Assembly: GCA_902515405.1 (NCBI GenBank)
Contig: CABXUS010000009.1
Location: 1-48,655 of the forward strand
From: an uncultured Bacteroidota bacterium
Lineage (GTDB): Bacteria; Bacteroidota; Bacteroidia; Flavobacteriales; Flavobacteriaceae
DNA: 48,655 nucleotides
Direction: 5' to 3'
A model generated the notes under the pieces. It was not told the DNA's origin, ran no database searches, and saw nothing but the letters and a program-made list of their open reading frames with translations. How positions within the stretch are numbered: position 1 is the stretch's first letter; each line of letters starts with the position of its first letter. The position numbers and the translations under genes were made by a program. Shown here piece by piece: positions 1 through 48,655 of the stretch.

Positions 1-929
1 GGATATTTTATGATACAAGGTACACGTTGACCACCTTCCCATGCTGTTCCTTTTCCTTCTCTGAAAATTCCTGATGAACCTGCATGATTACCGTATGAAA
101 GCCATGGTCCATTGTCAGATGTAAATACAACAATCGTATTTTCAGAAAGATTGTTTTTTTCTAAGGCTTCTATCACTCTTCCAACAGAAAAATCTATTTC
201 TGAAATAACATCAGCAAACAATCCTTCTCCAGTACTTCCTTGAAATTGTTTAGAAGCAAAGAGAGGAACATGTGGTTGAGGGTGAGCTATATACAAGAAA
301 AATTGATTGTTCTTGTTTTCTTCAATAAAACTTATACTTTGATCCGTTATATTTTTGGTTAAATCGGATTGATCAATTAATGCTTGAACTGGCTTATCGT
401 TCTTAAAAAGCATCAAGTCGTTTGGGTAATCTTGTGGGCGTTCAGGATGAAATGGCCACATATCATTTGAAAAAAGTATTCCATAAAATTCATCAAATCC
501 ATGATTTGTTGGCATAAATTTTTCAGCATCACCCAGATGCCATTTCCCAAAAATTCCTGTCTTATAATTATTACTTTGGAGCATTTCGGATAAAAGTAAT
601 TCATTAGGGTTAATTCCTCTTTTTGATTTTGGGCCAAAAGCACCACTTATACCTAATCTATTAGGATAGCATCCAGTTAAAATTGCCGCCCTTGAAGCTG
701 AACATACAGCTTGTGGAGCATAATAAGACGTCATTTTCAATCCATCATTTGCCATTTTATCAAGATTTGGAGTATCAATAAACTCAGATCCATATGAGCT
801 TAAATCTGCATATGCCAAATCATCAGTTAAAATAAAAACAATATTGGGTGGGGTATCTTTTAGCTTATTGCATCCAAAAAATATACTAATCATTATAAAT
901 AATATTGGATATAAATTAAATCTATTCAT
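1..929 (-). CDS. Sulfatase lipoprotein, 3' end beyond window
   Basis: Arylsulfatase-type hydrolase of sulfate esters, probably acting on sulfated polysaccharides outside the inner membrane. About 309 codons from ATG at 929-927 are visible and the reading frame runs off the window at base 1. A signal peptide with lipobox FFGC (Cys20) is followed by the metal-binding start NIVFILTDD. The formylglycine motif CSASR is at Cys76 and is followed by AAILTG; GKWHLG and a TSDNGPW motif lie further on. The start overlaps the last 8 bases of the upstream DUF255 gene, so translation is probably coupled. The motif is the CxAxR variant rather than CxPxR. The exact substrate cannot be read from the sequence. 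Confidence 0.9.
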   Translation of the reverse strand, partial: MNRFNLYPILFIMISIFFGCNKLKDTPPNIVFILTDDLAYADLSSYGSEFIDTPNLDKMANDGLKMTSYYAPQAVCSASRAAILTGCYPNRLGISGAFGPKSKRGINPNELLLSEMLQSNNYKTGIFGKWHLGDAEKFMPTNHGFDEFYGILFSNDMWPFHPERPQDYPNDLMLFKNDKPVQALIDQSDLTKNITDQSISFIEENKNNQFFLYIAHPQPHVPLFASKQFQGSTGEGLFADVISEIDFSVGRVIEALEKNNLSENTIVVFTSDNGPWLSYGNHAGSSGIFREGKGTAWEGGQRVPCIIKY

Positions 930-3015
930 CTTTTGTTGTTATTAGTTCTAAAGCTTTTTTTACATCATTAACGGGAAATTTACATGTGTTATCAACACAT
1001 ACATATATTAAATTATCCCCTTTAATATATCTATTTTTAAGTAGATACTTGTCGCTATCAGTTTTTGAAGCAGCAATTAATATGTTAGGAAAATACATTT
1101 CTGTTATTTTCTGTGCCATTTCAAATGATTTTTTTCCAGAAATTACAACCTCATAAAAACTATCATTGTAATCCAAGGCGACATTCATCCAGTTCATATA
1201 ATCGAGTGAATTATTTATCATTTCGTTGGATATTTCAGTTAACATAGATTTACCAGTTTCTGAGAGATTTCTATTACCTGTGTAATGAGATAATAAAAAT
1301 AAATTTTTACACATTACAGAATTTGCAGAGGGCATAACTGCATCTTGATTTACAAATAAATTATCAGAAAATAGTAATGATTGATCAGAACTAAATTTTA
1401 GAAATGAAGAATTATCTGCTTTAAAAAGCAGGAGTGTTTTTTTTGTTAGGTCTTCCGCTTTATCAATGTATATATAATCAAAAGTGGATTGATATAAATT
1501 TATATAAGCGGAAATTAAATAACTATAGTCTTCTAAAAAAGATATATCCTCATTTGAGATTGACAATGACCTTTTCAATATTAAATCATCATTCAACAAA
1601 CTCTTTTCAATAGCTTCAATAATATTTTTTGCTTTTTCAATATATTTTTTATCACCTGTTGACTTATATGCATTTGATAAGCCAATTATAGTTAATGCAT
1701 TCCAAGAGGTAAGTATTTTTTTATCTGTTATTGGTTTTTCCCTATTTTTTCTTGATGTTCTTAATATGTTAATTGATTGTGAAATTTTAGTTTCCAGTTT
1801 CTTTTGAGATATATTAAATTTTTCGGTAAAATATTCATCATCATTTTCTCTTTTTAAAACATATTTATTTTTTTCCCACAATCCTTTCTCGTTAATATTA
1901 AAATAGTCTTGAAATAGGTCAAAATCTTTTGATAGAAGATCCCTTATTTTCTGTTTATCCCAAACATAATAATCACCTTCAATTTTTTCTGAACCAATTT
2001 CGGTAACAGCTGAAATACTTGAGAAAATTAAACCATCTTGATTGGTTAAATTATTTTCTAAGAAATTGAAAATATTTTCTATCTGGTCTTTAAAAACTTT
2101 TTTATTGGTTCGTTTATATGCTTTTGAAAAAACGGAAAGCATTTGAGCGTTATCATAAAGCATTTTTTCAAAATGTGGAATGTGCCAAATTGAATCGACG
2201 GTGTACCTATGTAATCCTCCTTCAATATGATCATTTATCCCTCCAAATGCTATGTTTTTTAAAGTTAAATCAACAAAATCTAAATATTTTTTTTCTTTGA
2301 AATGATAACTACTTTTTAGAAAAAAATCTATCATAGATGGCAAATGGAATTTTTGACTGGATCTTAATCCTCCATTTTCTTTATCAAGCGATTCGTAAGC
2401 TACTTTACTAGCATCTTTAATCTGAGTTAATAATTCTGATTCTTTTAACTCATTTTTAATTATTGTTTTGGGATTTAATCCTTCTTTTAATTTTCTGGAA
2501 TAATCTAAAACATCATCATATCTATTTGTAAATAATTCATTTATTTGTGTTAAGACATTTATCCAATTTTCTTTTGGTAAATATGTTCCTCCCCAAATTG
2601 GGGATCCATCAGGCAGAGCTATAATGTTCATAGGCCAACCACCACTTCCCGTCATTAATACAAGTGATTTCATATAAAGCTCGTCAATATCAGGTCTTTC
2701 TTCACGGTCTACTTTTATATTTATAAAGTTTGAATTCATGATTTTTGCTGCATTTTCATTACTAAATGTTTCCTCTTCCATTACATGACACCAATGACAT
2801 GATGAATATCCAATACTTATAATTAATAATTTGTTTTGATTTGATGCTAGCCTAAAAGCACTCTGATTCCATGGCATCCAATCAACAGGATTTGTTGAAT
2901 GTTGCTTTAGATATAAACTTTTTTCATTAATAAGTTTATTCATTCTTTCTTGTGAAAAATTTACTGATATAAATAATACTAAAAATAATACAGAAAATAG
3001 TTTTTTTATAAACAT
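922..3015 (-). CDS. Exported thioredoxin-fold DUF255 (YyaL/SPATA20-like) protein
   Basis: Family of about 700 residues with an N-terminal thioredoxin-like domain and a C-terminal alpha/alpha barrel resembling N-acylglucosamine 2-epimerases; its reaction is not established. The signature SSCHWCHVMEEETF places Cys73 and Cys76 in the thioredoxin fold, and KVDREERPDID follows. The first 20 residues form a signal peptide, so this copy is exported, whereas many relatives are cytoplasmic. I chose ATG at 3015; a TTG one codon earlier (3018) is also in frame. The full length of 697 residues matches the family. It shares 8 bases with the downstream sulfatase and is divergent from the CAP gene. Confidence 0.9.
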   Translation of the reverse strand: MFIKKLFSVLFLVLFISVNFSQERMNKLINEKSLYLKQHSTNPVDWMPWNQSAFRLASNQNKLLIISIGYSSCHWCHVMEEETFSNENAAKIMNSNFINIKVDREERPDIDELYMKSLVLMTGSGGWPMNIIALPDGSPIWGGTYLPKENWINVLTQINELFTNRYDDVLDYSRKLKEGLNPKTIIKNELKESELLTQIKDASKVAYESLDKENGGLRSSQKFHLPSMIDFFLKSSYHFKEKKYLDFVDLTLKNIAFGGINDHIEGGLHRYTVDSIWHIPHFEKMLYDNAQMLSVFSKAYKRTNKKVFKDQIENIFNFLENNLTNQDGLIFSSISAVTEIGSEKIEGDYYVWDKQKIRDLLSKDFDLFQDYFNINEKGLWEKNKYVLKRENDDEYFTEKFNISQKKLETKISQSINILRTSRKNREKPITDKKILTSWNALTIIGLSNAYKSTGDKKYIEKAKNIIEAIEKSLLNDDLILKRSLSISNEDISFLEDYSYLISAYINLYQSTFDYIYIDKAEDLTKKTLLLFKADNSSFLKFSSDQSLLFSDNLFVNQDAVMPSANSVMCKNLFLLSHYTGNRNLSETGKSMLTEISNEMINNSLDYMNWMNVALDYNDSFYEVVISGKKSFEMAQKITEMYFPNILIAASKTDSDKYLLKNRYIKGDNLIYVCVDNTCKFPVNDVKKALELITTKDE

Positions 3016-3065
3016 CAATTTAAAAATGAATTAAAAATTAATTCCTAATTTAATTAAATAATTTT

Positions 3066-3794
3066 ATGCTTAGATTTTTTATCATTTTTTACGTTTTATT
3101 TTCTTCTATTCTTTTTTCTCAAAATTCCGTAGAAAAAAGTATTTGGAATAAAGAATTATATGATAAATATAATGAGAGAAGTTTTATAAATTTTCAAAGT
3201 TTTAATAATATTATTGATATTAAAAAAATTGATTATCCTCTGCTTCATGCAGCTGTATTTTATTGTACAAATACTGAAAGGGTAAAAAGAGGTCTCAAAC
3301 CATTTAAATGGAACCTTAACTTAGAAATTGCAGCATATAATCACAGTAAGGATATGGTAAAAAGAAATTTTTATGACCATTTATCATCTAAGAATGTAAG
3401 AAATAGAGGTTTATTGGCTGGAATTGTAAACCCCTTCATAGCTGAAAATATTGCTGTAAAATCTCCTTTAAAATATAAAGAAGGGAAAGGATATTATACT
3501 CATGAAAAAAATTCATCAATTAATGGTGAATATAGATTTAGCCACAACGATGATGAATCTGATTTAATTCCTTTTCATTCTTACTTAAGTTTAGCAAAAG
3601 AATTCATAAAATCATGGATGAATTCAAATGGACACAGAGATAATATCTTGTCAAAAAATGGTTTGGAACTTGGTGCTGGGTTTTATTTAAAAATTGATGA
3701 TTATGGTCCAGAATTTTATGGTACACAGAATTTTCAGTGGTATGAAATCAGTAAAATAACAGAGTCTAAATCTCCTCTTCCTCCAGGATGGTAA
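3066..3794 (+). CDS. CAP/SCP-domain exported protein (YkwD-like)
   Basis: A 242-residue secreted CAP superfamily protein. Residues 1-18 form a hydrophobic signal peptide ending at LFSQ. The CAP domain is recognised from HSKDMVKRNFYDHLS, IAENIAV, the block FIKSWMNSNGHRDNIL and GTQNFQW near the end; the two His residues of this fold are present. Bacterial CAP proteins are common at cell surfaces, but their biochemical role is mostly unknown, so I assign none. The ATG at 3066 follows the divergent DUF255 gene. The sulfatase begins 10 bases after the stop, which suggests one transcript through to 6482. Confidence 0.88.
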   Translation: MLRFFIIFYVLFSSILFSQNSVEKSIWNKELYDKYNERSFINFQSFNNIIDIKKIDYPLLHAAVFYCTNTERVKRGLKPFKWNLNLEIAAYNHSKDMVKRNFYDHLSSKNVRNRGLLAGIVNPFIAENIAVKSPLKYKEGKGYYTHEKNSSINGEYRFSHNDDESDLIPFHSYLSLAKEFIKSWMNSNGHRDNILSKNGLELGAGFYLKIDDYGPEFYGTQNFQWYEISKITESKSPLPPGW

Positions 3795-3804
3795 AGATTT
3801 GAAT

Positions 3805-5298
3805 ATGAAAAAAATTATATTATTTATTTTATTTATTAGCTCATGTAAATCCATTGATGAAAAGCCTAATATATTGTTTATTATGTCTGATGATCATACT
3901 TCACAGTCATGGGGTATTTATGGTGGAATTTTACAAGATTATGTTAAAAATGATGGCATTAAAAGATTAGAAAAAGCTGGTGTTGTTCTAGATAATTTGT
4001 TTTGTACAAATGCTATTTGTGTTCCTAGTCGAGCATCAATATTAACAGGTCAATACAGTCACATAAATGGAGTATATAATCTACCTGATGCACTTGATCC
4101 TGACTCTTTAAATGTTGCTAAAATTTTGAAAAACAGCGGTTATCAAACGTCAATTGTTGGTAAATGGCATTTAAAAAAAGAACCTAGTGGATTTGACTAT
4201 TATAAAGTTCTTCCTGAACAAGGACTATACAATGACCCATACTTTAAAACAAAAGATAATTGGGAGGATGGATACAAGGGGGGTGTACAGGAATCCGGTT
4301 TTTCTGCAGATATAATTGGAGATAGTTCAATAGAATGGTTAAAAAAAATTGATGATGATAAACCATTTTTCCTAATGACTCACTTCAAGGCCACACATGA
4401 ACCTTTTGATTATCCTGAAAGAAATAAAGACTTAAATAAAAATATTATTTTCCCAGAACCAAATTCACTGTATGAATTTAATCCAAAAGATTCAGGCAGA
4501 AAACACATCGGTCAAGTTGTTGAAAATTTAACCGAAAGATGGGTAAATGACACCAAAAATAATTTAGGAAGATATCCAGGTTTACCTTTTTCAGTTGATG
4601 GTCTTAATAAAAAAGAAGTTAGATCTAAAACCTATCAAAAGTTTATAAGCGATTTTATTAAAAGTGGTGCTGCAATTGATGATAATATTGTAAAAATATT
4701 AGACTATTTAGAAAAAGAAGAAATAATTGAAAATACAATTGTAATTTACACATCTGATCAAGGCTATTTTCTCGGTGAGCATGGCTTCATGGATAAAAGA
4801 TGGTTTTATGAAGAATCTGCTAAGATGCCTTTTGTTATTTCATATCCAAAAAAACTTCCAAAAGGCAGAAGAGTTAAAGATTTAATATTAAATATTGATA
4901 TCCCATCATTATTTTTAGATTTTGCTAAAATAGATCAGCCGAAAAGTTTTCAAGGATTAAGCTTTAAAGAAAATTTAATTAATAATACTGATTCTAGAGA
5001 ATATATTTATTACAGATATTGGCAACATGATGTAAAAAGACCAGCGCACCTTGGGATTAGATCTAGAGATTACAAGTTAATTTACAATTATGGTGAAGGT
5101 CTTGGTAAATCTGGAACTAGTAAAGAGAAAACGATTCCAAATTGGGAGTTTTATGATTTAATTAATGACCCAGGTGAAAATCAAAATAATTTTGACAACC
5201 CAGCATACAAACAAATTATAGAAATCTTATATGAGCAGTTAATTATTGAAAAGAAAAAAGCAAAAGATTATGAGCTTGAGATTCCAAAAATATCATGA
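3805..5298 (+). CDS. Sulfatase lipoprotein
   Basis: A 497-residue sulfatase. The likely start is the ATG at 3805; an upstream in-frame TTG at 3799 would add only two residues. The lipobox FISSC gives a lipidated Cys14. PNILFIMSDDH forms the metal site, and CVPSRASILTG carries the formylglycine Cys72 in the canonical CxPSR form. GKWHLK and TSDQGYFLGEHG complete the family pattern. It ends in an ATGA overlap with the serine hydrolase gene. With the sulfatase at the window start this makes two sulfatases within 5 kb, which suggests use of sulfated glycans. No SusC/SusD pair or formylglycine-generating enzyme is visible in the window. Confidence 0.92.
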   Translation: MKKIILFILFISSCKSIDEKPNILFIMSDDHTSQSWGIYGGILQDYVKNDGIKRLEKAGVVLDNLFCTNAICVPSRASILTGQYSHINGVYNLPDALDPDSLNVAKILKNSGYQTSIVGKWHLKKEPSGFDYYKVLPEQGLYNDPYFKTKDNWEDGYKGGVQESGFSADIIGDSSIEWLKKIDDDKPFFLMTHFKATHEPFDYPERNKDLNKNIIFPEPNSLYEFNPKDSGRKHIGQVVENLTERWVNDTKNNLGRYPGLPFSVDGLNKKEVRSKTYQKFISDFIKSGAAIDDNIVKILDYLEKEEIIENTIVIYTSDQGYFLGEHGFMDKRWFYEESAKMPFVISYPKKLPKGRRVKDLILNIDIPSLFLDFAKIDQPKSFQGLSFKENLINNTDSREYIYYRYWQHDVKRPAHLGIRSRDYKLIYNYGEGLGKSGTSKEKTIPNWEFYDLINDPGENQNNFDNPAYKQIIEILYEQLIIEKKKAKDYELEIPKIS

Positions 5299-6482
5299 AG
5301 AAAATTTTTCTTACAATATTAATGTTTCCGTTGGTTTTAGTCTGGTCTCAAGACATAAAAAAAATTGATAGCCTTATAATTAATAGTATTGAGTTAAGTG
5401 CTTTTCCTGGCGCGCAAGTTTACATTAAAAAAGGTGATTTTAAATTTCAAAAATCCTATGGATATCATACTTATGACTCGATTATAAAAATTGAGGATGA
5501 TCATTTATACGATCTCGCATCTATAACTAAAACATTAGCTTCTACACTTGCTATTATGAAACTTTATGATGAAAATAAGTTTAAGCTTGATGTCCTTATT
5601 TCAGATTTTATAAAGAAGTTTAAAAGATCTAATAAAAGAACCACAAATATTCATGAATTGCTAATACATCATTCAGGATGGAAACCATACATAAATCATC
5701 AAAAATTTCTTTTAAAAAAAAATGGAAAATTAAAATCAAGATTTATTACAACTGTTGATGATGATAATAAAAAACAAATAGCTGAAAATATTTTTATAAA
5801 AAATAATTATTTCAATAAAATTCTTAAAAGAATTTCAAGGTCTAAATTAGATGAAAAGGGTAATTATAAATATTCAGGATTATTTTTTTGTTTAGTTCCT
5901 GAAATAGTAAAAACAGTCTCCAATCAATCATTTGAAGAATTTCTTTTCGATAATTTTTATTCAAAGATTGATGTAGATTTAGTTTTTAATCCAAAAAAAG
6001 TATTTTCTTTAGAAAAGATTGTTCCAACAGAACTGGATACTGTATTTAGGAAGCAACTTATTCATGGTTTTGTTCATGATGAAACCGCTGCAATAATGGG
6101 TGGAATTTCAGGAAATGCTGGACTATTTGGCAGTGCAAAAGATGTTGGTAAAATATCTGAATTTTTGTTAAAAAAAAGATTAAATAATAATGCTCAAATT
6201 ATAAAAGAAAGTACAATAACATATTTTACTAACCCTGGAAATTATAATCGAGGGTTAGGATTTGACAAACCGAGAATACTATCAAATGATAAGTTTTATC
6301 CAAATGAAAAGTTATCAAAATCTAGTTATGGTCACACTGGATTTACAGGTACTTTTTATTGGATAGATCCAGAAAAGGAATTAATAATAGTTCTACTAAC
6401 TAACAGGGTCAACCCTAGTAGATCATATGAAAATTTATATGATTTAGATGTAAGAAAAAAGTTAATTGATTTAATAATATAG
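5295..6482 (+). CDS. Exported beta-lactamase-fold serine hydrolase (class C/S12 family)
   Basis: A 395-residue penicillin-binding-protein-like esterase or peptidase. A signal peptide ends near VWSQ (residue 19). The catalytic SxxK motif is SITK (Ser76, Lys79), the YxN/YxG motif is YSG (Tyr193), and the KTG-equivalent is the HTGFTGT segment near residue 345. This class includes DD-peptidases, esterases and amidases, and the motifs do not separate these. The start codon overlaps the sulfatase stop as ATGA. The gene converges on the Bax-inhibitor-like gene with only 2 bases between the stops. Confidence 0.9.
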   Translation: MKKIFLTILMFPLVLVWSQDIKKIDSLIINSIELSAFPGAQVYIKKGDFKFQKSYGYHTYDSIIKIEDDHLYDLASITKTLASTLAIMKLYDENKFKLDVLISDFIKKFKRSNKRTTNIHELLIHHSGWKPYINHQKFLLKKNGKLKSRFITTVDDDNKKQIAENIFIKNNYFNKILKRISRSKLDEKGNYKYSGLFFCLVPEIVKTVSNQSFEEFLFDNFYSKIDVDLVFNPKKVFSLEKIVPTELDTVFRKQLIHGFVHDETAAIMGGISGNAGLFGSAKDVGKISEFLLKKRLNNNAQIIKESTITYFTNPGNYNRGLGFDKPRILSNDKFYPNEKLSKSSYGHTGFTGTFYWIDPEKELIIVLLTNRVNPSRSYENLYDLDVRKKLIDLII

Positions 6483-6484
6483 TA

Positions 6485-7246
6485 TTAATCTCTTGAATTT
6501 ATTTTAGCAAGAAGTCTCAAGATTTCTAAATAAAGCCAAACTAGAGTAATCATTAATCCAAAAGCTGCATACCATTCCATGTATTTTGGGGCACCCTTTT
6601 CTGATGCTTCTTCAATGAAATCAAAATCTAAAACTAAATTTAATGAAGCAATGACAACAATAAATAATGAAAATAAAATGCTAGTTATAGAACCATTGGT
6701 TGGATTTAAAATCTCAAATCCAAAGCCAAAAAACATTCCAATAAAACCAACTAAATAAAAAATACCAATACCAGCAGTTGCAGCAAAAATACCTAGCTTA
6801 AGATTATCACTTGGCTTAATAATTTTAGATTTATAAGCAAAAAGCAGTGATAATAATATGAATGCTGTTAAACATATAGCATTAAAAACTATTCCTTCAA
6901 ATTGCTGGGCATACATATATGAAATTCCTCCAAGAAATAATCCTTGACATAAAGAATAGATAGGAGTTGTAATTGGAGAGAGTTCTTTTTTAAAAATTGT
7001 AATAAAAAAAGTAATAATCCCAGCTCCAGCTCCGATTAACCACAAATAGCTTAAAGGAGAAGTGTAAGAGTAATAGCCTGCAAAAATTAATAAAAATAAG
7101 GATATTGCTGTTTTGTTAACAGTACCATCTATAGTCATGTAATTATCTCTTATTACTGGACCGCGAGAAGTCTGAGAAGATAAACCTTTAAAAGTATTTT
7201 TATTTAACGCTGGATTTCCAGATCTAAAAGATAGGTGTCTTGCCAT
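6485..7246 (-). CDS. Bax inhibitor-1/YccA family membrane protein
   Basis: A 253-residue integral membrane protein with about seven hydrophobic segments. After a soluble N-terminus of roughly 45 residues (RSGNPALNKNTFKG, typical of the Bax1-I subgroup in Bacteroidota) come repeated blocks of aliphatic residues; FDFIEEASEKGAPKYMEW precedes the last segment. The family has been linked to calcium leak and to membrane-protein quality control in other bacteria, but the role here is unknown. It is divergent from the TonB-like gene, with 32 bases between the starts. Confidence 0.85.
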   Translation of the reverse strand: MARHLSFRSGNPALNKNTFKGLSSQTSRGPVIRDNYMTIDGTVNKTAISLFLLIFAGYYSYTSPLSYLWLIGAGAGIITFFITIFKKELSPITTPIYSLCQGLFLGGISYMYAQQFEGIVFNAICLTAFILLSLLFAYKSKIIKPSDNLKLGIFAATAGIGIFYLVGFIGMFFGFGFEILNPTNGSITSILFSLFIVVIASLNLVLDFDFIEEASEKGAPKYMEWYAAFGLMITLVWLYLEILRLLAKINSRD

Positions 7247-7253
7247 TTTAAAT

Positions 7254-7261
7254 TAACTTTG
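7254..7261 (+). promoter_or_regulatory. Bacteroidota -7 box, TAACTTTG
   Basis: Matches TAnnTTTG exactly and ends 17 bases before the ATG of the TonB_C gene. No clear TTG -33 element stands at the usual distance, so this is only a candidate. Confidence 0.45.
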
Positions 7262-7278
7262 TTGTAAAATATATTTAT

Positions 7279-8073
7279 ATGCGAAAATTATTTTTGATAT
7301 TATTTTTAATATTTCTCAATAATCATGCCCAAATTGAAAAAAATTCTAATGAAGTATATCCAATTTTTCCTATCTGTAAGCTTGTTCCTGATATAAAACA
7401 AAATCAATGTTTTGATGAAAGTATGTTTGAACATATTGAAAATAACTTCAAATATCCCAAAACTGCATGGGATTTAAACTTAGAGGCTTTAGTAAGAATT
7501 AGATTTGATATTAATGAAAAAGGATCAGTAGATAATATAATTGCAAGTTCTGCAGTTATTGGAATAAGTTTTATTGAAAAAGAGGCTTTAAGAGCTGCTG
7601 AAAACATGTTTGAGGTTGCTGCTGCAAATATAATCAGGTCACTTCCAAAAATGACACCTGCGAAACTTGATGGCAATCCAATTAACAAAACATTTCAAAT
7701 TTCAGTTGAATATAAAATTCCAGTACAATTAGATTATGATGAAATTGATAAAGCTCCTACCTTTGATAAATGTGAAGATGTTGAAATAGATAAATCAAAA
7801 GAATGTTTTGAAAATTACATAACTGAACACATTAATAAAAATTTAAAATATCCTAAAAGAGCTTTAAAAAATGGAATTGAAGGTGATGTGTATATTCAAT
7901 TTGAAATTACTTATGATGGTTATTTTATCAATTTTTCAACAATTGGACCAGATAAAATATTAGAAGATGAAGCATACAGAATAATATCCAAGCTCCCACA
8001 AGTAAAACCAGGTGAATATCTTGGAAAAAAAGTTAATATACTATACGGCTTACCAATTTCATTTAGACTTTAA
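7279..8073 (+). CDS. Exported protein with two TonB C-terminal domains
   Basis: A 264-residue protein with a signal peptide (residues 1-18) followed by two related halves. Each half has a Cys-rich lead (CKLVPDIKQNQCF; CEDVEIDKSKECF), then EHI..N.KYPKxA and the TonB_C beta-strand pattern V.I.F.I...G.....; the second is at about residues 170-262. TonB C-terminal domains normally contact TonB boxes of outer-membrane receptors. This protein lacks the proline-rich spacer of a true TonB, so a soluble periplasmic role is more likely than energy transduction by the usual mechanism. The repeated Cys pattern suggests an internal duplication and possible disulfides. The cupin gene follows after 10 bases. 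Confidence 0.8.
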   Translation: MRKLFLILFLIFLNNHAQIEKNSNEVYPIFPICKLVPDIKQNQCFDESMFEHIENNFKYPKTAWDLNLEALVRIRFDINEKGSVDNIIASSAVIGISFIEKEALRAAENMFEVAAANIIRSLPKMTPAKLDGNPINKTFQISVEYKIPVQLDYDEIDKAPTFDKCEDVEIDKSKECFENYITEHINKNLKYPKRALKNGIEGDVYIQFEITYDGYFINFSTIGPDKILEDEAYRIISKLPQVKPGEYLGKKVNILYGLPISFRL

Positions 8074-8083
8074 TTAAAATAGT

Positions 8084-8455
8084 ATGAAGAAGGATATTAA
8101 GCCTATAAATTTCTTAAAAAAGTTTGAAAAGTTTTCAGAGCATTGGTCTCCAAAAGTAATTTCTGAACTTAATGATTATCAATTCAAGCTTGTGAAGGTA
8201 AAAGGAGATTTTATATGGCATAATCATGAAAATACAGATGAAGCTTTTATTGTAATTGAAGGAAAAATTTTTATTGAATTTGAAGATAAGACCGAGAAAA
8301 TTAATAAAGGAGAAATGATTGTTGTTCCAAAGGGTGTTGCCCATAGACCTTATGCCAAAAATCAAGCAAAAATTCTGATTATTGAGCCTTCAGGCGTAGT
8401 TAATACAGGTAGTGTAACAGACAAATTAACGGCTCCAACTGATGATTGGATTTGA
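8084..8455 (+). CDS. Cupin-domain protein
   Basis: A 123-residue single-domain cupin without a signal peptide. Cupin motif 1 is visible as WHNHENTDEAFIVIEGK (residues about 45-61), supplying His and Glu metal ligands, and motif 2 as GEMIVVPKGVAHRPYA (about 76-91). Small cupins bind metals or small ligands and their activities vary, so no substrate is assigned. It probably begins or continues the co-directional series up to the GH18 gene. Confidence 0.88.
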   Translation: MKKDIKPINFLKKFEKFSEHWSPKVISELNDYQFKLVKVKGDFIWHNHENTDEAFIVIEGKIFIEFEDKTEKINKGEMIVVPKGVAHRPYAKNQAKILIIEPSGVVNTGSVTDKLTAPTDDWI

Positions 8456-8485
8456 ATAGCTTTTAAATGGTTATATTTAATAGAT

Positions 8486-8638
8486 ATGAAAGAAATGTCC
8501 AAAAGTTATATATCAAAAAAAATCAATAAACTCAATAAAAAAATTCATCGTGCAGAGGAACAAAATGATGAAAATAAGGTTTGGTGGAGAAAAATGAAAC
8601 TAGAAAAATTAAAGAATAAACTTAATAAAACTAGCTAA
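8486..8638 (+). CDS. Small basic coiled-coil protein, 50 residues
   Basis: Open reading frame from ATG 8486 to TAA 8636-8638, encoding 50 residues that begin MKEMSKSYISKKINKLNKKI. About a third of the residues are Lys or Arg, there is no hydrophobic segment, and the heptad-like spacing of I/L suggests a helix or short coiled coil. It lies 30 bases after the cupin and its stop is 2 bases before the pterin dehydratase ATG, so it fills an otherwise coding-sized gap in an operon. I do not recognise a family. Conservation in relatives would decide whether it is real. Confidence 0.6.
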   Translation: MKEMSKSYISKKINKLNKKIHRAEEQNDENKVWWRKMKLEKLKNKLNKTS

Positions 8639-8640
8639 TC

Positions 8641-8940
8641 ATGTCAGAGCTCATTTCTAAAAATCTATTGAACCAAAAAATAAATAATCTTTCAAAAAAT
8701 TGGGTGATTGAAGATATATTTTTAAAAGGAAGTTTTGTTTTTAAAAACTTTGATGATGCTTTTAGTTTTATGAAAAAAGTTGCTATTAAATGTGAGGACA
8801 TGAATCATCATCCAAAATGGACAAATGTTTACAATAAAATTGATGTAGAGCTTTATACTCATGATTTGGGTGGTATTACTGAGAAAGATTTCGAGTTATC
8901 TTATTATATGGATAATGAATTTAAAATTTTTAATAAATGA
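8641..8940 (+). CDS. phhB: 4a-hydroxytetrahydrobiopterin dehydratase (pterin carbinolamine dehydratase)
   Basis: A 99-residue PCD/DCoH-family enzyme that dehydrates 4a-hydroxytetrahydropterin, recycling the cofactor of aromatic amino acid hydroxylases. The signature is clear: EDMNHHPKWTNVYNKIDV with the catalytic His pair, then THDLGGITEKDFELS. The length is normal. No phenylalanine hydroxylase lies in the window; PCD homologues also occur where no hydroxylase is adjacent and may serve in molybdopterin metabolism. The ATG is 2 bases after the small ORF, and its TGA overlaps the next start as ATGA. Confidence 0.93.
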   Translation: MSELISKNLLNQKINNLSKNWVIEDIFLKGSFVFKNFDDAFSFMKKVAIKCEDMNHHPKWTNVYNKIDVELYTHDLGGITEKDFELSYYMDNEFKIFNK

Positions 8941-9269
8941 AAAAACTAATTCTACTATTACTATTTATTCAAATATTTTCTTGTGGGTTAAGTACTCAAG
9001 AGCTGCAAGTTGAGGTTAAGGGAAGTATAATAGAAACATTAAAAGAGAATCCTGAATATGATGGATTTGAGGTTAAAGATTTTACTCTTATTCATAAAGG
9101 TGGTAACGAATACATTGGTCTTCTTGATGTAATTGAACCTAATGCCTTTGCTGAAGCCTGGAATCTGCTTTTGGATGAGAATGTATTAAGTGAAAAAGGA
9201 ACTAAAGCAACCTATGATGTTGATGTTATATATGATGGTCAAACTTTCACATGGAAGATAAAGGATTAA
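8937..9269 (+). CDS. Small lipoprotein of unknown function
   Basis: A 110-residue protein with a lipoprotein signal (MKKLILLLLFIQIFSCG, Cys17). The mature part is acidic and contains a GGNEYIGLLDV segment followed by TYDVDVIYDGQTFTWKI, suggesting a small mixed alpha/beta or lipocalin-like domain. I do not recognise a named family. It is translationally coupled to phhB through ATGA, and the amidohydrolase begins 9 bases after its stop. Confidence 0.75.
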   Translation: MKKLILLLLFIQIFSCGLSTQELQVEVKGSIIETLKENPEYDGFEVKDFTLIHKGGNEYIGLLDVIEPNAFAEAWNLLLDENVLSEKGTKATYDVDVIYDGQTFTWKIKD

Positions 9270-9278
9270 ATAATTATA

Positions 9279-10817
9279 ATGAAAAAACTAATTGTAATAT
9301 TATTATTTATTCCACTTTTATCAGTATCTCAAATTGAGGGCAAACAGCATGAGCAACTAATATTAAGGGGAGCTATATTAATCAATAGCACTGGGGCCCC
9401 TCCACTAGGCCCAGTCGACATTGTAATAGAAAAAAATATAATTACAAAAATTCAAAATGTTGGTTATCCTGGTATTACTATAAATGAAAACAGAAGACCA
9501 AAGTTGTCTAAAAAAGGTGTAGAAATTAATTGTGAAGGTAGTTATGTCCTCCCTGGTTTCATTGATACTCATGGGCATATTGGGGGAAGATTACAAGGAG
9601 CTAGTCCTGATTACGTGTTTAAGCTTTGGATAGCACATGGTATAACGTCAATTAGAGAACCAGGTGGTTCTTTAAGTCATGAGATAAAATTAGAATTAAA
9701 AAATAAAAGTGAAAAAAATATAATTATTGCACCTAGAATTTATGCTTTTTCAACTTTTAATTCTAGAGTTGAATCAGCTGAAGAAGCAAGAGAATGGGTA
9801 AGAGAAAATAAGAAAAAAGAGTCTGATGGAATAAAATTTTTTGGCGCTGCCCCTGAAATAATGCAGGCTGCAATTGAGGAAAATAGGAAATTAGGGTTGA
9901 GATCAACATCACATCATGCACAGTTAAATGTTGTTAGGTGGAATGTTCTAAATTCAGCTAGAGCTGGATTGAATTCTATGGAACATTGGTATGGACTACC
10001 TGAAGCACTTTTTAATGATAGAATTATTCAAAACTATCCTCCTAATTATAATTATCAAAATGAACAAGATCGATTTGAGGAAGCAGGAAAACTTTGGAAA
10101 CAGGCAGCCGAACCTTTTTCAGATCACTGGAATAGTGTGATGGATGAATTAATTTCTCTTGATTTTACTATTTCACCAACATTAAATATTTATGAAGCTA
10201 GCAGGGACTTACACAGAGCAAGAAGAGCGGAATGGCATGATGACTATACTTTACCAAGTTTGTGGGGGTTTTATGCTCCAAGTAGAATCTCTCATGGATC
10301 GTATTGGCATTATTGGGGGACAGAACAAGAAATAGCTTGGAAAGAGAACTACAGACTTTGGATGACTTTTCTTAATGAATTTAAAAATAGAGGTGGAAGA
10401 GTTACGACAGGTTCAGATTCAGGATTTATTTATCAGCTGTATGGATTTGCTTTTATCAGAGAGCTTGAGCTATTAAGGGAAGCTGGATTTCATCCTTTAG
10501 AAGTTATACAATCCGCAACTTTAAATGGCGCTGAACTTTTAGGTATTGATTATTTAACAGGTTCCGTTGAAACTGGAAAGCTTGCCGATTTAATTATAAT
10601 TGATGAAAATCCACTCGAAAACTTAAAAGTATTGTATGGAACTGGAGCAATCAAGCTTGATGAGAATAATAAAGTAACAAGAGTTGGAGGGGTTAAATAT
10701 ACCATTAAAGATGGTGTTGTCTATAATTCAAAAAAACTTTTAAAAGAAGTAAAGGAAATGGTTGATTTAGCAAAAAAAGAAGCTGGATTCAAAATAAAAC
10801 AACCAGGTTTAAATTAA
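9279..10817 (+). CDS. Exported amidohydrolase family protein
   Basis: A 512-residue metal-dependent hydrolase of the amidohydrolase superfamily with a signal peptide (cleavage near VSQ, residue 18). GSYVLPGFIDTHGHIGG supplies His98 and His100 of the HxH site. SDGIKFFG gives the likely bridging Lys, STSHHAQ the next His, and TTGSDSG the catalytic Asp. GKLADLIIIDENPLE closes the barrel-associated beta sandwich. Secreted members include imidazolonepropionase-like and peptidase-like enzymes, and the substrate is not evident. The GH18 ATG directly abuts the stop codon. Confidence 0.9.
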   Translation: MKKLIVILLFIPLLSVSQIEGKQHEQLILRGAILINSTGAPPLGPVDIVIEKNIITKIQNVGYPGITINENRRPKLSKKGVEINCEGSYVLPGFIDTHGHIGGRLQGASPDYVFKLWIAHGITSIREPGGSLSHEIKLELKNKSEKNIIIAPRIYAFSTFNSRVESAEEAREWVRENKKKESDGIKFFGAAPEIMQAAIEENRKLGLRSTSHHAQLNVVRWNVLNSARAGLNSMEHWYGLPEALFNDRIIQNYPPNYNYQNEQDRFEEAGKLWKQAAEPFSDHWNSVMDELISLDFTISPTLNIYEASRDLHRARRAEWHDDYTLPSLWGFYAPSRISHGSYWHYWGTEQEIAWKENYRLWMTFLNEFKNRGGRVTTGSDSGFIYQLYGFAFIRELELLREAGFHPLEVIQSATLNGAELLGIDYLTGSVETGKLADLIIIDENPLENLKVLYGTGAIKLDENNKVTRVGGVKYTIKDGVVYNSKKLLKEVKEMVDLAKKEAGFKIKQPGLN

Positions 10818-11867
10818 ATGAATACTCGTACACTATTGATAAGTTTTTTCTTTTTGCTAATATCTTGTAGCAATGATAATGATGACTTAAATGACAATAT
10901 AGATAATGATACTAATAATATAAATCTATTTAGTAATAAGGCTCGAGTTGTTGGCTATTTCCCATACTACCGATTTTCATTTAACAATCAAATTGAATAT
11001 TGTAAGATAACTCATCTAAATATTTCTTTTGCAAATCCTTTAGCTGATGGAACAATTGTACTTCCTTCATCTGGAAACACAACACTTACAGATGTAGTTA
11101 ATAGGGCAAGATCACAAAACAGTAATTTAAAAATATATATTTCTCTTGCTGGTGGAGCTTTATCATCATCAACTTCAGATATCTGGAAAAACTTTCTGGC
11201 AAATAGTCAAGATAGACCTATTCTAATTGAAAAAATAGTTCAATATACTAAAGACAATAATCTAGATGGCGTTGATGTTGATCTAGAGTGGAGTCATGTG
11301 ACTGAGGGTTATAGTGATTTTGTTATTGAATTAAAAGAAAAACTAGCAGCTAACTCATTAGGTATGACTGCAGCCTTTCCATCTGAAACAAAATACTCAT
11401 TAATAACTTCTGAGGCTCTAAATGCTTTTGATTTCATAAATATCATGGCTTATGATTACACAGGTCCGTGGAATGCTTCATCTCCAGGACAACACAGTTC
11501 ACTTAATCACGCCCAAAGAGGAGTTAATTATTGGAAAAATATAATTGGTGTAAATGGTGAAAAACTAACTCTTGGTGTTCCTTTTTACGGTTATAATTTT
11601 GAAAACTCAACGACTGTAAATTCCTTTACATATGGTTCAATGGTAGCATTGAGTGTTTCAAATGCAGATAGAGATAATGTTGGGAATAAATATTATAATG
11701 GTAGACCTACAATAAGAGATAAAGTAAAATTAGCAGCTGAAACAATGAGTGGAATAATGATTTGGGAATTGGGACAGGATTCTTTTACTGAAAACTCACT
11801 TCTTGAAACTATTCATAAAAAATATACAGATTATGGTATTGAAACAACCAATTTGTGTGGAAATTAA
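10818..11867 (+). CDS. GH18 family glycosidase lipoprotein (chitinase-like)
   Basis: A 349-residue lipoprotein (LISC, Cys17) with an Asp/Asn-rich linker to about residue 36 and a GH18 barrel. The catalytic DxxDxDxE motif is complete in LDGVDVDLEW (Asp150, Asp153, Asp155, Glu157). Further GH18 strands are KIYISLAGG, FINIMAYDY and LTLGVPFYGYNF. Such enzymes cleave chitin or related N-acetylglucosamine glycans; members with endo-N-acetyl-glucosaminidase activity exist too. There is no carbohydrate-binding module. The ATG starts on the base after the amidohydrolase stop, implying co-expression of exported degradative enzymes. Confidence 0.92.
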   Translation: MNTRTLLISFFFLLISCSNDNDDLNDNIDNDTNNINLFSNKARVVGYFPYYRFSFNNQIEYCKITHLNISFANPLADGTIVLPSSGNTTLTDVVNRARSQNSNLKIYISLAGGALSSSTSDIWKNFLANSQDRPILIEKIVQYTKDNNLDGVDVDLEWSHVTEGYSDFVIELKEKLAANSLGMTAAFPSETKYSLITSEALNAFDFINIMAYDYTGPWNASSPGQHSSLNHAQRGVNYWKNIIGVNGEKLTLGVPFYGYNFENSTTVNSFTYGSMVALSVSNADRDNVGNKYYNGRPTIRDKVKLAAETMSGIMIWELGQDSFTENSLLETIHKKYTDYGIETTNLCGN

Positions 11868-11885
11868 GAGAAATACCTACTTTTG
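11853..11885 (+). promoter_or_regulatory. Candidate promoter for mscS-like gene
   Basis: TTG at 11853-11855, 22 bases, then TACTTTTG at 11878-11885. This fits the Bacteroidota TTG/TAnnTTTG pattern and ends 13 bases before the ATG. The -33 element lies in the end of the GH18 gene. Confidence 0.55.
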
Positions 11886-11898
11886 CTAAAAATAAACA

Positions 11899-13005
11899 AT
11901 GGATAATTTAGATTTTTTAAATATCGTTTTTCTAGAAAATGAAGTTAAAGATTATTTAATCTTTGTCTTTATTCTATTATTTGGATACTTATTAATTTCT
12001 CCAATAAGTTCATTTCTAAGAAAAATTATATTTAGGATTGTTGGTAATAAAAATCATTTAGATGGGAAAGCTGAATTTGATAGCCTTTTAAAAAAACCTC
12101 TATATTATTTTTTAATATTGCTAATTTTTTACTTTGCTTTTAACACACTAAGTTTTCCAGAGTCATTTGGATTAGCTGATTCATCTGAATTTGGTGTGAA
12201 AATGATTCTCTCAAAAGCGTTTTCGTTATTGTTAATTTTCACAATTTTTTGGACAATCCTTCAGTCTGTTGAATATCTCGGCGCAAGATTAAAATTTAGA
12301 GCTGAACAAACCGAAAGTAAGGTCGATGATCAACTTATCCCATTTGCAATTGAAATTGTTAAAGTGCTAGTTGTAATATTTGCAGTTGTATTTATTCTTG
12401 CAAATGTTTTTAATCAGAATGTAACTGCTTTAGCTGCCGGACTTGGGGTTGGTGGTGTTGCCGTAGCTTTAGCTTCAAAAGAGAGTTTGGAAAATCTGTT
12501 AGGATCATTTACAATATTTCTTGACAAACCTTTTCAGGTTGGAGATGTTATTACGCTTGGATCAACCACTGGGCTTGTTGAAAAAGTTGGATTCAGAAGT
12601 ACAAGACTGAGAACATTTGATAAAAGTATTGTAACAGTTCCAAATAAAAATCTTGTTAATGCTGAATTAGACAATTTGGGATTAAGGCCTGTAAGACGTG
12701 TAAAAACAAATATAGGATTGATTTATTCAACATCTGTTGAACAAATAAAAAATATTGTTAATGACATTCAAAATCTTATTGATGATCATAAACAAACTAC
12801 ACAAGATGGAAAAGTTAGATTTTTAAATTTTGGGGATAGTTCATTAGATGTAATGGTGCTTTACTTTGTTAATAGCCCAGACTGGAATATTTTGGTTGAT
12901 ACTCAGCAGGAAATTAATCTCAAAATTATTGAAATTGTCAAAAAACATCAAAGTGATTTTGCATATCCTACAACTTCAGTTTTTTTAGAAAACCAAAAAA
13001 GTTAA
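11899..13005 (+). CDS. MscS-family mechanosensitive ion channel
   Basis: A 368-residue small-conductance mechanosensitive channel that releases solutes on hypo-osmotic shock. Three to four transmembrane segments occupy about residues 15-180. The pore-lining helix is visible as ALAAGLGVGGVAVALAS, followed by the beta domain signature FLDKPFQVGDVITLG and VEKVGFRSTRLRTFD, then VTVPNKNLVN. The C-terminal alpha/beta domain is complete. The length is larger than E. coli MscS because of an additional N-terminal helix region. It has its own candidate promoter and converges on the ADP-ribosylglycohydrolase-like gene. Confidence 0.93.
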   Translation: MDNLDFLNIVFLENEVKDYLIFVFILLFGYLLISPISSFLRKIIFRIVGNKNHLDGKAEFDSLLKKPLYYFLILLIFYFAFNTLSFPESFGLADSSEFGVKMILSKAFSLLLIFTIFWTILQSVEYLGARLKFRAEQTESKVDDQLIPFAIEIVKVLVVIFAVVFILANVFNQNVTALAAGLGVGGVAVALASKESLENLLGSFTIFLDKPFQVGDVITLGSTTGLVEKVGFRSTRLRTFDKSIVTVPNKNLVNAELDNLGLRPVRRVKTNIGLIYSTSVEQIKNIVNDIQNLIDDHKQTTQDGKVRFLNFGDSSLDVMVLYFVNSPDWNILVDTQQEINLKIIEIVKKHQSDFAYPTTSVFLENQKS

Positions 13006-13016
13006 GAAGCTTTTTT
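12995..13016 (+). terminator. Weak A/U-rich hairpin terminator at convergent ends
   Basis: AAAAAAG at 12995-13001 pairs with CTTTTTT at 13010-13016 around a short loop. It straddles the stop of the mscS-like gene and just touches the stop of the opposing gene, so it could serve both strands. The stem is nearly all A-T. Confidence 0.4.
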
Positions 13017-14358
13017 AATCTATTTTAGGGGGCTCAATATCAGGCGGTTCATCTACAAAGTCTTTGGTATATCTTGTAGGAAGTTTTTTAAAAATCCAAT
13101 TACCATTTTTTATATGCCCTCGATATTTTTCTGTAACAACTTTATCAATAATTAAAAGTCCTTTTTCAGCCATTGATTCAAAATCATCTACAGGATTATC
13201 AAACCCAATTCTAGTTCTATGGATATTATACTTGTTTGAAAGCTGTAGGTTAAACATTTTTTGTATTTCTTTTTTTCCATACATAAAACCAAGTAATCCT
13301 CCCCATGTAGATGCTGGATTGTCTGAATCCCATCCACAAAGTGTTGCAATTTTTATTGTTTCTTTAAAATTTCCTTCTCCATAAAAGAGACTTATAATAC
13401 TCGCTCCAAAATTAATTCCAGCAGCAAAACATCCATTACAACTCTTGTCAATTTTTGACCAGTTATAATTATACTCACTATTAACTTGAAATTTAGTGTT
13501 TAGACTATCTCTTGTATTTTCCCATGATAATCCAAGATTATATTGTGATTTGACATAATCATACATTTTAGCAGAATATGATGAGTTTGGCAATATTTTT
13601 CTAGCCATCTCTGACATCCAAAAAAATTTTTCTTTTACATCAATATGATCTGTTTCTAAAGATGCTAATGAATGCATGATTATATAAAATTCTGAGATCC
13701 ATGCAGCGTTTTCTCTTGCAACAGTTCTAATTGGCAAGTATGCCATTGAAAGTCCGTAATCAGCATAAATTGGGGAATACAATCCAAATATTTCAGTTGT
13801 TAACTGAGCATCTATCATTTCATAATATTCGTTGTTTTCAGGACTGCTTGTTTGAGGTGGAAGTACGCCCTCTAGCATTAAGTCAAAAGCCCTTTGATTT
13901 GAAACCCATAGAAAATTTTGTTCTTTTGGTTTTATATGCTTTAGCCATCCATCTCTAATTTGTTCTGGTCTTAATTTTAGATTATTGTTTTCTAAAATAA
14001 GCTCCTGGTACATGTATTCTATATCAGTGTCATCATCCGAACCCCAAATACTATCAGACTTAGCTAAATTAAAATCAATAGAATTGTAATTTGAGTATTC
14101 TGACCAAATATTTGGCTCATCCTTTTTTCCCCAGTTATCATAAGTATAAAAACCTTCACCCTTTCCATTTATGGGAATTCCAATTTTATCCATTTCCGTT
14201 ATTATCCCAGTCCAATTTGCAATTGACTGACCTAGCCAAAAACCTTCTAACTTATTTTTGTATTCTTTCTTGTTTATAATAAAGTTCCTATTGTCACTAT
14301 TAGAACATGACATTAGAAATAAAAAAAGTACAATTATTGAAAAAAATTTAATTCGCAT
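13015..14358 (-). CDS. Exported ADP-ribosylglycohydrolase-like lipoprotein
   Basis: A 447-residue lipoprotein (LMSC, Cys18) with the ADP-ribosyl-GH fold. KLEGFWLGQSIANWTG at the mature N-terminus and SDDDTDIEYMYQE near residue 105 correspond to the family's first metal-binding Asp/Thr set. CGWDSDNPASTWGGLLGFMYG near residue 340 corresponds to the second, where the usual DTD reads DSD. Classical members remove ADP-ribose from proteins in the cytoplasm; an exported version implies a different substrate, possibly a nucleoside or glycoside. The start overlaps the DoxX-like stop by 11 bases. Confidence 0.85.
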   Translation of the reverse strand: MRIKFFSIIVLFLFLMSCSNSDNRNFIINKKEYKNKLEGFWLGQSIANWTGIITEMDKIGIPINGKGEGFYTYDNWGKKDEPNIWSEYSNYNSIDFNLAKSDSIWGSDDDTDIEYMYQELILENNNLKLRPEQIRDGWLKHIKPKEQNFLWVSNQRAFDLMLEGVLPPQTSSPENNEYYEMIDAQLTTEIFGLYSPIYADYGLSMAYLPIRTVARENAAWISEFYIIMHSLASLETDHIDVKEKFFWMSEMARKILPNSSYSAKMYDYVKSQYNLGLSWENTRDSLNTKFQVNSEYNYNWSKIDKSCNGCFAAGINFGASIISLFYGEGNFKETIKIATLCGWDSDNPASTWGGLLGFMYGKKEIQKMFNLQLSNKYNIHRTRIGFDNPVDDFESMAEKGLLIIDKVVTEKYRGHIKNGNWIFKKLPTRYTKDFVDEPPDIEPPKID

Positions 14359-14731
14359 TTATCTTTTTATCCAAATAAATAATTGTAATACAAGACAGAA
14401 ACATTAATAAAGAAGGTAATGTAGGGACAATTGGATCACCTATACTTAAATGAAAATAAATTGCAGCCAACATAAATGTTGCCATTATAAATGCAGTTGG
14501 AGTTATGAACTTTTTAAATTTTAAACCTAACAATAAAAATATAGCGCAAAGAACTTTAAAAATCCCTACAACAATCATTGTGGTTTTATTTAATCCATAT
14601 GCTTGAAACTCCTCAATCATATTAGAAGCATCTGCTCCCCTATAAATTGTATCCATTTCAAGTCTAAAAGTCCATGCACTCAATACAGTAATACCTACAA
14701 TTATAATTAATAGATTTAAAAAGTTTTTCAT
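14348..14731 (-). CDS. DoxX-like small membrane protein
   Basis: A 127-residue protein with four hydrophobic segments (about residues 4-22, 50-68, 76-94 and 100-120). The pattern GIFKVLCAIFLLLGLKFKKF and the overall size fit the DoxX-like superfamily, whose function is mostly unknown. It is upstream of, and overlaps, the ADP-ribosylglycohydrolase-like gene by 11 bases, so the two are probably co-translated. The upstream 164 bases to the divergent nitroreductase gene are very AT-rich and include a 12-T run, but no obvious -7 box. Confidence 0.75.
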   Translation of the reverse strand: MKNFLNLLIIIVGITVLSAWTFRLEMDTIYRGADASNMIEEFQAYGLNKTTMIVVGIFKVLCAIFLLLGLKFKKFITPTAFIMATFMLAAIYFHLSIGDPIVPTLPSLLMFLSCITIIYLDKKINAN

Positions 14732-14895
14732 TCAAAAAAATTAGCATTTTCTTAAGTTATTGTTTTAGATAAATTTAATATAATCTCAATTAATTTTTAT
14801 TAAAATAAATAAAATTTAAAGTGTATTTATAAAATGGTCTTTTTTTTTTTATTTTGTATTCTAATAATATTATTAAAAATATTTAATTTTCAAAA

Positions 14896-15462
14896 ATGGA
14901 TATAATTGATATAATTAGAAAAAGAAGAGCTATATATCCAAATCAATTTGAAAGTGGAAATATTGATAATTCAATTATTAAACTTTTACTTGAAAATGCA
15001 AATACAGCTCCAACACATAAGCTAACACAACCATGGTTTTTTAAAATTTATAAAGGCAAGTCCAAAGATATACTTGCTAATGAAATGATAAGATCGTATG
15101 AAGAACTTTATGGTAAAGAGCTAATTTCAAAAGTTAAAAAGAAAAAAATATTTGAAAAATGTAAGCAATCAAATTGTATTATATCTGTATTTATGAAAAG
15201 AGATTCTAATAATTCCATTCCAGAATGGGAAGAAATTGCAGCAACAGCAATGGCTGTACAAAATATATGGCTAACATGTGCTGCATATAATATTGGTTGC
15301 TATTGGAGTACTCCAAAATACTGTATTAAAATGAATCGTTTTTTTAACTTAAATAATGATGAAAAAAGCCTTGGGTTTATTTATTTAGGTAAATTTGATC
15401 ATTCAAAAGTAAAACCAAAAAACAGAAAATCTATAAATCAAAAAACTGAGTGGAAAATTTAA
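14896..15462 (+). CDS. Nitroreductase family protein (YdjA-like)
   Basis: A 188-residue FMN-dependent oxidoreductase of the nitroreductase fold. RKRRAIYPNQF gives the N-terminal FMN-phosphate contacts, NANTAPTHKLTQPWFF the next conserved block, and AATAMAVQNIWLTCAAYNIG the central helix. GFIYLGKFD closes the fold. The single-domain size matches the YdjA type. Physiological substrates are usually unknown. The DUF4920 gene follows after 5 bases. Confidence 0.9.
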   Translation: MDIIDIIRKRRAIYPNQFESGNIDNSIIKLLLENANTAPTHKLTQPWFFKIYKGKSKDILANEMIRSYEELYGKELISKVKKKKIFEKCKQSNCIISVFMKRDSNNSIPEWEEIAATAMAVQNIWLTCAAYNIGCYWSTPKYCIKMNRFFNLNNDEKSLGFIYLGKFDHSKVKPKNRKSINQKTEWKI

Positions 15463-15467
15463 ATTAT

Positions 15468-15932
15468 ATGAAAACAAAAATACACATATTTGCAATTATT
15501 CTTTGTTCATTTACTTTATTATCGTTTTCACAAACTAATGATAACTATAAATCTTATGGTGATTCGTTTGATTTCTCTGAGACTATTGATTATGAACTAA
15601 ACAAAAAATCTTACTTAAATAAAGATGACAAAGTAAAGGTTGAAGGTGAAATATTATCTACTTGCCCTATGAAGGGATGCTGGATGAAACTTTCAGTTGC
15701 ACAGGATACAATATTGGTTCGATTTAAAGATTATGGGTTTTTTGTTCCTAAACAAGGTGCTGAAGGTAAATCTGTAATAGTTAACGGTAATATTTCAGTA
15801 GATACTTTAAGTATTGCCCAATTAAAACATTACGCACAGGATGCTGGTAAATCAAAAGACGAAATTTCTAAAATTTCAAAACCAGAAATCACTATTTCAT
15901 TTTTAGCAGATGGAGTGGTAATTGGTAATTAA
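15468..15932 (+). CDS. Exported DUF4920 protein
   Basis: A 154-residue exported protein starting at ATG 15468; an in-frame GTG at 15450 would overlap the nitroreductase gene and place six extra residues before a normal signal peptide. The signal peptide ends at LLSFSQ. The domain is recognised from EGEILSTCPMKGCWMKL and VRFKDYGFFVPKQ, a pattern of the Bacteroidota DUF4920 family with a conserved CPMKGCW pair of cysteines that could bind a metal or form a disulfide. No function is known to me. Confidence 0.82.
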   Translation: MKTKIHIFAIILCSFTLLSFSQTNDNYKSYGDSFDFSETIDYELNKKSYLNKDDKVKVEGEILSTCPMKGCWMKLSVAQDTILVRFKDYGFFVPKQGAEGKSVIVNGNISVDTLSIAQLKHYAQDAGKSKDEISKISKPEITISFLADGVVIGN

Positions 15933-15963
15933 TTCTATTAAACTCTTTTTTCTATAAATTATA

Positions 15964-15971
15964 TATATTTG
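15964..15971 (+). promoter_or_regulatory. -7 box TATATTTG upstream of NTF2-like lipoprotein
   Basis: An exact TAnnTTTG match ending 18 bases before ATG 15990. It covers the upstream in-frame TTG at 15969, which therefore should not be the start codon. Confidence 0.5.
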
Positions 15972-15989
15972 GAAGCTAATTATAAAACT

Positions 15990-16481
15990 ATGAAATACTT
16001 AACTAACCTAACATTTATAATGTTAATGTTTATTTTTACCTCTTGTTCAACTGGGGGAAATCATCCTGATTATGCATCTAATGTTGAAAAAATTAAAACA
16101 TTTTTAGAGCTTCAAGGTTCTGAGAGTGATTCTCAAGCTCAAGCTGATATGATTCACAAAGATGTTCAATGGCAACCTGCGTTCTATGGTACTGCTCCTA
16201 TTGGTAAAGCAGAATTTGTAGAATATCTAATTGCTTGGCAAGATGCTATGGAAGATGTTGTATATACGCCTACTAATTATCTTCCTGGGGTTAATGCTGA
16301 AACAGGAGAATTAGATGGAAGTGTAAGGTCTTATGGAACATGGACAGGAGTTCATTCAGAGTCTGGAAAAAGCTGGGAATTATCTTCTTACCATACATGG
16401 GATTTTCAAGATGGTCTTGTTATAAATGGAGGAGATTATTTTGATGCTGGAGGGTTTTTAGCTTCTCTTTCCTCAGAATAA
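15990..16481 (+). CDS. NTF2/SnoaL-like lipoprotein
   Basis: A 163-residue lipoprotein (FIFTSC lipobox, Cys16) starting at ATG 15990. The mature part shows a cone-shaped NTF2-like fold pattern: MIHKDVQWQP early in the domain, GKAEFVEYLIAWQDAME, and then paired strands ending in SSYHTWDFQDGLVINGGDYFD. NTF2-like folds bind small ligands or act as enzymes, and no catalytic set can be assigned. Similar two-Trp, SY/EWY-H-x-W..DG.. endings recur in the lipoproteins at 33783 and 34295, so these look like one expanded family. A strong terminator follows. Confidence 0.8.
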   Translation: MKYLTNLTFIMLMFIFTSCSTGGNHPDYASNVEKIKTFLELQGSESDSQAQADMIHKDVQWQPAFYGTAPIGKAEFVEYLIAWQDAMEDVVYTPTNYLPGVNAETGELDGSVRSYGTWTGVHSESGKSWELSSYHTWDFQDGLVINGGDYFDAGGFLASLSSE

Positions 16482-16510
16482 TAGTAATTTTTTAACACAA
16501 TAAACAATAA

Positions 16511-16537
16511 AAGCCTCATTTCGAATGGGGCTTTTTT
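16511..16537 (+). terminator. Rho-independent terminator
   Basis: AAGCCTCATT at 16511-16520, loop TCG, AATGGGGCTT at 16524-16533, with one G-T pair, followed by T residues. It ends the NTF2-like lipoprotein transcript. A complementary poly-A lead makes it usable from the minus strand as well. Confidence 0.88.
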
Positions 16538-16748
16538 ATTTAAAATAGTTTTTTAGTGCTTCAAAAATAAATTTTACTAAATAGAATAAGACGTGTTGCA
16601 GAAAAAATAGTAATACAAAATATATGATTGCAACTGTTCGATCTCCATAATTATAAATCCATTCAAAACCTGTTTCACTGTCATCGTAAGCATAGAAACT
16701 AATAATTAGTGCTGAAGAAATTATAAATAGTAATATCCTTGTTATCAA
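16536..16748 (-). CDS. Small two-helix membrane protein
   Basis: A 70-residue protein with two hydrophobic helices (about residues 3-20 and 38-60), separated by an acidic, aromatic loop DDSETGFEWIYNYGDR; the tail is basic. The only in-frame start is TTG at 16748, because a TAA lies seven codons upstream and there is no internal Met. No family is recognised. Its stop sits at the T-tract of the shared terminator, as expected for convergent real genes. A perfect inverted repeat lies just upstream. Confidence 0.55.
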   Translation of the reverse strand: MITRILLFIISSALIISFYAYDDSETGFEWIYNYGDRTVAIIYFVLLFFLQHVLFYLVKFIFEALKNYFK

Positions 16749-16764
16749 CTGATTAAAGGTTGTT

Positions 16765-16785
16765 TTTATATGATAGTCATATAAA
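16765..16785. promoter_or_regulatory. Perfect 21-bp inverted repeat between divergent small genes
   Basis: TTTATATGA, spacer TAG, TCATATAAA: 9-bp arms without mismatch. It lies between the TTG at 16748 (minus) and ATG at 16829 (plus), a position suited to an operator or a small hairpin. No regulator gene is adjacent. Confidence 0.4.
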
Positions 16786-16828
16786 TATATATAAAAAATA
16801 TTGTATATTGAACTTTCCCAAAAAAATT

Positions 16829-16993
16829 ATGAGACTAACTAAAAGAGATAGAGCTTTAACTAAAATAAACATTCCTGCAGCTGTTTATTCTGTATATTTT
16901 AGAGGGAAAAGATATCTTTATAATGATTATATAAAAATCTTAAATCAAGTAAATAAAAAAAAGAATTTAACAGAATTTAAGGAAAATTTGTAA
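16829..16993 (+). CDS. Small basic protein, 54 residues
   Basis: ATG 16829 to TAA 16991-16993, 54 residues beginning MRLTKRDRALTKINIPAAVY. It is Lys/Arg/Tyr-rich with no membrane segment. An in-frame TTG at 16760 would add 23 residues but would overlap the inverted repeat, so I prefer the ATG. The codon content is like that of its neighbours. I do not recognise the family. Its small size and isolation make it less certain than the flanking genes. Confidence 0.45.
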   Translation: MRLTKRDRALTKINIPAAVYSVYFRGKRYLYNDYIKILNQVNKKKNLTEFKENL

Positions 16994-17074
16994 AATTCTT
17001 TTTCAGATACCTTTTTAATTTTTTTATTATTCATTCAGTCTTTTTTTAAATTTACATTCAAATATATATACTTT

Positions 17075-17722
17075 ATGAAAATTACTTTGTTTGGATCCAG
17101 TGGTTTAATTGGAAATAAAATTCTAAGATTATTAGAAAATGATAATACTTTTGAAAATGTTAATGTGGTTTCAAGAAGACCTATTGATTTGAATTCTGAA
17201 AAATGTAATTTGAAAATATTAGACTTCTCAGATTATAGCTCATACTTAAGAGTAATTGATGGAAGTGAGGTTGTTTTAGCGGCTATTGGAACAACACAAT
17301 CCCAGGTAAGTTTTAATAAGAAGAAATATAGAGAAATTGATTTTGGAATTATTTCACAAGCTGTAAGAGCATGTAAAGAAAAAAATGTAAAACACTTTTC
17401 TTTTGTATCGTCAGCTGGTGCTGATATAAATAATAAAAGTTTTTATTTAAGATTAAAGGGAGAAATTGAAAAAGAGGTTGAATTACAACAAATAAAGTCC
17501 TCATCAGTTTATCGACCTTCATTACTTATTGGAAGAAGAAAAGAAAATAGATTTGGTGAAAAGATAGCTCAGATTATAATTCCAATTTTATCATTTCTAA
17601 TGCCTGATAATTACAAACCAATTAAAGCTTCTGATGTTGCTAAAGCAATGGTTAATGAGTCTAAAAATTATAGGGATGGTTTTAAAATTTATCACTATAA
17701 TAAAATATTAAGTTATTGTTAA
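17075..17722 (+). CDS. NAD(P)-binding Rossmann protein (SDR, HTATIP2-like)
   Basis: A 215-residue atypical short-chain dehydrogenase. The N-terminal LFGSSGLIGNKILRLL is the GxxGxxG dinucleotide site, followed by NVVSRRPID at the end of strand 2 and VLAAIGTTQSQ. KNVKHFSFVSSAGAD and VYRPSLLIGRRKENRFGE match the HTATIP2/NAD(P)H-binding group, in which the catalytic Tyr is often lost. Likely cytoplasmic; its role is unknown. It stands alone with 81 bases upstream and 75 downstream. Confidence 0.88.
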   Translation: MKITLFGSSGLIGNKILRLLENDNTFENVNVVSRRPIDLNSEKCNLKILDFSDYSSYLRVIDGSEVVLAAIGTTQSQVSFNKKKYREIDFGIISQAVRACKEKNVKHFSFVSSAGADINNKSFYLRLKGEIEKEVELQQIKSSSVYRPSLLIGRRKENRFGEKIAQIIIPILSFLMPDNYKPIKASDVAKAMVNESKNYRDGFKIYHYNKILSYC

Positions 17723-17797
17723 ACCTCCTTAATCGATATTTTTTTTACCTTAAACATTAAAAAAATAAGTTATTATTGTTTCCTTAAATAATTAATT

Positions 17798-18490
17798 ATG
17801 AAAAAATATATATACATTCTAACAATCTTTTTTTCTATTTCATTATCAGCACAAGAACTATTTTGGTATGATGTTCTTCTTGAAGTGGAAGGTGAAGATG
17901 TTACAGAATTTGAAAAAACAGTTGATACTTATTATTCCTCTGTTGATTTTCCTGAAGATGTTACCATGACATTTTCAAGCATTGGACTAAAAGGTCAGGG
18001 TTTTGAAGAAACTCATATTTTGAGTTTTGTAAGTCCGTCATCACAATCTCTAGCAAATCTTAGGGCATCTTTAAGTGATGAAAAATGGGAAAATTATTTA
18101 GATCTTGTAAGACCTTTAGTAGATAATGTGAGGGTTTCTGCCGGTAATGCTTCAAAGGTTTTTAATGCAGAAGAATTCTACCCTATAGGTCAGGTTTGGG
18201 GATTTAAAGTTAAGAGCAAGTACATTCCTCAGTTTACAGTAGCTTTTGAAAAGTTAATGCAAACATTTGATGCTCCTGGTTTTGTTGGACTTGCAAATGT
18301 AACACATGGTATTAGCAATGGAGAAAATTTGCTCATTTATGGAACATATCCGAATCTAAATTCTGCTTTTACATTTGGTCCAAACAATGAAGCAGAAGCT
18401 AGTGCCTTTGCAGAATTTTTTAATGTAACAGGTGAAATTTCTGAATTTACCCAAAGTTGGACTAGAGTAAAAATTCAAGATTACAATTAA
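17798..18490 (+). CDS. Exported protein of unknown function, duplicated domain
   Basis: A 230-residue protein with a signal peptide (cleavage near SLSAQ, residue 18). The mature protein appears to have two similar halves of about 100 residues, each beginning with a strand containing aromatics (FWYDVLLEVEG; VWGFKVKSKYI), an EFEK/AFEK helix and a closing strand. This suggests a duplicated ferredoxin-like (dimeric alpha-beta barrel) fold. This is structural inference only, and I recognise no named family. The absence of Cys or a clear catalytic set argues against a redox role. Confidence 0.7.
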   Translation: MKKYIYILTIFFSISLSAQELFWYDVLLEVEGEDVTEFEKTVDTYYSSVDFPEDVTMTFSSIGLKGQGFEETHILSFVSPSSQSLANLRASLSDEKWENYLDLVRPLVDNVRVSAGNASKVFNAEEFYPIGQVWGFKVKSKYIPQFTVAFEKLMQTFDAPGFVGLANVTHGISNGENLLIYGTYPNLNSAFTFGPNNEAEASAFAEFFNVTGEISEFTQSWTRVKIQDYN

Positions 18491-18514
18491 AGGGATATAA
18501 AAAAATAGTGAAGT

Positions 18515-19012
18515 CTAAATTCTAGTCATTTCTGCTGATGCAGTAGTTGTAACTCCATCAGGGCCACTAACAGTATAATTATAGATGATTTTGTTTTCAT
18601 CATCAGGAAATAAATCAATTTCCCAAGATGTAACATAAGTGTCTTTTTTCAAACTTAAGCCACTCATATCATCATCCGTTTTGAAAATCAATTTTCCATT
18701 TTCATTTGATTTAAGTTTTGATACAGGTTTGTTTTGTAATCCACAATAGTGAGTCAAAAGCAATTCATCATTTTGATAATTAAATATACTTAGCATTTCA
18801 ATTCCTCCGGTATTGCTTTCTTCTAAAATGGCACTGCCATTTGATGAAATACTAAATTCTAGAATTAAACTATCTGATGAGTCATCTGTTCTTTCCAATG
18901 TTCCGACCCATTTACCTTCAAGCTGTTTTAATGTCTCAAAATCATTAGGATCTATGTTAGCATTTAAGTTAAATGCAAAAATTAAACTTAATAGTATAAT
19001 AAAATTTTTCAT
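18515..19012 (-). CDS. Exported beta-rich (lipocalin-like) protein
   Basis: A 165-residue protein with a signal peptide (IFAFNLNA). LKQLEGKWVGTLERT at the mature N-terminus is typical of calycin or DUF1579-like barrels, followed by alternating strands such as LILEFSISSNGSAILEES and KLIFKTDDD, ending in TASAEMTRI. Such proteins bind small hydrophobic ligands, but nothing here identifies one. It converges on the previous gene with 24 bases between stops. The upstream neighbour menG is co-directional but 70 bases away. Confidence 0.7.
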   Translation of the reverse strand: MKNFIILLSLIFAFNLNANIDPNDFETLKQLEGKWVGTLERTDDSSDSLILEFSISSNGSAILEESNTGGIEMLSIFNYQNDELLLTHYCGLQNKPVSKLKSNENGKLIFKTDDDMSGLSLKKDTYVTSWEIDLFPDDENKIIYNYTVSGPDGVTTTASAEMTRI

Positions 19013-19082
19013 AATTATTTTTTAGAACAACAATGATATAAAAATAATTTAAGAATGTAATGTTAACTTTACTTATTTAATA

Positions 19083-19778
19083 TTATTTTTTTGAAATGTA
19101 AAGAGTTGATGCCCCAAAAAGTTTTACTTCTTCGGTGATATCTTTAAAATTTGCATCCCTAAGTATTTTTTTAAATTCTTCACCATATGGAAATGTTTTT
19201 GCTGAAGACTCTAAATATTGATAAGCATTTGAATTATTTGAAAACATCTTTCCAATTAATCTAATATAAAATTTAGTGTGGATATTATAAAAAAAACTCA
19301 TTAATGGGTTTGTAGGCAATGATGTTTCAAGTATTATTAATAAACCATCTTTTTTTAAAACTCTATAAATTTCATTTAGTGAGTTGTTGAGATTTGTAAA
19401 GTTTCTAACGCCATAGCCAATTGTTACTATATCAAATATTCCGTCTCTATACTTTAAATTTTCTGCATTCCCCTCCTCCAAAAAAATATTACTATTTGTA
19501 TTAAGCTTTTGAATTTTTCTTTCTCCAATTTTGAGCATTTTAGAGGATGGGTCTACAGCTATAATTTTGCAATTTTCTATTGATGAAAGTTCGATAGCAA
19601 TATCAGCTGTTCCTGTAGCTAGATCTAAAATTTTTTTTGGTTTAATTTTTTTTGAAATTTCAACAATTTCCTTTTTCCATTTTTTATGAGATCCAAAAGT
19701 TATTAAATTGTTGATAAAATCGTATTCTTTTGAAATAGAATCAAACATTTCTTTATTTAGATTATTTCCTTTGTTCAT
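19083..19778 (-). CDS. menG: Demethylmenaquinone methyltransferase
   Basis: A 231-residue class I SAM methyltransferase of the UbiE/MenG family, which methylates demethylmenaquinone in the last step of menaquinone synthesis. FDSISKEYDFINNLITFGSHKKWKK is the family N-terminus, LDLATGTADIAIEL the SAM-binding motif I, and IVTIGYGVRNF the conserved later block. The tail KLFGASTLYISKK is complete. It lies 8 bases downstream of another methyltransferase gene and is probably co-transcribed with it. Confidence 0.94.
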   Translation of the reverse strand: MNKGNNLNKEMFDSISKEYDFINNLITFGSHKKWKKEIVEISKKIKPKKILDLATGTADIAIELSSIENCKIIAVDPSSKMLKIGERKIQKLNTNSNIFLEEGNAENLKYRDGIFDIVTIGYGVRNFTNLNNSLNEIYRVLKKDGLLIILETSLPTNPLMSFFYNIHTKFYIRLIGKMFSNNSNAYQYLESSAKTFPYGEEFKKILRDANFKDITEEVKLFGASTLYISKK

Positions 19779-19786
19779 TATAATAA

Positions 19787-20401
19787 TTAATACTTTTTAA
19801 AAAGTGAAAATAGAAAGTTTTGTGTTGTATTGAAAGGGGTAATATGATCAATGTGAAACATATATTTAAGGTCAAAATTTTTAATGAATGTTTCTTGAAT
19901 TAATTTTTTAGAATATCTACTAACATTCAGTCCACTACATTTTAAAGGTCCATTTTCAGAAAAAGTTCCAAGTATTAAGTATCCATCATTTGAAATATTT
20001 CTTGAGACTAAATCAACATATTTTTCGATTAAATTTTGCTCTGTTAAGAAATGGAATACCGCTCGATCATGCCATATATCAAACTTTTCTTCAGTCTTAA
20101 AATTTAAAATATCTTCCGCAATCCATTTAACTTTATTTGATTTGTCCCCTAAAAATTCTTTTGACTTTTTTAATGCTGTTTCTGAAATATCAAGGTAAGT
20201 TAAATTATTATACCCAATATCAATTAGACTTTTTAATAATTTACTTCTACCACTTCCAACATCAATAATTTTTGGGTTATTAATTCCAGTACTTTTAATC
20301 AATTTTATTGATGAGCTAGGAATTTGCTGAGACCAACTAACCTCATCTTCATTTTTATTCTTATATATATTTTCCCAATGGTTTTTTAAATTATTGTTCA
20401 T
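19787..20401 (-). CDS. Class I SAM-dependent methyltransferase
   Basis: A 204-residue methyltransferase. HWENIYKNKNEDEVSWSQQ opens the protein, as in many thiopurine/tellurite-resistance-like methyltransferases. KIIDVGSGRSKLLKSL is the SAM-binding motif I and LTYLDISE motif II, while FDIWHDRAVFHFL is the post-II block that typifies this subgroup. The substrate is unknown. It precedes menG by 8 bases in the same direction. The start codon faces the promoter-like box of the broken small ORF. Confidence 0.86.
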   Translation of the reverse strand: MNNNLKNHWENIYKNKNEDEVSWSQQIPSSSIKLIKSTGINNPKIIDVGSGRSKLLKSLIDIGYNNLTYLDISETALKKSKEFLGDKSNKVKWIAEDILNFKTEEKFDIWHDRAVFHFLTEQNLIEKYVDLVSRNISNDGYLILGTFSENGPLKCSGLNVSRYSKKLIQETFIKNFDLKYMFHIDHITPFNTTQNFLFSLFKKY

Positions 20402-20409
20402 AATTTTGT
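20402..20409 (+). promoter_or_regulatory. -7 box TAATTTTG upstream of broken small ORF
   Basis: An exact TAnnTTTG match ending 22 bases before ATG 20432. It suggests the small membrane ORF is or was transcribed on its own. No -33 TTG at the usual spacing. Confidence 0.4.
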
Positions 20410-20424
20410 AGTGTAATTTAAGTA

Positions 20425-20440
20425 AAACTCATGAGTTTTT
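20425..20440. repeat. 16-bp perfect palindrome over a start codon
   Basis: AAAACTCATGAGTTTT reads identically on both strands and contains the ATG at 20432. With the following T residues it can also be drawn as a weak hairpin plus T-tract, so an operator or an attenuator-like role is possible. Confidence 0.4.
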
Positions 20441-20607
20441 TTGATAAATATTTTTTTGGATATCTCCCTAAAAAAACAAAAGATATAGTTAGATTGATAT
20501 GTCTACTAGTTTTATTATTTCTAATTTTTGAAATAGCAATTACATTCATTTTTGTAATTTTTGTAATTGGAATTTTATCAAGGGTTTTAATGTATTTTTT
20601 TAAATAA
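20432..20607 (+). pseudogene. Small membrane protein, frameshifted (or homopolymer sequence error)
   Basis: ATG at 20432 opens MSFFDKYF and then hits a stop at 20486-20488. The neighbouring frame from about 20449 to TAA 20605-20607 continues as FFGYLPKKTKDIVRL, followed by about 28 strongly hydrophobic residues and RVLMYFFK. One added T in the T run at 20452-20457 (or 20437-20443) joins the two into a 58-residue single- or double-pass membrane protein. The break may be a real mutation or an assembly error. The stop overlaps the end of the convergent nuclease gene by 8 bases. Confidence 0.55.
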
Positions 20608-21382
20608 CTTTTTCTCTAGCCTTTCTAATTAAAAATTCTGTTTCCTTTGCTAAATCAGGTACTTGAAGATGAAAGTATGTGTGGTATCTAGGATGTAGAA
20701 CCAATAAATTCATTGAACTAACTTTTTTTCCATAGTTGTCTTCTAAAATATATTTATATAAGTTTTGCTGCAGACAATATTTATTATAACTATTATTAGA
20801 AATATTACTTAATTCATCAAAGCCATAGTCAAAATCACTTTTAATTACAGTCCCAATATCATTAACTAGCTTAGTGCTTCTTTTCCAATCAAAAATAAAT
20901 AAATCACCGTTCTTTTTTTTATAAACCATATCAATAGTTCCAGCTATTGAATTTTTAGAATCAAACACTCTCCATTCTGTTCTGTAGGGTTGTATTTTTG
21001 GATACTTTTTTAAAAATTCTTGAAAAAATTTGAATTCAGGTATTAAGTCACTTAGCTCTCCTCTATTATAATATTCTTCAATGGCTTCATGCAATTGTGT
21101 GCCCTTTTTGGCAGCTTCGTCTCTTTTTAATTCCCATTCATCAATAATTTTCTTCTGAGTTTCATTTAATTTTTCAATGCTATAACTTTTACCTAGGAAG
21201 TCTAATCTTTCTTTTGCTTTTACTCTAGACCAATATTCGGAATCAAATTTTGGGAAAAAATCATCTATTATTTGACTGACAGAAAATTGTATGCTTTTTC
21301 CGTCAATTTTATAAGAATGATCTTTTTCATTAAAATGAATTTTTTCATCATTGGGGTGTAAATTAATTTTTAAATTATTCAA
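20600..21382 (-). CDS. PD-(D/E)XK nuclease family protein (RecB/Cas4-like)
   Basis: A 260-residue protein with the PD-(D/E)XK core of RecB-type exonucleases. GTQLHEAIEE (His98) is the helix before the core. TEWRVFD has Glu136, IAGTIDMVY has Asp151, and FIFDWKRS supplies Asp165 and Lys167. The helix QQNLYKYIL is the QxxxY motif of the RecB/Cas4 group. It lacks the four Cys of Cas4 iron-sulfur proteins, and no CRISPR, recombinase or phage genes are nearby. It may act in DNA repair or end processing; this is inference. Confidence 0.85.
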   Translation of the reverse strand: MNNLKINLHPNDEKIHFNEKDHSYKIDGKSIQFSVSQIIDDFFPKFDSEYWSRVKAKERLDFLGKSYSIEKLNETQKKIIDEWELKRDEAAKKGTQLHEAIEEYYNRGELSDLIPEFKFFQEFLKKYPKIQPYRTEWRVFDSKNSIAGTIDMVYKKKNGDLFIFDWKRSTKLVNDIGTVIKSDFDYGFDELSNISNNSYNKYCLQQNLYKYILEDNYGKKVSSMNLLVLHPRYHTYFHLQVPDLAKETEFLIRKAREKVI

Positions 21383-21442
21383 AATCTAATTTATTAGTTG
21401 TATAAAATATACCTAAATTTATATTAATATAAGTTCTTCATT

Positions 21443-21667
21443 TTGAAAAAATTTTTATTTATCATTTCTTTATTTTTTATCTCATGTGCAGACAATAATT
21501 GTGGTGATATAGTAGATAAATATGTTACTGATGGAAAATATTTTTTTACTCTTGTCTCATCTTCAGGGTCACCTTCAAATGAAAATAGTGAAGGTGGAGG
21601 GCAAGCAGAAGTTACAAGGGATGTTTACGAATCTTTTGGGGTTGGTGATGAATATTGCATTAAATAA
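21443..21667 (+). CDS. Very small lipoprotein, TTG start
   Basis: A 74-residue protein beginning at TTG 21443. No ATG is available before the signal peptide, and the frame immediately encodes a textbook lipoprotein signal, KKFLFIISLFFISCADN, with lipobox FISC. The mature part of about 59 residues has a Cys pair (CADNNC and EYCIK) and a Gly/Ser-rich middle (SSSGSPSNENSEGGGQ). No family is recognised. The outer-membrane barrel gene starts 6 bases after the stop, so the two may be functionally linked. Confidence 0.7.
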   Translation: MKKFLFIISLFFISCADNNCGDIVDKYVTDGKYFFTLVSSSGSPSNENSEGGGQAEVTRDVYESFGVGDEYCIK

Positions 21668-21673
21668 TAAACT

Positions 21674-22324
21674 ATGAAATATACTTATTTACTAACTCTA
21701 TTCATTTCAATATCAATAAATTCCCAAGAAGTTCAAAAAGTTGAAGTTTTAAAAAATGATAATCAAATAAATGAACTTTTTGATGAACTTGGTACTAATG
21801 AATTAAAATTAGATTTAATTGACATGATAGCTTTGCCAGCATTTGATATAACCTATGAAAGAATTAAAGATTCTTACTCTTCTTTTGGAGCTAGCCTATT
21901 CCTAAATTTAAGTGATAATGATTCAGGAAATACAAATTGGACTGATAAAGTTTCTATAACTCCATTTTATCGTTTCTACTTTTTTAACAAAAGAGATTAT
22001 GGTGGTGCTGGATTTTTTGCTGAAATATTTACAAAGTTCTCTTTTGGCAAACATGATGTTGAATATTACAACTATAATCCAGACCAAATTAACCCTGGTA
22101 TTGATTATTGGGAAGTAGTTGAAGAGAATTTCTTTGACATCGCACCTGGAGCAGGAATAGGTCAAAAATGGCTAAATAAAAAAGGATGGACATTTGAAAT
22201 TAATTTAGGGGTTGGTAGATTTATATTAAATAAGGATGAAACATCAACAATTGGACAGGAAATTACTTCACTGAGACCCCAAGCAGCTTTAAAAGGTGGT
22301 TTTTCAATTGGAAAAAGACTTTAA
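21674..22324 (+). CDS. Predicted outer-membrane beta-barrel protein (DUF3575-like)
   Basis: A 216-residue exported protein (signal peptide ending at SINSQ). The mature sequence alternates polar and hydrophobic residues in strands such as SFGASLFLNLS, ITPFYRFYFFN, GAGFFAEIFTKFSF, TFEINLGVGRFIL and AALKGGFSIGKRL, the last ending in a basic residue. This fits an eight-strand barrel of the DUF3575 kind. The function is unknown. It is paired with the small lipoprotein upstream, and its stop abuts the stop of the convergent septoil-knot gene. Confidence 0.75.
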   Translation: MKYTYLLTLFISISINSQEVQKVEVLKNDNQINELFDELGTNELKLDLIDMIALPAFDITYERIKDSYSSFGASLFLNLSDNDSGNTNWTDKVSITPFYRFYFFNKRDYGGAGFFAEIFTKFSFGKHDVEYYNYNPDQINPGIDYWEVVEENFFDIAPGAGIGQKWLNKKGWTFEINLGVGRFILNKDETSTIGQEITSLRPQAALKGGFSIGKRL

Positions 22325-22657
22325 TTAATATAATAAAAACTTTTTACTCTTATTTTTCCATCCAGCTTGAGATTTATATTTTACAAAATAGATTTTTAAA
22401 TCACTCTGAGAAGAATAATCCACAAAATAAATTTTCTTGACAGCTTGTGAAGAGTAATCAACAAAATACCATAAGCCTTCGTTGCCAAGTGCCTGAGATT
22501 TATAATCAACTTTAAAAACATTTAAATCTGCCTGAGATTCATAATTTACAACATATACTTTTATGTCAGATTGAGAGCTGTAATCTGTGGAATATATTTT
22601 TTGAGAATGAGAAAAGTTAAAAAATAATAGAAATAAAAATAAAATGATTTTGTTCAT
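22325..22657 (-). CDS. Exported septoil-knot repeat protein (DUF6150-like)
   Basis: A 110-residue protein with a signal peptide (FSHSQ) and about seven short beta repeats of roughly 10-13 residues, each containing Y-x-SQ followed by a charged pair and a hydrophobic strand: YSSQSDIKVYVV, YESQADLNVFKV, YKSQALGNEGLWYFV, YSSQAVKKIYFV, YSSQSDLKIYFV, YKSQAGWK. This is the pattern of the Bacteroidota 7(1) septoil-knot family, a compact seven-blade fold. I recall no established function. It has a candidate promoter (22677-22684) and is convergent with the barrel gene without intervening bases. Confidence 0.8.
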   Translation of the reverse strand: MNKIILFLFLLFFNFSHSQKIYSTDYSSQSDIKVYVVNYESQADLNVFKVDYKSQALGNEGLWYFVDYSSQAVKKIYFVDYSSQSDLKIYFVKYKSQAGWKNKSKKFLLY

Positions 22658-22676
22658 ATCTTTTATTTTATGAATT

Positions 22677-22684
22677 CAAACTTA
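22677..22684 (-). promoter_or_regulatory. -7 box TAAGTTTG for septoil-knot gene
   Basis: An exact TAnnTTTG match on the minus strand, 19 bases before the ATG at 22657. Confidence 0.45.
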
Positions 22685-22738
22685 GTGCCATGATAAATTT
22701 TATTAAATTAGAAATACGTTAATTTAAAAATTTAATAT

Positions 22739-23161
22739 ATGAAAAGAAAAGTAGTTGCAATTTGGAAAGGTGATGGAGCTGATGGTAATGGAGTTTTAAC
22801 AGCACAGAGTGGTGCTTTCAATAATATGCCTTACTCTTTTAAGACAAGGTTTGAAAATGATAATGGAGAGTTGGGAACAAATCCAGAGGAGTTAATTGCA
22901 GGAGCGCTAGCAGGTTGTTTTAATATGAAATTAAGCTTTGTTTTAAATGAGTCTAACTTTAGTCCTGATGAACTAAATACTGAAGCAATTTTAACTTTTG
23001 AGGATGGGAAAATAATTTCAGTAGACTTAAATTTAAAAGCAAAAGTATCTGAAATTAATAAAGAAAAGTTCGATGAATTAGCAGAGGATGCAAAGGCCAA
23101 CTGTCCAATTTCTGGTTCTCTAAACTGTGAGGTTAATTTAAAATCAATTATTGTTGACTAA
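22739..23161 (+). CDS. osmC: OsmC-family thiol peroxidase
   Basis: A 140-residue OsmC/Ohr-family protein that reduces organic hydroperoxides through two reactive cysteines in a dimer. The peroxidatic Cys is in AGALAGCFNMKLS (Cys60) and the resolving Cys in ANCPISGSL (Cys122). TNPEELIAGALAGCF is the OsmC signature. Size and fold order are normal. It is a single gene with 81 bases upstream, where no clear promoter box is seen. Confidence 0.93.
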   Translation: MKRKVVAIWKGDGADGNGVLTAQSGAFNNMPYSFKTRFENDNGELGTNPEELIAGALAGCFNMKLSFVLNESNFSPDELNTEAILTFEDGKIISVDLNLKAKVSEINKEKFDELAEDAKANCPISGSLNCEVNLKSIIVD

Positions 23162-23177
23162 AATTTAGTTTTATTGC

Positions 23178-23533
23178 TTAATTAATAAATCTAACTATAT
23201 TTTTTGGCCACGGATCTTTGAATTTTTTTCCATTTTTCCATTGTTTTATTTCTTTTTCAATGAGAAAACATAATTCAAGTTTTTCAGAAAATTGATTTAC
23301 TTTTTTACTACTAAGAATATTGGAATTTATAGATTTTAAAAAATTTTCATCATTTTCTACAATTGCGCTATTAGCAATTAATTCCCCATCAACATCTAGC
23401 TCACTCATGTCGTTTACAATAGCACAAACAGAGATATTTTTTGTTTTAGATTGAGACAGAAGGTTTCTAAAATAGTTGTTTTACCAGAGCCTAGAAAACC
23501 ATTTAAAATTATAACAGGGATTCTTTTCGACAT
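23178..23533 (-). pseudogene. Remnant of CobW/COG0523-type GTPase (frameshift plus internal deletion)
   Basis: ATG at 23533 opens MSKRIPVIILNGFLGSGKTTI, a perfect COG0523 P-loop start, then shifts frame in the T4 run (AAAA at 23468-23471 on the plus strand) and stops at 23414-23416. The -1 frame continues FRNLLSQ, SVCAIVNDMSELDVDGELI, and then jumps within about 45 residues to LELCFLIEKEIKQWKNGKKFKDPWP, which resembles the extreme C-terminus of zinc-metallochaperone GTPases. Intact family members have 300-400 residues, with a CxCC motif after the region kept here. One base restored would still give only 118 residues, so most of the gene is gone. Confidence 0.78.
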
Positions 23534-23593
23534 TTTCCTAATGATTTAACATTTTATACTTTAATATTATTCATTATAAGGTTAGAAATAAAA

Positions 23594-24514
23594 TTACAAA
23601 TCTAAATTCATTCCTTCTTCTGCAACGTTGTATCCCTTACTAATAACAAATTGATATTCATCACTTTTTTTATTGAGTAAAGGGTTTGTATGATTTAAAT
23701 GAATAAAAAATATTTTATTTTTTTCTTTATTTTCAAGTGAATTAAATAGCTCCAAACTTTCAACAACAAAAGGATGAGGAATTTCTGAGAGATCTCTGTA
23801 ATTAACTTCTTTAGCATCATAGAAAGTTGCATCAATTAATGCATAATCAACTTTTTTAATTTCATCAATGATTGATTTTTCCCACAAATACCATTTGTCA
23901 ATATCTGGAATAAAAAGAACAGTTTTATTTGGTCCATAAATTTTATATCCAACCGTTTCAGAGAATTCTGCTCTATGTGGAACTTCAACTGGTTGAATAA
24001 TAACATTTGGATCAATTGAGAGCATTGCATTATTATTTATTTCTTTAATTGAAATATTTTCCAACGATACTAATTGACTCCAGGGACCATTGTCCTCAAG
24101 AAATTTTTTCATTCTTGGCATTGCATAAACGTTAATCAGCTTGGAGTTTAAAGCTTCTCGTCCAAAATACATCAGACCTGTGTAGTGTCCAATATGAGCG
24201 TGAGTCAAAAAAATACCCTTAAGATCTTTTTTAATTCTATTACCCATAAAATTAAGTTGTTTATTAATATCAGGTGATGCATCAAAAAGAAATGATTCGT
24301 TATTTTCATTGTTGATCAACATGATTGATGTTACATATCTATTTTGTTGAATATTTTCACAACATGTTTTATTATTTCCTAAATGAGGAAAACCACCATC
24401 TTGAACAACTCCTAAAATTTTTAAATAATAATCTGATTTAATTTGATTGAATGCAAAAAGTGGAAATAGAATAATGAATAATATTAAATAAGCTCTAAAG
24501 TTCAAATCAATCAA
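23594..24514 (-). CDS. Exported metallo-beta-lactamase-fold hydrolase, PqqB-like
   Basis: A 306-residue MBL-fold protein with a signal peptide (LFPLFAFNQ). GVVQDGGFPHLGNNKTCC and LFDASPDI are shared with PqqB-type proteins. The metal motif is THAHIGHYTGLM (His105, His107, His110), with Gly in place of the Asp of HxHxDH. Later ligands fall in VEVPHRAEF, LFIPDID and IFFIHLNHTNP. No other pqq gene is present, so a role in PQQ synthesis is unlikely. The start appears to be TTG at 24514, with another TTG three codons later, and it overlaps the thioesterase stop by 8 bases. Confidence 0.85.
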   Translation of the reverse strand: MIDLNFRAYLILFIILFPLFAFNQIKSDYYLKILGVVQDGGFPHLGNNKTCCENIQQNRYVTSIMLINNENNESFLFDASPDINKQLNFMGNRIKKDLKGIFLTHAHIGHYTGLMYFGREALNSKLINVYAMPRMKKFLEDNGPWSQLVSLENISIKEINNNAMLSIDPNVIIQPVEVPHRAEFSETVGYKIYGPNKTVLFIPDIDKWYLWEKSIIDEIKKVDYALIDATFYDAKEVNYRDLSEIPHPFVVESLELFNSLENKEKNKIFFIHLNHTNPLLNKKSDEYQFVISKGYNVAEEGMNLDL

Positions 24515-25016
24515 AAATTGCCTTAAGTTCTGTTGCTTTGTTGGGATCCATCTTTCCTGCTAATACTAAACTTAATTGTCTTCTTCTTAGAGCAGCAGCA
24601 TAACGTTTTTTTTCCAATTCACTTTGGGGAATAATCAATGGAACTTTTACTGGCCTTCCCCTTTGATTAACTGCTACAAATGTATAAATAGCTTCATTTA
24701 CTTTTACTTTTTTTTTGTCTGTCTTATTTTGTTTCCAAACATCAATAAAAACTTCCATCGATGAATTAAAAGCTCTAGAAACTTTTGCTTCCAAAGTGAG
24801 TATACTTCCATTGGGTACTGGCTCACCAAATGCAACATTATTTATTGAGGCAGTTACAACAATTTGCTCAGAGTGTTTTATAGCAGCTATACTAGCAACC
24901 TTGTCCATTCTAGCTAATAATTCACCCCCAAATAAATTATTCAAACTATTGGTGTCAGCAGGTAAAACAAAATCGGTTTGGATGGTTTTTGATTCTTCTG
25001 GAAATTTTGATTTCAT
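24507..25016 (-). CDS. Acyl-CoA thioesterase (hotdog fold)
   Basis: A 169-residue hotdog thioesterase of the YciA/BACH type, hydrolysing acyl-CoA to free acid and CoA. NSLNNLFGGELLARMDKVASIAA carries the conserved Asn, Gly and Asp of the active site on the long helix; VAFGEPVPNGSILTLEAKV and AIYTFVAVNQRGRPVKVP are the typical strands. Cytoplasmic. It is part of a minus-strand series trpS, HU-SPOR, thioesterase, MBL hydrolase with gaps of 37, 10 and -8 bases. Confidence 0.92.
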   Translation of the reverse strand: MKSKFPEESKTIQTDFVLPADTNSLNNLFGGELLARMDKVASIAAIKHSEQIVVTASINNVAFGEPVPNGSILTLEAKVSRAFNSSMEVFIDVWKQNKTDKKKVKVNEAIYTFVAVNQRGRPVKVPLIIPQSELEKKRYAAALRRRQLSLVLAGKMDPNKATELKAIFD

Positions 25017-25026
25017 TAGAAAATTT

Positions 25027-25956
25027 TTATTCTAAAATAAAGATCCAGGCATCCTTATTTTCATTTTCTTGTAGTTTTCTTAGAGCAATAACAGCATCTT
25101 TTCTGTTAGAAAAACTATCAAAGGATATTGGCAAAAGTCCTTTTTCATTTAATGGGAGTTTTGTAGGATTATACCCTTTTAACTTAAGATTCTTGAATAA
25201 ATTATCTGCGTTAGCTTTTACTCCAAATGCTCCTGCAACAATATGATATTTTTTTAATCTAACTTCAACTTCAAGCTCAAGCTTAATAGCTGGAATAGAA
25301 CCAAAATCAAAAATTGCACTTTCTACCCTTTGAATTGTTTTTTGTCTATTTTCTTTTTCAACAATTAATTTTTGTTGGAAACTATACTCCTCATATTCAT
25401 TACTTAAAAAAATTGTTGAAGCTATAATTACAACAAAAGCCGCTGCATATTTAAAAAATTCAGGGACCTTTCGATTGCTTGATTTCAATTTAAGGTCATT
25501 ATACTTTTTTAATGTTGAATCATTATATGTTGAAACTATTTTTAAATTCTTTTTATGGTATATACTTGGTAAACCAAATGATCCTAAAAAGTGATTAGAT
25601 TCTAAGTCGGGGTTAAAAACAATATTTTCATCGTTATTATAGCTTAATTCACCAATATTTTTAATAACGAGTGGTTCATTATTAAGCTTTTTTTTCCAAC
25701 TAATTACCTGACTATGGATTTTTTTTAAAGCATCTTTATATTCAATTCCAAGTTTATTTGAAATTAGATTTGCTATTAAACCATCGTTATTTTTTATTTT
25801 AGAATTAAAAGAAATTCTTCTTGAGGGAGGATAAAATTTTCCTTTATTTTCATCATATACAGAAGAAAACTTATTTACTATAAAGCTACCAAACCCAGGA
25901 ACTGTGACACAATCATTTGTGTAAAGTAAAACATTAATTGCTTGGGCTAATTGCAT
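25027..25956 (-). CDS. HU-CCDC81 / SPOR-domain membrane protein
   Basis: A 309-residue protein combining two CCDC81-like HU domains at the N-terminus (MQLAQAINVLLYTNDCVTVPGFGSF, residues 1-60, and a second to about 130), a linker, one membrane helix (FKYAAAFVVIIASTIFLS, about 168-185) and a C-terminal SPOR domain (KKYHIVAGAFGVKANADNL to DAWIFILE, about 234-309). SPOR domains bind denuded septal peptidoglycan, and the HU-like part is cytoplasmic in this topology. The layout is typical of Bacteroidota and suggests a link between cell division and a cytoplasmic partner. Confidence 0.9.
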   Translation of the reverse strand: MQLAQAINVLLYTNDCVTVPGFGSFIVNKFSSVYDENKGKFYPPSRRISFNSKIKNNDGLIANLISNKLGIEYKDALKKIHSQVISWKKKLNNEPLVIKNIGELSYNNDENIVFNPDLESNHFLGSFGLPSIYHKKNLKIVSTYNDSTLKKYNDLKLKSSNRKVPEFFKYAAAFVVIIASTIFLSNEYEEYSFQQKLIVEKENRQKTIQRVESAIFDFGSIPAIKLELEVEVRLKKYHIVAGAFGVKANADNLFKNLKLKGYNPTKLPLNEKGLLPISFDSFSNRKDAVIALRKLQENENKDAWIFILE

Positions 25957-25993
25957 TAAATAAATTTAAACTATTTTATTAAAAAAGTAGTAA

Positions 25994-26959
25994 TTAATAA
26001 CCAAGTTTTTTACGAACTCTATCCATAACTTGATTAGCTGTTTTAAATGCTTTTTTAGATCCCTCGCTTAGAATTTGATCAATCTCGTTTTTATTTGACA
26101 TTAAATAATTGTATTTTTCCCTTGGCTTAGAAAATTTATTCAAAATAAGATTTAATAATTCTTTTTTCGCGTCTCCATATCCAAAACCACCGCTTTTATA
26201 TTTTAATCTTAAGTCATCAATCATTTGATCTGAAGCTACTAAACTATATATTTTAAATACGTTACAAGTTTCTGGATTTTTAGGAGACTCTAAAGGTTTG
26301 CTATCAGTTTCTATTGACATTATTTGCTTCTTTAATAGCTTTTCATCCAAAAAAATATTAATAAGATTATTTTTGGATTTACTCATTTTTTCACCATTGG
26401 TTCCAATAACATACTTTGTCTGTTCATTTATTGAGGATTCAGGAACAATAAATGTTTCACCATATTGGTTATTAAATTTAATAGCAACGTCTCTTGTAAT
26501 CTCAAGATGTTGTAACTGATCTTTACCAACAGGTACTATTTCTGCATCATATAATAAAATATCTGCTGCCATTAACATTGGATATGCAAAAAGACCCACA
26601 TTGATATCTTTTAATTGACTTGATTTATCTTTAAATGAGTGTGCTAATGTTAACCTTTGATAAGGGAAGATTGAAGATAAAACCCAAGAAAGTTCAGTGG
26701 TTACTGGAACATCTGATTGTTTATAAAAAATTGTTTTTGCTGGATTAAGACCAAATGCTAACCAAGCAGCTGCGGTTGAATATGTATTATTAGCTAATTC
26801 TTCGGGGTCTTTAACTTGGGTCAAAGAATGCAAATCAGCAATAAATAAATACGAATCAGTATTTTTTAGCGAGGCTTCAATTGCAGGTATAATCGCACCT
26901 AAAATGTTGCCTAAATGAGGAGTTCCTGTACTTTGTATACCGGTTAAAATTCTTGACAT
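25994..26959 (-). CDS. trpS: Tryptophanyl-tRNA synthetase
   Basis: A class I aminoacyl-tRNA synthetase charging tRNA-Trp. From ATG 26959 it has 321 residues beginning MSRILTGIQSTGTPHLGN, where TPHLGN is the HIGH-like motif. GEKMSKSKNN is the KMSKS motif, and LAFGLNPAKTIFYKQSDVP and PVGKDQLQHLEITRD are conserved. A longer frame reaching 26998 adds 13 unnatural residues and would cover the promoter-like box at 26966-26973, so I reject it. It heads the four-gene minus-strand series to 23594. Confidence 0.96.
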   Translation of the reverse strand: MSRILTGIQSTGTPHLGNILGAIIPAIEASLKNTDSYLFIADLHSLTQVKDPEELANNTYSTAAAWLAFGLNPAKTIFYKQSDVPVTTELSWVLSSIFPYQRLTLAHSFKDKSSQLKDINVGLFAYPMLMAADILLYDAEIVPVGKDQLQHLEITRDVAIKFNNQYGETFIVPESSINEQTKYVIGTNGEKMSKSKNNLINIFLDEKLLKKQIMSIETDSKPLESPKNPETCNVFKIYSLVASDQMIDDLRLKYKSGGFGYGDAKKELLNLILNKFSKPREKYNYLMSNKNEIDQILSEGSKKAFKTANQVMDRVRKKLGY

Positions 26960-26965
26960 ACTAAA

Positions 26966-26973
26966 CAAAAGTA
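26966..26973 (-). promoter_or_regulatory. -7 box TACTTTTG immediately upstream of trpS
   Basis: Minus-strand TACTTTTG ends 6 bases before ATG 26959, with a TTG about 22 bases further upstream. The predicted transcript would be leaderless or nearly so. Confidence 0.5.
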
Positions 26974-27003
26974 ATAGTTTTACAGACATTAATAACAATT
27001 AAC

Positions 27004-27011
27004 TACTTTTG
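27004..27011 (+). promoter_or_regulatory. -7 box TACTTTTG immediately upstream of plsC
   Basis: Plus-strand TACTTTTG ends 4 bases before the GTG at 27016, mirroring the trpS arrangement. If used, transcription would begin at about the start codon. Confidence 0.45.
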
Positions 27012-27015
27012 ATCA

Positions 27016-27777
27016 GTGTTTAAGTTCATAAAAATCTGTCTATTAGGTATATGGAACATTTGGTTTTATGTTCTAGCTTTTATAGGTATAGTAATATCTT
27101 TTCCATTCTTAATTTTATTTTCATTAAAAGAAAGTTGGTACCCTTACTTTTTTTGGGTGGCAAAAAACATATGGTCAAATACTGTAATGTATGGAATGGG
27201 TTTTTATCCATCTATAAAATGGAAGGAAAAATTTGAAAAAGGTAAAAGCTATATGATTGTTTCAAACCACAAAAGCATGATAGATATTATGTTAATGCTT
27301 TCAGCATGTAAACATCCAGTGGTATTTGTTGGTAAAAAAGAATTGGATCGAATTCCAATATTTGGTTATTTCTACAGTAAAGTATGTATTCTAGTTGACA
27401 GAGACGATCCTCAAAGCAGAAAAGACGTATACGCTAAATCAGTTAAAAGAATTAGTAAAGGTTTATCAATTTGTATTTTTCCTGAAGGTGGTATTCCAGA
27501 GCCAGGTGTAATTTTAAAAGAATTTAAAAATGGTGCTTTTAGTCTTGCAATACAATTTCAAATTCCAATTGTTCCTATGAGTTTTTATGATTGTGAAAGA
27601 AAATTTCCATATTTTTTTGCTTATAATCATTTTGTAGGAAGTCCTGGCAAGCTAAGAGCTAATGTTCATAATTTTATTGAAACAAGAGGACTTACACAAG
27701 AAGATAAACAGCAATTAAAAGAAAAGGTATTTAGATTATTGAAAAATGATTTAGAAGCTACTATTTCTCAGAATTAA
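27016..27777 (+). CDS. plsC: 1-acyl-sn-glycerol-3-phosphate acyltransferase
   Basis: A 253-residue membrane-bound acyltransferase making phosphatidic acid from lysophosphatidic acid. A hydrophobic N-terminus (residues 5-35) anchors it. The catalytic motif is [11 protein letters not shown] (NHxxxxD), followed by [22 protein letters not shown] and the acceptor motif [11 protein letters not shown]. The start is GTG at 27016, since no ATG is in frame before the first membrane segment. It converges on recA with a 17-base overlap of the coding ends. Confidence 0.9.
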
Positions 27778-28765
27778 GTAAATCAAAAATTTTCTTTTCT
27801 AACTCATCACACAATTCAGGATTGTCCTTTAGCAAAGCCTTAACTGAATCTCTACCTTGTCCAAGCTTGGTTTCTCCATAGCTAAACCATGAGCCACTTT
27901 TATCAATAATCCCTGCTTCGGTTCCAATATCAATAATTTCTCCTAGTTTAGAAATTCCTTCACCATACATAATATCAAACTCACAAACTCTAAATGGTGG
28001 GGCAACTTTATTCTTTACAACCTTGACTCTAGTTTTATTTCCTTTAGCAGTTCCTGAAGAATCTTTTAACTGAGTAGACCTTCTAATATCAAGCCTTACT
28101 GATGCATAAAACTTAAGTGCATTACCACCGGTTGTTGTCTCAGGATTACCAAACATTACACCTATTTTTTCTCTTAGCTGGTTAATAAAGAAAACTGTAC
28201 AATTAGTTTTACTTATAGTTGACGTAAGTTTTCTTAAAGCTTGTGACATTAAACGAGCATGAAGACCCATTTTAGAATCTCCCATTTCGCCCTCAATTTC
28301 ACTTTTTGGAGTTAAAGCTGCAACAGAATCAATAACTATTAAGTCGATTGCTCCAGATCGAATTAAGTTATCGGTTATCTCTAAAGCTTGTTCTCCATGA
28401 TCAGGTTGAGAAATAATTAGGTCATCAATATTAACCCCAAGGTTTTGAGCATAAAATCTATCAAAAGCATGTTCAGCATCAATAAAAGCAGCAATTCCTC
28501 CGGCTTTTTGACATTCGGAAATAGCATGAAGAGTTAATGTAGTTTTCCCTGAGGATTCTGGGCCATAAATTTCAATAACTCTTCCTCTTGGATAACCTCC
28601 AACTCCCAAAGCAAAGTCTAAGCCAATAGATCCAGTTGAAATTGATTCAACAACTTCATGAACAGAATCTCCCATCTTCATAACTGTACCTTTTCCGTAA
28701 GTTTTATCTAATCTATCTAATGTTAATTGAAGTGCTTTTAGTTTTGAGTCTTTGTCTGATGCCAT
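27761..28765 (-). CDS. recA: Recombinase RecA
   Basis: A 334-residue RecA, the ATP-dependent strand-exchange protein and SOS co-protease. [18 protein letters not shown] is the Walker A region, [21 protein letters not shown] Walker B and loop L1, and [22 protein letters not shown] loop L2. The length is on the short side because the acidic C-terminal tail is brief (SEK). The upstream region on the minus strand contains a direct repeat GTACTTT-TA-GTACTTT (28785-28800). Confidence 0.98.
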
Positions 28766-28784
28766 GAAAGGAAATTTTAAATTT

Positions 28785-28800
28785 AAAGTACTAAAAGTAC
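28785..28800. promoter_or_regulatory. Direct repeat upstream of recA
   Basis: AAAGTAC, TA, AAAGTAC on the plus strand (GTACTTT twice in the recA direction), 20-35 bases before the recA ATG. It contains a near -7 box TACTTTTA. It may be a promoter and operator for recA, but no LexA-like regulator is seen in the window. Confidence 0.35.
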
Positions 28801-28834
28801 ATTTTATTTAATAAAAATCATAATTTAAAAAAGC

Positions 28835-28842
28835 TACATTTG
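28835..28842 (+). promoter_or_regulatory. -7 box TACATTTG for trhO-gldH-PBP1A operon
   Basis: An exact TAnnTTTG match 29 bases before ATG 28872, the first gene of the tightly spaced trhO, gldH, PBP1A, DUF5009 series. Confidence 0.5.
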
Positions 28843-28871
28843 TAAAGAATTTTTACCTGATTTAAATAGTA

Positions 28872-29900
28872 ATGGAACTTTATAATAAGCTTAGTAAAAA
28901 AGATAGGATTAAACTTATTGAAAAGGCAGGAGAAAAAAGGTTTACATTGTCTTTTTATAAGTATGAATTAATTAAAAATCTAGAAATTTTTAGAAATTTT
29001 TTGTTTGTACAATTCAATTCTATTGATGTTCTAGGAAGAATTTATATTGCTAATGAAGGTATAAATGCTCAATTATCTTTAGCAGCAAAAAATATAGATT
29101 TATTAAAAAAAATTCTTGATGAAATTTCCTTTTTAAAAAACGTAAGACTAAATATTGCTATTGAACATGATAATCAGTCTTTTCTTAAACTAAAAATTAA
29201 AATTAGAGATAAAATTGTTGCAGATGGTTTAGGAAATGATGAGTATGATTTAAAAAATAATGGTATTCACGTTAATGCAAGAGAGTTTAATAAATTATTG
29301 AATGATAAAAATACTATAGCAATCGATATGAGAAACCACTATGAAAGTGAAATTGGACATTTTGAAGGCGCATATCTTCCTAATGTTGATACTTTTAGAG
29401 AATCATTACCAATAATAAATAAAAAATATAGTAAATACAAAAAGGATAAAAAAATTCTTATGTACTGTACTGGTGGTATTAGGTGTGAGAAAGCCAGTTC
29501 TTATCTTATGCAAAATGGATATGAAAACGTATTCCAATTAGATGGCGGAATAATTGAATACACACGACAAGTAAAATATGAAAAAATTCAAAATAAATTC
29601 ATTGGTAGGAATTTTGTATTTGACAATAGACTATCTGAAAGAATTTCTGATAAAATAATTTCTAAATGTCACCAATGTGGAAATAAATGTGATGAACATG
29701 TAAATTGTAATAATGAAGCCTGTCACCTTCTTTTTATTCAATGTGAAAAATGCAGATTTAGATATAATGGTTGCTGTAGCAGTGATTGTAAAGATATTTT
29801 TCAATTACCTGTTGATGTCCAGAAACAACTTAGAAAAGGAAAAAAAAATAGTAACAAAATTTTTAAGAAAGGGAGGTTTAAACAAAAGTTATTTAAATAA
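28872..29900 (+). CDS. trhO: tRNA uridine(34) hydroxylase TrhO (rhodanese-domain)
   Basis: A 342-residue protein of the UPF0176/YceA family; TrhO hydroxylates the wobble uridine of certain tRNAs in an oxygen-dependent way. An N-terminal acylphosphatase-like domain (GRIYIANEGINAQLS) precedes the rhodanese domain, whose active loop is CTGGIRCEK (Cys199). The C-terminus holds a Cys-rich putative zinc region (CHQCGNKCDEHVNCNNEAC, then CEKC and CCSSDC). Its TAA overlaps the gldH ATG by one base (TAATG). Confidence 0.93.
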   Translation: MELYNKLSKKDRIKLIEKAGEKRFTLSFYKYELIKNLEIFRNFLFVQFNSIDVLGRIYIANEGINAQLSLAAKNIDLLKKILDEISFLKNVRLNIAIEHDNQSFLKLKIKIRDKIVADGLGNDEYDLKNNGIHVNAREFNKLLNDKNTIAIDMRNHYESEIGHFEGAYLPNVDTFRESLPIINKKYSKYKKDKKILMYCTGGIRCEKASSYLMQNGYENVFQLDGGIIEYTRQVKYEKIQNKFIGRNFVFDNRLSERISDKIISKCHQCGNKCDEHVNCNNEACHLLFIQCEKCRFRYNGCCSSDCKDIFQLPVDVQKQLRKGKKNSNKIFKKGRFKQKLFK

Positions 29901-30382
29901 TGATTAAACAAAAATTATACATACCATTTATTTTAGTTTTAATATTATTAATTTCTTGTAAAGATGAAAATATTCTTTATTTAGATTTTCAAAATTTAAA
30001 TGGTAATTGGCATAAGAATAATGAAATTGAATTCAATTTTGAATCATCTGAATCACTAGTTGATATTAGTGTAATACTTAGAACAGACAATTTATATCCC
30101 TTTTCTAATATTTTTTTAATTTCTTCAATAAAAAATGGTAATAGAATTTTTTTTGACACGATAAGTTATACATTTGAAAATGATACTAAAAAATGGTATG
30201 ATGCTCAAATGTCCTCAATAAAAAATAGTAAGATTTCAGTTAAAAAACATTTTAAAATTGATTCTGGATTAATAAACTTTAAAGTTAAACATGCTATCAG
30301 ATATCTAGATAGCATAATGCCTCAAACGAAATTAGATGGTATCTTAGATATAGGTTTAATCGTTGAAAAATCAAATAAATGA
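29900..30382 (+). CDS. gldH: Gliding motility lipoprotein GldH
   Basis: A 160-residue lipoprotein (LLISC, Cys20). FQNLNGNWHKNNEIEFNFE and ILRTDNLYPFSNIFLISS are the recognisable GldH blocks, followed by TKLDGILDIGLIVEK at the end. In Flavobacterium johnsoniae GldH is needed for gliding and for the stability of the motility/T9SS machinery. Its presence upstream of the class A PBP is a typical Flavobacteriia gene order. Overlaps: TAATG with trhO and ATGA with the PBP. Confidence 0.9.
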   Translation: MIKQKLYIPFILVLILLISCKDENILYLDFQNLNGNWHKNNEIEFNFESSESLVDISVILRTDNLYPFSNIFLISSIKNGNRIFFDTISYTFENDTKKWYDAQMSSIKNSKISVKKHFKIDSGLINFKVKHAIRYLDSIMPQTKLDGILDIGLIVEKSNK

Positions 30383-32673
30383 AAAAATATAGACTTCAAG
30401 TTGTTGTTTTTTGGTTATTGTTTTTATCATTTATTTTTTGTTTATACGGAGTTTTTTATTTTGCGTCTTTAGGCAAACTTGGGGAGATGCCAGATTTTAG
30501 ACAATTAGAAAACCCTAAAACTAATTTCGCTTCAGAAATCATTTCATCTGATAATAAAGTACTAGGTAAATATTATTTTAATGATAATCGAACTCCAATT
30601 GATTATAATGAATTAAATCCAAAAACTATAGAGGCCCTAATTGCAATTGAAGATGAACGGTTTTTCAGTCACCCAGGTATAGATTTAAAAGCGACTATTA
30701 GAGCGATTGTTTTTTTAAATACTAGAGGAGGTGCAAGCACAATATCTCAACAACTAGCAAGGCAACTTTTTGTAGGTGTAAGATCTCGAAATATTTTTCA
30801 GGCAGTAATTCAAAAAATTAAAGAATGGGTTATTGCTGTTGAGCTAGAAAAACAATACACAAAAGAAGAAATTATAACTATGTATTTAAATATTTATGAT
30901 TTTGGATATTATGGAGACGGAATAAAATCAGCTTCAAATATTTACTTTTCTAAAGAGCCTAAGGATTTAAAAATTGAAGAATCCGCAATGCTTGTTGGAA
31001 TGCTTCAAAACTCATCATACTATGACCCATTTCGTAGGCCTGAAATAACTAAAAATAGAAGAAATTTAGTTTTTAATCAAATGGAAAAAAATAAGTTTAT
31101 TTCAACTAAATTAAAAGACTCATTAAAAGAACTTCCCCTTGAACTTGAATACAACCCACAATCGCATAGAAGAGGACTAGCAACTTACTTTAGATCTTAT
31201 CTAAGGGGGTTTATGAAAGATTGGGCAGCTAAAAATTTAAAAAAAGATGGAACAAAATATAATCTATATGTAGATGGATTAAAAATTTACACAACTGTAA
31301 ATGCTGAAATGCAACAATATGCTGAAGAGTCTGTAAAAGAGCATATGAAAAATTTACAAAAAGAATTCTTTAGACAAAATGATACGTTATCAACTGCTCC
31401 ATTTAGGGACCTGGATGAAGATCAAGAGGAATCAATTATGAAAAGAACTATGAGAAGATCTGAAAGATGGAGAAAAATGAGATTGTTAGGAAAAACAAAT
31501 GAAGAAATTGAAATCTCATTTGAAATTCCAACTAATATGACTGTTTTTTCATGGGATGGTGATATAGATACTATTATGAAGCCAGTTGATTCAATAAGGT
31601 ATTATAAGCATTTCTTACAGGCGGGTATGATGTCAATGAATCCTCAAAATGGTCATGTTATGACATGGGTTGGTGGTATTGACTACAAGAGCTTTCAATA
31701 TGATCATGTAATGCAAAGTAAAAGACAAATTGGCTCAACATTTAAACCTTTTTTATATGCTACTGCAATTGATCAGCTTAAACTATCTCCATGTGATGTT
31801 TTCCCCGATATGATTCATTGTATTGAGCCTTACAAGTATGGTAATCCTGAACCCTGGTGTCCGACTAATTCAAGCGATAAATATGGTGGAATGAGAACCC
31901 TAAGTAATGCTTTGGCTAATTCAAAAAATACTATTAGTGCACAACTTATTGATAAAGTAGGTCCAAAGCCAGTTGCAGATTTAGCTAGGAGCTTAGGTGT
32001 TTCTTCAAACGTTCCAAATGTACCTGCAATTGCCTTGGGAACACCTGATTTAAGTATCTATGAAATGGTTGGTGCATATGGAACTTTCGCAAATAAAGGG
32101 ATATACGTTAAGCCTGTAATGGTTACAAGAATTGAAGATAAAAATGGAACTCTAATTTATCAATATAAACCTGAAACTAGAGATGTGTTAAGTGAAGAAT
32201 CTTCGTATGTTACACTGAATTTATTGGAGGGTGTTACAAAATTTGGTTCAGGCGCAAGATTAAGACATAATATCCCTGAAGATGAAAGAAATTATGTATA
32301 TAAAAATGTTGTAACAGGATATCCATATAAGTTTAATAATGCTATTGCCGGTAAAACAGGAACAACACAGAATCAAAGTGACGGTTGGTTTATTGGTATG
32401 GTTCCTAATTTAGTAACTGGTGTATGGGTTGGTGGCGAAGATCGATCAATCCATTTTGAAGAAATTGCTTACGGACAAGGTGCAACAATGTCGTTACCAA
32501 TTTGGGGATTATTCATGAAAAAATGTTATGAAAGTGAGACATTAAATGTTTCTACAGATGATTTTGATAAACCTGAAAATATGGATATAATTATTGACTG
32601 CTCCAAGATTAAACCAATGGAAATTGAAGACGAAAGTGAAGACATAAATGATTTGCTAGGAATTGGAAAATAA
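30379..32673 (+). CDS. Class A penicillin-binding protein 1A
   Basis: A 764-residue bifunctional peptidoglycan glycosyltransferase and transpeptidase. One membrane helix (residues about 8-30) is followed by the GT51 domain with EDERFFSHPGIDLKA (catalytic Glu91) and GGASTISQQLARQLF. The transpeptidase domain has SxxK as GSTFKPF, SxN as SKNT, and KTGTTQNQSDGWFIG. The C-terminal tail is short and acidic. It cross-links the cell wall during growth. The start overlaps the gldH stop as ATGA, and the acyltransferase gene starts 3 bases after its stop. Confidence 0.96.
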   Translation: MKKYRLQVVVFWLLFLSFIFCLYGVFYFASLGKLGEMPDFRQLENPKTNFASEIISSDNKVLGKYYFNDNRTPIDYNELNPKTIEALIAIEDERFFSHPGIDLKATIRAIVFLNTRGGASTISQQLARQLFVGVRSRNIFQAVIQKIKEWVIAVELEKQYTKEEIITMYLNIYDFGYYGDGIKSASNIYFSKEPKDLKIEESAMLVGMLQNSSYYDPFRRPEITKNRRNLVFNQMEKNKFISTKLKDSLKELPLELEYNPQSHRRGLATYFRSYLRGFMKDWAAKNLKKDGTKYNLYVDGLKIYTTVNAEMQQYAEESVKEHMKNLQKEFFRQNDTLSTAPFRDLDEDQEESIMKRTMRRSERWRKMRLLGKTNEEIEISFEIPTNMTVFSWDGDIDTIMKPVDSIRYYKHFLQAGMMSMNPQNGHVMTWVGGIDYKSFQYDHVMQSKRQIGSTFKPFLYATAIDQLKLSPCDVFPDMIHCIEPYKYGNPEPWCPTNSSDKYGGMRTLSNALANSKNTISAQLIDKVGPKPVADLARSLGVSSNVPNVPAIALGTPDLSIYEMVGAYGTFANKGIYVKPVMVTRIEDKNGTLIYQYKPETRDVLSEESSYVTLNLLEGVTKFGSGARLRHNIPEDERNYVYKNVVTGYPYKFNNAIAGKTGTTQNQSDGWFIGMVPNLVTGVWVGGEDRSIHFEEIAYGQGATMSLPIWGLFMKKCYESETLNVSTDDFDKPENMDIIIDCSKIKPMEIEDESEDINDLLGIGK

Positions 32674-32676
32674 ATC

Positions 32677-33747
32677 ATGAAAAGACTTCTATCATTAGAT
32701 TTTTTTAGAGGGCTTACAATTGCGGGGATGATTATTGTTAATGACCCTGGAAGTTGGTCTCATGTTTACGCGCCATTACTTCATGCAGAATGGCACGGTG
32801 CTACACCAACCGATTTAGTTTTTCCATTCTTTCTTTTTATTGTTGGCGTTTCTATTAAACTGTCTTTAAGTAAATTAAAATCTAATCCACATTCAATTAT
32901 TTATCTTAAAATTTTAAAAAGGAGTTTTATAATATTTGGGCTTGGAATTTTCCTTTCATTATTCCCAAACTTTGATTTTGAAAATTTAAGAATTGCTGGT
33001 GTTTTACAAAGAATTGCACTAGTCTATTTAGCTTGCTCAATATTATTTCTCAATTTAAATTTCAAATCACAACTTTACACAGCAATCGGGCTATTAATTA
33101 TTTATTGGATTTTTATGATGTTTGTTCCTTTTGATGGAAATCCTGCAGGCACTCTTGAGCCCGGTAAAAACTTTGCAGCATGGATTGATAGGTTTATTGT
33201 TCCTGGAAGAATGTATCAAGAAACATGGGATCCTGAGGGGCTTTTCAGTACCATCCCTGCTATTGCTAGTGGGATTTCAGGTATGATTTGTGGAAAAATC
33301 ATCAAAGAAGATTCAGAAAAAATAGTCAAGCTCTTTTTTTGGGGAACAATTTTACTAATTATAGCTCATTTTTGGGATTACATTTTCCCTATAAATAAAC
33401 ATATATGGACCAGTTCATATGTGTTATATTCATCAGGACTAGCAATGATTATCTTAGCAGCTTCAATGTGGCTTATTGATGAAAAAAAATACACTTCAAA
33501 TATTAAATTTGGATTGGTATTTGGTTCAAATGCAATAGTCGCTTACGTGTTGCATGGCATTGTATGGAGAATTTTTCAGTTTCCTTTAATTGGAGGGGTT
33601 GGGTTTCAACAATTTTGGATGGATACTGGGATTGAGCTTGGGCTTTCTGCTAAGTTTATATCACTTGATTGGGCTATTTTTTACACTTTTATTATTTATA
33701 CGATCGTTTATCAATTATATAAAAGAAAAATTTTCATCAAAATTTAA
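32677..33747 (+). CDS. DUF5009/HGSNAT-like multispan acyltransferase
   Basis: A 356-residue polytopic membrane protein with about ten helices. RLLSLDFFRGLTIAGMIIVND is the classic start of DUF5009 and heparan-alpha-glucosaminide N-acetyltransferase-like proteins; LHAEWHGATPTDLVFPFFLF includes the His/Asp pair of the proposed active site, and FGSNAIVAYVLHG is a further conserved block. It may acetylate amino sugars during glycan or peptidoglycan recycling; the family's bacterial substrate is not settled. It is the last gene of the trhO series. Confidence 0.9.
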   Translation: MKRLLSLDFFRGLTIAGMIIVNDPGSWSHVYAPLLHAEWHGATPTDLVFPFFLFIVGVSIKLSLSKLKSNPHSIIYLKILKRSFIIFGLGIFLSLFPNFDFENLRIAGVLQRIALVYLACSILFLNLNFKSQLYTAIGLLIIYWIFMMFVPFDGNPAGTLEPGKNFAAWIDRFIVPGRMYQETWDPEGLFSTIPAIASGISGMICGKIIKEDSEKIVKLFFWGTILLIIAHFWDYIFPINKHIWTSSYVLYSSGLAMIILAASMWLIDEKKYTSNIKFGLVFGSNAIVAYVLHGIVWRIFQFPLIGGVGFQQFWMDTGIELGLSAKFISLDWAIFYTFIIYTIVYQLYKRKIFIKI

Positions 33748-33754
33748 TTATCAT

Positions 33755-33770
33755 TACATTTAGCGCTAAA
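33755..33770 (+). promoter_or_regulatory. Near -7 box with adjoining 12-bp palindrome
   Basis: TACATTTA (33755-33762, one mismatch to TAnnTTTG) runs into TTTAGCGCTAAA (33759-33770), a perfect palindrome that would lie at the transcription start of the tandem lipoprotein genes. A possible operator. Confidence 0.35.
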
Positions 33771-33782
33771 ATTAAAAATATT

Positions 33783-34292
33783 ATGAAAAAGTTATTTTAC
33801 ACACTATTAGGGTTGTTCCTAATAACTTCATGTGAGACTTCAGCTCCATGTGAAAAAGAAACTAATGGTTTTGGTCCATATGATGGTCAAACTGTATATC
33901 TAGGATCTCAGGAAACAGTTGATGTTTTTACAGCAATTGATGCTGCCTGGGCTGCAAGAGATTATGAAACTTTAAAATCTTTCATTGTTGATGGTGGTAA
34001 TTTTTCGTTTGCTGACGGAACTGTCGTAACTACAGGAGATGATTTTATTGCTTACATTGATGCAGAATATCAAGAAGCTATTGAAAATAGTGAAGACTGG
34101 GGTTGGACAACAGATTATGCGTTTGCTGCATACCCTGCTGGATCTGATGACCCGGAAGCTGGAAATCAAGTTGGTGAATGGGTTAATGCTCAATTCACTT
34201 CACCTGACGGTAGATATGTTGAATGGTATCACATTGCTGATGGTAAACTTTACAATTGGAATCAAGCTAAGGCTGAAATTATAAAAGAATAA
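33783..34292 (+). CDS. NTF2-like lipoprotein, first of a tandem pair
   Basis: A 169-residue lipoprotein (LITSC, Cys17). The mature domain is NTF2-like: ETVDVFTAIDAAWAARDYETLKSFI, then FADGTVVTTGDDFIAYIDAEY, GEWVNAQFTSPDGRYVEWYHIADGKL and a final strand. It is clearly paralogous to the next gene, sharing AIDxAWxxRDYETLKSxxxD, GEWVxAxFT and EWYxIxDGKL. Small-ligand binding is plausible but unproven. A palindrome and a near -7 box lie upstream. The second copy begins 2 bases after the stop. Confidence 0.82.
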   Translation: MKKLFYTLLGLFLITSCETSAPCEKETNGFGPYDGQTVYLGSQETVDVFTAIDAAWAARDYETLKSFIVDGGNFSFADGTVVTTGDDFIAYIDAEYQEAIENSEDWGWTTDYAFAAYPAGSDDPEAGNQVGEWVNAQFTSPDGRYVEWYHIADGKLYNWNQAKAEIIKE

Positions 34293-34294
34293 AT

Positions 34295-34813
34295 ATGAAA
34301 AATTTTATATACATACTATCAGGATTATTTCTTCTAGCATCATGTATGTCAAATGTAGATGATAATTCAACTGAAAAATCAAATGGTTTTGTAATGGACA
34401 CTGGTCAGACAATCATGCTAGGAAGCGATGCTTCAGTCGAAGTTGTAAAACAAATTGATAATGCTTGGAAAAGCAGAGATTATGAAACATTAAAATCATT
34501 AGTCGCTGATGATGCTAAACTATATCACGATGATGGTAGGGTTTCTACTGGAGGCGGAGAGTTTGTTGCAGCAATTGAAAGTGATTATACTGAGATGGTT
34601 GCTGAAGGAAAAGAGTGGGATTGGGTCATGAACTTTGCATTTTCTGTAAAGGTTTCAGAATCTGAAAATGAGGATTTGGGGAATGATGATGGTGAATGGG
34701 TTAGTGCTCGATTTACAACTGCTTCTGATGAGGTTTTTGAGGAGTGGTACTATATTGTGGATGGTAAACTTTCTTGGTGGGGATCTGCTAAAAGAGGATT
34801 ATACACAGAGTAA
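34295..34813 (+). CDS. NTF2-like lipoprotein, second of a tandem pair
   Basis: A 172-residue lipoprotein (LLASC, Cys17) paralogous to the gene before it. QIDNAWKSRDYETLKSLVADDAKLYHDDGR, GGEFVAAIESDY, DGEWVSARFTTASDE and EEWYYIVDGKLSWWGSAK are the shared blocks. The helical insert is longer and more acidic than in the first copy, and the two have diverged considerably, so the duplication is old. It is followed by a strong bidirectional terminator shared with the fibre operon. Confidence 0.82.
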   Translation: MKNFIYILSGLFLLASCMSNVDDNSTEKSNGFVMDTGQTIMLGSDASVEVVKQIDNAWKSRDYETLKSLVADDAKLYHDDGRVSTGGGEFVAAIESDYTEMVAEGKEWDWVMNFAFSVKVSESENEDLGNDDGEWVSARFTTASDEVFEEWYYIVDGKLSWWGSAKRGLYTE

Positions 34814-34833
34814 AATAACTCAGATTTAATTTT

Positions 34834-34863
34834 AAAAAAGCTCATAGAAATATGGGCTTTTTT
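34834..34863. terminator. Strong bidirectional terminator
   Basis: AAAAAAGCTCATA (34834-34846), loop GAAA, TATGGGCTTTTTT (34851-34863), a 13-bp stem with one mismatch or wobble, flanked by A and T tracts. It ends the plus-strand lipoprotein pair and the minus-strand fibre operon, whose stop codon begins 2 bases beyond it. Confidence 0.9.
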
Positions 34864-34864
34864 A

Positions 34865-37800
34865 TTATTTACTCTGTTTTAATAATTCAAGTTCTTTTTT
34901 AAGTTTTTCTATTTCAATATTCAATTCTTGAATTGATTTAATTAAAGGCATTATAATTTGTTTATAATCCATTCCTAAAAACCCTTCATTATCTTCTGAA
35001 ATTATAGTGCTTTCTGGGTCAGATTCTTTCAATATTTTATCAACTTCCTGAGCTATCAAACCGTACTCATATCTAGTCTCATTATTTTCTTCCTCTCCTT
35101 TATACTGACTTTTACTAATTTTTAAATATGACACAGGATTTAATTTATTAATAAACTGAAGGCCCAGGTTAACTGGCTTTATAAAATCCTTAAGTCTCAT
35201 ATCTGATGAGTTTATTGTTGCATTAGCATATAAAACAGCAGCACCATCTTGCGCGGCATATACTCTTGTCACGTCAGCATTACCAATTACAGCATAGTTG
35301 TTACCCTGTCCTGTAGCTCCCTTACCGATAACTATCTGGTTAGAAGCGTTGTTCGCACTAGGATCTGCCTGATAACCTATAATAGTATTATTTGACCCAG
35401 TTGTAATAACATCACCTGCTTCATATCCTAAAGCTGTGTTATAATTACCTGTGTTGTTTGAATGTAAAGCATAATAACCTAAAGCTGTGTTTTGGTCTCC
35501 AGTAGTATTTGAATATAAACTTCTTGATCCCGAAGCTGTGTTATAATCACCTGTAGTGTTAAGTCTTAAAGCATAATATCCTGTAGCTGTATTTTCGGTT
35601 CCTGTAATGTTTTCTTGTAAAGCTCTAGTACCCATAGCAGTGTTAAGATTGCCTGTAGTGTTTTTAATTAAAGTTCTTGATCCCAATGCTGTATTTCCAC
35701 TACCTGTAGTGTTATAATATAAAGCATAATAACCTAAAGCTGTATTAGTTCCACCTGAAATGTTTGAATATAAAGTTCTTGATCCCAATGCTGTGTTCTC
35801 GATTCCTATAGTATTTGCATTTAAAGCCAAGGATCCTAAAGCTGTATTTTCATTACCGGAAGTGTTTGACGTTAATGCATCATATCCTATAGCTGTGTTT
35901 CTGTCACCTGTTGTTACAGCATCCATAGCATTAATCCCAACTGCTGTATTTTTAGTTGCAGCATTTAATGTTCCCGTTGTTTGATGACCAAGAATCATGG
36001 AATCTGCAAAGTCAGTGCCTCCACTTTTTGCATCAGTCAAATCATCAATGGCTCCGGCTACTCCGCTGTTGTTGACCCAAGCAAGCACACCACTTCCATC
36101 GGTTTTCAGTACCTGATTCGCAGAACCATCAGCCGCGGGAAGCGTCCAAACTTGATCTCCACCCAATGCTGCAGCAGATTGGAAACCTACATGGTGTGTT
36201 CCATTTGCGGTGTCTTCATAAAACTTTATACCATCGGCATGAACCATAGCGCCCATATCCTCAGCCATATAAACATCTGTAATAGCATCATCTCCAAATA
36301 CCGCCTTATTATTTCCTTTTCCGTCTGCATCATGGCCAATAACGATTTGGTTGGTTCCAGTTTGACTATGTGGGTTAGCACGATATCCTATCATAATATT
36401 ATTATCACCACTTGTGATCATATCCCCAGCCTGGAATCCAAGTGCGGTATTGAAATCAGCATCATTATCCAATTCTTCCAATGCCTCTTTACCTACAGCA
36501 GTATTCCAGCTACCTGAAACATTCGAAATTAGCGCATCAGCGCCAAGTGCAGTATTATTTATCCCAGATTGGTTACCCATTAATACCCGATATCCTATAG
36601 CTGTATTGTTTGATGATGTTGTATTTGAAAATAATGCATCTTTACCAAGTGCAGTATTGGCAGTTCCTGATGTATTTGCCGTTAATGCTCTATGACCTAT
36701 AGCTACGTTATCATCACCCAGTGTTATTGCATCCATAGCATTAATCCCAACTGCTGTATTATTCGATGCACTGTTTAATGTTCCCGTTGTTTGATGACCG
36801 AGAATCATGGAATTTGAAAAGTTAGTTCCACCACTTTTTCCGTCAGTCAAATCATCAATGGCTCCTGCTACTCCGCTGTTGTTCACCCAAGCAAGAACTC
36901 CACTACCATCTGTTTTCAGTACCTGATTCGCAGAACCATCAGCCGAGGGAAGCGTCCAAACCTGATCTCCACCCAATGTTGCAGCAGATTGGAAACCTAC
37001 ATGGTTTGTTCCATTTGCCGTGTCTTCATAAAACTTTACACCATCGACATGAACCATAGCGCCCATATCCTCAGCCATGTAAATATCTGTAACATTATCA
37101 CTTCCTATAACTGCCGTATCATTACCCAGTCCAGTAGCCCCATATCCAATGACTATTTGGCGATTTCCATTATGAGCACTAGGATCTGTACCCGCACCAA
37201 TCAAAGTGTTTTGAAAACCTGTACTGATTACATTACCAGCTTGATAACCAATTGCGGTGTTTTGTCCTGCAGTGGCGAGCTTTAGAGCCTCAAAACCAAT
37301 TGCTGTATTAAAATCACCTGTTTCATTATCATTAGAAGCATAGGTTCCAATAGCGGTATTGTAATTTCCTGATATATTCATGTGCATTGCGCGCGCTCCA
37401 ATTGCTGTGTTATTTTGACCTGTAGTGAGCTGAATAAAAGCGCCGTATCCCAATGCTGTATTCATGTCTCCCTCAGTTATTGCTCTCATAGCATAAATCC
37501 CAACTGCTGTATTTCCTGTTGCAATATTTAATGTTCCTGTTGTTTCATGACCAAGGAGCATGGAGCCTGTAAAGTTGGTGCCACCACTTTTTCCATCAGT
37601 CAAATCATCAATGGCTCCCGCTACTCCGCTGTTTGCAGTCCAAGCAAGAGTGCCGCTTCCATCGGTTTTTAAAACCTGACCATTTGTACCATCTGCAGTA
37701 GGAAGGGTCCAAACTTGATCTCCACCCAATGTTGCAGCAGAGTTAAAGCCTACATAGTTTGTTCCATTTGCAGTGTCTTCATAAAACTTTACACCATCGG

Positions 37801-39859
37801 CATGAACCGTAGCGCCCATATCCTGAGCCATGTAAACGTCCGTAACATCACTGTTTCCTAAAACCACCATATTATCTGATTTACCTCTAGCACCTTTGCC
37901 AATAATGATTTGGTTTTCTCCACTCTCTCTTGGAGAAGTACGTGTCTCAGAACCAATTAATATATTATAGTCACCTGTTGTCATATATTCTCCTGCATGA
38001 TATCCGATGCCAATATTATTATTTGATGACGCTCCACCATTCCCCAAAGTATAAAATGCTTTTCTTCCAACTGCAATATTATGATGAGTGCCTTTACCGG
38101 CATACAGTGCCATAGTACCAAGTGCTGTATTATAATACCCATCATCGTTTGCCTCCATTGCCTCTGACCCTATCGCTGTATTTCCATAGCCTTCCGTGTC
38201 ATTAGCTAGTGCTTGATAACCAACTGCAGTGTTCGCACTGTACCTGGTATGATCTCTTAGCGCATCCGTCCCAACAGCTGTATTGGCATCCCAACTAGTA
38301 AGGGACGTCAAAGCATTGTAACCAACAGCTGTATTGCTATCACCCGAAGTAAGGGCATCCATAGCAGTAATACCAACTGCTGTATTGTATTGTGCATCGC
38401 TGCTTAATGTTCCTGTTGTTTCATGACCAAGGAGCATGGAGCCTGTAAAGTTGGTGCCACCACTTTTTCCATCCGTTAAATCATCAATTGAACTTGATGA
38501 TCCTGATCCAATATATGTTTTTAATCTACTAACTGCTGTTTTTCTGTTTGTTCCTCCTCCGCCATCATCAATTATAATTAAATCTAAATCCGTTATCGCA
38601 GCACCAATATCTGTTGCTCCATCAATTTCTAATGACGATAATGCAACCTTACCTACTGTGGAGATTTGGTTTAATTTTGAATCAGCTATTGAGCCTGCTA
38701 ATTCATCGTTAGCAATACCGCCATCTTTTATTGTCACTGCTCCACTTGAAACACTAAAATTATCTGAACTAAATGAAGATATTCCTTTATTAGACGTTGT
38801 AGCATCTTCCCCAGATATTACTCCATTATTTATATCAATACCCTCACCAGCTGAGAATTTAGCTCTTACATCTGAAGTGCTTAATTGAGTGTTTGTATCC
38901 GTAGAAGATATTACACCATTTGTAATATCAATATTAGTCCCTGCTGTATACTCAGTATTTGTATCCGTAGAAGATATTACACCATTTGTAATATCAATAT
39001 TAGTCCCTGCTGTATACTCAGTATTTGTATCGGTTGAAGATATTGTTACAGCTCCAGCATTTTCTGTTATTGTAACATTTGATCCCGCTGTAAAAGCAAG
39101 CGTCTCACTATCAGCCAAAGTATTACCACCAGCTGTAACTGAGCGTACTGTATCAGTATCTGTTACAGTACTAGATATAGTATTATTCCCATCAATCGAT
39201 ATCCCTGTACCTGCTGTAAGTTTATCTGTTAAATCATTATATGATCCTGAGCTTGCAGCAGTTGATAACCCCAAAACATTTCTTGATGAGGCAGCGTCTG
39301 ATGCTGTAATCAGGCCAACCATAGGGGCAGTTGTGGAACCAGTTCCTCCATTTTCAACAGGAAGGATAGCTTCAACATCATCAGTTAAATCAACCTTATT
39401 GACTGAGATTTCATTATTACTAATTGTAAGATAATCTTGACCGGTTATTGTTAAAGTTGAGCCGGATGAATTGGAATATAAAGCGTAAGGAACACTTAAT
39501 AATTGTGTAGTATCTTCAGCTATGTAATTAAATCCACCAGCAGGGTCAACTTCAACTTTTAGGTAATATGGTCCAGCTGACCAATCTATTGTTTCCATTT
39601 CATCAGCTGAAAGTCCTTTGCCAATAATCATCGTAGCTAATCCATTGGTATTTGTAATCACGCTGTGCTCCTCTGAATATACATTAGATCCGTTTTGAGA
39701 ACTTTTAAGTATTGAAATTCTAAAGCTAATTTCTTTATTAGATATTAATTGGCCAGACGCGTCTCTTATAACGGATTGATATGTAAAGCTATTAGGTGAC
39801 TGCGAGTAGATATCGTTAACAAATAGGGCTAAAAAGAAGCAAAGTGTTATTTTTTTCAT
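34865..39859 (-). CDS. Giant modular surface fibre with YadA-like repeats and C-terminal S74 chaperone
   Basis: A 1664-residue exported protein (signal peptide MKKITLCFFLALFVNDIYSQ). Residues about 21-130 form an N-terminal domain common in Bacteroidota fibre proteins (FTYQSVIRDASGQLISNKE). Residues 130-450 are Thr/Asp/Gly-rich beta repeats. From about 458 come four modules joined by IDDLTDGKSGGTNF linkers, each filled with NTAxGxxAL repeats like YadA heads. The last module carries a tract of 17-residue repeats (about 1320-1480). DMRLKDFIKPVNLGLQFI at about 1552 opens a Peptidase_S74 intramolecular chaperone with the SDxRLK Ser/Lys pair, and the protein ends in a coiled coil (IEKLKKELELLKQSK). 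I infer a trimeric adhesin-like fibre. The start overlaps the T9SS gene as ATGA. Confidence 0.88.
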   Translation of the reverse strand: MKKITLCFFLALFVNDIYSQSPNSFTYQSVIRDASGQLISNKEISFRISILKSSQNGSNVYSEEHSVITNTNGLATMIIGKGLSADEMETIDWSAGPYYLKVEVDPAGGFNYIAEDTTQLLSVPYALYSNSSGSTLTITGQDYLTISNNEISVNKVDLTDDVEAILPVENGGTGSTTAPMVGLITASDAASSRNVLGLSTAASSGSYNDLTDKLTAGTGISIDGNNTISSTVTDTDTVRSVTAGGNTLADSETLAFTAGSNVTITENAGAVTISSTDTNTEYTAGTNIDITNGVISSTDTNTEYTAGTNIDITNGVISSTDTNTQLSTSDVRAKFSAGEGIDINNGVISGEDATTSNKGISSFSSDNFSVSSGAVTIKDGGIANDELAGSIADSKLNQISTVGKVALSSLEIDGATDIGAAITDLDLIIIDDGGGGTNRKTAVSRLKTYIGSGSSSSIDDLTDGKSGGTNFTGSMLLGHETTGTLSSDAQYNTAVGITAMDALTSGDSNTAVGYNALTSLTSWDANTAVGTDALRDHTRYSANTAVGYQALANDTEGYGNTAIGSEAMEANDDGYYNTALGTMALYAGKGTHHNIAVGRKAFYTLGNGGASSNNNIGIGYHAGEYMTTGDYNILIGSETRTSPRESGENQIIIGKGARGKSDNMVVLGNSDVTDVYMAQDMGATVHADGVKFYEDTANGTNYVGFNSAATLGGDQVWTLPTADGTNGQVLKTDGSGTLAWTANSGVAGAIDDLTDGKSGGTNFTGSMLLGHETTGTLNIATGNTAVGIYAMRAITEGDMNTALGYGAFIQLTTGQNNTAIGARAMHMNISGNYNTAIGTYASNDNETGDFNTAIGFEALKLATAGQNTAIGYQAGNVISTGFQNTLIGAGTDPSAHNGNRQIVIGYGATGLGNDTAVIGSDNVTDIYMAEDMGAMVHVDGVKFYEDTANGTNHVGFQSAATLGGDQVWTLPSADGSANQVLKTDGSGVLAWVNNSGVAGAIDDLTDGKSGGTNFSNSMILGHQTTGTLNSASNNTAVGINAMDAITLGDDNVAIGHRALTANTSGTANTALGKDALFSNTTSSNNTAIGYRVLMGNQSGINNTALGADALISNVSGSWNTAVGKEALEELDNDADFNTALGFQAGDMITSGDNNIMIGYRANPHSQTGTNQIVIGHDADGKGNNKAVFGDDAITDVYMAEDMGAMVHADGIKFYEDTANGTHHVGFQSAAALGGDQVWTLPAADGSANQVLKTDGSGVLAWVNNSGVAGAIDDLTDAKSGGTDFADSMILGHQTTGTLNAATKNTAVGINAMDAVTTGDRNTAIGYDALTSNTSGNENTALGSLALNANTIGIENTALGSRTLYSNISGGTNTALGYYALYYNTTGSGNTALGSRTLIKNTTGNLNTAMGTRALQENITGTENTATGYYALRLNTTGDYNTASGSRSLYSNTTGDQNTALGYYALHSNNTGNYNTALGYEAGDVITTGSNNTIIGYQADPSANNASNQIVIGKGATGQGNNYAVIGNADVTRVYAAQDGAAVLYANATINSSDMRLKDFIKPVNLGLQFINKLNPVSYLKISKSQYKGEEENNETRYEYGLIAQEVDKILKESDPESTIISEDNEGFLGMDYKQIIMPLIKSIQELNIEIEKLKKELELLKQSK
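35420..35900. repeat. Tract of 51-bp (17-codon) tandem repeats in the fibre gene
   Basis: Nine or so diverged copies encode G-x-x-NTALG-x-x-x-L-x-x-N-x-T. Units with YYAL and units with SRTL tend to alternate, implying an older 34-residue duplication. Boundaries are approximate. Confidence 0.8.
35965..36283. repeat. 319-bp direct repeat, copy A (fibre module linker)
   Basis: Collinear with copy B at an offset of exactly 810 bases and very similar by eye. It encodes about 106 residues, including TDVYMAEDMGAMVHADG, GGDQVWTLP, QVLKTDGSGVLAW and AGAIDDLTD. Confidence 0.85.
36775..37093. repeat. 319-bp direct repeat, copy B
   Basis: No length differences from copy A or copy C across the unit. 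Differences from copy A are scattered single bases, such as CCGCGGG against CCGAGGG. Confidence 0.85.
37528..37846. repeat. 319-bp direct repeat, copy C
   Basis: Offset 753 bases from copy B and more diverged than A from B. A partial fourth copy (38404 to about 38487) covers only the NFTGSMLLGHETTGTL and DDLTDGKSGG part. Confidence 0.82.
38895..39026. repeat. Perfect 66-bp tandem duplication
   Basis: Bases 38895-38960 and 38961-39026 are identical, starting GTATCCGTAGAAG. They encode two 22-residue units (SSTDTNTEYTAGTNIDITNG). A partial third unit follows at 39027. Exact identity implies recent slippage or unequal exchange. Confidence 0.92.
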
Positions 39860-40338
39860 ACTTTATTTACGGCTAATTTAAAACTACGGAATAATCCGCA
39901 AAAATTATAAAAACTAAGTATGTAAATACCCTCGGAGTATGAACTAAAATCAATAGAAATATCGTTTTCAGAAAATGAATGATCATATATTTTTCTACCT
40001 GCTGCATCATAAACTATTAAAGTTAATTTATGTTCTATATTTTCCATAGAAATATTCACAATGGAAGAAGTGGGATTTGGAAAAACTGAGATTTTTATAC
40101 TATTGTAATCTCTGCAATCGAATACATCAATAATATAAGAGTATTGTACGCCTTGGATAAAATCTAATTCAAGTATTGATGAATCAACTTTTTCAATTGT
40201 GCTTACCTTAAGCTGTCCTATCGTATAACTTAGAGAAACTTGATTAGACTCGATATCCCCACCACTGGTTGTTACGGTTTGCTGAGATGATAAATAAGAG
40301 CTTATTAAAAAAAATGTAGCTATTAATTTTAATTTCAT
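39856..40338 (-). CDS. Small T9SS-secreted protein with type A C-terminal sorting domain
   Basis: A 160-residue exported protein (signal peptide SYLSSQ). A short N-terminal region of about 60 residues (TVTTSGGDIESNQVSLSYTIGQL) is followed by a C-terminal sorting domain starting ISVFPNPTSSIVNIS, then LIVYDAAGRKIYDHSF and DFSSYSEGIYILSF, ending KLAVNKV. Such domains direct export by the type IX system found in gliding Flavobacteriia. The cargo part is too short to be an enzyme. It overlaps the genes on both sides by 4 bases, implying joint production with the fibre. Confidence 0.9.
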   Translation of the reverse strand: MKLKLIATFFLISSYLSSQQTVTTSGGDIESNQVSLSYTIGQLKVSTIEKVDSSILELDFIQGVQYSYIIDVFDCRDYNSIKISVFPNPTSSIVNISMENIEHKLTLIVYDAAGRKIYDHSFSENDISIDFSSYSEGIYILSFYNFCGLFRSFKLAVNKV

Positions 40339-40793
40339 TTGACAAAAGGTAAAGAAGAATGGTGCAAGATAATTTTTAAATCTCCCTTATCATTTTTCTT
40401 GTATACAAAACTATACTCAACTTTGGTTTTATCACCGTTATTATCTGTAAAAAAATAATTCCCCATAGCAATTGCTAAGTCATTTATAATATTGATGGAA
40501 TTATTTTCAAAGTCTACTTTTACCCAGGGATTTAAGGCAAATCCTTTATCTTCAATAAAGTCAGAATCTGAACCTATAAAATATGAAAGAGCTGATTTTA
40601 CATCTCCTCTAAATTGAGCATCTGAGGCTTTTGTTGGTTTAAACTGGACTATGCCATTTTCATAATCATACATTTTACTAATAAAATCTAGAGTAAACAT
40701 TCTGCACTCCTTAATGGTGTCTTTTAACTCCCCTATTTTAACAATTCCATTTCCCCATTTTTCTTGGGCCTTTTCAATTTCTTTAATTTTCAT
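40335..40793 (-). CDS. NTF2-like cytoplasmic protein (CaMKII-association-domain-like)
   Basis: A 152-residue protein without a signal peptide. KWGNGIVKIG near the start, VQFKPTKASDAQFRG, ALSYFIGSDSDFIEDKGFALNPW, AIAMGNYFFTD and KIILHHSSLPF are the blocks of an NTF2-like family widespread in bacteria, whose members are sometimes mislabelled phosphoribosyl-AMP cyclohydrolase. It binds a small molecule or oligomerises; no reaction is established. It is the first gene of the fibre operon and overlaps the T9SS gene by 4 bases. Confidence 0.82.
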   Translation of the reverse strand: MKIKEIEKAQEKWGNGIVKIGELKDTIKECRMFTLDFISKMYDYENGIVQFKPTKASDAQFRGDVKSALSYFIGSDSDFIEDKGFALNPWVKVDFENNSINIINDLAIAMGNYFFTDNNGDKTKVEYSFVYKKNDKGDLKIILHHSSLPFVK

Positions 40794-40803
40794 AATACTA
40801 AGA

Positions 40804-40811
40804 CAAAATTA
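40804..40811 (-). promoter_or_regulatory. -7 box TAATTTTG for the fibre operon
   Basis: An exact minus-strand TAnnTTTG match ending 10 bases before the ATG at 40793. Confidence 0.45.
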
Positions 40812-40832
40812 ATTATAATTTTATGCTTTTAA

Positions 40833-41480
40833 ATGAAAAATCAAATTTCTATTTCAAAAACTGCAAAATACTCTCAACTTGGAAAATGTTGTAAAAAAAT
40901 TGAAACTGTTTGGATTGTTTTACATGGTTATGGTATGTTAAGTGAATATTTCATAAAAAAATTTGAATCTATTCTCAATGAAAAGACTTTGGTTATTGCG
41001 CCTGAAGCAACTAACAAATTTTATTTGGGAAATAATTACTCTAGAGTTGGTGCTAGCTGGATGACAAAACTTAATAGAGAAGAAGAGATTAATGATAATA
41101 TTTTATACTTAGAAAAACTTTACTCAAGAATAAAAAAAGAAATAGGTCATGACAATTTTAAATTAAATACTCTTGGTTTTTCTCAAGGTGGCCCCGCTTT
41201 AGTTAGATGGTTAATGTCGAATAAATTAAATGTTAATTCAATGATTTTGTGGGGTTCTGATATCCCAAAGGATTCATTAAAAACTGAAAATAAATTAAGG
41301 TGGAGTTCAATTAATTTAAAAATTGTCATTGGTAGTAATGATGAGTATATAAATGATGAAAACAGAAAAATATTTATTGAAAGTGTTAAATCATATGGTC
41401 TTAAATATAATCTAATTGAATATGATGGAAATCATAAGATAATAGAAAAAGAATTAGAAAAGATAGTTGCCAGTTTATGA
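40833..41480 (+). CDS. Alpha/beta-hydrolase, phospholipase/carboxylesterase family
   Basis: A 215-residue cytoplasmic esterase of the Abhydrolase_2 type. WIVLHGYG forms the oxyanion-hole region, LGFSQGGPALVRWL has the nucleophile Ser in GFSQG, VIGSNDEYIN the Asp and YDGNHKI the His. Members hydrolyse small carboxylic esters or lysophospholipids. The next gene overlaps its stop as ATGA. Confidence 0.9.
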   Translation: MKNQISISKTAKYSQLGKCCKKIETVWIVLHGYGMLSEYFIKKFESILNEKTLVIAPEATNKFYLGNNYSRVGASWMTKLNREEEINDNILYLEKLYSRIKKEIGHDNFKLNTLGFSQGGPALVRWLMSNKLNVNSMILWGSDIPKDSLKTENKLRWSSINLKIVIGSNDEYINDENRKIFIESVKSYGLKYNLIEYDGNHKIIEKELEKIVASL

Positions 41481-42001
41481 AAGAGAAGTTGGACATCTTA
41501 AATAAGGAATTAGATCTTCTTTTTAAATTATTAAATAAATATTCTAATGAAGAAATTAATTTTAAACCCAGTTTAAAAAAATGGTCAATTGGTGAAAATA
41601 TGTATCATTTATGGCTTTCAGAAATAAGTACAGAAAAATATATTAGAAAAAAAACATCTTATCCTGATTCTTTAGTTAAAGTAAATTCAATTGGGAGATT
41701 AAAGCTTGCTATATTATATTTTGTTTGGTTTATTGGTGTAAAATTAAAAGCGCCCAAGATACTAGTTGACCCTATTCCTAAAAACATTGATCTTCAAAAT
41801 CTAAAAAAAAAGTGGTTGGAATCTAGAAAATCATTTAAGCTGTTAATTGGAAGTTTGGATGAAAATATTTTAAATAAAGGGGTATTAAGACATCCGCTAG
41901 TAGGACGAATCAATATGAAAATGACTTTAGATTTTCTTTTTTACCATTTTAAAAACCATAAAAAGATTATTCATAAATTAGAGAAAAAAATTAATTTATG
42001 A
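41477..42001 (+). CDS. DinB-family protein
   Basis: A 174-residue four-helix protein of the DinB/YfiT superfamily. FKPSLKKWSIGENMYHLWLSE supplies the first metal-binding His, and the C-terminal FLFYHFKNHKKIIHKLEKK the other two. Family members include thiol-dependent metalloenzymes such as bacillithiol transferases, but the substrate here is unknown. It overlaps the esterase by 4 bases and the next small ORF by 4 bases. Confidence 0.87.
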   Translation: MKEKLDILNKELDLLFKLLNKYSNEEINFKPSLKKWSIGENMYHLWLSEISTEKYIRKKTSYPDSLVKVNSIGRLKLAILYFVWFIGVKLKAPKILVDPIPKNIDLQNLKKKWLESRKSFKLLIGSLDENILNKGVLRHPLVGRINMKMTLDFLFYHFKNHKKIIHKLEKKINL

Positions 42002-42090
42002 ACTGGGAAGAATGGTACGTAAAAAACAGGTGGATAATATGGTCCATTGTTGGTGGTTACCTGCTTTTAAGACTACTTGCTTTACTCTAA
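41998..42090 (+). CDS. 30-residue single-pass membrane peptide
   Basis: ATG 41998 to TAA 42088-42090. The sequence begins MNWEEWYVKNRWIIWSIVGG and ends in a Leu-rich helix, so it is one transmembrane segment with a Trp-rich amphipathic start. The ATG overlaps the DinB TGA as ATGA, the same junction type that links DinB to the esterase. Coupled translation and a clean hydrophobic helix support it as a real small protein, though nothing similar is known to me. Confidence 0.5.
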   Translation: MNWEEWYVKNRWIIWSIVGGYLLLRLLALL

Positions 42091-42092
42091 AT

Positions 42093-43658
42093 TTACTTAG
42101 ATGATGTACCGTCTCTATTTGGTTTTCTAACTGATGGCCATCCTCTCGATCTCATAGGTCTTCCTGTTCTGGGATTTATACTGCTTTTAGGTAAAATACG
42201 TCTTTTTCTTGATGCTTTTTCATTGTCCTCGCTAGCTTTATATGCTAGGATTGCTGTTAGAATAACATTGTTTTTCAAGTCATCAAATACAATTTTATCA
42301 TAACTATCAAGATTGGTATGCCAAGTATAATTCCAATATTCCCAATCTAATGCGCTTAAATTAAAAGCTGGGACACCTGCTGCTACAAAACTTGCATGAT
42401 CTGTTCCTCCAGAGCCTGGCATTCCAGGAAAATCAGTCTCAATATGTTTAGTTACATCTTGAGGAACTGCAGAAAGCCATCTAGTAACATAATCATAAGA
42501 GTTAAGAAACCCTTGACCACTTATGCTAACAACTCTACCAGTTCCATTATCTTGATTGAAAACAGCTTGGGTATTTTCAACTATTTTAGGATAGTCTTCA
42601 ACAAAAGCTCTTGAACCATTTAAACCTTGCTCCTCACTTCCCCAATGTCCAACCATAATAGTTCTCTTAGGATTTGGATAAAACTTCTTTAAAATTCTCA
42701 TGGCTTCCATCATAACTATTGTCCCAGTTCCATTATCAGTTGTACCTTGTGATCCATCCCATGAATCAAAATGGGCAGATAAAATGACATATTCATTTGG
42801 TTTTTCAACTCCTTTTATTTCTGCTATAGTATTAAAAGTTGGTACCACACCATGTTCTGTAGATGTAGAAATAATTTTAACAGTAGGATTTATACCGTTT
42901 TCAACCATTCGATACAGCATTGTATAATCTTCTAAGTTTAAATCAACATTAGGTATCTTATCAGTTCTTGCACTAAAAACTTTATTAGCTCCAAATGCCT
43001 TTGACCAATAGCTAGAAATTAAACCAACTGCTCCAGCATCTTCAAATGCTTTGCTTATATCTCTATATCCATAACCAGATTTTCTAATATTTGAATACCA
43101 GTCTTCAGAAATTTTATCTCTATCTTTTTTCATTTTTTCAAAAGATTCCTCAGTAGAATATTCTTCCCACTGAGAATCTGGTCGACCAGTAATTTGATTT
43201 TGACTAACTAAAATAAATTTGCCTTTCACAGTTTTTAACCATTCTTGAAAATCTTCTTTATTATTTATTTGAGGAATTTTTGTTAGTTCAGCTGTTACGC
43301 CTCTTTTTGAAGTTGAAGGACTCCAAGCTAGTTGTCTACCAGCTAAAGTTCTTACTCTTGGTTTAAGCATATCTATATGAGTGATTCCTCTCTCCCATCC
43401 TCTCCACACTCCCCATTGATGTAAATAAGACTTAATTCCCCAGCTTTCGTATTTTTTTACTGCCCAATCATGAGCATTTTTCATTTGAGGAGTTCCAACA
43501 AGTCTAGGCCCAATTACATCAAATAATTCATGAGATAATTTTTCAACTTGCGAATTATTATAAACCTCGTCAATCATTTTTACAACTACTTCATCAGAAT
43601 TTTGAGCGTTTAAAAATGAAAAAATTGATAAAACCCATATGTATAATATTTTTTTCAT
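42093..43658 (-). CDS. Exported M28-family aminopeptidase
   Basis: A 521-residue zinc peptidase with a signal peptide (SIFSFLNAQ). The co-catalytic site is visible as VILSAHFDSWDGSQGTTDNG (His and two Asp), GHWGSEEQGLNGS (Glu-Glu), and PGSGGTDHASF and YTWHTNLDSYDKI (Asp and His). A protease-associated insertion lies in the middle (about residues 130-250). The C-terminal 35 residues are basic and Pro/Arg-rich. It releases amino acids from peptides in the periplasm or outside. The Smr gene lies 10 bases upstream. Confidence 0.92.
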   Translation of the reverse strand: MKKILYIWVLSIFSFLNAQNSDEVVVKMIDEVYNNSQVEKLSHELFDVIGPRLVGTPQMKNAHDWAVKKYESWGIKSYLHQWGVWRGWERGITHIDMLKPRVRTLAGRQLAWSPSTSKRGVTAELTKIPQINNKEDFQEWLKTVKGKFILVSQNQITGRPDSQWEEYSTEESFEKMKKDRDKISEDWYSNIRKSGYGYRDISKAFEDAGAVGLISSYWSKAFGANKVFSARTDKIPNVDLNLEDYTMLYRMVENGINPTVKIISTSTEHGVVPTFNTIAEIKGVEKPNEYVILSAHFDSWDGSQGTTDNGTGTIVMMEAMRILKKFYPNPKRTIMVGHWGSEEQGLNGSRAFVEDYPKIVENTQAVFNQDNGTGRVVSISGQGFLNSYDYVTRWLSAVPQDVTKHIETDFPGMPGSGGTDHASFVAAGVPAFNLSALDWEYWNYTWHTNLDSYDKIVFDDLKNNVILTAILAYKASEDNEKASRKRRILPKSSINPRTGRPMRSRGWPSVRKPNRDGTSSK

Positions 43659-43668
43659 TATAATTTTT

Positions 43669-43905
43669 TTAGTTAACTCTAGAATCTGTTATAAACATAA
43701 CTCCAGTATTATAGTTTGGAATATAGTAATTATAGTTATGTTTAATTAAAATTTGATTAATAATTTTTTCTTGCAATTTTGGAGATTTACCTGTAATTAA
43801 TTCTAGATCTAAATCATTATTAAAGGAGTTTAACAGTAGGTATTCTTCAACTTTAATAAGCGATTCTTCATGGCTTAAACCATGTAGGTCTATACTTTTT
43901 CTCAT
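43669..43905 (-). CDS. Stand-alone Smr-domain protein
   Basis: A 78-residue single Smr domain. IDLHGLSHEESLIKVEEYL holds the DLHG motif and LELITGKSPKLQEKI the TGxG/S-like motif. Smr domains occur at the end of MutS2 and as small proteins with nicking or RNA-cleaving activity. The His of DLHG is present, but the second motif is TGKS rather than TGKG. It sits between the Omp28-like and M28 genes with gaps of 6 and 10 bases. Confidence 0.8.
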   Translation of the reverse strand: MRKSIDLHGLSHEESLIKVEEYLLLNSFNNDLDLELITGKSPKLQEKIINQILIKHNYNYYIPNYNTGVMFITDSRVN

Positions 43906-43911
43906 TAATTA

Positions 43912-44973
43912 TTATTTTTCGAAAGCCTGAGATTCACCAATCTTTGAAGACCTCACGTTTATAGCCTCTTTGTTATTAGCCTCTGTAACAAAAGCAACCA
44001 TCTTGATATTTTCTTTATTGAAAGAGGCAGGTATAACATATTGAAATAGTTTTTCAAACTCTTTATCGTGCCCCACTTTATCAGATGGTATTTGGTCACC
44101 AAGCAATCCAGTAACTGCTTTTCTTAAAACATTATGATGTTCAAAATCTACGATAGGATCTCCCTCGTAATATGAAGTCCAATTTCTCTGATTATAAATT
44201 AATTTATCTTCAATAATATACAAACCTAATTTGAGAGCTTTATAATTATATCCCATCTTTAGCTTAACATTAATTGAAAGCATGTCGTCATCTAAAGAAG
44301 ATTCCATTGCTAAGGAGGCATAGGCTTTATCTGAAAGCTTAGCTAAAACTTGGTCTATACTATTTGGCTCTGGGGGTGCCCATTTAGATTCTCTGTCAAT
44401 AAATGCAGAGGGAAAACCAAATTCGTTAGTTGTCTGTAGATATTGAAAATTACTCATCATTGCTGTTACTTGACTAAACTGCATAGGATCACCTTGGTGA
44501 ATAGCAACAATTACTGCATCATTTGTTTGCTTTTCTAGCTGTTCAATTGCATAGGAAACTCTTGTACAGTATCCACACCAAGTTCCAGTATAATCCTCGA
44601 CAAGGACGTATTTTTTATATTCAATTGGAACTGGATTTATGATAATATCCTTTGTTTGGCTTTTTATATTTTGAAGTTTAGCATATACTTCAAAAGTTCC
44701 TATCTCATTAAAAGTATGAGAGCTTCCTGTGGTTTCATTATTATCAATATAAAATTTAGCTTCACTAGTCCTATTTTTTCCATTGTTATCAAACACACTA
44801 AATAATACTGTACTCCCAACTATGGCCTCATCTGCGGAAATAAAAATTTGTAAACTTGAAACTATAGGCTCATTTCCTACGTTAACATCACTAGAATCCC
44901 CATCATCGGATCCACTACATCCAAAAAATAAAAATATTGAAAGAAATACTATTTTACTAAATAAAAATCTCAT
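43912..44973 (-). CDS. Omp28-related outer-membrane lipoprotein with CxxC
   Basis: A 353-residue lipoprotein from ATG 44973; the TTG at 44979 adds only two residues. The lipobox is FFGC (Cys19), followed by an acidic Ser/Asp linker, an Ig-like region (about 35-115) and the Omp28 domain. VLVEDYTGTWCGYCTRV carries the thioredoxin-like CGYC (Cys133, Cys136), and a cis-Pro-like GFPSAFIDRES follows. Omp28 proteins of Bacteroidota lie at the cell surface. It is divergent from a TlpA-like gene and a DUF6029 gene. Confidence 0.87.
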   Translation of the reverse strand: MRFLFSKIVFLSIFLFFGCSGSDDGDSSDVNVGNEPIVSSLQIFISADEAIVGSTVLFSVFDNNGKNRTSEAKFYIDNNETTGSSHTFNEIGTFEVYAKLQNIKSQTKDIIINPVPIEYKKYVLVEDYTGTWCGYCTRVSYAIEQLEKQTNDAVIVAIHQGDPMQFSQVTAMMSNFQYLQTTNEFGFPSAFIDRESKWAPPEPNSIDQVLAKLSDKAYASLAMESSLDDDMLSINVKLKMGYNYKALKLGLYIIEDKLIYNQRNWTSYYEGDPIVDFEHHNVLRKAVTGLLGDQIPSDKVGHDKEFEKLFQYVIPASFNKENIKMVAFVTEANNKEAINVRSSKIGESQAFEK

Positions 44974-45000
44974 GGGCAATCGAAATTAATAAATTGCTGT

Positions 45001-45008
45001 TAAATTTG
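45001..45008 (+). promoter_or_regulatory. -7 box TAAATTTG for tlpA-like gene
   Basis: An exact TAnnTTTG match, 8 bases before ATG 45017, in the divergent gap with the Omp28-like gene. Confidence 0.45.
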
Positions 45009-45016
45009 TAATCCAA

Positions 45017-45505
45017 ATGCTAAAAAAAATTATATTTTCATGTTTACTATATCTCTTTGCGTATAGTTCTAGTTCTCAGAAATTCATCCCTAATCTAGAA
45101 TTAAAAACACTTAATTATGAATCCATTAAATCTGTTGAAGCAATTAATCAAGATGGATTTACTATAATATCTTTCTGGGCTACTTGGTGTATCCCCTGCA
45201 TCAATGAATTAGATGCAATTAACGATGTTATCTCTGAATGGAAAAAGAAAAAAGATATTACAGTTTTAGCAATTTCAACAGATGACTCAAGAAGTAAAAA
45301 AAGAGTTCGACCTCTAATCAATGGAAAAGATTGGATTTTTGATATAATTTTTGATACAAATCAAGAATTTAAACGAGCTATGGGTATAGTAGGAATTCCG
45401 CACACAATTATAACCTATAAGTCTGAAATAATTCATAGAAGAATTGGGTATACACCTGGTGAAGAGGAGGATTTATTTAAAGTTATTTCCAATTATAAAA
45501 AATGA
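45017..45505 (+). CDS. TlpA-like thiol-disulfide oxidoreductase
   Basis: A 162-residue exported thioredoxin-fold protein (signal peptide to about residue 20). ISFWATWCIPCINELDAI contains the active CIPC (Cys58, Cys61); GIVGIPHTIITYKSE includes the cis-Pro. It probably reduces envelope disulfides, plausibly including those of the neighbouring Omp28-like or DUF6029 proteins. The DUF6029 gene overlaps its stop as ATGATG. Confidence 0.92.
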   Translation: MLKKIIFSCLLYLFAYSSSSQKFIPNLELKTLNYESIKSVEAINQDGFTIISFWATWCIPCINELDAINDVISEWKKKKDITVLAISTDDSRSKKRVRPLINGKDWIFDIIFDTNQEFKRAMGIVGIPHTIITYKSEIIHRRIGYTPGEEEDLFKVISNYKK

Positions 45506-47148
45506 TGCTAAAAACAGTAACAACTTTTGTAATTACATTGTCTATTTTAAGCTTCAGCTATTCTCAATCTAATAAAATTTATGGTTCATATGAATCTAAT
45601 GCTGTTTATTATCAAGAAAATGAAGAAGAAGCTTATCAAAATAAACTTGCATCAAATAATTATTTAAATATTAAATATCTTTTTAACTCAAATTGGAATG
45701 TTGAAGTCCAAGTTGAATCTTATTTACCAAAAAAACTACAAAGTTATTCTGATAGTTTTGAAAATACTCACTTATCAACTTTAAATATAAATTACTCCAA
45801 AAATAATTTTGGTTTTACCATTGGATCTATATATGATCAATTTGGAAGTGGCTTAATTCTAAGAACATGGGAGGACAGACAACTTGGAATTAACAATTCT
45901 ATTTGGGGACTTCGTTCAACATATGGTAATGAAAAGGTTAATCTTAAATTATTGGCTGGATGGCAAAAAAAAGGAAGTGAAATTAGTGTAGGAAAAGTTA
46001 TAGGTTTTGATTCTGAATTTACTCTAATAAATAGTAGTGATATTTATCAAAATTTAATTCTTGGTATAAGTTATGTTGGTAGGTTTGAAAATCTTGTTAA
46101 TCCTATAATAGCGTATGATTTTAATGATTTAACCAGCCTGTTTTCTACCAGACTAGATTATTTTTCCGATCAATTTTATTTTGAATATGAGCAAGTAATT
46201 AAGTCCAAAGATGGTATCACTCAATTTGGAATAATTTCAAATGAATTTGTTAAAAAAGGAAGTGCTCATTCTCTAAATCTTGGTTTTACCAAACCGGGAT
46301 TTGGTTTGGATATGACATTTAGAAGGTTAGAAAATATGCCTCTTTTCAGCGATAGATTTGAGCAAGGAGAAATTTACAACGAATCAAATATTAACTATTT
46401 ACCAGCTCTTACAAAACAACACGACTATCAATTAGCTAATATAAATGTTTACGAGTCACAAGCTAACGTTTCATTTCCTGACCCAGAATTAATGAAGTCA
46501 GGTGAAATTGGTTATCAATTTGATTTGTATTACGATCTAAAAGAAGGTTCATCGCTGGGCGGTAGATATGGGTCAAAATTATCTTTAAACTTTAGCTCAT
46601 GGTATAATTTAAAGGGGGAATATACTTATTACCCATCAGATTATGATACAGATTTTTTTGGTTTTGGTGAAAAATATTTCTATGAACAAAGCCTAGAAAT
46701 TAGAAAAAAATGGTCTCTAAAATTTGATAATATTTTTCTTTTTATAAATAAATACTACAACAAAAGATATGTAGAAGAAAAAATTGGTGAAATTAATTCC
46801 CAGATTTTTATTTTAGATAATAGTATAAAATTAAATAATAAAAAATCGGTAAGATTTGAACTACAGCACCTTTTTACTAAAGACGATAAAAAAAATTGGT
46901 ATGGATATGGCCTTGAATATAATTTTAATTACAATTTTTCAGGATTTTATAATACAATAGTAAATTATGAAAACTTAGAAGAAAATAAGCCAAATTATTA
47001 TTCATTTGGTGCTTCATACACTAAAAATGCTTTACTATTTTCTGTTTCATATGGAAAACAAAGAGGGGGTCTATTATGTTATGGAGGAATTTGTAGATAT
47101 GTGCCTGAATTTAAAGGTTTTTCATTTTCTGTAAATACATCTTTTTGA
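45502..47148 (+). CDS. DUF6029-family outer-membrane beta-barrel
   Basis: A 548-residue exported protein (signal peptide ending SFSYSQ). It is full of amphipathic strands rich in Tyr, Asn and Ser (YLNIKYLFNSNWNVEVQVES, NFGFTIGSIYDQFGSGLIL) and ends in a strand with terminal Phe (FKGFSFSVNTSF), as outer-membrane barrels do. GLILRTWEDRQLGINNSIWG is a conserved DUF6029 block. The function is unknown, but the link with TlpA- and Omp28-like genes suggests a redox-assisted surface complex. A second ATG directly follows the first. Confidence 0.82.
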   Translation: MMLKTVTTFVITLSILSFSYSQSNKIYGSYESNAVYYQENEEEAYQNKLASNNYLNIKYLFNSNWNVEVQVESYLPKKLQSYSDSFENTHLSTLNINYSKNNFGFTIGSIYDQFGSGLILRTWEDRQLGINNSIWGLRSTYGNEKVNLKLLAGWQKKGSEISVGKVIGFDSEFTLINSSDIYQNLILGISYVGRFENLVNPIIAYDFNDLTSLFSTRLDYFSDQFYFEYEQVIKSKDGITQFGIISNEFVKKGSAHSLNLGFTKPGFGLDMTFRRLENMPLFSDRFEQGEIYNESNINYLPALTKQHDYQLANINVYESQANVSFPDPELMKSGEIGYQFDLYYDLKEGSSLGGRYGSKLSLNFSSWYNLKGEYTYYPSDYDTDFFGFGEKYFYEQSLEIRKKWSLKFDNIFLFINKYYNKRYVEEKIGEINSQIFILDNSIKLNNKKSVRFELQHLFTKDDKKNWYGYGLEYNFNYNFSGFYNTIVNYENLEENKPNYYSFGASYTKNALLFSVSYGKQRGGLLCYGGICRYVPEFKGFSFSVNTSF

Positions 47149-47172
47149 TATATTTAAAAATTATTAATCAAC

Positions 47173-47787
47173 ATGGATAAATACATAATTGAATTTATAG
47201 GTACATTTTTTCTAGTACTTATAATTGGCTTCACGCAAAACCCAATTGCAATTGGTTTTGGAGTTACAGCTTTAGTTTATATGGGGATGCATATTTCAGG
47301 TGCTCATTATAATCCTGCTGTTTCAGTCGCTATGTTAATTATGAAGGAAATTGATTTTAATAAATTTCTTAAATATGTAGCTTGTCAAGTTATGGGTTCA
47401 ACTTTTGCTGCTTACGTTGTTTATACAATTTCATCTAATATTATCATTCAACCAAACTTAGATGAATCTATTTATGCAATATTAATTGCTGAAATATTAT
47501 TTACTTATCTTCTTATTTTTGTTATTCTAAATATTGCATGTAATCCAAAAGTTGAGGGAAATTCATTTTATGGACTTGCTTATGGGCTTACAGTTATGGT
47601 TGGAATTTATGCTGTTGGTCCTCTTTCAGGTGGAGTTTTTAACCCCGCTGTTTCAATTGGACCATCAATTATTGACTTAATCACAGATGGTGGTACTTCA
47701 CAATACTTTATTTGGTATTATTTAACTGCGCCTATTATTGGTTCTATTTTAGCGGTGATTACCTTTAACTTTATAATTAAAAAATGA
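47173..47787 (+). CDS. Aquaporin-family (MIP) channel with NPAV second motif
   Basis: A 204-residue six-helix major intrinsic protein. The two pore motifs are GAHYNPAVSVAM (residues about 46-57) and SGGVFNPAVSIGPS (about 154-167). In water-selective and glycerol channels the second NPA is followed by Arg, part of the selectivity filter; here it is Val. The protein is also shorter than AqpZ (231 residues). It may pass water, small neutral solutes or gases, but selectivity cannot be inferred. The next gene overlaps as ATGA. Confidence 0.88.
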   Translation: MDKYIIEFIGTFFLVLIIGFTQNPIAIGFGVTALVYMGMHISGAHYNPAVSVAMLIMKEIDFNKFLKYVACQVMGSTFAAYVVYTISSNIIIQPNLDESIYAILIAEILFTYLLIFVILNIACNPKVEGNSFYGLAYGLTVMVGIYAVGPLSGGVFNPAVSIGPSIIDLITDGGTSQYFIWYYLTAPIIGSILAVITFNFIIKK

Positions 47788-48299
47788 AAAATATTTTAAA
47801 CTACAGATTTGGATTTTATTTACTGATTGGTATTCTATTAGGAATTTTTACAATTTATATTCTTGAAGAAAATGTTTTCGATGAGTATGATGATGAAATA
47901 TCCGAAGAAGAAGTTATTCAAACAATTACTAATTTTTTCTCTTCAATTGAGGTTGGTAGTGATTTAGACACGGGTGACTATATTACTGAAGACTTCAAAA
48001 TTGTTGAGCTTGGAGGGCCTTATACTCTAAATGAGTTTTGGGATTTAATAGGAGAGTCACAAGGAGATAACATTCCGATTTCTAGAAAGTGGGATTTATC
48101 GAACTGGATTATCTCAATTGATGAAGAATCTGCTCATGCTAGTTATAAAAATAATGGAACTTTTGTAACATCAATTGATGGAGAAGAAGTGACCTCAAAT
48201 CCTGTTTGGCTTGAGAGTGGATACTTAATATTGGATGATGATGAATTAAAAATTAAGTATTTTCAGTCTGAAGAAGTATCCGATTATTTATCAAATTGA
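47784..48299 (+). CDS. Membrane-anchored NTF2-like protein
   Basis: A 171-residue protein with one N-terminal membrane helix (FGFYLLIGILLGIFTIYIL, residues about 9-27), an acidic stretch and an NTF2/SnoaL-like domain (EEEVIQTITNFFSSIEVGSDLDTGDYI, then paired strands with ASYKNNGTFV and LESGYLIL). The function is unknown. It is coupled to the aquaporin-like gene by ATGA. Its end overlaps the convergent YceI gene by 16 bases. Confidence 0.78.
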   Translation: MKNILNYRFGFYLLIGILLGIFTIYILEENVFDEYDDEISEEEVIQTITNFFSSIEVGSDLDTGDYITEDFKIVELGGPYTLNEFWDLIGESQGDNIPISRKWDLSNWIISIDEESAHASYKNNGTFVTSIDGEEVTSNPVWLESGYLILDDDELKIKYFQSEEVSDYLSN

Positions 48300-48655
48300 A
48301 GACTAAAAGATATATTTAAATAGTCTTCCATTTCAATTAGCATAAATGAAGGAAGTGTTACAGAGAATTCTGTTGGTATAATTTGAAACTTTCCATCAAT
48401 TTTAATGTTTTCATCACTTTCATCAACTGAAGCTAGAACTTTAATTGGTCTCTTATCGCCATGAAATTCAATCTCTCCTTCAAAAATAATTGCATTACCT
48501 TCTGAATATACTTTATCAGAGTAAAATTTAATATTTGGAAACTTTAAAGCTTCTAAAACTTCTAAAGAATGTGAATCTCGACCAGAATTCCCGCTATCAA
48601 AATCTACTACTTTAGCTGCAATAGCAATTGTGGATACACTGCCATCATAAATTAT
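48284..48655 (-). CDS. YceI-family protein, 5' end beyond window
   Basis: The last 123 codons of a minus-strand gene ending at TAA 48286-48284. The fragment reads DGSVSTIAIAAKVVDFDSGN, then RDSHSLEVLEALKFPNIKFYS, GEIEFHGDKRPIKV, and ends in FMLIEMEDYLNISFSLQFD. The pattern (VDFDSGN.RD.H..E.L....P.I.F.S) is that of YceI lipocalin-like proteins, which bind isoprenoid lipids in the periplasm. The signal peptide, if any, lies outside the window. Confidence 0.88.
   Translation of the reverse strand: MIYDGSVSTIAIAAKVVDFDSGNSGRDSHSLEVLEALKFPNIKFYSDKVYSEGNAIIFEGEIEFHGDKRPIKVLASVDESDENIKIDGKFQIIPTEFSVTLPSFMLIEMEDYLNISFSLQFDK

Follow-up and report, generated by a model that had tools for sequence, protein, structure and literature searches.

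Our results suggest that two of three overlapping genes in the stretch of DNA analysed here (hereafter the window; 48,655 nucleotides from an uncultured marine member of the Flavobacteriaceae) constitute a two-gene surface-adhesin cassette, in which a small protein with a type IX secretion system (T9SS) sorting domain would anchor and/or escort a fibre of the mosaic adhesive trimer (MAT) type with a swappable tip; we hold this reading with moderate confidence. The three ORFs lie on the minus strand and overlap by 4 bases at both junctions, as the first-pass annotation described; each starts with ATG, and both overlaps read ATGA. In the order of transcription they encode an iota-class (COG4337-type) carbonic anhydrase (CA) homologue of 152 aa (40335..40793; profiles, PDB search and residue alignment), which is probably outside the fibre system; a small T9SS type A cargo of 160 aa (39856..40338; profiles, alignment and fold match); and a MAT-like chimeric fibre of 1664 aa (34865..39859; ORF and profile matches). 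A terminator-like hairpin, scored as a plus-strand site, occupies positions 34833–34864, just beyond the end of the fibre gene, and promoter-like sites are no commoner than chance would give (24 found, 25.9 expected). Facing the fibre gene, positions 33783–34813 hold a tandem of two genes whose DUF4440/SnoaL matches are sub-threshold, and one or two homologues of them occupy the same site in the CA loci viewed in the genus.

The second gene encodes a T9SS cargo, as first annotated: its sorting domain exceeds the cut-offs of both Pfam Por_Secre_tail (PF18962; 45.3 bits, cut-off 27) and TIGR04183 (32.5 bits, cut-off 23), and the fold it resembles most closely is that of 8glk_D, a T9SS substrate domain from NucA (TM 0.86 on target). 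In both respects it resembles known type A cargo. The protein consists of a signal peptide (residues ∼1–18, by eye), Gln19, a body (∼19–70) and the C-terminal sorting domain (∼80–160). The accompanying remark that the body is almost absent needs a slight correction, because a conserved stretch of ∼50 residues separates the signal peptide from the sorting domain; Gln19 and the glycines at 26, 41 and 63 are common to all 56 aligned small proteins, the window's included. When the protein is folded alone, this body is modelled with low confidence (block-mean pLDDT 42–62 over residues 11–70). Unlike ordinary type A cargo, the small protein has a body of only ∼50 residues and is genetically tied to a fibre that lacks a sorting domain. 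In Flavobacterium johnsoniae, type A domains lead to either static anchoring at the surface or release, according to the available part of a recent account (PMC12618676).

The fibre starts, after a putative signal peptide, with a MAT-like domain predicted to be all-beta (residues ∼19–145; 39425..39805, minus strand; profile and structure prediction). This domain matches the MAT profile NF053851 with E 4e-14 and 52.7 bits, below the NCBI cut-off of 60, and the same profile matches 15 of 15 aligned N-domains, that of the window among them. All matches from a fold search with the N-domain were weak and above E 0.001, and a PDB sequence search with the whole fibre gave no match at E 1. The repetitive shaft (residues ∼459–1551; 35207..38485, minus strand; repeat and motif scan) holds four long repeats, beginning at residues 459, 751, 1002 and 1272, and 29 NTAxG motifs. 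A separate tandem repeat within the fibre gene (38888..39044; 66 bp, 2.4 copies, 96% match) has a length that is a multiple of three, so that a change in copy number would keep the fibre in frame. The fibre ends in an S74 intramolecular chaperone (residues 1552–1664; 34865..35206, minus strand; Pfam and motif), which we expect to be removed. Its Pfam domain (PF13884) spans residues 1552–1612 and scores 42.5 bits against a cut-off of 22, its SDxxxK motif is intact as SDMRLK at residue 1552, with 113 residues to the fibre end, and the translated C terminus includes a stretch with a heptad-like pattern. The 1664-residue repeat fibre with a terminal S74 domain thus stands as originally called. In the available part of the MAT paper, S74 of one Bdellovibrio MAT protein cuts itself off at the serine (PMC10769870); autocleavage is plausible in the window fibre too, because the motif is intact. 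A YadA-type trimeric autotransporter was considered and rejected, with no YadA family among the fibre's Pfam matches up to E 1.

As far as the part of PMC10769870 available goes, the window fibre resembles Bdellovibrio MATs in (i) a conserved, beta-rich N-domain of ∼130 aa behind a signal peptide, (ii) a long shape, (iii) exchangeable C-terminal tips and (iv) an S74 domain with SDxxxK in a subset of members. It differs from them in coming from another phylum, in a profile score under the NCBI cut-off, in its NTAxG-repeat shaft and in the T9SS-tagged small protein encoded upstream. Another genome of the same order, a single contig of 1.9 Mb (G082:C1), has 27 matches to the S74 domain, of which 24 fall within open frames of >700 aa.

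The first gene had been called NTF2-like, a label that can be made more precise: it is a homologue of iota-carbonic anhydrases, matching the profile NF047901 ('metal-independent carbonic anhydrase') with E 1.7e-36 and 125.6 bits, below the equivalog cut-off of 350, as well as the solved structures PDB 7c5v and 7c5x. In the available part of the study of Anabaena all2909, mutation of Thr106, Tyr124, His197 or Ser199 abolished activity (PMC8132391). These four catalytic residues correspond to T54, Y71, H144 and S146 of the window protein, and Phe138 to F85. No signal peptide is apparent by eye, and the gene product is probably an active cytoplasmic enzyme. It agrees with the COG4337 type (all2909 and 7c5v, as far as described in the part of PMC8132391 available) in sequence family, HHSS motif and all four catalytic residues, and differs in falling under the equivalog cut-off and in overlapping an adhesin pair here. 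In a different family, an iota-CA homologue adjoins a transporter of the sulfate-permease family (L055:5506-7521); from their inferred functions, these two might serve bicarbonate uptake.

We then examined how widely the small-protein and fibre genes occur together. Profiles of the MAT N-domain match 184 of the 295 genomes of the class Bacteroidia, so that MAT-type fibres are not a speciality of predators. Upstream neighbours were scored in two samples, one (A) of 89 loci with 90 MAT ORFs (29 best-per-genome matches and 60 hand-picked from among the matches listed) and one (B) of named genomes, with 79 loci (88 MAT ORFs) of at least 578 confirmed; they share three fibres, and each contains one repeat. 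In sample A, the gene directly upstream of the MAT ORF belongs to the small-protein family in 50 of 90 cases (54 under looser rules), encodes a larger T9SS protein in four and a tandem fibre in one, and is another same-strand gene in nine; 22 have nothing fitting and four lie too near a contig edge. The corresponding figures for sample B are 61 of 88, one, two, eight, 12 and four, and its pairs include representatives of Chryseobacterium, Flavobacterium, Flavivirga, Fluviicola, Kaistella and Winogradskyella. Without repeats, the small-protein family stands directly upstream of 107 of 173 distinct MAT fibre genes, in samples that consist of best-scoring matches to profiles built largely from paired genes near the window's relatives, both of which favour pairing. 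The other 66 follow a larger T9SS protein (five), a tandem fibre (three), another same-strand gene (17), nothing fitting (34) or a contig edge (seven).

Pairing is regular in the reverse direction as well: a MAT fibre comes next after 28 of the best 30 small-protein matches, the window's included (one has none and one is at an edge), a count that is not a separate test because 20 of the 30 also belong to samples A and B. Such an upstream neighbour was found for only one of 385 non-MAT genes, whereas 10 of the 21 MAT genes of these loci have one; most of the remaining 11 MAT genes belong to tandem arrays of fibres or follow another fibre. At the genome level, the small-protein profile, to which ordinary T9SS tails respond too, matches 174 genomes, and 120 of these have the MAT domain, versus four of 24 without a match (kinship ignored). 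The surmise of the first-pass annotation that fibre/T9SS pairs occur elsewhere in Bacteroidota, and that the two genes belong together, is therefore borne out across the class, and this recurrence makes an anchoring or guiding role for the small protein the best inference available.

The pair also occupies a second locus in sister genomes. There it lies, without CA, directly upstream of porV, on the other side of which relative to the pair is a gldJ-like gene with an FGE-sulfatase domain, so that the pair sits between the two. In three relatives that have porU, this slot holds porU (positions compared by hand). The PorU sortase (Peptidase_C25, PF01364) was found in none of the 23 genus genomes, which are 55–87% complete, and 23 of 41 family genomes have Peptidase_C25. 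PorV is encoded in 21 of the 23 genus genomes: its slot contains the pair in six (one small gene being cut by a contig end), a fibre running to the contig end in four and nothing in ten. In the window's own genome, this slot is taken up by a 751-aa protein bearing a T9SS tail, together with a gene of 362 aa; the T9SS genes found in this genome include SprA and PorV, and it has three Por_Secre_tail matches, two of them over the cut-off. Among 17 genomes, the pair is present at the CA site only in four, at the porV locus only in eight, at both in none and at neither in five (Fisher p 0.08), which is suggestive only of mutual exclusion between the two loci. One genome (G051) carries porU in the usual slot as well as a pair at a different site, so that loss of porU is not required for the pair. 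A bolder proposal, which we advance tentatively and regard as possible rather than probable, is that MAT fibres of Bacteroidota, devoid of any sorting signal, owe their placement on the surface to this 160-residue partner, which acts in trans, and that in marine flavobacteria without PorU the sorting domain remains uncut on PorV, so that PorV, the small protein and the trimeric fibre form one appendage, the pair having replaced the sortase gene beside porV.

The S74 domain of the window fibre has 77% identity to that of the second-locus fibre in G006, 75% to that in G015 and 46–49% to those in the other seven of nine, and the second-locus N-domains in view are 34–46% identical to the window's (the G006 N-domain lies beyond the contig end). 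In one genome (G018) the N-domain shows 88% identity to that of the window but the fibre has no S74, and one fibre of a different genus (G026) also ends without S74. At the level of sequence, exchange of fibre tips between loci and species is evident from these comparisons. S74 is present in 12 of 104 complete MAT ORFs, and a home-made profile detected a T9SS tail in none of the 104 (100 without repeats), lone fibres included.

It is conceivable, if rather unlikely in our view, that the two genes are co-expressed and co-inherited while their products do not interact, the small T9SS protein being independent (at the surface or released) and the fibre using a route of its own. To our knowledge, Bdellovibrio MATs work without a T9SS. 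About a third of MAT genes have no small-protein neighbour (the 34 with nothing fitting upstream and the 17 behind another same-strand gene, of 173, would agree with independence), and these unpaired fibres likewise lack a sorting domain, which means that in those cases the partner works in trans or is dispensable. Independent action is harder to reconcile with the regularity of the pairing in both directions and in many families, and with the way the N-domain co-varies with the small protein more than the tip does. Over 66 pairs (fibres <300 aa, open ORFs and small proteins >0.9 alike left out), the Spearman correlation of distances is 0.66 between small protein and MAT N-domain versus 0.24 between N-domain and its own tip, a co-divergence that may be mere linkage because adjacent genes share their history. 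Every distance comparison, tips included, beat all 500 shuffles. Nearest-neighbour agreement, however, is low, at nine of 66 for small protein and N-domain, seven for N-domain and tip and two for small protein and tip, as independent proteins would have it.

The first-pass annotation had instead proposed a three-gene unit, that is, CA, small protein and fibre acting together in fibre building, and we consider this improbable. The CA gene is present in 18 of 23 genus genomes, and its downstream side was viewed in all 18. Four of them have the order CA-small-fibre, namely the window's genome (G000), G018, G002 (truncated at the end of its contig) and, apparently spread over two contigs, G022; the same triple recurs in another genus (G026), where CA and small gene overlap by 11 bases, and the CA/small junction is overlapping in all five triple-bearing genomes of the two genera, which speaks for a unit. 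Against it, the CA gene stands alone at the site in 13 of the 18, with the next gene ≤64 bases away, and in G003 all that lies downstream of CA of the pair is a disrupted remnant of the small gene. The pair is found without CA upstream of porV, and CA occurs elsewhere beside ligA (G112, with a same-size neighbour in G081 and G104) or adjoining a sulfate-permease-family transporter (G113); its catalytic residues are also conserved. Because CA is so often alone at the site and lies beside other genes elsewhere, it is best read as a neighbour of the fibre system, a bystander rather than a part of it. Thus, small protein and fibre remain neighbours in relatives, whereas the triple does not, although it is kept in five genomes. 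A tree of CA (20 of 24 sequences kept) has no well-supported branch, so that gain and loss of the pair cannot be told apart from it. The fibre of G018 (L045:9299-13019) is split into two ORFs at a point in its repetitive shaft and has no S74 at its end; the break could be a frameshift, phase variation or an assembly error.

A tail fibre of a phage or contractile injection particle (eCIS) in a prophage remnant is very improbable and was rejected: PHROG tail-spike and virion-protein profiles do match the fibre shaft and S74, but the nine other window proteins scanned gave one PHROG match, of unknown function, gene order on either side is preserved in relatives that lack the fibre, and the fibre carries a MAT-type N-domain (for S74 in eCIS, see PMC8213781).

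Returning to the two-gene cassette, we suggest the following sequence of events. The fibre would be exported by Sec and would trimerise with the help of its C-terminal S74 chaperone, which it may then shed by autocleavage, as the motif and the MAT and phage homologues indicate. Its MAT-type N-domain would sit at the cell and its C-terminal tip would bind the target. The small protein, presumably exported by the type IX system, would partner the fibre N-domain and anchor the fibre on the surface, escort it through the outer membrane, or both. More speculatively, in a genus where no PorU was found, the sorting domain might escape cleavage and remain docked to PorV, and the small protein would then serve as a permanent anchor. 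The CA would be an enzyme in its own right that is here transcribed together with the pair, as the gene overlap suggests.

MAT fibres, T9SS cargo and iota-CAs are known kinds of protein. A comparable linked pair is SprB/SprF (a type B cargo and its cognate PorP/SprF shuttle), in which, too, an adhesin is genetically linked to a dedicated placement partner; there the adhesin bears the sorting domain and the partner is a shuttle, whereas here it is the partner that bears the sorting domain (PMC12618676, as far as available). None of the literature matches listed describes a T9SS protein–MAT fibre pair in its title or the start of its abstract, which does not establish absence from print, and terms for co-secretion had no match in the available part of a T9SS review (PMC10202324).

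In brief, the small protein is the best candidate for holding such fibres on the cell, because the pair recurs so widely among related bacteria. Which element of the surface holds the MAT N-domain is a question that the available part of the MAT paper does not answer (PMC10769870). An adjacent, small, secretion-tagged and class-wide partner gene makes this question testable for Bacteroidota, in culturable Chryseobacterium, and, if the proposed role is true, the pair would exemplify a T9SS signal provided in trans.
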